From: Candidatus Gastranaerophilales bacterium
GTDB lineage: Bacteria > Cyanobacteriota > Vampirovibrionia > Gastranaerophilales > Gastranaerophilaceae
Assembly: GCA_944324375.1 (NCBI GenBank)
Contig: CALUWB010000021.1
Location: forward strand, 1 to 32,071
Direction of reading: 5' to 3'
DNA length: 32,071 nt
The translations under genes were made by a program, and so were the position numbers. Below, in pieces: positions 1 through 32,071 of the stretch (positions are counted from its first letter, which is position 1; the number at the start of each line of letters is the position of its first letter). The notes under the pieces were generated by a model. The model made no database searches and was not told where the DNA came from. It saw only the letters and a program-made list of their open reading frames with translations.

Positions 1-216
1 CGGTGAAGGACTCCGTTTGCGATTAGAAAAACGATTAAGTATCGTTTTTCGTAACATTTATTCTTTTATTAAATAGCGTATCCAAAGCAAATGGAGGGAG
101 TGAGAACCCGTTTGTTCGAAAATTTAAAAATAAATTGCATATTCAAAATAATATGTTTAACCCGAACAAATTGGTTCGAATCCCAGTTGCTTAATCTTTG
201 CTTGAAAAAATAGGCC
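1..216. repeat. tRNA-Lys-linked tandem repeat, copy 1
   Basis: First of two adjacent copies of a ~216-bp unit. Each unit begins with cggtgaaggactcc and ends with a tail running into taggcc, so that unit junctions recreate the tRNA-Lys 3' end. About the first 115 bases differ from copy 2 at a single position (gcgtatcc versus gcatatcc); the middle is divergent; the last ~40 bases are again similar. Inside are inverted repeats: GAAAAACGAT/ATCGTTTTTC around a 5-base loop, ctccgtttgc with gcaaatggag, and cgtttgttcg with cgaacaaa, the last enclosing the variable part. The window starts exactly at the unit boundary, so the array may continue to the left. No ORF is convincing inside it. Function is unknown. 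Confidence 0.9.
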
Positions 217-434
217 CGGTGAAGGACTCCGTTTGCGATTAGAAAAACGATTAAGTATCGTTTTTCGTAACATTTATTCTTTTATTAAATAGCATATCCA
301 AAGCAAATGGAGGGAGTGAGAACCCGTTTGTTCGGAAATTAAAATAAATTATAAATATATACAATTCAAAACATTTACCCCGAACAAATTGGTTCGAATC
401 CTTATTTCTTAATCTTTGCATGAAAAAATAGGCC
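217..434. repeat. tRNA-Lys-linked tandem repeat, copy 2
   Basis: Second copy of the unit, directly abutting copy 1 and running into the 3' end of the tRNA-Lys gene. The 19 bases at 203-221 (tgaaaaaataggcccggtg) recur exactly at 421-439, where 429-439 are the last 11 bases of the tRNA gene. The 12 bases before them (cttaatctttgc, 190-201) also recur at 408-419. The central ~60 bases differ from copy 1 in sequence and by two in length, while the flanking stem arms are kept. Read on the minus strand, both units lie downstream of tRNA-Lys and would be co-transcribed with it unless a terminator intervenes. Confidence 0.9.
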
Positions 435-500
435 CGGTGGGATTCGAACCCACGACCAAAAGATTAAGAGTCTTCTGCGCTACCACTGCGCCACGAGCCT
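429..500 (-). tRNA. tRNA-Lys (anticodon CTT)
   Basis: Read on the minus strand the sequence folds as a cloverleaf: acceptor AGGCTCG with CGGGCCT, D stem GCGC/GCGC, anticodon stem GAAGA/TCTTT with loop CTCTTAA (anticodon CTT), T stem GTGGG/CCCAC with loop TTCGAAT, and discriminator A at 429. The 3' CCA is not encoded. The gene is followed on its own strand by a T run and then by two structured repeats that duplicate its 3' end. No clean -35/-10 pair was found upstream of 500. Confidence 0.96.
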
Positions 501-544
501 ATATGGTAATTACTTTATTCAGTTTTATTGTGGTGATTTACAAT

Positions 545-570
545 TTGAGAAAATACTTAAGCTTTCTCAA
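545..570. repeat. 8-bp inverted repeat upstream of tRNA-Lys
   Basis: TTGAGAAA (545-552) and TTTCTCAA (563-570) are perfect inverted repeats separated by 10 bases. They lie 45-70 bases upstream of the tRNA-Lys 5' end, between it and the stop codon of the minus-strand gene at 631. They could be an operator or a weak hairpin; no T run follows, so a terminator is unlikely. The rest of 501-630 shows no gene. Confidence 0.5.
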
Positions 571-630
571 CCATAGAAAACCACTTGCAACATTGTAATT
601 ATATGCCTAACTAATCAAAATATCAAGCTC

Positions 631-1041
631 TTAATCTAATATTTCTTTTATTCTTTGTTGAGCATCTTTGTTCATATCATAGTTTGGTGTTGATTTTTTT
701 ATGTAATCATAATGACGATAATACATGCCAATATCACCACTATTTGTCAATACTAAGGAGCCTTTTGATGTATTTCCAGCATATGCTAGATAACTTTCTG
801 CTTCATTACCATTTTCTAATTTTACAGGTGTTGTTTTTTCAAATGTATGATTCAACAATCTATTTCTTAAAATCTGTGGTTCTTGTGTTTTATTTATTAA
901 AGTTTTTGCTTTTTGAAATAAATCTTGCGTTTCTGGTTTCATTTTCTCGGATATATATTCTAAATTCTTATGTTTAAAATTCTTAAAATGTATATCCGAG
1001 GTCATTTTAGGTAGAATAACTCCCCTATTTTTTATCTCCAT
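631..1041 (-). CDS. small uncharacterised protein with an HFK motif
   Basis: 136-residue protein that I do not recognise. It has no signal peptide or membrane segment, is hydrophilic and lysine-rich, and looks mostly helical in its first half (about residues 24-75). The second half (about 75-115) has short beta-like stretches (ESYLAYAG, GSLVLTNSGDIGMYYRHYDYI). Near the N-terminus is TSDIHFKNF (14-22), which resembles the motif in two other unknown proteins here (genes at 21154 and 23553). The start is supported by AGAGG five bases before ATG. It is the last gene of a minus-strand operon, 16 bases after the PurH-like gene. Function unknown; likely lineage-specific. Confidence 0.75.
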   Translation of the reverse strand: MEIKNRGVILPKMTSDIHFKNFKHKNLEYISEKMKPETQDLFQKAKTLINKTQEPQILRNRLLNHTFEKTTPVKLENGNEAESYLAYAGNTSKGSLVLTNSGDIGMYYRHYDYIKKSTPNYDMNKDAQQRIKEILD

Positions 1042-1057
1042 TTTATCCTCTTTTTAT

Positions 1058-1957
1058 TTAATATAGTTGTGTAGTAAACCCTGTTGTTATTATTATTTTT
1101 TCATACTTATCTGCTAATTTTATTATATCTTGAGTTACACCTGGTAATATAAACATTGAAACTCTATTTTGAATAGCTGCATTAAAATCAGTTATTGTTA
1201 TTGGTAAATCTGAAGCCAAAACAGATTCTTTTGCTGTATCACACGCATAATTCATTGCAAATTCTGTTGCCTGACTCTGCATTCCTTGAGAGATTGCTAA
1301 TGTTTTGAAATCTTTCGCCACAACTATTGCATTACTTTTTTTTTTTTTTTCAACTTTCCAAGCAAAAATGCAGTCTTCTATTTGTTCTACTTGTGGTTTT
1401 GTTTTTGTTACAACTTTAAAGTTATCTTTACTCAAATCTGTTTTATTTACTTCTTGAACTAAAGTGCCAAAAGGAGTAATTGTTATATCCTCATCAACAT
1501 AGTTTTTAAAATCTTTTAATGGGGTATTTAATAATACATACCGGATTGAATTTTTTTCTAAAATTGATATCACTTCATCATCAAATGCAGGGGCAATTAC
1601 TAAATGACCAGCATTTAATTGCATTGCTGTTTTTTTATCTAAAGAATCTGTAAATGCAACTACTCCTGTTAAAGCATCAACAGGATTACAATCTATTGCC
1701 TTTATCAAGGCATCTGATAATGTTGCTCCCAAAGCTACTCCTGTAACCTGAGAACCTTTTGTTATTGCAACACCTTTTACATCATAAAATTCAGATACAA
1801 TTTCAGTAGCTTTTGTTAATCCTATAATATCATTATATGTTAACTCATATTTCGTTTCATAATCAACAACATCGTTAGTTTTATTCAATGTTGCCATTTG
1901 TTGCTTATTTGATCCATGTTCTAATTGTTTTATAAATTCAAATGTTAAATTATCCAT
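1058..1957 (-). CDS. degenerate stand-alone AICAR transformylase (PurH C-terminal) homologue
   Basis: 299 residues aligning by eye with the AICARFT domain of bifunctional PurH, without the N-terminal IMP cyclohydrolase domain. Landmarks in order: YELTYNDI (38-45, PurH ELSYNNI), VAITKGSQVTGVALG (63-77), CNPVDALTGVVAF (90-102), FKVVTKTKP (180-188), FAWKVEKKKKSNAIVVAKD (198-216) and VLASD (246-250). Key positions are altered. PurH VKHTNPCGVA becomes TKGSQVTGVA, so the catalytic Lys-His pair is Lys67-Gly68. RYGENPHQ is reduced to EHGSNKQQ, GQMSR to GMQSQ, and the FFPF segment and C-terminal histidine region are lost. AICAR formylation is therefore doubtful. It lies 13 bases after the PBP gene, in the same operon. 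An A15 tract interrupts the coding strand (1336-1350). A divergent but active enzyme or a pseudo-enzyme are both possible. Confidence 0.82.
   Translation of the reverse strand: MDNLTFEFIKQLEHGSNKQQMATLNKTNDVVDYETKYELTYNDIIGLTKATEIVSEFYDVKGVAITKGSQVTGVALGATLSDALIKAIDCNPVDALTGVVAFTDSLDKKTAMQLNAGHLVIAPAFDDEVISILEKNSIRYVLLNTPLKDFKNYVDEDITITPFGTLVQEVNKTDLSKDNFKVVTKTKPQVEQIEDCIFAWKVEKKKKSNAIVVAKDFKTLAISQGMQSQATEFAMNYACDTAKESVLASDLPITITDFNAAIQNRVSMFILPGVTQDIIKLADKYEKIIITTGFTTQLY
1336..1350. repeat. 15-base homopolymer (A15 in the coding strand)
   Basis: Fifteen consecutive T on the plus strand, read as A15 in the minus-strand PurH-like gene, where it encodes the lysines just before SNAIVVAKD. A tract this long is prone to slippage by DNA or RNA polymerase. 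A one-base change would put the last ~92 codons out of frame. Confidence 0.95.
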
Positions 1958-1970
1958 ATATAATCCTTTT

Positions 1971-4127
1971 CTAGTTAATCCCTGAAACAGGCGCAGGTAT
2001 AGGCGCTTGTTGAGAAGATTGAGAGTTCATATTACTTTGATTCGGAACGGGAACATTTGTATGAGGAACATTATTCCCTACACCTTGCACTTCTTGTGGT
2101 GTTATATTTTTAGGTTGTACCGGAGTTACAGGCGTAACTGGAACCATTTGTACTTCATCAACAGCTTCATCTTCAATTCTACTATTATTTGACTGTCCTT
2201 GATCTGAAGATGTTAGTTTTGGATTTGTTTTTCTTGGTGCCCCATCCAACTTCACCTCTGGATATTGAAAATCTTCACTGCCAATACTATCTACTGCAAC
2301 TTTCATAATATCACGCCATATAACAGCTGGAACACTACCACCTGTTAATCCTCCCATTTTTGTATTGTCATCATTCCCAACCCAAACTCCTGCTACAATC
2401 GTTGGAGTATAACCAACAAACCAAGCATCTTTATAATCATCTGTTGTTCCTGTTTTCCCTGCTGCAGGTTTTCCTATTCTTGCAGCAGCACCTGTTCCAC
2501 GCTCTATAACTGTTTCTAACATTGCTGTCATTATTGCTGCTGTATCTGTACTCAAAACCTTTGTTATACGTGGTCTTGATGCAGAATACAATACCTTGCC
2601 TCTAGAAGATTCTATTCTTTCAATCCCATAAGGCTCTACTTTAAAACCTCCATTTGCATATACACCATATGCTCTTGTTAATTCATACAACTTAACACCA
2701 TTTGAACCTAATGCTATTGTATAATCATATTCTAGAGGTGTTGTAATTCCCATTATTCGAGCAATTTGAATAACTGCTCTTACTCCTACATATTGTATTA
2801 ATCTTGCAGCACAAACATTAGAAGAGATCATTAAAGCTTTATATACTGGAATTTCTCCTCGATATTTGTTCCCGTAGTTATGAGGAGTCCAAGTCCCTGC
2901 AGAAAATGGTTTATCATCAATCAAATCATTTGGAGATACTCCTTTTTCAACTGCAGCTGTATAAATAAATGGCTTAAATGCTGATCCTGGAGGTCTTACA
3001 GCTTGAGTTACTCTATCATACTGACTTTTTGAATAATCTTTACCTCCGGCATAAGCTAGAATCTTACCATCTATTGGTGAAAATACAAATACTGCAGCTT
3101 GATTTTTATCTCCTCGTAAACCATAAGCATTCAAGTCTGCAACTATTGCTTCGTTAGTCTTTATCTGTGTTTTATAATCTAATGTTGTAATAATTTTATA
3201 ACCACCTTGGCTTATTTCTTGTTCAGTAAAACCAAGTTTTTCTAATTCTCGCATTATCATATCGCAAAAATACGGAGCTTTATTCAACAAATAAGATTGT
3301 GGCATTGTTGTTAAATGAACTTTTTCTGCTTGAGCCTTTTCCATTGTTGACTTATCAATGTAATGCATTTTATACATTCTTAAAAGAACCTGATTTCTCC
3401 TTTTTATAGCCAAATCTAGATTATTGAATGGCGAATATATTGATGGAGCCTGTGGCAAACCTGCTAAAAGAGCCATTTCTGCCAATGTTAATTGGTCAAG
3501 ATGCTTTGCAAAATAAATTTGAGCCGCTCCTTCAACACCATAAGCACCGGAACCCAAATATACATTATTCAAATACATTGTAAGAATCTGATCTTTAGTT
3601 ATAGATTTTTCTATCTGAGCTGCAATAATAATTTCTTTTATTTTTCTGCTGAACGATTGCTCATTTGATAAAAATAGCATTCTTGATAACTGCTGAGTTA
3701 TTGTACTTCCACCTTGAACAACTCTACCAGCAATAGCATTTTCAACAACAGAACGAGCAACCCCACATAAATCATAACCGGGGTGATTATAAAAATTTTT
3801 ATCCTCTGTCGCAACTATAGCTTCTTTTAATTGTTTTGGGATTTGATTTGCTTCAACTTTTGAAAAAGTACAAGCATTGAATGTTTTTATTACTTCTCCA
3901 TCAGAAGATAAAAACTTTGTAACCATATTAGGTTTAAAATCTGATAAATTAGCTATTGGAGGCAATATTGCAAGATATAATTTTAATGCAACAAAACCTG
4001 CTAATACACAAGCTACACCTACAATAAATAATCTTTTTATATTATCTAAAACCGAATCATTCTCTGAATTTGAACGACTAACCTTTGTATAACTTTTTAC
4101 TCTCTTTGGTACTGAATACTTTGACAT
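1971..4127 (-). CDS. class A penicillin-binding protein (PBP1A family)
   Basis: 718-residue bifunctional peptidoglycan synthase. A short cytoplasmic N-terminus is followed by one membrane anchor (about 32-56). The GT51 glycosyltransferase domain carries ATEDKNFYNHPG (106-117, catalytic Glu108), GGSTITQQL (139-147) and the KIKEIIIAAQIE helix (163-173). The transpeptidase domain has the acyl-serine motif SAFK (Ser382, Lys385), SSN (435-437) and KTGTT (558-562). It polymerises lipid II and cross-links stem peptides on the outer face of the inner membrane. The last ~90 residues form a low-complexity tail rich in Pro, Gln, Asn and Val, a common PBP1 feature. AAGGA eight bases before ATG supports the start. 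It is the first gene of a three-gene minus-strand operon, divergent from the cysteine-cluster gene. All catalytic motifs are present. Confidence 0.97.
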   Translation of the reverse strand: MSKYSVPKRVKSYTKVSRSNSENDSVLDNIKRLFIVGVACVLAGFVALKLYLAILPPIANLSDFKPNMVTKFLSSDGEVIKTFNACTFSKVEANQIPKQLKEAIVATEDKNFYNHPGYDLCGVARSVVENAIAGRVVQGGSTITQQLSRMLFLSNEQSFSRKIKEIIIAAQIEKSITKDQILTMYLNNVYLGSGAYGVEGAAQIYFAKHLDQLTLAEMALLAGLPQAPSIYSPFNNLDLAIKRRNQVLLRMYKMHYIDKSTMEKAQAEKVHLTTMPQSYLLNKAPYFCDMIMRELEKLGFTEQEISQGGYKIITTLDYKTQIKTNEAIVADLNAYGLRGDKNQAAVFVFSPIDGKILAYAGGKDYSKSQYDRVTQAVRPPGSAFKPFIYTAAVEKGVSPNDLIDDKPFSAGTWTPHNYGNKYRGEIPVYKALMISSNVCAARLIQYVGVRAVIQIARIMGITTPLEYDYTIALGSNGVKLYELTRAYGVYANGGFKVEPYGIERIESSRGKVLYSASRPRITKVLSTDTAAIMTAMLETVIERGTGAAARIGKPAAGKTGTTDDYKDAWFVGYTPTIVAGVWVGNDDNTKMGGLTGGSVPAVIWRDIMKVAVDSIGSEDFQYPEVKLDGAPRKTNPKLTSSDQGQSNNSRIEDEAVDEVQMVPVTPVTPVQPKNITPQEVQGVGNNVPHTNVPVPNQSNMNSQSSQQAPIPAPVSGIN

Positions 4128-4194
4128 ACAAATATCCTTCTATACACTCCTTCTTCATGCTAATATTGTACCAAAAAAATCTTATGAAGGTATA

Positions 4195-4593
4195 ATGTTA
4201 AGCATGCTTGAATTTTTAGAAAATATTAAAAATGAATTTCTTTCATATTTTGTACCTGAAAAGGTCGAATATAAAATCGAAGGAGAATGTAAAAAATGTG
4301 GAAAATGTTGTAACTACATGTATAGCTTTGATACTTATACTGAAAAAGAATTCAAATTTATGCAATTTTTATTCCCTTCATATAGAAGGTTTTATATAAG
4401 AGGAAAAGATGAAGATGGTAATTTAATTTTTGCTTGTAAATATGTAACTAAGGAAGGCTTGTGTTCTGTTTATGAAAAAAGACTTCATATGTGCAAAAAA
4501 TACCCTGCAAAAAAAATATATTTCCCTGGAAAATTACATGATGGTTGTGGGTATAAAATTATTAAAAAATCTTTTGAAGATTATATGAATTAA
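4195..4593 (+). CDS. YkgJ/UPF0153-type cysteine-cluster protein
   Basis: 132 residues with the family's C-x2-C-x2-CC signature (Cys32, 35, 38, 39) followed by Cys81, Cys90, Cys100 and Cys118. This is the arrangement of the putative zinc- or iron-chelating cysteine-cluster family, whose biochemical role is not established. The segment CSVYEKRLHMCKKYP (90-104) is typical of the second half of the family. It is probably cytosolic. GAAGG lies just before the ATG at 4195. The in-frame ATG at 4204 sits seven bases after TATAAT (4191-4196) and could instead be a leaderless start. It is divergent from the PBP operon and ends one base before the convergent stop of the PilB-like gene. Confidence 0.88.
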   Translation: MLSMLEFLENIKNEFLSYFVPEKVEYKIEGECKKCGKCCNYMYSFDTYTEKEFKFMQFLFPSYRRFYIRGKDEDGNLIFACKYVTKEGLCSVYEKRLHMCKKYPAKKIYFPGKLHDGCGYKIIKKSFEDYMN

Positions 4594-5976
4594 TTAAGCT
4601 ATATATTTTTGAATTGCTAATTTATCAAATACCTCGATACTATCTTTTGAATGGATGAAAATCATTGCACTAATTAAGGACTTGAATGATTGAAAATCTT
4701 CAAAACTCATTTTTTCTCTTAAATCAGTCATATTATTGGCCATAAATTCTGTTATTATTGTTTTATCGTTATAAACTAGCTCTGACAAATAATCAAATGC
4801 TTGTTTTGTTTTTACACCTTCTAAATATACTATGTCTGGGGATTGAAACTCAATAAATCTTAAAGCCTTATCAAGATTAAATCCAACATTTTCATTTAAT
4901 TCACATTGATGAACATTATTTAAATTATATTTAGATAATGATTCAATAGTCATTATATTTTTATTATACTTTGCAGCTTCCAATAGCAAAGAATATATTA
5001 TGTGTGTTTTTCCACTTAATTGCGACCCACAAACTAATATTATACCGGGTTTATCTAATGACTCCTGCAATAATTTCCTTTGGCGTTCATCTTTTATTAT
5101 TTCAAATAAATCTTTTGGTGGTTTATATATTTTTAAAGCAATTCGTTCGCCAACAATAGTAGGAAATGCAGAAATACTTGCGACTAAGGTTGTTTCATCT
5201 ACCTTAAAATTTAATTTCCCTAATTGTGGAACTTCGCAAACTGAAGGATCTAAATTAGACAACAATTTTAATTTAGAAACAAAAGACGTAACAAGTATTA
5301 ATGGAATAATACCTTTTGACCAGGCATCATTTTGTTTTTTAAATACAACGTTCAAACCTTCATCTACTTGTTCAAAATACAATTCATGAACACCTTCAAA
5401 CAATGCTTGTTTTATGATTGCTCTGATTATTTTTTGTATATGTTCTTCTGATAAATCATCTTTATGAAGTTCTTCTCTCCAATCAAATGAAGAATCATAT
5501 TCATTTGTAAAAATTTTATCTACAGTATCTGATGTTTTATAATACTCATCTATTTTATTTAATATACTAGCTTCTGATGCCAATACTGGTTCTATAGAAC
5601 ATTCTGCTGTCTCCATTATTTTATCAACAACAAATAAATCTAAAGGATCTGTCATTGCAACGGTTAAAACATCTTCTATCTTAAATAACGGAATTATTTT
5701 ATATTTTGATGCATCTGCAAAACTTATATATCTTAAACAATTCACATCTAAGGAATAATCATCTAAATTTACATAAGGAATATGTAATTTTTGTTCTAAA
5801 AATTTTAACAAAGTTTCTTCGGATAAAACCCCTGAATTTATAAGTGCTTGGCCAATATTAATATTTTCAGCATTTGCTAAATTTTCAGCTTGTTCTAATA
5901 TTTCATATTGAACTAAACCATCTCTTACAAGTTCATATTTCCATTTTTCTAATGTCTTGTTTGTTACTACTTCCAT
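4594..5976 (-). CDS. PilB/GspE-like secretion ATPase homologue with altered catalytic boxes
   Basis: 460 residues. The N-terminal part (about 20-146) matches the MshEN/T2SSE_N domain found before type IV pilus and type II secretion ATPases, including IGQALINSGVLSEETLLKFLEQ (41-62 region). A GspE-type N2 domain retains ISAFPTIVGERIALKIY (268-284). The RecA-like core has an intact Walker A, GSQLSGKT (317-324). Other boxes are degenerate: the Asp box is TIES (343-346) rather than TIED, and Walker B is DIVYLEGVKT (381-390) instead of DIIMVGEIRD, displacing the catalytic Glu. The His box and tetracysteine zinc finger are not visible, and the protein is ~100 residues shorter than PilB. It probably binds nucleotide but may not be a pilus motor. 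It is third in an operon after a histidine kinase and a response regulator. AGAAGG precedes the ATG. Confidence 0.88.
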   Translation of the reverse strand: MEVVTNKTLEKWKYELVRDGLVQYEILEQAENLANAENINIGQALINSGVLSEETLLKFLEQKLHIPYVNLDDYSLDVNCLRYISFADASKYKIIPLFKIEDVLTVAMTDPLDLFVVDKIMETAECSIEPVLASEASILNKIDEYYKTSDTVDKIFTNEYDSSFDWREELHKDDLSEEHIQKIIRAIIKQALFEGVHELYFEQVDEGLNVVFKKQNDAWSKGIIPLILVTSFVSKLKLLSNLDPSVCEVPQLGKLNFKVDETTLVASISAFPTIVGERIALKIYKPPKDLFEIIKDERQRKLLQESLDKPGIILVCGSQLSGKTHIIYSLLLEAAKYNKNIMTIESLSKYNLNNVHQCELNENVGFNLDKALRFIEFQSPDIVYLEGVKTKQAFDYLSELVYNDKTIITEFMANNMTDLREKMSFEDFQSFKSLISAMIFIHSKDSIEVFDKLAIQKYIA

Positions 5977-6005
5977 TAAAACCTTCTTATTAGTTTTTTA
6001 TTATT

Positions 6006-6371
6006 TTATTTATTTAGATACTCATTTACCCTTTGAACAACATAATCCAAATCAAAAGGTTTTGTTATATATTCATCAGCTCCTGTTTCTTCGCCTATCA
6101 ATTTATCTTCTTCTTGAGAACGAGCTGTTACCATTATTATTGGGATATCTTTATATTTTTTATCATATTTCAATAAACGACTAATTTTATAACCATTTAT
6201 TTTTGGCATCATTACATCAAGAATAATCAAATCTGGCATTATTTCTTTAGCCATTCTTAAGCCATCTTCACCATTATATGCACAGTAGCAAGTATATCCG
6301 GTTACTTCTAGAACAAATTTTAAACTTTCTACGATATCTTGCTCATCATCAACGATTAGAATTTTTTTCAT
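6006..6371 (-). CDS. single-domain response regulator (CheY-like receiver)
   Basis: 121 residues that are a bare receiver domain: acidic pair Asp9-Asp10, phospho-acceptor Asp52 in ILDVMMPKING, Thr82 in MVTAR and Lys104 in TKPF. All residues needed for Mg2+-dependent phosphorylation are present and there is no DNA-binding output domain. Output must therefore be through protein contacts. The best candidate partner is the PilB-like ATPase encoded 29 bases downstream (inference). The gene overlaps the end of the upstream histidine kinase gene by 23 bases, implying translational coupling and a cognate pair. Confidence 0.95.
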   Translation of the reverse strand: MKKILIVDDEQDIVESLKFVLEVTGYTCYCAYNGEDGLRMAKEIMPDLIILDVMMPKINGYKISRLLKYDKKYKDIPIIMVTARSQEEDKLIGEETGADEYITKPFDLDYVVQRVNEYLNK

Positions 6372-8361
6372 CGGATACTCCTTCTACTACATATGAGTAC
6401 ATTATATCACAATTTTTATACTTTTCAGTATTTCGAGATATTACCTCATTTATTCGTTTTTGTAAAAACTCTGCAAATGTTTTATTTCCATCTACTATTG
6501 CTAATGATAATATTGAATTTTCGGAATTCTCTTCCATATATGAATGCATTAAATACGCATCATTAAATATTTTTTCATCTTTTATTAAACTTGTTATTGT
6601 TTTTTTATCTGTTTTTAAATTAATAGACAATAAAGTCGAATTCTTCTCTTTAGCTTTTTGCATTAATTGTTTTTTGGTAAGTAAAAATTTAGTTTTTGAT
6701 GTAGATATTGGAACTACAAAATAAAAATTTGAGCCTTTATTTATTATACTATCACACCATATTGCACCATTATGCGCTTCAATTAATTGTTTAGCTATAG
6801 CTAAACCCAATCCTGACCCTCCTACTTGCCTTGATAATGAATTTTCTATCTGTTGGAATTTATCAAATACTTGTTTTAAATTATCTTTATCAATACCAAT
6901 ACCTTGATCTGAAACACAAACTTGAACATAATCCCCTGATAATCTTTCTATATCAGATTTAAAACATTCTTCTACTTGTATATCTTTAGAATTAATTATT
7001 GTTGATGTTATTTTGATTTTTCCATGATTTGGAGTAAATTTTATTGCATTTGATACTAAATTTGTTAATACTTGTTCTAACCTATTTGTATCTGCATATA
7101 TTTCTATATCTGAATTTGCAACATTATCATATTCTAATTCAATTTCTTTTTCTTTTGCCATACTTTGCAAATTATTTTTTACATATTCTATCACTGGTAA
7201 AATACTTGCATTAGTATATTTAAAATCTAATTTACCAGCTTCAATTTTTGAAATATCTAATAAATCATTAATAATTCCTGAAAGCCTTACAACATTTCTT
7301 TTTGCCATATCTAAAAATTTTATAGTATTTTCTTGTAGTTCTCCTGTTTTCCCACTTGTAATTATATCTAAAGAATTCTTAATTGTAGTTAAAGGAGTCC
7401 TTAATTCATGAGATACTATTGATATAAAATCAGATTTTAAACGTTCTAATTTTTCTAACTTTTTATTTGCATCAATTATTTCTTGATATAATATAGCACT
7501 TTTTAAAGGTAAAGAAACTTGTTGGACAATTGTTTGAAAACAAGTAGAATCTTCTAATGTGAAATCTGTTTCCCTAAATATTTCTGTAAAACCATGACAA
7601 TCATTATTTACATCAATAAATGATAATAAATTATCAAAGTTTAATACTTCAAAATCGTAATCTGAAATCGCATACTTAACTTTTTTTTCAACTACAATAT
7701 CATCTATATTTATATCAAAACTATTTGAAGAATTTCGTGATTTATAATTCATTACAGCTCGCAACTTTAATGATTCTACAAGCCTTTCTGATGGATTATA
7801 TGTAGAATCGATTAGTAAAACAGGCTCTTGCGAAGTTTTAAATGTTAATGTACACAACAAATTATAATTTAATGATTTTTCAATCCCATCATTCATTATT
7901 GAAATTAATTGTTCTTTATCCAAACTTCCTGACAAATTCGATGTTGTGGTATACAAAACATTTAATTGATATAAACTGTTAGCTAACTCCTTATTGGATT
8001 TTGCTAATTTTACTAATGATTTTTTTGTTTTTATACAAGAATTTATGGAAGCTCTTAAAACGGTTGGTGAAAAAGGATAAGATATAAACATATTTGCATG
8101 GTTTAATATATCTTTTGTTACATCTTTTTTATTTAATATTAAAATCGTAATAACATTGAATTCCTTTATTTGCCTATACAAATACTTAAAATCTACAGAT
8201 TCTATATCACAGTCAAAAATTACAATATCAGGATTCTCAACTTTTAAAATATCGATTATTAAAGTTTCATCACAACTAACTAACAACTCTTGCCCTGAAA
8301 GAATCGTTTTTATATCTGTTTCATAGCTACTATTTTCTGTTACTAGTAATAACTTTGCCAT
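6349..8361 (-). CDS. cytosolic sensor histidine kinase with pseudo-receiver and GAF-like input
   Basis: About 670 residues from the ATG at 8361. Residues ~1-110 resemble a receiver domain (MAKLLLVTE, IVIFDCD, ISYPFSP) but lack the acidic pair and the conserved Lys before PF, so this is a pseudo-receiver. About 130-295 look GAF-like. Next come a coiled linker, the HisKA dimer with FISIVSHELRTPL (phospho-accepting His318) and the HATPase with NLVSNAIKFTP, DQGIGI and GGSGLGLAI. Roughly 115 C-terminal residues match no domain I know. No membrane segment is visible, so it senses a cytosolic signal. An in-frame TTG at 8385 would add 8 residues, but MAKLLLVTE is a natural receiver start and TACCAT lies six bases before the ATG. 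Cognate regulator: the downstream receiver gene. Confidence 0.92.
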   Translation of the reverse strand: MAKLLLVTENSSYETDIKTILSGQELLVSCDETLIIDILKVENPDIVIFDCDIESVDFKYLYRQIKEFNVITILILNKKDVTKDILNHANMFISYPFSPTVLRASINSCIKTKKSLVKLAKSNKELANSLYQLNVLYTTTSNLSGSLDKEQLISIMNDGIEKSLNYNLLCTLTFKTSQEPVLLIDSTYNPSERLVESLKLRAVMNYKSRNSSNSFDINIDDIVVEKKVKYAISDYDFEVLNFDNLLSFIDVNNDCHGFTEIFRETDFTLEDSTCFQTIVQQVSLPLKSAILYQEIIDANKKLEKLERLKSDFISIVSHELRTPLTTIKNSLDIITSGKTGELQENTIKFLDMAKRNVVRLSGIINDLLDISKIEAGKLDFKYTNASILPVIEYVKNNLQSMAKEKEIELEYDNVANSDIEIYADTNRLEQVLTNLVSNAIKFTPNHGKIKITSTIINSKDIQVEECFKSDIERLSGDYVQVCVSDQGIGIDKDNLKQVFDKFQQIENSLSRQVGGSGLGLAIAKQLIEAHNGAIWCDSIINKGSNFYFVVPISTSKTKFLLTKKQLMQKAKEKNSTLLSINLKTDKKTITSLIKDEKIFNDAYLMHSYMEENSENSILSLAIVDGNKTFAEFLQKRINEVISRNTEKYKNCDIMYSYVVEGVSDEKNSNR

Positions 8362-8529
8362 ATTACTATGGTAACAATAAAACAAATTAGGGCAAATTCT
8401 TTACATTTCTATATAGGCTAACCTAGGCGTTAAAAAATATTAGTGAATCGGGTAATATTCAAAATATCTGGTTTTTTGTTAAATATAATCATTAAATCTT
8501 TTTCATACTTCCAGCTATTCTTAATTCCA

Positions 8530-8554
8530 AGAGACGTTATCGTCTCTTTTTTTT
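8530..8554 (+). terminator. intrinsic terminator, plus-strand orientation
   Basis: AGAGACG-TTAT-CGTCTCT (8530-8547) is a perfect 7-bp stem with a 4-base loop, followed by a run of T to 8554. It is oriented for plus-strand transcripts, yet both neighbouring genes (ending 8567 and starting 8361) are on the minus strand. On the minus strand the hairpin has no T run after it. The rest of 8386-8566 shows no ORF with a ribosome binding site. Confidence 0.8.
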
Positions 8555-8566
8555 ATGTCTAAAAAA

Positions 8567-9043
8567 TTATCTTATTACTCTACGTTCTAACCATCTAACA
8601 CAACGTGTTGGGATATTCTCATTCTCTGCATTAATTGAATCAACTAAAATCGTTTTACAACCTAATAATTTCCCTGCAACAATATCTGTTAAAGGCCTAT
8701 CACCAACCATTACTGCTTCATTTGGGTTTACTCCTAAATTTTCAAGATATTTTTTCATTTTCTTTGGATTAGGTTTTGAAGCATGACCAATTACATCAAA
8801 GTCTGAAATATTTTTGACTTTATTAATGTAGTCTTCTGATTTGTTATTCGAAATAACTGCAATAGTAAATTTTTCTTGAACTTCTTTCAACCATTCTTCT
8901 GTTTCCGGACGATAGCAACCTGACTTCGAAATCATTATTGTACTATCTAAATCAAACATTATAACTTTAATACCTTGATTTAATAGCTCATCTAAATCTA
9001 TGTCGTATACACATTTCAAATTATAATCAGGTTTAATTATCAT
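8567..9043 (-). CDS. YqeG family HAD-IIIA phosphatase
   Basis: 158 residues with the HAD motifs in order: FDLDST (30-35, nucleophile Asp31 and acid Asp33), ISNN (64-67, motif II), Lys90 in ASKPNP (motif III) and VGDRPLTDI (113-121, motif IV). Length and motif spacing match the YqeG family, related to yeast Gep4 and plant PGP phosphatases that dephosphorylate phosphatidylglycerophosphate. Lipid substrate specificity here is inferred from the family only. The start overlaps the end of the U32 gene by 11 bases, so the two are co-translated. Confidence 0.93.
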   Translation of the reverse strand: MIIKPDYNLKCVYDIDLDELLNQGIKVIMFDLDSTIMISKSGCYRPETEEWLKEVQEKFTIAVISNNKSEDYINKVKNISDFDVIGHASKPNPKKMKKYLENLGVNPNEAVMVGDRPLTDIVAGKLLGCKTILVDSINAENENIPTRCVRWLERRVIR

Positions 9044-10277
9044 TATTTTTTATCCCTACAGTTCTTACTATAGCATATTTATAATCTTTAATTTCATCCT
9101 TAAATTTTATAAAAAGTTCATCATTAGTATTCGCAAAATCTAAATTTTCACCTTCATTATTTTTGATTTCAATTGCTTGTGTAACAAATTTTTCCGATGG
9201 AGAAATAACTTCAATATCAGTATTTACATAGAATTTGTTTTTTACTTTCACTTTATAAATATCATCTAACTTATCCCATACTTCGCATAAGAAATCAGCT
9301 CCAGCTAAACCTTTAGAAATATTATAACTATAACCATCTGCTGGATATTCCCCGTCTCCTAGATAGAAACCTGTTGTATATCCTCTATTTCCAACCTTTA
9401 ATAATTCATCATAGTATTGAGATAAATCAGCATCTCTATTTTCAAATACTGTATCAATTGCTTCTCTATATGCTTTTGCTACAGCTGATACATAATAAAG
9501 ACTCTTTGTCCGGCCTTCTACTTTTAAAGAATCAACACCTGCATCAATTAATTTACCTAAATGTTTAACTAAACATAAATCTTTTGTACTCATAATATGA
9601 GTACCTCTTTCATTTTGTTCAATTTCATAATATTGTCCTGGCCTTGTTTCTTCAACAAGTTTATAACTCCATCTACAAGGTTGACAACAATTACCTTGAT
9701 TAGCTTCTCTTTCTCCATTTGTCATATAGTCACTTATTAAACAGCGACCAGAGAAAGATACGCATTGAGCTCCGTGAACAAATACTTCTAGCTCCATATT
9801 TGGAACTTTTTCTTTAATTTCTGCAACATCTTTTATTGGTAACTCTCTTGCGAGAATAGAACGAGTAGCTCCTAAATCTTGCCAAAATTTAACGGCTTCA
9901 TAGTTAAGCGTATTTGTTTGCGTACTAACATGTATTGGTGTATTAGGCATATAACGTTGAGCTATACGCATAATACCTATATCACTTATAATCAAAGCAT
10001 CTGGATTAGAATCTTTTATTCTATCCATACAAGATTCTAAAAGCTTAATATCACGATTAAATGCAAAAATATTTAATGTTAAATATACTTTTTTACCTAA
10101 AGAATGAGCTAAATCAATAGCTTGTTTTAGGTTATCCATGGTTATTAATTCGCCTTTTCTCATTGCTCGCAGACTAAAATCTACTACTCCTAAATAAACA
10201 GCATCAGCACCATAACGAATCGCATATTCCAACTTTTCTAAATTGCCAGCAGGCATTAATAATTCTGGTTTTATCAT
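9033..10277 (-). CDS. trhP: U32 family protein, TrhP-like tRNA U34 hydroxylation factor
   Basis: 414 residues of the peptidase U32 family. An N-terminal TIM-barrel region starts PELLMPAGNLEKLEYAIRYGADAVYLG. The signature EVFVHGAQCVSFSGRCLIS (164-182) is followed by NCCQPCRW (197-203); Cys172, 179, 197/198 and 201 are candidate Fe-S ligands. The length fits the TrhP/YrrN-YrrO/YegQ branch, which supplies prephenate-dependent 5-hydroxyuridine at tRNA position 34, rather than the longer RlhA rRNA enzyme. The symbol is by family resemblance. There is no Shine-Dalgarno; TAATAT (10284-10289) lies six bases before the ATG, suggesting a leaderless message. First gene of a two-gene operon with the YqeG-like phosphatase. 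Confidence 0.88.
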   Translation of the reverse strand: MIKPELLMPAGNLEKLEYAIRYGADAVYLGVVDFSLRAMRKGELITMDNLKQAIDLAHSLGKKVYLTLNIFAFNRDIKLLESCMDRIKDSNPDALIISDIGIMRIAQRYMPNTPIHVSTQTNTLNYEAVKFWQDLGATRSILARELPIKDVAEIKEKVPNMELEVFVHGAQCVSFSGRCLISDYMTNGEREANQGNCCQPCRWSYKLVEETRPGQYYEIEQNERGTHIMSTKDLCLVKHLGKLIDAGVDSLKVEGRTKSLYYVSAVAKAYREAIDTVFENRDADLSQYYDELLKVGNRGYTTGFYLGDGEYPADGYSYNISKGLAGADFLCEVWDKLDDIYKVKVKNKFYVNTDIEVISPSEKFVTQAIEIKNNEGENLDFANTNDELFIKFKDEIKDYKYAIVRTVGIKNNDN

Positions 10278-10339
10278 AATAAGATATTAACATAAACAAA
10301 AAATTATAATATAATAAAAAAATATTTGGAGAATTTAAA

Positions 10340-10954
10340 ATGTTTTTTGAAGGTAACAACCCTATTAAATATTTAAGAAAAAAATATTCAAAGGAAAAAC
10401 TTATTATTTTTACAGGTAATAGAAAAAATTCCGTAAGGAAGTGGCAAAATATTATTAATAAAGTTCTTAGAATATTATCAAAAGATTTAAATTATGATTT
10501 ATACATTTTTGATTCAGAAAATAACAAAGCATTATCAAAATTCGGAACAGTATTCAGGTATGATGAAACTTGTATTAAGTCTGCAATGTTTAAAATTGAA
10601 GATATCGTATTGGAAGGTTGTAAAAGAGCTTTTGTTTTAAATACAGACATAATGGATAAAAGGTTATACAATCCAAATCTTAGTTACAGATTCTTATTTT
10701 TATCTACAATAAAAGATATTTATTTACCAGAAGCACAACCCAATAAAGAAGTTAAAATTGGGGGTGCTGACATTTTCAACATTGTAAGAGATGTTGAAGC
10801 TCTACACACAGAAAAAATTTGTTATTGCAATAAAGAATGTTTAAAAGAATTCAAGGAACATCAATATAAATTTCCTAATCAACTTGTGTATTTTAAACTA
10901 GATAAAAAAGATTGGTATAAACATATAAAAATAATTGATGCAATCTTAGAGTAA
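10340..10954 (+). CDS. uncharacterised cytosolic protein
   Basis: 204 residues that I do not recognise. There is no signal peptide or membrane helix. The start MFFEGNNPIKYLRKKYSKEKLIIFTGNRKNSV suggests an initial helix followed by a buried beta strand and a glycine-containing turn, compatible with an alpha/beta nucleotide- or sugar-binding fold, but no Walker or DxD motif is visible. Cys162, Cys164 and Cys168 in CYCNKEC are close enough to bind a metal (inference). GGAG eight bases before ATG supports the start, and TATAAT-like sequence lies in 10304-10315. It is monocistronic, between a divergent U32 gene and a convergent phosphatase gene. Confidence 0.82.
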   Translation: MFFEGNNPIKYLRKKYSKEKLIIFTGNRKNSVRKWQNIINKVLRILSKDLNYDLYIFDSENNKALSKFGTVFRYDETCIKSAMFKIEDIVLEGCKRAFVLNTDIMDKRLYNPNLSYRFLFLSTIKDIYLPEAQPNKEVKIGGADIFNIVRDVEALHTEKICYCNKECLKEFKEHQYKFPNQLVYFKLDKKDWYKHIKIIDAILE

Positions 10955-10982
10955 GATATAACAAAAACATAAGTATTTAAAA

Positions 10983-11609
10983 TTAAGAATACACAAATTC
11001 TTCTGTACCATCTTCATTTAAAATTAAGCCACATAAATGCGCATCTTTATATTTCCCACAACCTAAATCAATCCCAATCTTTCCTTCATCAATATAAGGT
11101 GCATCGAAATCTGTATGACCAAAAATTATTTTTTGAGGAAGATTATGTTTTGAATAAATAAATTTCCCCCTTATATAAACTAAATCTCTTTCAGATTGTT
11201 CCTCTAATGGTAAACTTGGGTCTATTCCGGCATGAACAAATAAATATTTATCAGTTAAATAATAAAATTTTAGACTGTTAAAAAATTCTTTATGAGTTTT
11301 ATAAATATTTTCAAAACTACCATAACTTTTTACCGTTTGAGGTCCTCCATAATTTTGAAACAAATAATTAAAATACTCATCATCAGTATGTAAAAATGCA
11401 TATTCATGAGACCCCATTAAATAAATACATTTATGTGTTTCTGATTGTTTGATAACTCTATCTATAACTCCTTTAGAGTTTGGTCCTCTATCAATATAAT
11501 CACCCATAAAAACAAAAATATCATCAGATCTTGTTTCTATCTTTGATAATAAACGTTCTAACTTATTTAATTCACCATGAATATCTGTTATTGCTATATA
11601 TCTCGACAT
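10983..11609 (-). CDS. PPP-family metallophosphatase with altered GNHE motif
   Basis: 208 residues of the bacterial serine/threonine-phosphatase-like calcineurin superfamily (related to PrpA/ApaH-type enzymes). Motifs from the ATG: TDIHG (Asp9, His11), GDYIDRG (36-42), GSHEY (66-70), FVHAG (~125) and FGHTDFD (~163). The usual GNHE asparagine, a metal ligand, is Ser here, so activity may be weak or changed. Substrate cannot be predicted. A GTG at 11624 would add five residues; the ATG giving MSRYIAITDIHG is preferred because the catalytic strand starts at once. The gene overlaps the end of the DUF4186 gene by 16 bases and is co-transcribed with it. Confidence 0.9.
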   Translation of the reverse strand: MSRYIAITDIHGELNKLERLLSKIETRSDDIFVFMGDYIDRGPNSKGVIDRVIKQSETHKCIYLMGSHEYAFLHTDDEYFNYLFQNYGGPQTVKSYGSFENIYKTHKEFFNSLKFYYLTDKYLFVHAGIDPSLPLEEQSERDLVYIRGKFIYSKHNLPQKIIFGHTDFDAPYIDEGKIGIDLGCGKYKDAHLCGLILNEDGTEEFVYS

Positions 11610-11947
11610 TGTTGTTTTATCCACTCCATAATAATTTCAACAAGATATTCTTGTTGAGATTTAGTCAACTCAACTCCTTTTTTAAAAGCGTGCCATTTTT
11701 CTACACAATTACGACAACAACAAGCTGTTGCATGTTGTGCTACAAAGACAGGATGATTTCGCATTGGTGTTTGCTTACCATCATTTTTTATAAACGCAGG
11801 AGCTATTCGTTTTGCAATAAAATCCTCTGCATGTTTTTTTATTACATCAAAACCTTTCGTTTTAATATAATCTTTATCATTTATAGATAATTTAAAACGG
11901 CTTCTGAATTCTGACTTTGCTAATTTATCTAATATAGTTATACCCAT
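11594..11947 (-). CDS. DUF4186 family protein
   Basis: 117 residues closely fitting DUF4186: the core MRNHPVFVAQHATACCCRNC (62-81) and EKWHAFKKGVELT, then a C-terminal helix EYLVEIIMEWIKQQ. The conserved His and Cys residues look like metal ligands, but the family has no proven function. There is no Shine-Dalgarno. TAAAAT (plus-strand 11954-11959) lies exactly six bases before the ATG, so the message may be leaderless. It is divergent from the acetyltransferase gene across only 39 bases and is followed by the phosphatase gene with overlap. Confidence 0.9.
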   Translation of the reverse strand: MGITILDKLAKSEFRSRFKLSINDKDYIKTKGFDVIKKHAEDFIAKRIAPAFIKNDGKQTPMRNHPVFVAQHATACCCRNCVEKWHAFKKGVELTKSQQEYLVEIIMEWIKQQCRDI

Positions 11948-11953
11948 AAATAC

Positions 11954-11980
11954 ATTTTAATACTAAATTTATGATATAAA
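11954..11980. promoter_or_regulatory. compact divergent promoter pair
   Basis: The 39-base gap between the divergent starts at 11947 and 11987 contains a minus-strand TAAAAT (11954-11959) and a plus-strand TATAAA (11975-11980), each six bases from its ATG. Neither gene has a ribosome binding site. The -35 regions are weak and each must overlap the other promoter, so the two would compete for RNA polymerase. Confidence 0.5.
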
Positions 11981-11986
11981 AATAGT

Positions 11987-12505
11987 ATGACTAATTATTT
12001 TTTAGAAACACAGAGGCTATATCTAAGAAAAATGACTTTTAATGACTTTAATGATATTGCAGAAATGTTGCAAGACAAAAGAGTTATGTATGCTTGGGAA
12101 TACAATTTTTCTAATGAAGATGTAAATGAATGGATATCTAAAAATATAGAAAGATATGAAAAGTATAATATGGGGTATTTCTTAGCTATAAATAAGTCAA
12201 ATAATGATATTGTTAGACAACTTGCGATTATACCCGATAAAATAAATGGACTTGAACATATTGAAATTGGATTTATCTTAAAACATAAATATTGGAAACA
12301 AGGTTTTGCCTTTGAAGGTGCAAAAAAATTATCAGAATACGCCTTTAAACAATTAAAAGTAAATCACGTAATTTTTGAAATACGACCAATGAATATAAAT
12401 TCGATAAAAGTTGCAGAAAAATTAGGTGCAAAAATAGAAGGTTCATTTATTAAAAATGTACGAAACAAACAAATGGAACACCTTATTTATTATCTATCTG
12501 CTTAA
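11987..12505 (+). CDS. GNAT N-acetyltransferase, RimJ/RimL type
   Basis: 172 residues. It opens with the RimJ/L-style strand [19 protein letters not shown], has the acetyl-CoA motif A region [23 protein letters not shown] (about 91-114; Q-x-G-x-A pyrophosphate loop) and the late motif [17 protein letters not shown] typical of this subgroup. It transfers an acetyl group from acetyl-CoA to an amine, which may be a protein N-terminus, an antibiotic or a metabolite; the target is not predictable. No Shine-Dalgarno; TATAAA is six bases upstream. The 3' end overlaps the convergent sugar acetyltransferase gene by 23 bases. Confidence 0.92.
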
Positions 12506-13043
12506 TAGGCTTACAAGGATTACCAACTGCAACAACATATGAAGGAATATCTTTTGTTACAACACTACCAGCACCTATTACTGAATTATCTCCAATAGTA
12601 ACTCCAGGAAGAATTACAACATTACCACCAATCCATACGTTATTTCCTATATTAATTGGTTTTGCAGATTCTATCCAAGTGTTTCTTTCTTTAGCATTAA
12701 TTGGATGAATTGCAGTATAAAATCCACAATTAGGACCAACAAAAACATTATCTCCAAATTTAATTTTTGCACAATCTAAAAATACTGAATTATGGTTTAT
12801 ATATACAGTTTCACCAAATTCTATATTATATCCATAATCACAAAAAAAGTTTGGTTCAATAGTTAAATTATGTCCTCTTTTTCCAACAAGACGAGTTAAT
12901 ATTTCATTCTTTTTCCCTTTATCATCTGGATATAAGGAATTGTATTCAACACATAATGATTTAGCTAAAAACCTATCTTGCTCTAACAATTTATCCATTG
13001 GATTATATTTTTCACCATTAATCATTTTTTCTTTTTCAGACAT
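12483..13043 (-). CDS. maltose/galactoside-type sugar O-acetyltransferase
   Basis: 186 residues of the Maa/LacA family. The N-terminal cap helix [15 protein letters not shown], then LxxDR-like and [21 protein letters not shown], lead into a left-handed parallel beta helix of hexapeptide repeats. [10 protein letters not shown] contains the catalytic His, and [32 protein letters not shown] is the acetyl-CoA-binding coil. It acetylates a sugar hydroxyl, commonly as detoxification or envelope decoration; the substrate is unknown. The start at 13043 is chosen because AGAGGTG precedes it; the longer frame to 13076 reads through a poly-A stretch and lacks family sequence. Confidence 0.93.
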
Positions 13044-13159
13044 AAACACCTCTTTTTTTTTGAAATAATAACACAAAAATTAATAATAATTGAATTGCAA
13101 TCATATAAGTGATAAAGTTATTTTGATTAATAAATATAGAACTATTAAAGGCATAATAT

Positions 13160-13999
13160 ATGGAACACATTTGGTTATTAATAAAAGCTACAGCACTAGC
13201 AGGTATTGGTGGAACAGGATTAGGTGGTATTATAGGAGCTCTATTTAAAAGAGATTCTAAAAGAACTGTTAGTCTTTTACTAAGTTTTGCTGGTGGAGTA
13301 ATGACATCTATTGTATGTTTTGACTTAATTGAAAGTGCAATTGGAACAAATACAAATATTTATATTATATCTTTAGGGATATGTTTTGGTGTTGCAATGG
13401 TTTATTTGCTTAACTTATATATTGATAGAGTTACAAACCATGAAGTTAGACATATTGGTAAAAATCACCCTGCAACTGCAGATGACTTAGATGAAATAAT
13501 TCACAGTAACCATTTGTCAGTTCATATGAGAAAAAGAGATACAAAATTATCATTATTTATTGCAGGGCTTATCATGGCATCTGCAATTGCTTTACATAAC
13601 CTGCCAGAAGGAATGACAATCGGGGCATCATTTGCAAACAGTAAAGGACTTATGGAAGGTTCTGCTCTTGTTCTTGCCGTTTTAATTGGACTACATAATA
13701 TACCTGAAGGAATGGCTATTTCTGTCCCTTTAATAAATGGTGGTGTAAAAAGAAGAAAAGCAATACTTATTACTGCTCTTAGTGGGGCTCCAACAATTAT
13801 TGGAGCTTTAATTGGGTACTTTATTGGTGATATTGGAGCATTAGGACTTGCATTGAGTTTAAGCTTTGCAAGTGGTGCAATGCTTTATGTTACTTTTGGT
13901 GAAATATTACCACAATCAATACTTATGTATAGAAGTAAACTCCCTGCTTTCTTTGTCATCATAGGTATGCTAGTAGGATTAATTGTTATAAATAATTAA
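13160..13999 (+). CDS. ZIP family divalent metal transporter
   Basis: 279 residues, integral membrane, about eight helices. The metal-site signatures are present in adjacent helices: ALHNLPEGM (helix IV) and GLHNIPEGMA (helix V), with GEILPQS further on. A hydrophilic loop with several His residues (HEVRHIGKNH ... IHSNHLSVH, about 94-122) precedes them, as in zinc transporters. It is expected to import Zn2+ or Fe2+ across the inner membrane, like ZupT. AAAGG lies eight bases before ATG. The glycosylase gene starts two bases after the stop, so they are co-transcribed. No Zur or Fur box was recognised upstream. Confidence 0.95.
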   Translation: MEHIWLLIKATALAGIGGTGLGGIIGALFKRDSKRTVSLLLSFAGGVMTSIVCFDLIESAIGTNTNIYIISLGICFGVAMVYLLNLYIDRVTNHEVRHIGKNHPATADDLDEIIHSNHLSVHMRKRDTKLSLFIAGLIMASAIALHNLPEGMTIGASFANSKGLMEGSALVLAVLIGLHNIPEGMAISVPLINGGVKRRKAILITALSGAPTIIGALIGYFIGDIGALGLALSLSFASGAMLYVTFGEILPQSILMYRSKLPAFFVIIGMLVGLIVINN

Positions 14000-14001
14000 G
14001 T

Positions 14002-14535
14002 ATGGATAAAAGTTTTTATAGTCAAAACACAATAATTGTTGCAAAAAAACTCTTAGGCAAAAATTTATGCCACAAAGTTGGTGATATAGTATACAAAGGA
14101 ATGATTGTAGAAACTGAAGCTTACAAACAAGAAGATCCTGCTTGTCACGCATATTGTGGATTAACTCCAAGAAATCAAGTTATGTTTGAAAATGGTGGAA
14201 TTAGTTATGTTTATTTCATTTATGGAATGCATTTTTGTATGAATGTTGTAACAGAAAGAAAAGGCTATGGTTGCGCTGTTTTAATAAGAGCATTAGAACC
14301 TGTTGAAAATATAGATAATTCGAATGGCCCTGCAAAACTAACAAAAGCAATGAAAATTACACGACACGAAAATGGTATTAGCTTAACTGATAAAAATTCT
14401 AATCTTTGGATTGAAGATAACCTTGACATCTCAAATGAAAATATTATTCAAACAACAAGAATTGGAATAAAACAAGGAATTGATTTACCTTGGAGATTTT
14501 ATATAAAAGATAACCCTTGGGTATCTAAAAATTAA
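14002..14535 (+). CDS. DNA-3-methyladenine glycosylase (AAG/Mpg family)
   Basis: 177 residues of the AAG fold. Diagnostic motifs: IVETEAY (35-41) with the catalytic Glu equivalent at residue 39, ISYVYFIYGMHFCMNVV (67-83) containing the base-flipping Tyr, GCAVLIRALEP (90-100), GPAKLTKAM (109-117), RIGI and the terminal PWRFYI. It removes alkylated purines in base-excision repair. Slightly shorter than typical bacterial members (~190-200) but with no motif missing. It follows the ZIP gene by two bases with no separate ribosome site, and overlaps the convergent histidine kinase gene by four bases. Confidence 0.96.
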   Translation: MDKSFYSQNTIIVAKKLLGKNLCHKVGDIVYKGMIVETEAYKQEDPACHAYCGLTPRNQVMFENGGISYVYFIYGMHFCMNVVTERKGYGCAVLIRALEPVENIDNSNGPAKLTKAMKITRHENGISLTDKNSNLWIEDNLDISNENIIQTTRIGIKQGIDLPWRFYIKDNPWVSKN

Positions 14536-15764
14536 GATTTAGGAACTGTAAATCCAAATGTACAGGTTTCATCTATATTACTACTTGCATAAATTTTACC
14601 ATTATGTGCATCTATTATCTGTTTTGATAAGTACAATCCTAAACCAGAACTACAAGTTAAATTTTTAGAATTAGTTACGGAATTATATTTATCAAAAATA
14701 TATAATAGCTTTTCTTCTGGGATATATGGGCTATGATTAGTAATTGTTAAACATAAAAAATTGTCTTGCTCTGATATATTAATCTCAATAAGAGAATTTT
14801 TAAAACCATAATTTATTGCATTTGATAATAAATTAGTTATAACTCTTTGAATTTGAAATCTATCTGCATATATTGTAGTATCATTTATTGTGTTAATTTT
14901 TATTGTTTGCCCTTTTTCTTTGTATAAATTACTTAAATTTAAAACAGTTAATTCTACTAAATCAATTAATGAAAAATTCTCTTGATAAATATTTGCTTGA
15001 CCATCATCATATAAATAAGTATCCAAAATATTGAAAATTAAATTAGACATATAATTACAAGAATCTTTTATTTGTAACAAAAAATAATCTTGTTTTTCAT
15101 TTATCGTACCTAATTTTCTATCTAAAATTAAATCAAGAGCTTTTATTTGAGCTATTATTGGGGTTTTCAAGTCGTGAATTAATGTTGATACAAAAGTATT
15201 TTTTCGACTTTCTAATTCTTTTTCTTTATCAATATTTTTATTGATACAAACAATTCTTATGACATTACCATCTTTATCAAACACGGGATACTTCATTACT
15301 CTATAAACTCCATTAACACCATTAAAAAACAAACATCTTTCTTTTATTAATGGAGATTTTGTTTCTCTTATATAATTATTTTCTTCTTGAATAATAGATA
15401 ATTTTTCAAGAGTACAATATTCTTGCAAATTAGTTCCTACAAAGCACTCGGATTCTAAATTAAAAATTGAAGCAAAATTTTTATTAACTAATAATATTGT
15501 TCCATCAATATTACATAAATAAACAATAAAGGAGGTATCATCAATAACTGTTTTTAATTGCAAATGTTGAACTAATATCCTTTCTTTCAATTCTTCCATT
15601 TTAGTTATATATTGCAAAACATAAAATATAAATAACAAAATTAATAATAAAAAGAATATAAATAACTCTTTATATTGACTAAAACAACATTTATTATAAC
15701 AACCTAAAATTAACAAAAAAGAAATTGCCAAAATGACAATTATTGCCAATCCTCTAATTTGCAA
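14532..15764 (-). CDS. orphan membrane-bound PAS sensor histidine kinase
   Basis: 410 residues. Two N-terminal membrane helices (about 4-22 and 32-53) are separated by a very short, cysteine-containing turn (CYNKCC), so little protein is exposed outside. A PAS domain (about 72-178) is followed by HisKA with TLIHDLKTPI (His197) and an HATPase with NLLSNAINYG and SSGLGLYLSKQI. The G1 box reads ITNHSPYIPEEKL where DNGxGI is expected, so the conserved Asp that contacts adenine is replaced. The start is TTG at 15764 with GGGAG six bases upstream; no in-frame ATG precedes the first helix. No response regulator gene is adjacent. Confidence 0.92.
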   Translation of the reverse strand: MQIRGLAIIVILAISFLLILGCYNKCCFSQYKELFIFFLLLILLFIFYVLQYITKMEELKERILVQHLQLKTVIDDTSFIVYLCNIDGTILLVNKNFASIFNLESECFVGTNLQEYCTLEKLSIIQEENNYIRETKSPLIKERCLFFNGVNGVYRVMKYPVFDKDGNVIRIVCINKNIDKEKELESRKNTFVSTLIHDLKTPIIAQIKALDLILDRKLGTINEKQDYFLLQIKDSCNYMSNLIFNILDTYLYDDGQANIYQENFSLIDLVELTVLNLSNLYKEKGQTIKINTINDTTIYADRFQIQRVITNLLSNAINYGFKNSLIEINISEQDNFLCLTITNHSPYIPEEKLLYIFDKYNSVTNSKNLTCSSGLGLYLSKQIIDAHNGKIYASSNIDETCTFGFTVPKS

Positions 15765-16059
15765 AATTACTCCCTTCTACTTCTTAATAATTTATGTATA
15801 CACAAATTTTTACCAGTTGGGTATTAGCCACTTGTTTAATTTAATTTATTTTCATTTGATTAAACATAAGAAGCTACAACATAAGGAACCTCAAAACCCC
15901 ATAAATAGAGAAATACAAGTAAATCACTTAAAATCAGCTTTTATTTTTTGCAATTCATTTTTTATATTTTTTTTACAAAAGTTAATAGTTAAGAGCAATT
16001 AAATAACAGTTCTAGCTAGGTAGAAATTATATAAAACCAAAACTATAATACTTATTATC
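15765..16059. other. intergenic region between divergent genes
   Basis: 295 bases separating the histidine kinase (minus) from the XRE regulator (plus). No ORF with a ribosome binding site is seen on either strand. TATAAT at 16044-16049 lies ten bases before the XRE start and is its likely -10; no good -35 accompanies it. The kinase ribosome site (GGGAG) is at the left edge. No hairpin with a T run and no clear operator pair were found. Confidence 0.6.
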
Positions 16060-16284
16060 ATGGGTTCTAATAATAATACAGAGAAAAAATTTGGAGCTAA
16101 GCTTGCATACGTCAGAAAAAGCAAAAAGCTTTCACAAATAAAACTAGCAGAAATAGTTGATATGAATTTTAACTACATTGGACAAATTGAACGTGGAGAA
16201 GCAAACGTTACAATGAAAACAATGATTGCATTAGCCAATGCATTAAATGTTGAATTAAAAACACTATTCGATTTTACTTTTTAA
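16060..16284 (+). CDS. XRE-family helix-turn-helix regulator
   Basis: 74-residue single-domain Cro/CI-type HTH. FGAKLAYVRKSKKLSQIKLAEIVDMNFNYIGQIERGEANVTMKTMIALANALNV covers the five helices, with the recognition helix around NFNYIGQIERG. The sequence resembles small solitary regulators with no dimerisation or ligand domain. No Shine-Dalgarno is seen; TATAAT is ten bases before ATG, so the 5' untranslated region would be only about four bases. The SGNH hydrolase gene begins 17 bases downstream and may be co-transcribed. Target unknown; it may bind its own promoter. Confidence 0.93.
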   Translation: MGSNNNTEKKFGAKLAYVRKSKKLSQIKLAEIVDMNFNYIGQIERGEANVTMKTMIALANALNVELKTLFDFTF

Positions 16285-16301
16285 TTTGATATAATAATTC
16301 T

Positions 16302-16895
16302 ATGAATAAAATTTTATGTTTTGGTGATAGTAATACGTTTGGCTTTAACCCAAAAGATGGTTCAAGATATAAAGCAAATGAACGTTGGACAGGTATTTTA
16401 AAAGAATATGTTAAAAGTTCATATGAATTAATAGAGGCAGGCTGTAATAATCGTACAGCATTTTTTACTAATCCTTCAGGCAGAGAACAATCAGGACTAA
16501 AAGTATTTCCTGAGTACTTAAAAAAATATAATCCCCATATTGTTATATTAGCTATAGGTATTAATGATTTACAATTTCAATATAATTCTTCAAATCAAGA
16601 TATTGAAGCAGGGCTTGAGAAATATCTTAATCTAATAAGTGATAAGAAGTTTATTCTTTTAATACCTTCTATTATTGAAACAAATATTCTTAAAAGTTTT
16701 TTTGCTCAAATGTTTGACGTGACATCAATAGAAAAAAGTAAAGTATTACATAAACTCTACAAAAATTTTGCAATTAAAAATAATCTAACGTATATTGATT
16801 TAAACCAAATAGTAAAGCCATCATCTATTGATGGCTTACACTATGATATAGAAATGCATAAAATAATTGCACAATCTATTTTAAAAGTTTTATAA
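16302..16895 (+). CDS. SGNH/GDSL-family hydrolase
   Basis: 197 residues with all SGNH blocks: block I CFGDSNTFG (nucleophile Ser10), block II GCNNRT (Gly48), block III AIGINDL (Asn95 area) and block V DGLHYD with the catalytic Asp-x2-His near residues 177-180. It resembles the acyl-CoA thioesterase/arylesterase branch, intracellular because no signal peptide is present. Substrate, a small ester or thioester, cannot be specified. TATAAT (16290-16295) lies six bases before ATG and there is no ribosome site. The last 20 bases overlap the convergent DJ-1 gene. Confidence 0.93.
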   Translation: MNKILCFGDSNTFGFNPKDGSRYKANERWTGILKEYVKSSYELIEAGCNNRTAFFTNPSGREQSGLKVFPEYLKKYNPHIVILAIGINDLQFQYNSSNQDIEAGLEKYLNLISDKKFILLIPSIIETNILKSFFAQMFDVTSIEKSKVLHKLYKNFAIKNNLTYIDLNQIVKPSSIDGLHYDIEMHKIIAQSILKVL

Positions 16896-17442
16896 ATTCT
16901 GCTAACCATGCAGGATGTGCAGGCCAAGCAGGGGCTGTTACTAAGTTTCCATCAACAACTGCATTTGTTGCTTCAGAATTTGGATCAATCCATTCTCCTC
17001 CTGCTGCTATTACATCTGGTTTTAAAGATATATAAGCTGTACATTTTTTATTTTTTAATGCACCAGCAGTTAATAAAACTTGTGGACCATGACAAATTGA
17101 TGCAATAGGTTTATTACTTTCAATAAAATATTTGACTGTATCCATTACTTTATCATCTAATCTGATATATTCAGGAGCTCTACCACCGGGGATAACTAAT
17201 GCATCATAGTCACTTGGATAATAGTCTGAAAAGTTTTGATTTAATTTGAAATTATGACCTCTTTTTTCAGTATAAGTTTGATCTCCTTCAAAATCATGGA
17301 TTGCAGTCTTTATAAAATCTCCTGCTTGTTTATTAGGACATACAACATGAACATCGTGACCTAACATTAATAGAGCTTGATAAGGAACCATTAGCTCATA
17401 ATCTTCTACAAAATCACCTGCGATAATTAATATCTTTGACAT
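16876..17442 (-). CDS. DJ-1/PfpI family protein
   Basis: 188 residues with the class I glutamine amidotransferase-like fold. The nucleophile elbow is ASICHGPQ (Cys117, His118) and Glu13 in FVEDYE is the usual partner carboxylate; ALVIPGGRAPEYIR contributes the PGG loop. Family members act as glyoxalase III/deglycase-like enzymes or proteases; the C-terminal VDGNLVTAPAWPAHPAWLAEF replaces the common TARHPxD end. The gene starts six bases after the phosphoesterase stop, so it is the third gene of that minus-strand operon. Confidence 0.93.
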   Translation of the reverse strand: MSKILIIAGDFVEDYELMVPYQALLMLGHDVHVVCPNKQAGDFIKTAIHDFEGDQTYTEKRGHNFKLNQNFSDYYPSDYDALVIPGGRAPEYIRLDDKVMDTVKYFIESNKPIASICHGPQVLLTAGALKNKKCTAYISLKPDVIAAGGEWIDPNSEATNAVVDGNLVTAPAWPAHPAWLAEFIKLLK

Positions 17443-17448
17443 AAAAAC

Positions 17449-18417
17449 CTACTTTCTGATTTCAAAAGTGTTATCTTTGTCTTCTTCAGAACCAGCTAAG
17501 AAAGATGCTCCCATTACTTTTATTTTTGCCGTATTTAATACATCTTTCAATCTTGTTTGTTTTGTATAAACGTCAATTATAACTTTTCTTGGATTATTAG
17601 TTATATTTATTATTCTGTAAGAGCAAGGATATGTTGCTAATGATGGAGTATCAATATATAAAATATTGTCTTCTTGTATTAATTTAGTTCCATGATAATG
17701 TCCAGAACAAACAATAATTGGATTTTTATATTTATGTAATACATCCATTACATCATATCTGTTTAATAATCTATGGCCTTCACTTACATATGGTTCAATT
17801 ATTGGAACATGCATACATATTATAACAACATCATTTTTTGATTTTTTTAACTCGCAATCTAACCATTCTAATTGTTCTTGAGATATTTCACCATTTGTTG
17901 TTACTCTATCTAAGATAATTGTATCTAAGCATATAACCTTGTAACCTTTTTTAGGCACAAATGAATAATAAGGACCTTTGTGTGAAAAATTAGGATTATG
18001 TCCACATAAAATGTCAAAAAATTCACTTTTTGACATTACACAATCTTGAACATCATGATTTCCTAATAATCCATACCAAGGTGCTTTTAAACAATTAGCT
18101 CTTGATATAAATTCTAATAATTGGCTCTTTTTAGGCTTATTTACTAAATCTCCTGTAAACATTACAAAATCAATACAAGGGGTATCATTTATTTGCATTA
18201 TTACATCATCTAATATTTGAGGAGAAGAGCTTAAAACTTTATAAGTTGTATCTTGTTCTATAGATGAATAATGAGCATCACTCACTTGAGCAAATTTTAA
18301 ATTACTTGCATTAGCATCTAGAAAATAAAACCAAATACCACCTGCTAATAATAAGGTAAATGTCCAATTTAATAATCTTTGAAAAAATGTTTCTTTCTTT
18401 TTGTAATGTCGTTTCAT
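17449..18417 (-). CDS. membrane-anchored calcineurin-like metallophosphoesterase
   Basis: 322 residues. A lysine-rich N-terminus and one hydrophobic helix (about 16-33) place the catalytic domain outside the inner membrane. The two-metal site is complete: VSDAH (Asp47, His49), FTGDLVN (Asp90), LGNHD (119-122), CMHVPI (His203) and SGHYHG (His240, His242). The layout resembles CpdA/class III phosphodiesterases, but substrate is unknown. The start codon overlaps the stop of the secreted TPR gene (ATGA), so both are translationally coupled and may act in the same envelope process (inference). Confidence 0.92.
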   Translation of the reverse strand: MKRHYKKKETFFQRLLNWTFTLLLAGGIWFYFLDANASNLKFAQVSDAHYSSIEQDTTYKVLSSSPQILDDVIMQINDTPCIDFVMFTGDLVNKPKKSQLLEFISRANCLKAPWYGLLGNHDVQDCVMSKSEFFDILCGHNPNFSHKGPYYSFVPKKGYKVICLDTIILDRVTTNGEISQEQLEWLDCELKKSKNDVVIICMHVPIIEPYVSEGHRLLNRYDVMDVLHKYKNPIIVCSGHYHGTKLIQEDNILYIDTPSLATYPCSYRIINITNNPRKVIIDVYTKQTRLKDVLNTAKIKVMGASFLAGSEEDKDNTFEIRK

Positions 18418-19811
18418 CTATTTAATATCCTATCGATTTCACGTTTTGTTCTTATTACACCTTCTTTATCTGAAGTTCTTACATATATATCTAATTTTGC
18501 TTTATACAATTCTAGATTTTGTGGGTATTTTTTTATTCCCAAATTTATAATATTTATTGATTCTTTTTTATTATCTATATCTAAATATATGTATGCCAAA
18601 TCAAAATAATCTTTAGAAGTTTTTGATTCAATTAATTCTATCTCTTTTAATGTTTTTTTATAATTGGTTACATCGTTAATATTTTTATATACTTTTGCAA
18701 CATTATACAAATATAATGGTCTTGTTTGAGATAATTTATAGGCTTCTTTATAAACCAATAATGCATTATCATAATCTTTCAACAAGACATAACAATTACC
18801 TAATTCATTTAACACTTCTGAATTTGGATTTTTTATAGATTTTAAAACTGCAATAGCACCATATATATTATCTAAATATTTTTCAATTTCAGATAAACAT
18901 AATCTATAATCTATACAATTATTTATTATTGCAGCTTTTAATATATAATTTTTAGCAACATGATAATCCTTCATTGCTAAATAATTACGATATAACATAA
19001 AATATGCATAATCGTCTTTATTATTAAACTCGATATATTTTTCTAGTGTTGAATTAGACCAAGCATAATCTTTGGTTAGATAATATATATCTGCTAACTG
19101 AATATATGATAACGAAAAATTTGGCACAATTAATGTAACTTGATTAAAGCATTTGATAGCTTGTTGGTATTTACCTTGCTCTTTATTTACAACTCCTAAT
19201 AAATAATATGCACAATAATCATTTTTATTATTCTGAATAACTTTAGTTAAAATTTGATAAGCTGACTTATACTCGTTATTATCTATTAACATTTGAGACA
19301 AATTTAGCATTGGCGCAGAAAAATGATTATTAATTCTATATGCTTTAGTAAATACTTTTTCTGCATTTCTATATTTACCTAATTTCCAATAACATAAACC
19401 TAAATTATTATATGCATATATATTTCTCAAATTATATTTTATTGATGTTTGAAATGCTATCTTCGCATTTTGATAATCTTTATTTAAATAAAATTCTTCT
19501 CCTTTAAAATTATATTCATCAGATTGAATTACTCCTGTTTTTTCACCTGTAGGCCTAACATTAATGGTTTTATTCAATAATAAATCTGATATTGTACCTT
19601 GAGGTTCAGTTAATATAACATTTAAGTAATTTGCACCAAAATGAGATGGACTAATCGCTAATACTTGCTTTACATATTCAAGGGAATTAACAAATTCTCC
19701 ATTATTATAAAAATTTTTTGCCATATCAAAATAGTCTTCCACTACATCTGTTGCAAATGTTGGAAGTGAAATAAAAGCCATAAGTGATAGTAATACAATA
19801 TGTTTCTTCAT
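18414..19811 (-). CDS. secreted TPR-repeat protein
   Basis: 465 residues from the ATG at 19811. Signal peptide MKKHIVLLSLMAFISLPTFA with cleavage likely after TFA. The rest is a chain of tetratricopeptide-type helix pairs: clear units include AYNNLGLCYWKLGKYRNAEKVFTKAYRI, AYYLLGVVNKEQGKYQQAIKCFNQVTLI and VLNELGNCYVLLKDYDNALLVYKEAYKL. No enzymatic domain is present; it is a periplasmic scaffold or assembly factor. The in-frame TTG two codons upstream lies too close to the GAGAG site to be used. It leads the operon with the phosphoesterase and DJ-1 genes; a promoter is seen at 19841-19870. Confidence 0.92.
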   Translation of the reverse strand: MKKHIVLLSLMAFISLPTFATDVVEDYFDMAKNFYNNGEFVNSLEYVKQVLAISPSHFGANYLNVILTEPQGTISDLLLNKTINVRPTGEKTGVIQSDEYNFKGEEFYLNKDYQNAKIAFQTSIKYNLRNIYAYNNLGLCYWKLGKYRNAEKVFTKAYRINNHFSAPMLNLSQMLIDNNEYKSAYQILTKVIQNNKNDYCAYYLLGVVNKEQGKYQQAIKCFNQVTLIVPNFSLSYIQLADIYYLTKDYAWSNSTLEKYIEFNNKDDYAYFMLYRNYLAMKDYHVAKNYILKAAIINNCIDYRLCLSEIEKYLDNIYGAIAVLKSIKNPNSEVLNELGNCYVLLKDYDNALLVYKEAYKLSQTRPLYLYNVAKVYKNINDVTNYKKTLKEIELIESKTSKDYFDLAYIYLDIDNKKESINIINLGIKKYPQNLELYKAKLDIYVRTSDKEGVIRTKREIDRILNR

Positions 19812-19840
19812 ATTCAACTCTCAATTATCTTATGGCTTTT

Positions 19841-19870
19841 ATTATACTACAAATTATTATTTTTAAGCAA
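19841..19870 (-). promoter_or_regulatory. promoter of the TPR-phosphoesterase-DJ-1 operon
   Basis: On the minus strand TTGCTT (19865-19870) and TATAAT (19841-19846) are 18 bases apart. Transcription would start about 24 bases upstream of the ATG at 19811, allowing a normal leader with GAGAG. Confidence 0.6.
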
Positions 19871-19877
19871 AATCGTA

Positions 19878-20717
19878 TTATTTTGTAAGATTTTTTAAAT
19901 AATTAGGTAATGCAAATCTTGCATTATGATAATCTCTATTATAAATCTTACAAGATTCAGTTATTGCTTGTTCTCTATCTTCTGCATAATATGATAAAGG
20001 TTCAACTTCTTCTGAGCAGAAAGCCCAAGCCCAATATCCACCTGGATATGTTGGAATATTTGATGTATAAGTTGAACAAATTGGAAAAACTTTCTTTAAC
20101 AATTTGTACATTTTACTAATTTCTTCTTTATTAACAACTGGAGATTCTGATTGTGCTGCTAATATACCACCTTTTTTCATTGATCGTTTTACATTAGTAT
20201 AAAATTCTTCTGTAAATAAACCTTCTCCAGGTCCCATTGGGTCTGTTGAATCAATAAGAACAATATCATACTCATCAACTTTATCTTTTATAAATTCTAT
20301 TGCATCTTCAACTTTTATTTCAACTTTTGGATTATCTAATTCACAAGCCATTGATGGTAAATATTTTTTACAAGCATCAATAACCATTCCATCAATTTCA
20401 CATAACACTACTTTTTCAACTGTATCATGTTTTAGAACTTCTCTTACTGTTCCACCATCTCCACCACCTATAACCAATACTGATTTTGGTGCTTTATGAT
20501 GCATCATAGGAATATGCGCAATCATTTCATGGTAATGATATTCATCACCTTCTGTGCACATCATTAAATCATCTAAAGTTAAAAATCTGCCTAGTGCACT
20601 ATCAGATTCTATTACTTCAACCTTTTGAAACTCTGATTTATCAGAAAATAATACATTTTTTTTCTTTATTGCTATTCCGAATCCTGCTGGTGTAATTTCT
20701 TGATAAAATTCTGTCAT
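19878..20717 (-). CDS. speE: spermidine synthase
   Basis: 279-residue polyamine aminopropyltransferase. FLTLDDLMMCTEGDEYHYHEM (46-65) forms the putrescine pocket, VIGGGDGGTVREVLKH (82-97) is the decarboxylated-SAM-binding loop, CEID (106-109) contacts the nucleoside, and LIDSTDPMGPGEGLF (154-168) holds the catalytic Asp156. PTYPGGYWAWAF is the C-terminal pocket motif. It makes spermidine from putrescine in the cytosol. Length is normal. GGAG precedes the start, which overlaps the HIT-gene stop by four bases (ATGA). Genes for putrescine and decarboxylated SAM are not in the window. Confidence 0.98.
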   Translation of the reverse strand: MTEFYQEITPAGFGIAIKKKNVLFSDKSEFQKVEVIESDSALGRFLTLDDLMMCTEGDEYHYHEMIAHIPMMHHKAPKSVLVIGGGDGGTVREVLKHDTVEKVVLCEIDGMVIDACKKYLPSMACELDNPKVEIKVEDAIEFIKDKVDEYDIVLIDSTDPMGPGEGLFTEEFYTNVKRSMKKGGILAAQSESPVVNKEEISKMYKLLKKVFPICSTYTSNIPTYPGGYWAWAFCSEEVEPLSYYAEDREQAITESCKIYNRDYHNARFALPNYLKNLTK

Positions 20718-21034
20718 AATTTAATATCTCCTGCTAAAATGTGAATATGTAAGTGAAAAACTTCTTGTCCTGCATCTTTCCCTGTATTTATAACTGTTCT
20801 ATAAGATGATATTCCTTCTTGTTTTGTTACTTTTCTAACTATATTCATTAAGCGACCTAACAATTCAACATCATCAAGTTCATTTAAACTTGGAACATGT
20901 AAACGTGGAACCACTAATAAATGAATGTTAGCTTTTGGGTTTATATCATTAAATACAACAGCATCCTCATCTTCATAGACAAATTTTGTTCCAAAATCGC
21001 CATTGATAATTTTACAAAAAATACAATCTGTCAT
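20714..21034 (-). CDS. HIT-family (Hint-like) nucleotide hydrolase
   Basis: 106 residues: TDCIFCKIINGDFGTKFVYE opening, NPKANIHLLVVPRLHVPSL in the middle and the histidine triad HLHIHIL near the end. CIFC supplies two zinc-ligand cysteines seen in many HINT proteins. Members hydrolyse AMP-amine bonds (adenosine phosphoramidase). The start at 21034 is chosen because AAGGAG lies eight bases before it; the longer frame to 21133 adds 33 residues unlike the family. First gene of an operon with speE. Confidence 0.95.
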   Translation of the reverse strand: MTDCIFCKIINGDFGTKFVYEDEDAVVFNDINPKANIHLLVVPRLHVPSLNELDDVELLGRLMNIVRKVTKQEGISSYRTVINTGKDAGQEVFHLHIHILAGDIKL

Positions 21035-21153
21035 TGCTTTCTCCTTGTCTTGATTAGAATAACTTAAAAATAATAACAAGTAAATAAATGTAACATTTTT
21101 ATAATTTATAACAAAATTATTTTTTAGAAACATTATTTATTATAGAGGTTATT

Positions 21154-22392
21154 ATGAATGGGATTTTATTAAATCATAATAAGTTTAGTATTTATAATAA
21201 TTATAAAACAACTTATTCTGATAAAAAAACTAAATACAATATAAACAATATAAATAATTCAAAAAATCAAACGAAACCTGTATATGCATATCAAATTTCA
21301 AATATACACTTTGGTTCTAGAAATATTAATGAATTATATGAAGAATATAATTGGTATATTAACAAAGATCATACTCCTGCAATTCACGCTTTTTTAAAAA
21401 TTAAAGCTGATAAACAAGATATGGATAATTTCCTCACTGCAATACTAAACACAGATGATAGAAGTTATCAACTTATTGACAGCCTTGTAAAACAACCTAG
21501 AAAAATATCAGAACTTACAGATAGCCTTGCTGATAAAGTTGGTACTCAATCAAAAAATGTTATGCCTTTTTTCATTGATAGTCCATACAACAAAGCTTAT
21601 AATAAGTTTATTAATAAAAAATATCAAGAAGCACATACAATATCTGAATTACTAAAAGTTCGCCCAGATTGGAAAGGAAGCGTTTTATTAGAAAAGTATC
21701 ACAAATTAAAAGGAAATGATGCTTTTGAAATAGGCAATATTCCTAGAGAATTCCCAAATAACCATCTTTTTTTAATAGCCAATTATTTAAAAGACAAGAT
21801 GGAAATTGGAATAAAACAAAAAAAAGATATTCCAAATTTAAAATTAGATAATAGAGAATATGAATTCAAATTTTTTACAGAAGGGAAATCAGATAAAAAT
21901 GTATTTGGAGTATTTACCCCTGAAAGAAAAAAATATGTACTTAAAATGAGTGATGAAAAATATAAAAGCCTTGATAAACCTTTTGCCCTAGGGACTCTCG
22001 CTAAAATTGATACATATTTAACAACTAACAGAAGTAGAAATTCAGCTCCTCTATGCTACTATAACCACGATAAAAATATGTCTATATATAAATATATTGA
22101 GCATTATAGCATTAATAATAACAATAATTCATTAGAAGAGATTTCAAAACATCTTCCAGACTTTAAATCACTTGGTTTATCATACAATGATAATGTTGGT
22201 AACAAAAATTACTTTATTCTTAAAAATGATTCAAATGAAGATTTAAAAAATACAGAAGGTTTTGAAGAAGCAATTATGCGAAATGAATGGATATCTGTTG
22301 ATAATGATCATGTAACTTACAACAATAAATTTCAGCCATCTATTTCAAAATATCATGCTCCTCTTCCTAATGCAATGCAAATATGCCTTTAA
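21154..22392 (+). CDS. uncharacterised protein with a possible kinase-like C-terminal domain
   Basis: 412 residues that I do not recognise. Residues 1-45 are Asn/Lys/Tyr-rich and probably disordered; QISNIHFGS (47-55) resembles the motif of two other unknown proteins here. About 60-215 look helical. Residues ~236-360 resemble a small kinase-like fold: a strand pair with FGVFTPERKKYVLKMSD (Lys264 as candidate beta-3 Lys), a hinge-like MSIYKYIEH (309-317) and LSYNDNVGNKNYFIL (342-356) in the place of a catalytic loop. Spacing is not canonical, so this may be a pseudokinase or coincidence. It ends in an Asn-rich segment and YHAPLPNAMQ. GAGG six bases before ATG supports the start. There is no signal peptide. 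Confidence 0.8.
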   Translation: MNGILLNHNKFSIYNNYKTTYSDKKTKYNINNINNSKNQTKPVYAYQISNIHFGSRNINELYEEYNWYINKDHTPAIHAFLKIKADKQDMDNFLTAILNTDDRSYQLIDSLVKQPRKISELTDSLADKVGTQSKNVMPFFIDSPYNKAYNKFINKKYQEAHTISELLKVRPDWKGSVLLEKYHKLKGNDAFEIGNIPREFPNNHLFLIANYLKDKMEIGIKQKKDIPNLKLDNREYEFKFFTEGKSDKNVFGVFTPERKKYVLKMSDEKYKSLDKPFALGTLAKIDTYLTTNRSRNSAPLCYYNHDKNMSIYKYIEHYSINNNNNSLEEISKHLPDFKSLGLSYNDNVGNKNYFILKNDSNEDLKNTEGFEEAIMRNEWISVDNDHVTYNNKFQPSISKYHAPLPNAMQICL

Positions 22393-23489
22393 TTAGCTTT
22401 TTGTGCATACCTTGGATTTACTGCCAACCAACGGAAAGTTTGTTCTTCTACATCTGGCATATCAATAACAAATGTACCACCATAGCGTCCACGAGCAAAT
22501 CTTAAAATCCCTTCATCTGCTAAATTATTTAATGCTTTTCTTATTGTATTTGGGCTTAAATCTAAACTCTCAGAAAATTCTCTTATTGATGGAAGTTTTG
22601 AACCTATTCCGTAATTTTCTGTTATAATTTTCTTTATTTTATTTTGGACCTTTTCATAATGATAAAATGCAGTATCTTGAGCTGAAGCAAATATTGACAT
22701 TTCTCGTCTTGGCTCAAATGCAGAATTCATAGACGTATTTACAACAATTGTACCATAAGTACCTCTACGAGATAATAACATGTTCTCTTTCTCCAATTGT
22801 TTTATTGAATTATGAATTGTTTTTACACTTACCTTAAACTTTTCTGCTAATATGTTATACGAAGGAATACGTTCTCCTATTTTATAATTATCAGATATAA
22901 ACTCTTTTATATCTTGAGTTATCTTATTCACTAAACTCTCCGAATTAATAACATCTTTAGTTTCAAAATCTTTATTAACTAACACAAGACTATCCCCAGT
23001 TTTTTCTAATATTCCATCATTAATCAATTTATTTATTGACAAACGTACTGAATTTAATGATAATTCAGTAATTTGAGACAATTTCCTTGATGATATTAAT
23101 TTATCCCCAATATTTATGCCTGATGTCTGTATGTATTTTTTTATTATATCTACTGCAATATCTGTTTTTGATGTCTGCTTTCTTACAGTTTTTATATCAT
23201 CAACATCTTTTACTATTGCACCAATTCTTTGTTTTAGAAATATATAACCTTTATCTTCCAATATTTTAAAAACATTTTGAATTGTACCTAAGCTCACACC
23301 TAAAGAATATGCAAATTCTGCCTTAGTTGGTAATAAACAATTAACCAAATTTTGGCGATCTAACCAACTACATATCCAATCTGCTATTACTTGTGATTTA
23401 TTAGTATTCTTTAAATTTGGACATTCAATATCAATATCACTTATTAAAATTTTTCTTAATTCATTTTTTTTATAATTTATATAATTCAT
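22389..23489 (-). CDS. regulator built of four tandem GntR-type winged helices
   Basis: 366 residues. Four segments each show the GntR DNA-binding pattern: (1) about 32-93, LPTKAEFAYSLGVSLGTIQNVFKILEDKGYI; (2) 109-171, ISSRKLSQITELSLNSVRLSINKLINDGIL; (3) 186-250, IPSYNILAEKFKVSVKTIHNSIKQLEKENML with RRGTYGTIVV wing; (4) 278-342, LPSIREFSESLDLSPNTIRKALNNLADEGIL with GRYGGTFVI wing. Units 3 and 4 keep the best wings. No effector domain (FCD, UTRA or aminotransferase) is present. AAAGGA precedes the ATG and a promoter lies at 23508-23536. It is monocistronic, convergent with the unknown gene on the left. It probably binds long or repeated operators; ligand and targets unknown. Confidence 0.9.
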   Translation of the reverse strand: MNYINYKKNELRKILISDIDIECPNLKNTNKSQVIADWICSWLDRQNLVNCLLPTKAEFAYSLGVSLGTIQNVFKILEDKGYIFLKQRIGAIVKDVDDIKTVRKQTSKTDIAVDIIKKYIQTSGINIGDKLISSRKLSQITELSLNSVRLSINKLINDGILEKTGDSLVLVNKDFETKDVINSESLVNKITQDIKEFISDNYKIGERIPSYNILAEKFKVSVKTIHNSIKQLEKENMLLSRRGTYGTIVVNTSMNSAFEPRREMSIFASAQDTAFYHYEKVQNKIKKIITENYGIGSKLPSIREFSESLDLSPNTIRKALNNLADEGILRFARGRYGGTFVIDMPDVEEQTFRWLAVNPRYAQKAN

Positions 23490-23507
23490 AAAAATCCTTT
23501 TTTAATA

Positions 23508-23536
23508 GTATACTATAAATATAAAAACAAACACAA
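23508..23536 (-). promoter_or_regulatory. promoter of the four-winged-helix regulator
   Basis: On the minus strand TTGTGT (23531-23536) and TATACT (23508-23513) are separated by 17 bases. Transcription would begin about 12 bases before the ribosome site of the gene starting at 23489. A binding site for the product itself could overlap but no clear operator repeat was identified. Confidence 0.65.
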
Positions 23537-23552
23537 ATTCTTTACATATTCT

Positions 23553-24977
23553 TTATGCAATAATCTGTTTTTGTTTTCTTTCATTTTCTAATTTTTCTCT
23601 AATTCTTTTGGTTGTTGCAAATTCTGTATCATTAGAAAGTATTCTTTTTGCAAGCATAATACCAGGCAACAACACTCCTAATGCACCAATTGTTGAACCA
23701 ATATTCATCTTAATAGAATTTCTTTTTAACTTTCTAACTTGATTAAAGAATGTATCAACATCTTGACCAGAAGCTTTAAATTGCCCATAAAGTTTTTTGA
23801 TATTTGCATGAGTTTCTCTCATTGTACTCATATCAATATACTTTCTTGTATCGATTTTTCCAGTATCGATTTTCTTTTTAAAGAAACCTAAAAATCCTTT
23901 ATCTCTAACTTTATAATTTTCAATAATATCAGACTTCTTAGCAGCTTTTACAACAGCATTATCTGGATTATTATGAATAAATTCATATAAATCAGCATCT
24001 TTAGCCAACATTTCTGCTGTTGGTTTTGGTGGATTGAAGAATTCTTTAACTTTTTGAATGAATGGAGTTTTCTTTTCTGAGATTTCATATTTTGGGAAAT
24101 CATTCAAGCTCTTTTCAATTTTACCGGATTTGAATAATTCCTTAAATTTGTCATCTTCAAGAACTCTTGAATCAAGAGCAATAGATTTATTATGTTTTTT
24201 ATCAGCTCTATTATTCATAAAATCTTGAATTTTGCCACCCAAATAATACATGAAAAATAAGAAACCACCTTCTTTTATAGTGTATCCCATAAATTCTTGT
24301 GGATCTCTTGATTTAGCAAGTCTTTGACCAGTAATTCCTGCATCTAATACATACATATTTTTTACAGGATCTAAAATAAAATCGCTCAATCCTCCTTTAA
24401 ATGAAAGGTTATTATGTTTTTTTACAGCAGAAAAAGCTGTCTTATTAATATTTTTTGAAACAATCATCTTGCTATTATTTTCAGACTGTTTCATCTGCTC
24501 TCTTATTCTTTTTTCTACTTTTTTATCTGTATATTTTTGTTTCTCATTTGTCAAAATATCATAAGAAGCTAAAGCTAAAACCGTAGCTGCAGCAACCTTA
24601 ACAAAGTTTAAAGTTCTGAAATTCTTAGGATTCATTCCAATTTTTTCAATATCTTTCCTAATCTTATCAGTTGGAGCATACTTCATTGTTTTTTCATAAA
24701 TAGCTTTATTTTCTAAATTTCTAATATCATATTTAGGATCGTATTTTGCTGTTTTGAAAAGAGTTTTATCTATAATTTTTTTAAAAGCAGGTATAGCACC
24801 TAACCAAATAACCTCTGTTCCTACTTCATCAATAAATCTATCTTGAGCTTCTTCTTTCTTACCTGTAATATATGATGCAGTTGTTAAACCTAAACAATTT
24901 GCACTATCTTTTACCCCTAATGGGACAAGGGATTTTGGATTCCCTAATACTGAATATATTTTTGCTGGTGAAATCAT
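23553..24977 (-). CDS. uncharacterised multi-helix membrane protein with an SFKGG motif
   Basis: 474 residues, not recognised. Hydrophobic stretches at about 126-142 (AAATVLALASYDIL), 237-250 (GGFLFFMYYLGGKI) and ~436-453 (IGALGVLLPGIMLAKRIL) could cross or enter the membrane; there is no standard signal peptide. Between them are lysine-rich soluble regions. NNLSFKGGLSDF (189-200) contains the F-K-G motif shared in form with the genes at 631 and 21154. The C-terminus is a charged helix (TTKRIREKLENERKQKQ). AAGGA lies seven bases upstream of ATG. It is preceded by a 29-codon ORF and a structured leader that could control it. Possibly specific to this bacterial lineage. Confidence 0.85.
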   Translation of the reverse strand: MISPAKIYSVLGNPKSLVPLGVKDSANCLGLTTASYITGKKEEAQDRFIDEVGTEVIWLGAIPAFKKIIDKTLFKTAKYDPKYDIRNLENKAIYEKTMKYAPTDKIRKDIEKIGMNPKNFRTLNFVKVAAATVLALASYDILTNEKQKYTDKKVEKRIREQMKQSENNSKMIVSKNINKTAFSAVKKHNNLSFKGGLSDFILDPVKNMYVLDAGITGQRLAKSRDPQEFMGYTIKEGGFLFFMYYLGGKIQDFMNNRADKKHNKSIALDSRVLEDDKFKELFKSGKIEKSLNDFPKYEISEKKTPFIQKVKEFFNPPKPTAEMLAKDADLYEFIHNNPDNAVVKAAKKSDIIENYKVRDKGFLGFFKKKIDTGKIDTRKYIDMSTMRETHANIKKLYGQFKASGQDVDTFFNQVRKLKRNSIKMNIGSTIGALGVLLPGIMLAKRILSNDTEFATTKRIREKLENERKQKQIIA

Positions 24978-25007
24978 TTCCTTTTCCTTACTATATTAGC
25001 CTGTGTA

Positions 25008-25097
25008 TTACAAGCCCCAAATTAAATTCATTAATTCGACGATTGGAGCATTCGCCTTTATAGTAATTCTTCGTCGGATATTCAAAATTTTATTCAT
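25008..25097 (-). CDS. 29-residue ORF with a strong ribosome site (leader peptide or small protein)
   Basis: ATG at 25097 is preceded by AAGGAAGG with good spacing, stronger than the site of the gene that follows 30 bases downstream. The peptide starts MNKILNIRRRITIK, continues with ANAPIVELMN and ends LIWGL before TAA. It is basic in its first half and hydrophobic at the end. No run of one amino acid suggests classical amino-acid attenuation. It lies between an attenuator-like hairpin set and the membrane protein gene, so it may be a leader peptide, a small membrane-associated protein or part of a two-gene unit. Confidence 0.55.
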   Translation of the reverse strand: MNKILNIRRRITIKANAPIVELMNLIWGL

Positions 25098-25175
25098 AAT
25101 TAACCTTCCTTTTTTATTAAGTCCATTGAAAATAAAAATTTACTATTTTACACTTAAAATTTAATAAAATTTTAC

Positions 25176-25248
25176 AAAAAAATAAGACCTCATAAGGTCT
25201 TGTTTTTATTAGCACAAATTAAGATGTTTTTTAATAAAAACAAGCCTT
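25176..25248 (-). promoter_or_regulatory. terminator/antiterminator-like leader
   Basis: On the minus strand AAGACCT-TATG-AGGTCTT (25201 to 25184) forms a 7-bp hairpin followed by A and seven T (25182-25176), a credible intrinsic terminator. Its 5' arm lies inside the 3' arm of a larger competing stem: bases 25248-25232 pair with 25211-25194 over 17 base pairs with one bulged base. Only one of the two can form at a time, the arrangement of an attenuator or riboswitch expression platform. Downstream on this strand are the 29-codon ORF and the membrane protein gene. On the plus strand the short hairpin also has a weaker T tract, so a bidirectional terminator is the plain alternative. Confidence 0.55.
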
Positions 25249-25291
25249 AAATTCTATATGCTAATCGTCGTAAATTTTTTATCATAAATAA

Positions 25292-25320
25292 ATACTAACT
25301 TAAATCATATTGTTTGTAAA
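25292..25320 (-). promoter_or_regulatory. possible promoter of the attenuator-like leader
   Basis: Minus-strand TTTACA (25315-25320) and TAGTAT (25292-25297) are 17 bases apart. Transcription would begin near 25285, placing the terminator-like hairpin about 85 bases into the leader of the small ORF and membrane protein gene. The -10 match is only fair. Confidence 0.4.
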
Positions 25321-25348
25321 GTCTATTTATATAACCTAACTTCTGTAC

Positions 25349-25377
25349 TTGACATTTAATCATATCTTTTTTAACAT
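25349..25377 (+). promoter_or_regulatory. tRNA-Cys promoter
   Basis: A perfect TTGACA (25349-25354) is followed after 17 bases by TAACAT (25372-25377), with GATAAT just downstream. The start would be a few bases before the mature tRNA 5' end at 25389. Confidence 0.65.
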
Positions 25378-25388
25378 GATAATCAAAT

Positions 25389-25459
25389 GGCGACATGGCC
25401 AAGTGGTAAGGCAGGAGCCTGCAAAGCTTTTACCCCCAGTTCGAATCTGGGTGTCGCCT
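25389..25459 (+). tRNA. tRNA-Cys (anticodon GCA)
   Basis: Cloverleaf on the plus strand: acceptor GGCGACA with TGTCGCC, short D arm GCC/GGC, anticodon stem GGAGC/GCTTT (two G-U pairs) with loop CTGCAAA (anticodon GCA), T stem CCCAG/CTGGG with loop TTCGAAT. The discriminator base is T at 25459, the expected identity element for tRNA-Cys. The 3' CCA is not encoded. A T-rich stretch follows and may end transcription. Confidence 0.96.
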
Positions 25460-25474
25460 TTTTATTTATTTTTA

Positions 25475-25503
25475 TTGAAAAAATATCATTCGTGAACTAA
25501 AAT
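25475..25503 (+). promoter_or_regulatory. promoter placing transcription start at the ATG of the secreted-protein gene
   Basis: TTGAAA (25475-25480), 17 bases, then TAAAAT (25498-25503), then exactly six bases to the ATG at 25510. There is no Shine-Dalgarno sequence. The geometry predicts a leaderless transcript starting at or next to the A of ATG. Confidence 0.65.
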
Positions 25504-25509
25504 AAGCAT

Positions 25510-26262
25510 ATGAAGAAGTTGTTTGTTTTAGTTTTTATTTTTTTTATAGGTCAGATTGGATTTTGCCTTGATAAAACTATCGAAACAGAACCTTCTATAA
25601 TAAATAATCCTGAAATCATAAATGAACCTAGCAAAACTGAAACAAAAACATTAGAAGGTAGCGTTCAAGTTAATGAATTTGAAGAAATTTCACTTGATAA
25701 ATCTATTGAAAGACCAACTCTTAATATTAAACCAAACAACACAATTCTCCCAATATACACTCCCGGTCTTGGAGATTCTAGAATTAGAACGAGAAGTGCA
25801 TTAGCAAAATCTTCAAAATTAACAGGAGAAGAATACTATATTAGGCCTGTATTTAATATTGTACAGGAACAAGCAGGAAATTTCTCTTATGGAACATATT
25901 ATGGAGCATCTTTAGATAATGCTCAGATGACATATTCAACATCTTGGTTCACCAGATATGATGGAAAAAAATATGCAATTACTGGAACATACAGCACAGA
26001 TTCTCAATCAATAAATGGATCTTATCAAAGTATGCTTGGAATTTCTCCAGAAATAAAACTTACAAAATCTTTATCATTGAGAGACACTGTTAAGACATAT
26101 ATGGGAGTTCCTGTTAAAAAAAATCAAATATCATTAATTTATACTCCTCAATTAAAAAAATATATTGATAGTTTAAGATTTGAACTAGGATTATCTCAAT
26201 CTTTTTATGAAAGTGGAGCAAATAATTCTTCAATTGAATTTTCAACTAAATTTAAGTTGTAA
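25510..26262 (+). CDS. secreted protein with beta-rich, outer-membrane-like C-terminus
   Basis: 250 residues, not recognised. A signal peptide (KKLFVLVFIFFIGQIGF) is followed by an acidic, Thr/Asn-rich linker (about 20-95) and then a C-terminal half of alternating beta strands, for example YYIRPVFNIVQEQ, FSYGTYYGASL, AQMTYSTSWFTRY, KYAITGTYST and SIEFSTKFKL. Alternating aromatic and polar residues and a last strand ending near Phe suggest a small beta barrel or beta sandwich at the outer membrane (inference). The Cys after GF is not in a valid lipobox because Phe occupies the -1 position. It begins the cluster with the FtsB-like and TPR genes. Confidence 0.87.
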   Translation: MKKLFVLVFIFFIGQIGFCLDKTIETEPSIINNPEIINEPSKTETKTLEGSVQVNEFEEISLDKSIERPTLNIKPNNTILPIYTPGLGDSRIRTRSALAKSSKLTGEEYYIRPVFNIVQEQAGNFSYGTYYGASLDNAQMTYSTSWFTRYDGKKYAITGTYSTDSQSINGSYQSMLGISPEIKLTKSLSLRDTVKTYMGVPVKKNQISLIYTPQLKKYIDSLRFELGLSQSFYESGANNSSIEFSTKFKL

Positions 26263-26285
26263 TTGTGTATAAATACATATATAAT
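26257..26285 (+). promoter_or_regulatory. promoter of the FtsB-like gene
   Basis: TTGTAA (26257-26262, overlapping the preceding stop codon), 17 bases, TATAAT (26280-26285), then eleven bases to ATG at 26297. The 5' untranslated region would be about five bases and contains no ribosome site. Confidence 0.65.
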
Positions 26286-26296
26286 TATTTTATATT

Positions 26297-26722
26297 ATGA
26301 AGAAAAATAGAATTAAAAATAAAAAATTAGCAGCAATAACTAAAAAGAAAAATCAAAAAAGACAACATCATACGCAATTTTATTATTCTTTTTTGACAAT
26401 TATTTTACTGCTGTGTCTTGCTCAAATATCATTTAGTGCAATTTTAAATATTTCTAAGATTATTGCATATAAGCAAAAAATTGCAACAATTGCTAAAACA
26501 GCTGAAGAAGCAGAAAATAGAAATTTAGAATTAAAGAAAGATATTAAGAATTTTTCATCTGTTGCTACATTAGAATCAATAGCAAGAAATAACCTTAAAA
26601 TGGCTAGCAAAGATGAAGTTCTTATTATTGTTAATTCAAAAAAAGAACCTCCAGTAACAAAGAAAAAACACCTATTAGGAAACAAAAAAGAGAATCAAAA
26701 AAATGAAACAGCTAATGATTGA
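26297..26722 (+). CDS. FtsB/DivIC-like septum formation initiator
   Basis: 141 residues with the bitopic layout of FtsB/DivIC/FtsL: a very basic cytoplasmic N-terminus (about 1-26), one membrane helix (about 28-52), a coiled coil (about 55-85, KQKIATIAKTAEEAENRNLELKKDI) and the short conserved segment LESIARNNLKMASKDEVLIIV (about 93-113), like the FtsB/DivIC element that follows the coiled coil. It would join the divisome core at the septum. A Lys/Asn-rich tail of ~28 residues is an addition. The end overlaps the TPR gene start by 20 bases. Which of the FtsB/FtsL family it represents cannot be settled. Confidence 0.82.
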   Translation: MKKNRIKNKKLAAITKKKNQKRQHHTQFYYSFLTIILLLCLAQISFSAILNISKIIAYKQKIATIAKTAEEAENRNLELKKDIKNFSSVATLESIARNNLKMASKDEVLIIVNSKKEPPVTKKKHLLGNKKENQKNETAND

Positions 26723-28253
26723 AGCCTTTGAACTTAAAAGAAAAGGTTATTATAAACAAGCAATTGAATTATTTTATAAAATGTTAGCAAAAGAAAATGA
26801 TAATATAGAAATATTATCAGAACTTGGGAATTTATATTACTTTTTAAAAAATTATGATAGAGCTATTCACTATACAATGAAGGCTCTAGAAATAGATAGT
26901 ACTCACATTAATTCATTAAAAAATGCAAAAGAAATATATACTGCAAAGAAAAATTATCCAGAGGCTTCAAAATTTGCAAATAAAATTTATATTTTAACAC
27001 AATCTCAAGAGGATTTATATGAATTTATTAAACTACTAAATATCCAGAAAAAATATAATGAAGCAACAGGCTTTGCAGATTTTATCAAATCAACACCTGT
27101 AGGGAAAGAAATAGCTTATTCCTATTACAAATTAAAAAAGTTTGATGATGCAATTAATATCCTCAAAAATATCGAAAATTCCGAAGATAATAAACAATAT
27201 TTAGAATTATTATGTAAAATATATTTTGAAACAAATAAAATTGAAGAAGCAAAAGAGGTAATAAAAAAATTGGGAAAAAATAATACAAAAGACGTTCAAA
27301 CACTTAATTATATTGGTTTAGCCAAATTAGATGAACTTCAGTTCGATAGTGCAATTGATTATTTTAAAGAAGCTGTTACTTTAGAACCTAATAATCCAGA
27401 ATATAATTTCAATTTAGGACAAACTTATTTTTTAAAGGGATGGCTTGAAGAAGCTAAAAAATATTTTATTAATGCAATATGCCTTGATTCTACAAACAAC
27501 CATTATAAATATTCTTTAGCATATGTTTTATATAGAGAAGGTGATTATAAAAACGCACTTACTCATTTAAACAGTGATTTATTAGAATGCAAAGTCTTAA
27601 AAATGCTAATAAAATATCAAATGGGAGATTTAGCAACAGCAAAATCTGAATTAGAAAAACTTTATAAAGAAAACCCGAATAATGAAACTATTGTTTATGC
27701 TTTATCTCAAATATACTTTGGGTTAGAAATGAATAAATTATCTTTAGAAATGATTAACAAAGCTATTGAGATTAATTCTAAATCTTTTGATTATAAATCA
27801 TTTATGTGTAAATTAATGCTAAAAATGGAAAAATTTGAAGAAGTTAAACCACTTATTGAAGATTTAGATAAAACATATCCAAATTATTATGATGCTAAAG
27901 TTATTCAAGCAGAATATTATAATGGAACCAAAGACTATGATATGTTATTTGAAACAGCTCAAGAATTAATTGACTTAGACTTAAATCAATATGAAGGTTA
28001 CTATTATAACTCATTAGCATTATTAGAAAAAAATGACATTAATTTTGCAATAGAAAGCTTAAAAAAGGCAATTTCATTAGATGTAAACAATGCATCTTTA
28101 TATGTAAAAATGGCAGAAATATATCAAGCAATAGGGCAGTATGAAAATGCTTTTGCATATATCAAAGAGGCTAGTGACATTGATACATCTGCTAAAAATA
28201 AAGAACTATATATGCAAATAGCATCAATTCTTAGAAAAAAAGGAATCAAATAA
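26703..28253 (+). CDS. cytoplasmic TPR-repeat protein
   Basis: 516 residues consisting almost wholly of tetratricopeptide repeats, with no signal peptide. Clear units: ILSELGNLYYFLKNYDRAIHYTMKALEID, TLNYIGLAKLDELQFDSAIDYFKEAVTLEP, EYNFNLGQTYFLKGWLEEAKKYFINAICLD and LYVKMAEIYQAIGQYENAFAYIKEASDID. Roughly fourteen helix pairs are possible. It is a protein-interaction scaffold; the partner is unknown. The start overlaps the FtsB-like gene by 20 bases, implying co-translation and a possible link to the cell envelope or division. A second ATG four codons in is possible. It stops two bases before the convergent glycosyltransferase gene. Confidence 0.93.
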   Translation: MKQLMIEAFELKRKGYYKQAIELFYKMLAKENDNIEILSELGNLYYFLKNYDRAIHYTMKALEIDSTHINSLKNAKEIYTAKKNYPEASKFANKIYILTQSQEDLYEFIKLLNIQKKYNEATGFADFIKSTPVGKEIAYSYYKLKKFDDAINILKNIENSEDNKQYLELLCKIYFETNKIEEAKEVIKKLGKNNTKDVQTLNYIGLAKLDELQFDSAIDYFKEAVTLEPNNPEYNFNLGQTYFLKGWLEEAKKYFINAICLDSTNNHYKYSLAYVLYREGDYKNALTHLNSDLLECKVLKMLIKYQMGDLATAKSELEKLYKENPNNETIVYALSQIYFGLEMNKLSLEMINKAIEINSKSFDYKSFMCKLMLKMEKFEEVKPLIEDLDKTYPNYYDAKVIQAEYYNGTKDYDMLFETAQELIDLDLNQYEGYYYNSLALLEKNDINFAIESLKKAISLDVNNASLYVKMAEIYQAIGQYENAFAYIKEASDIDTSAKNKELYMQIASILRKKGIK

Positions 28254-28255
28254 TA

Positions 28256-29173
28256 CTAATTTGATTTTATTAATTTATCAATAAAAACTGGATATTCTTT
28301 ACTTAATTCCTCTAAAGCATCTTGGGGAGAAATTCCACTAGATTTTTTTACATTAATTTTACACAATCCATATTGTTGAGTATCTTCTATCGTCACAAGG
28401 TTTATATCAAAACCATCTACTGCAACAATATTTGTCCCGTTCAATACAGCCATTATGTAAAACCATATATCATCTTGAGTTGGAACATATTTTTTTATTT
28501 TTTCTATATCAAAGACATCTAAATACAAACATTTTGGAGGATATAATACCCCACCACAACCAATTATTGTGTTATAAAAACTTGGCTTCCTATACTTTTT
28601 ATAACTCAAATATAACTTTGCAGACTTATAGAGTTTTATATTATTATTTTTATCAAAATAAACTCTATTTGCTCGATGAGTATAAATATTATTTGGATCT
28701 TTTAAATATTCATTATAAAGTTTCTCAATCACATCTTTAGGATAATATATATCATCGTCGAAAGTAATTATTATATCCTCTGGATATTCCTTCAATGCAG
28801 GGAGTAATTTTTTATAAGATCTTGTATCTTCACACCATGATATTGTTAAACCAAAATCCCTTAATCTTAATAAAGACTCCGGCAAACTTTCTTCTTTTTC
28901 AGGGAATTGGCTATCTGCTAACCATAAAATTACTTTATCTGGTTTTACAGATTGAGTTAATAAACATTCAATAGTCTTATGAACTTTCTCTATTCTTTGA
29001 GGGAAAGATGTTAAACTTGCAACTATCTTTTTATCTCTTGGTTCAGCATTTAAACCATAAGACTCTACTTTTCTTTCATATTTTTTATAATTAACATTTT
29101 TATTTTTTATTCTTAAAGATATTCCTAAAAATGATATCACCAAATGAGAATCAACATTTTTTATAAAAAACAT
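28256..29173 (-). CDS. GT-A type glycosyltransferase
   Basis: 305 residues. KKIVASLTSFPQRIEKVHKTIECLLTQSVKPDKVILWL is the nucleotide-sugar-binding start of a GT-A fold; IIITFDDDIYYP (135-144) provides the DxD metal motif, and PTQDDIWFYIMA (about 226-237) the acceptor/catalytic acidic motif. It transfers an unknown sugar, most likely in lipopolysaccharide core or surface polysaccharide synthesis given the neighbour. No transmembrane segment. The ATG directly follows the TAA of the heptosyltransferase-like gene, with AAGGA seven bases upstream, so the pair is an operon. Confidence 0.9.
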   Translation of the reverse strand: MFFIKNVDSHLVISFLGISLRIKNKNVNYKKYERKVESYGLNAEPRDKKIVASLTSFPQRIEKVHKTIECLLTQSVKPDKVILWLADSQFPEKEESLPESLLRLRDFGLTISWCEDTRSYKKLLPALKEYPEDIIITFDDDIYYPKDVIEKLYNEYLKDPNNIYTHRANRVYFDKNNNIKLYKSAKLYLSYKKYRKPSFYNTIIGCGGVLYPPKCLYLDVFDIEKIKKYVPTQDDIWFYIMAVLNGTNIVAVDGFDINLVTIEDTQQYGLCKINVKKSSGISPQDALEELSKEYPVFIDKLIKSN

Positions 29174-30220
29174 TTATTTTTCCTTCTTCATTAAATTATC
29201 AATAACATCTAAAGCTTCCTCAACAGAAGGAGAATAAGTACACTTGTACTTTCCTTCTTTTAATTTACATTTTCTTTTATGGCAAGGGGTACAATTTTTG
29301 CTAGTTATTGTAATATATTTATCTTTATCCCCAATAGGCGCATAAAAATCTGTTGGAGTACAACAAAAAATAGAAATAATTTTTGGTTTTTCTGTTGCTC
29401 TTGCAAGATGAGTGCTTCCACTATCTAAAGATATAATAAGTTCTGCTCTTTTGAATACTTCTAATAATTCTAATATTGTTGTTTTGCCTGCCAAATTTAT
29501 AAAATTTGAACCATCTATTATATATTCAATCAATTCATTGTCAGCTTTACCACCTGTAAAAACTAATGAATATTTATCTTTAATTTGTTCAACTAAACTT
29601 TTCCAATTATCCTTATCCCAATGCTTTCCAATCCAAGTAGTTGCAGGAGATATTATAACTAGAGGTTTAGTTTTATCAAGATTTTCTAATAATTTATCTA
29701 CTTTATTTCTTGTTTCTTCTGTTGTTACTGGCAAAGAAAATTTTAAATCTGTAGATTCAACTTTTAGATAATCAGCATACATTAAAGCTTTTTTAACAGA
29801 ATTCTTTTCATTATTGAAAAAACTTTTTTTAATAATTTCATTTCCACAAAAGCTTGAAAATTCTCTTGCATCTTCTGCTATAATACGTCTTTTAGCCCCA
29901 CAAAACAAAAGAAAAATACCACTTTTAAACAACATTCCATGCGTATCAAGTGCAATATCAAATTTTTGTTTTCTAATATATTTTATTAATTTTATATATT
30001 CAATAATGGATTTAAAAAAGTTTTGTTTTTGCCATTTTTGAACAGGGACAAAAATATAATCATCAATAGCAGGATTATCTTTTACAACATCTAATCCTCT
30101 TTCTCCTATCAACCAAGTAATATTATACCCACATTCTTTCAATCTATTAGCCAAAGGAATATTAAAAATAACATCCCCTAAGGAAGATGTTCTTATTAAT
30201 AAAATCTTTTTTCCATCCAT
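29174..30220 (-). CDS. GT9 ADP-heptose:LPS heptosyltransferase-like protein
   Basis: 348 residues, GT-B fold of family GT9. KILLIRTSSLGDVIFNIPLA (4-23) is the family start; IALDTHGMLFKSG, VIISPATTWIGKHWDKDNW (about 194-212) and LIISLDSGSTHLARA hold the acceptor and ADP-heptose sites. The late cysteines in CTPCHKRKCK and KCTY are common in the family. It should add heptose to the LPS inner core at the cytosolic face of the inner membrane. This supports an organism with lipopolysaccharide. AGG seven bases before ATG. Confidence 0.94.
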   Translation of the reverse strand: MDGKKILLIRTSSLGDVIFNIPLANRLKECGYNITWLIGERGLDVVKDNPAIDDYIFVPVQKWQKQNFFKSIIEYIKLIKYIRKQKFDIALDTHGMLFKSGIFLLFCGAKRRIIAEDAREFSSFCGNEIIKKSFFNNEKNSVKKALMYADYLKVESTDLKFSLPVTTEETRNKVDKLLENLDKTKPLVIISPATTWIGKHWDKDNWKSLVEQIKDKYSLVFTGGKADNELIEYIIDGSNFINLAGKTTILELLEVFKRAELIISLDSGSTHLARATEKPKIISIFCCTPTDFYAPIGDKDKYITITSKNCTPCHKRKCKLKEGKYKCTYSPSVEEALDVIDNLMKKEK

Positions 30221-30300
30221 TAATATACCTACTAAACCAAAGATGTGATAATAACAAAAATTATGATAGCATAAACAAAATTTTAAATAAAAATAAAAAA

Positions 30301-30375
30301 TGGAGCGGGCGACGAGACTCGAACTCGCGATCTATTCCTTGGGAAGGAAGTATTCTACCACTGAACTACGCCCGC
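30301..30375 (-). tRNA. tRNA-Gly (anticodon CCC)
   Basis: On the minus strand: acceptor GCGGGCG with CGCCCGC, D stem GTTC/GAAT, anticodon loop TTCCCAA (anticodon CCC), T stem GCGAG/CTCGT with loop TTCGAGT, discriminator T at 30304 and an encoded CCA (30303-30301), unlike the other two tRNA genes here. The outer anticodon-stem pair is a C-U mismatch (stem CTTCC/GGAAT). It lies 26 bases after the tyrS stop on the same strand and may be processed from that transcript. A T-rich stretch follows. Confidence 0.95.
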
Positions 30376-30401
30376 AACACTCTTTAATATTTAATTAGAT
30401 T

Positions 30402-31613
30402 TTAAATAAATGCTTTATGATAAATCTTTTTACCTTTTTTAATTTTTATCCCGTTTTCTAAATCTTGCTTAGATAATTTATAATCAATTCCTGGGACTTT
30501 ATTTTCATTAATACTAACCCCGTTTTGTTGTATTAATCTTTTAGCTTCACCTTTACTTGCGCATAGTCCACATTGAACTAAAACATCTGTAAATAAAATG
30601 TTCTCACCATCCATTTGAATTTGAGTTGACGGCATATTTGAATCATCACCACCTGAAACAAATAAAGCTCTGGCAGAATTTTGAGCAATAATAGCTTCAT
30701 CTTCTCCATGAATCATTTTAGTAAGTTCAAATGCTAAAATTTCCTTTGCCTTATTTAAATCAGCGCCTTCCCATTTTGCCATTTCTTCGATTTGTTCAAG
30801 AGGTAGGAATGTTAATAATTTAAGACATTTTATTACATCAGCATCTTCAACATTTCTCCAATATTGATAGAAATCATAAACAGAAGTTTTATTTTTGTCT
30901 AACCAAACAGCCCCAGATGCAGTTTTACCCATCTTTTTACCTTGAGAATTCATTAATAAAGTAATTGTCATAGAATGAGCATCACGACCTGTTTTCTTTC
31001 TAATAAGGTCACTACCTGCAAGCATATTTGACCATTGATCATCCCCACCAAATTGTAAGTTACAATCATAATGAGTATTTAAGTAATAAAAATCATAAGC
31101 TTGCATAATCATATAATTGAATTCTAAAAAGCTTAAACCTTTTTCCATTCTTTGTTTATAACATTCAGCTCTAAGCATATTATTAACAGAAAAACACGCT
31201 CCAACATCTCTTAATAATTCAATATAATTAAGATTTAATAACCAATCAGCATTATTAACCATAATAGCTTTGCCTTCGCCAAACTCAATAAATTTTTCCA
31301 TTTGCTTTTTAAAGCATTCACAATTATGATCAATAGTCTCTTTTGTCATCATTGAACGCATATCAGTTCTACCAGAAGGATCACCAATATGGCCTGTTCC
31401 ACCACCAATTAAAACAACAGGAGTATTATTAGCCATTTGTAATCTCTTCATTAAACAAAGAGCCATAAAATGACCAACATGCAAAGAATCAGCAGTAGGA
31501 TCAAACCCTATATAAAATTTAGCTTTCCCACTATTAATTAAGTTTTTAACTTCTTCTTCATTAGTAATTTGAGCTATTAAACCTCTAGCTTGTAATTCTT
31601 CGTAAATATTCAT
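30402..31613 (-). CDS. tyrS: tyrosyl-tRNA synthetase
   Basis: 403-residue class I synthetase. YIGFDPTADSLHVGHF (34-49) holds the HIGH-type motif HVGH; IGGGTGHIGDPSGR (69-82) and QFGGDDQWSNMLAG (187-200) belong to the Tyr/AMP pocket; KMGKT (227-231) is the KMSKS loop. The C-terminal ~65 residues are an S4 RNA-binding domain (LVQCGLCASKGEAKRLIQQNGVSINENKV). KMGKT and the overall layout are of the TyrZ/long-branch bacterial type. AAAGGAG before ATG and TATAAT at 31633-31638 support the start. Upstream lies a structured region that might be a leader. Confidence 0.98.
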   Translation of the reverse strand: MNIYEELQARGLIAQITNEEEVKNLINSGKAKFYIGFDPTADSLHVGHFMALCLMKRLQMANNTPVVLIGGGTGHIGDPSGRTDMRSMMTKETIDHNCECFKKQMEKFIEFGEGKAIMVNNADWLLNLNYIELLRDVGACFSVNNMLRAECYKQRMEKGLSFLEFNYMIMQAYDFYYLNTHYDCNLQFGGDDQWSNMLAGSDLIRKKTGRDAHSMTITLLMNSQGKKMGKTASGAVWLDKNKTSVYDFYQYWRNVEDADVIKCLKLLTFLPLEQIEEMAKWEGADLNKAKEILAFELTKMIHGEDEAIIAQNSARALFVSGGDDSNMPSTQIQMDGENILFTDVLVQCGLCASKGEAKRLIQQNGVSINENKVPGIDYKLSKQDLENGIKIKKGKKIYHKAFI

Positions 31614-32071
31614 AATATCTCCTTTTAATTTAATTATACATAAAACGAAAATATTTACATATTTATTAATTCAAAATAAAAAATAAACCCTCATAACTCG
31701 TTTTGAAACAGAAGTCAAGTAGGGATAAATATAAATATAAAAAAATATTATTTCCAGTAAACTTTGAAGTTTTCAATTTCTTCAAAAGTTTTGTGATAAT
31801 CACCCTTAAAACAAATTATCCTATCTCAATATCCCAGAAACCTATTAATGATACATGTACTCAGTGGACTGGGACCATCAGCCTATATCTATTCAGTTAA
31901 AAATGTAATTTATCTTAATTTGTTCTTTTTTAATACCTCCTTATTAACTTTTACATACACATTAATCGCTCTTGTAGCAATAAAAGTCAAGTCATTTGCT
32001 CAAAACTTTTTATTAAGAACTTATTAAGAATAAACACCACAAAATTGACAAAGTGTCTGCTATAGTTTACA
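31614..32071. other. 458-base gene-free region with hairpins upstream of tyrS
   Basis: No credible gene. AAACTTTGAAG (31759-31769) pairs with CTTCAAAAGTTT (31780-31791) with one bulge; next to it GATAAT (31795-31800) pairs with ATTATC (31815-31820), and GTGATAATCAC (31793-31803) is a near-palindrome. On the minus strand the first hairpin is followed after about a dozen bases by a T7 run. CCTCCTT (31936-31942) gives an AAGGAGG on the minus strand with no start codon after it. TTATTAAGAAC/T is tandemly doubled at 32010-32031. TTGACA at 32045-32050 with TACA 17 bases later looks like a plus-strand promoter cut by the window end. Confidence 0.6.
31633..31638 (-). promoter_or_regulatory. likely -10 box of tyrS
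   Basis: Minus-strand TATAAT 19 bases upstream of the tyrS ATG, preceded directly by TG. The -35 region is poor. The start would lie just before the AAGGAG site, giving a short leader; a more distant promoter near 32040 is an alternative. Confidence 0.5.

Follow-up and report, generated by a model that had tools for sequence, protein, structure and literature searches.

Hairpin-containing repeat units at the outer edges of tRNA genes in Gastranaerophilales: candidate mobile elements

Described tRNA-end repeats and the array at tRNA-Lys(CTT)

The RtT repeats of E. coli (RF00391) are tandem units of ~178 bp, each of which ends in a tRNA 3' end. In the tyrV repeats an inverted T-arm (GGAAGGATGAGAAGC..) is followed by a T-arm restart GGTTCGA, an insert, AATCCTTCC and the tRNA 3' end. 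RtT is present in 4695 of 5426 E. coli genomes, at 1-14 places per positive genome (median 3); one strain with ten RtT places has eight RtT features annotated behind its two tRNA-Tyr genes. REPINs and REP sequences, which are linked to RAYTs, are described as small, non-autonomous palindromes whose stems change in a compensatory manner; the same source reports a putative intermediate of transposition and mentions small dispersed repeats of Nostoc (PMC3116915). The mitochondrial repetitive hairpin-forming elements look mobile, have conserved stems and sit in some cases within RNA genes; unlike for the units described below, copying of tRNA edges is not described in the accessible text of that source (PMC2800124).

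The window analyzed here comprises 32,071 nucleotides from a Candidatus Gastranaerophilales bacterium (genome G000) and begins with an array beside tRNA-Lys(CTT) (Table 1). The original prediction had placed tandem repeats with a tRNA end after this gene, and two direct copies were indeed identified, each terminated by the final 11 nt of the tRNA (CACCGGGCCTA). The direct repeats 1-149/217-365 and 139-221/357-439 show 91% and 84% identity at spacings of 216 and 218. Over 212 aligned columns the proximal and the distal unit are 89.6% identical, and the junction 190-221 differs from its repeat at 408-439 by a single base, as had been noted. Position 1 of the window is the end of the contig (G000:C21:1) and lies inside the direct repeat. 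Contig C87 of the same genome terminates with a matching unit start (overlap counted as 49 bp); the coding region that precedes this start has a counterpart behind the single unit of the sister species G002. Because the contig begins within the array, two units are a minimum, in agreement with the end of C87.

On the tRNA strand, the order within a unit is trailer, inverted T-arm (GGATTCGAACC), hairpin, T-arm mimic (GGGTTCTCACTCCC), module and tRNA edge; the module of the window units is composed as CTCCATTTGC..GAAAAACGATACTTAATCGTTTTTC..GCAAACGGAGTCCTTC. The first reading of the sequence had missed the inverted T-arm within each unit and also a decayed unit on the 5' side of the tRNA (about 502-590), which contains a hairpin at 545-570 with a ATACTTAA core (DNA fold of 536-600, z -2.55). 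The promoter-like sequence upstream of it stems from a scan that gave no overall excess (5 found vs 5.2 expected). Compared with 200 shuffles, the RNA folds of positions 217-432 were more extreme on each strand (z -3.84 for plus, -5.36 for minus), and the DNA folds were weaker than the RNA folds (module z -2.77, arm hairpin z -1.94). A motif at 373-381 (ATTTACCCC / GGGGTAAAT) recurs in several unit loops as well as in further intergenic repeats. Near the array, tRNA was the sole Rfam family above threshold, and on this result the array was dropped as a candidate for a known conserved RNA family.

Table 1. Features of the tRNA-Lys(CTT) array at the left end of the window.
Feature	Position	Strand	Basis
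Further tRNA 3'-edge copy, start only, cut by contig end	1..4	-	Continuation on G000:C87 and in G002
Distal downstream unit, 208 nt	5..212	-	Direct repeats
Hairpin module, distal	5..96	-	Counterpart of the proximal module
Inner hairpin, distal	26..50	-	Direct repeats; stem analysis
T-arm mimic, distal unit	96..109	-	Sequence reading
Inverted T-arm copy, distal unit	173..183	-	Sequence reading
Copy of last 11 nt of tRNA-Lys, CACCGGGCCTA, separating both units	211..221	-	Sequence reading; direct repeats
Proximal downstream unit, 210 nt between tRNA edges	221..430	-	Direct repeats
Hairpin module CTCCATTTGC..GCAAACGGAGTCCTTC, proximal	221..312	-	DNA fold z -2.77
Inner hairpin GAAAAACGATACTTAATCGTTTTTC, proximal	242..266	-	Direct repeats; stem analysis
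T-arm mimic GGGTTCTCACTCCC, proximal unit	312..325	-	In folds, the inverted T-arm is paired with GGGTTC of the mimic
Inverted T-arm copy GGATTCGAACC, proximal unit	391..401	-	Inverted-arm score exceeds each of 60 shuffles of the locus
tRNA-Lys(CTT), intact, innermost copy	428..501	-	ARAGORN 428-501; Rfam RF00005 429-500, 72.6 bits
Decayed upstream unit, between promoter and tRNA	502..590	-	Sequence reading; better-preserved counterparts in G004, G005 and G001
Promoter-like TTGATA-17-TATAAT, 11 of 12	598..626	-	Promoter scan

Units in sister species and at other tRNA genes

The tRNA-Lys(CTT) gene and its flank were recovered from seven of the eight genomes of the genus; G006 yielded a related tRNA only. 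One unit with both flanks is present in G002, and G000 has two units as far as the contig end. In G004 two identical complete units and a third, truncated one, which runs into a Y1-transposase fragment, are located in the middle of a contig. G001 contains one unit and a damaged one, and the left part of a unit is all that was found in G005, G003 and G007. The unit of G002 shows 96.7% identity to the distal and 89.6% to the proximal unit of G000; the remaining pairs between species show 77-80%. The Y1-transposase fragment of G004 (..YNPVKHGLVNNVCDWQYSSF..; C15, L022 about 8080-8340) resembles a PF01797 protein of G001. At the loci L360 and L361 (G003 and G007) unrelated sequence, which may be an insertion, follows the left part of the unit in the array.

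A tRNA census comprised 34 tRNAs in G000 and 41 in G004, and exact copies of an edge, 11 nt or longer, were detected at 15 and 26 of them, respectively. The sides are strict: 5' edges recur upstream only and 3' edges downstream only, with 0 of 75 on the wrong side for each edge. Using 12-nt edges with no more than one mismatch, upstream copies were found at 19 and downstream copies at 17 of the 75 tRNAs of both genomes, compared with means of 0.27 and 0.21 expected from the edges of other isotypes; 3' edges searched upstream under these settings gave 0 of 75. Recurrence of the edges by chance is excluded. For 80 of the 114 tRNAs that have a module upstream, the edge copy mismatches its own tRNA at no more than one position of a 10-mer; for 22 it deviates at four or more of the ten positions. 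Compared with tRNAs of the same anticodon but different edges, the own edge fitted better in 92 of 109 cases (11 ties, 6 worse). The inverted arm went beyond shuffles in 21 of the 27 upstream units, with 6 not significant, and in 13 of the 24 downstream units, with 11 not significant.

Upstream units begin with the tRNA 5' edge and have the module in the D-loop, followed by the remainder of the D-arm, in many cases by an inverted D-arm, then by an AT-rich leader and the intact tRNA. Val(tac) lacks units in G000, and in G004 at least two stand between its promoter and the tRNA; for Arg(tct) the numbers are zero and one, respectively. The tRNA-Gly(CCC) of the window (30301-30375) is without edge copies, and its counterpart in G004 has downstream units. 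An AT-rich TGACAATTxAATA-like motif lies directly before tRNAs with upstream units at L298, L306, L309 and other loci. The predicted position after a lysine tRNA is thus correct for the window locus but too narrow, since many isotypes and both sides of the tRNA are involved, and the search near tRNA genes of related genomes, which had been suggested, located units at many isotypes across the family. Treatment of the array as a special case of lysine tRNA was dropped once the other loci appeared. The window repeats are members of a large family of hairpin units on the outer side or sides of many tRNA genes. Each unit combines a copy of the outer tRNA edge with an exchangeable palindromic hairpin module, and in most cases a tRNA arm is also present as an inverted copy. 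The units face outward, vary in presence and number among sister species and form tandem arrays.

Many downstream units belong to a second class (class II), in which GATGAGAACC is followed by a small hairpin, GGTTCGAGCG, an apical part, AATCCC and the tRNA end. Class II units match RtT in the order of their parts and are interrupted at the identical point of the T-loop. The window units share with RtT the tandem arrangement, the tRNA 3' edge at the end and the inverted T-arm; unlike in RtT, their module follows the T-arm mimic and does not lie in the T-loop. The units as a whole differ from RtT in that they occur at many isotypes and on both sides of the gene and that the module is also found in other palindromes. 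The likeness to tyrT/RtT proposed earlier therefore extends to the architecture (inverted T-arm, restart, insert, tRNA end) and not to the sequence, which had been called unrelated: RF00391 gave no match (E<=5) at 15 loci of the Gastranaerophilales unit family, the window array (L001) included, and none in 58 relatives under stricter filters. E. coli locus L326, scanned as the sixteenth source, gave three full matches. Judged by the Rfam model, the units and RtT do not form one family.

The module loop GATWCTTAATC occurs 19 times in G000 (1 for the reversed control), and many of these copies flank tRNAs for Met, Leu, Ser, Val, Thr/Tyr and Pro. Among 124 motif matches, which come from loci chosen because they bear the motif, 67 are located within 600 bp of a tRNA. 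Of these, 56 upstream and 7 downstream matches face out, and 0 upstream and 4 downstream matches face in (two before tRNA-Tyr, two at a contig end). The other 57 have no tRNA within 600 bp in the retrieved stretch; some of these stretches stop at a contig end, some matches look like chance hits in other sequence, and others are copies within other palindromes. In a phylum sample of 386 genomes the module was detected in 93, all from the family of the window (f1) except G039 of the same order, and the class II pattern in 62, all from f1; reversed controls of both patterns gave 0 across the 386 genomes. Among 80 listed of at least 113 matching stretches, the named relatives were nearly all Gastranaerophilales, Melainabacteria and Cyanobacteria, and four were titled as other bacteria (L172, L182, L204, L206). 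No module was found in viral contigs, and carriage by phage was dropped on this account.

The module is common to many isotypes and to the loops of unrelated palindromic repeats. In G012 and G027 it occupies the loop of two such repeats that are also found without it; the loci of this comparison were picked for the motif, and several of the "empty" matches in G027 are the other arm of a composite repeat. In L028 (674-847; G018:C115) the module of a tRNA-His unit is itself interrupted by a palindromic pair of the GTAGGTTGGG type, which resembles repeats near Y1 transposase genes.

Origin of the units

We lean towards the reading that mobile, non-coding hairpin elements which target tRNA genes and leave the gene whole are stacked locally in this array. 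The module would insert where single-stranded or cruciform DNA exposes a hairpin loop; in a tRNA gene this would be the D-loop on one strand or the T-arm on the other. Insertion would duplicate the outer edge together with its leader or trailer, so that the innermost gene remains complete, and the direct edge repeats would then allow growth and shrinkage of the array. The inverted arm may act as a targeting guide or may merely sequester the spare edge. Insertion into exposed hairpin loops, duplication of the edge and the class of the enzyme are points that we infer; neither a transposition event nor an enzyme was found. A RAYT as the mover was considered on account of the Y1 fragment in G004 and was weakened by its lack in motif-rich genomes: Y1/RAYT (PF01797) is present in 21 of 58 relatives, with 0 matches in G000 (97% complete), and is also missing from G021, G027 and G032 despite many motif copies. 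The presence or absence of units between species can also be explained by loss. The viral contigs without a module, the strongly deviating upstream edge copies and the inverted-arm signals that were not significant likewise count against this reading.

It is unlikely that the units are functional RtT-like RNAs, co-transcribed with the tRNA, folded, and excised as small RNAs or controlling tRNA processing, although their architecture equals that of the E. coli repeats and the single-strand folds exceed shuffles on both strands. Selection on RNA should leave wobble pairs. The module stems vary through compensatory change, and in 207 modules (1035 cells; 51 of 258 unique motif sites were left out as not being hairpins by the rule of at least four of five pairs) we counted 996 Watson-Crick, 2 G.T, 1 A.C and 36 other combinations. 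The same rule excluded 4 of 37 class II segments. The anticodon stems of 193 unique tRNAs at the collected loci (965 cells), by contrast, contain 896 Watson-Crick, 64 G.T, 0 A.C and 5 other combinations. This near-absence of G-T wobble argues against maintenance at the RNA level and, together with the module in the loops of unrelated palindromes, for a process at the DNA level; alternatively, wobble could be missing due to a recent spread of perfect palindromes. The patchy occurrence among sister species, the terminator-like hairpins read ahead of downstream units at several sister loci, and the module in repeats away from tRNAs also speak against RNA elements. Some role as RNA is possible, since in the cases read the upstream units are placed after the promoter and before the tRNA.

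Partial tandem duplication of tRNA ends by replication slippage, with subsequent decay and no mobile part, would account for the direct edge repeats, the tandem arrays and the identical adjacent units in G004. This explanation is quite unlikely, as it has to face a single module common to many isotypes and unrelated palindromes as well as the strict orientation. Remnant attachment sites of tyrosine integrases at the tRNA gene are very improbable. Integrase crossovers are known at the T-loop and the anticodon-loop, and the tRNA 3' edge is restored in the units; however, 5' edges with their leaders are duplicated too, the units measure about 95-220 bp and share a module at many tRNAs, and no integrase was recognized by eye among the listed ORFs of the window. 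The earlier suggestion of repeated integration at a tRNA site thus comes near to a stack of mobile hairpins, but no integrase was noticed beside the array. An assembly artefact, which had been named as a possible refutation and would fit a window that begins inside a repeat, can practically be dismissed, since sister species show one, two or fragmentary units, among them the single unit with both flanks in G002 and the mid-contig array of two complete units and a truncated one in G004.

Relation to other elements and significance

The units resemble REPINs as repeated palindromes with compensatory stems and differ from them by stems that are tRNA-derived, by site specificity and by the lack of a cognate RAYT in several motif-rich genomes. 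The small dispersed repeats of Nostoc, a subject of Elhai in 2008, are said to be tiny and mobile, to occur in the wider cyanobacterial phylum and to lie inside other repeats; to our knowledge, capture of tRNA edges by them has not been described. A literature search, mostly outside subscription journals, brought up no description that we recognized as such tRNA-bracketing units, which does not prove novelty.

We tentatively put forward the wider possibility of a bacterial class of non-coding elements which invade the loops of tRNA genes, use tRNA arms as target and building block, and have spread around many tRNA genes of Gastranaerophilales, the E. coli RtT repeats being another instance by descent or convergence. 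In practice, arrays of this kind interrupt contigs and look like parts of tRNA genes. If the reading as mobile hairpins is correct, RtT-like arrays would be recast as mobile DNA instead of RNA genes, insertion into hairpin loops could be studied in a natural system, and the tRNA genes of this gut lineage would be a recurrent target of hairpin elements that spare the gene.
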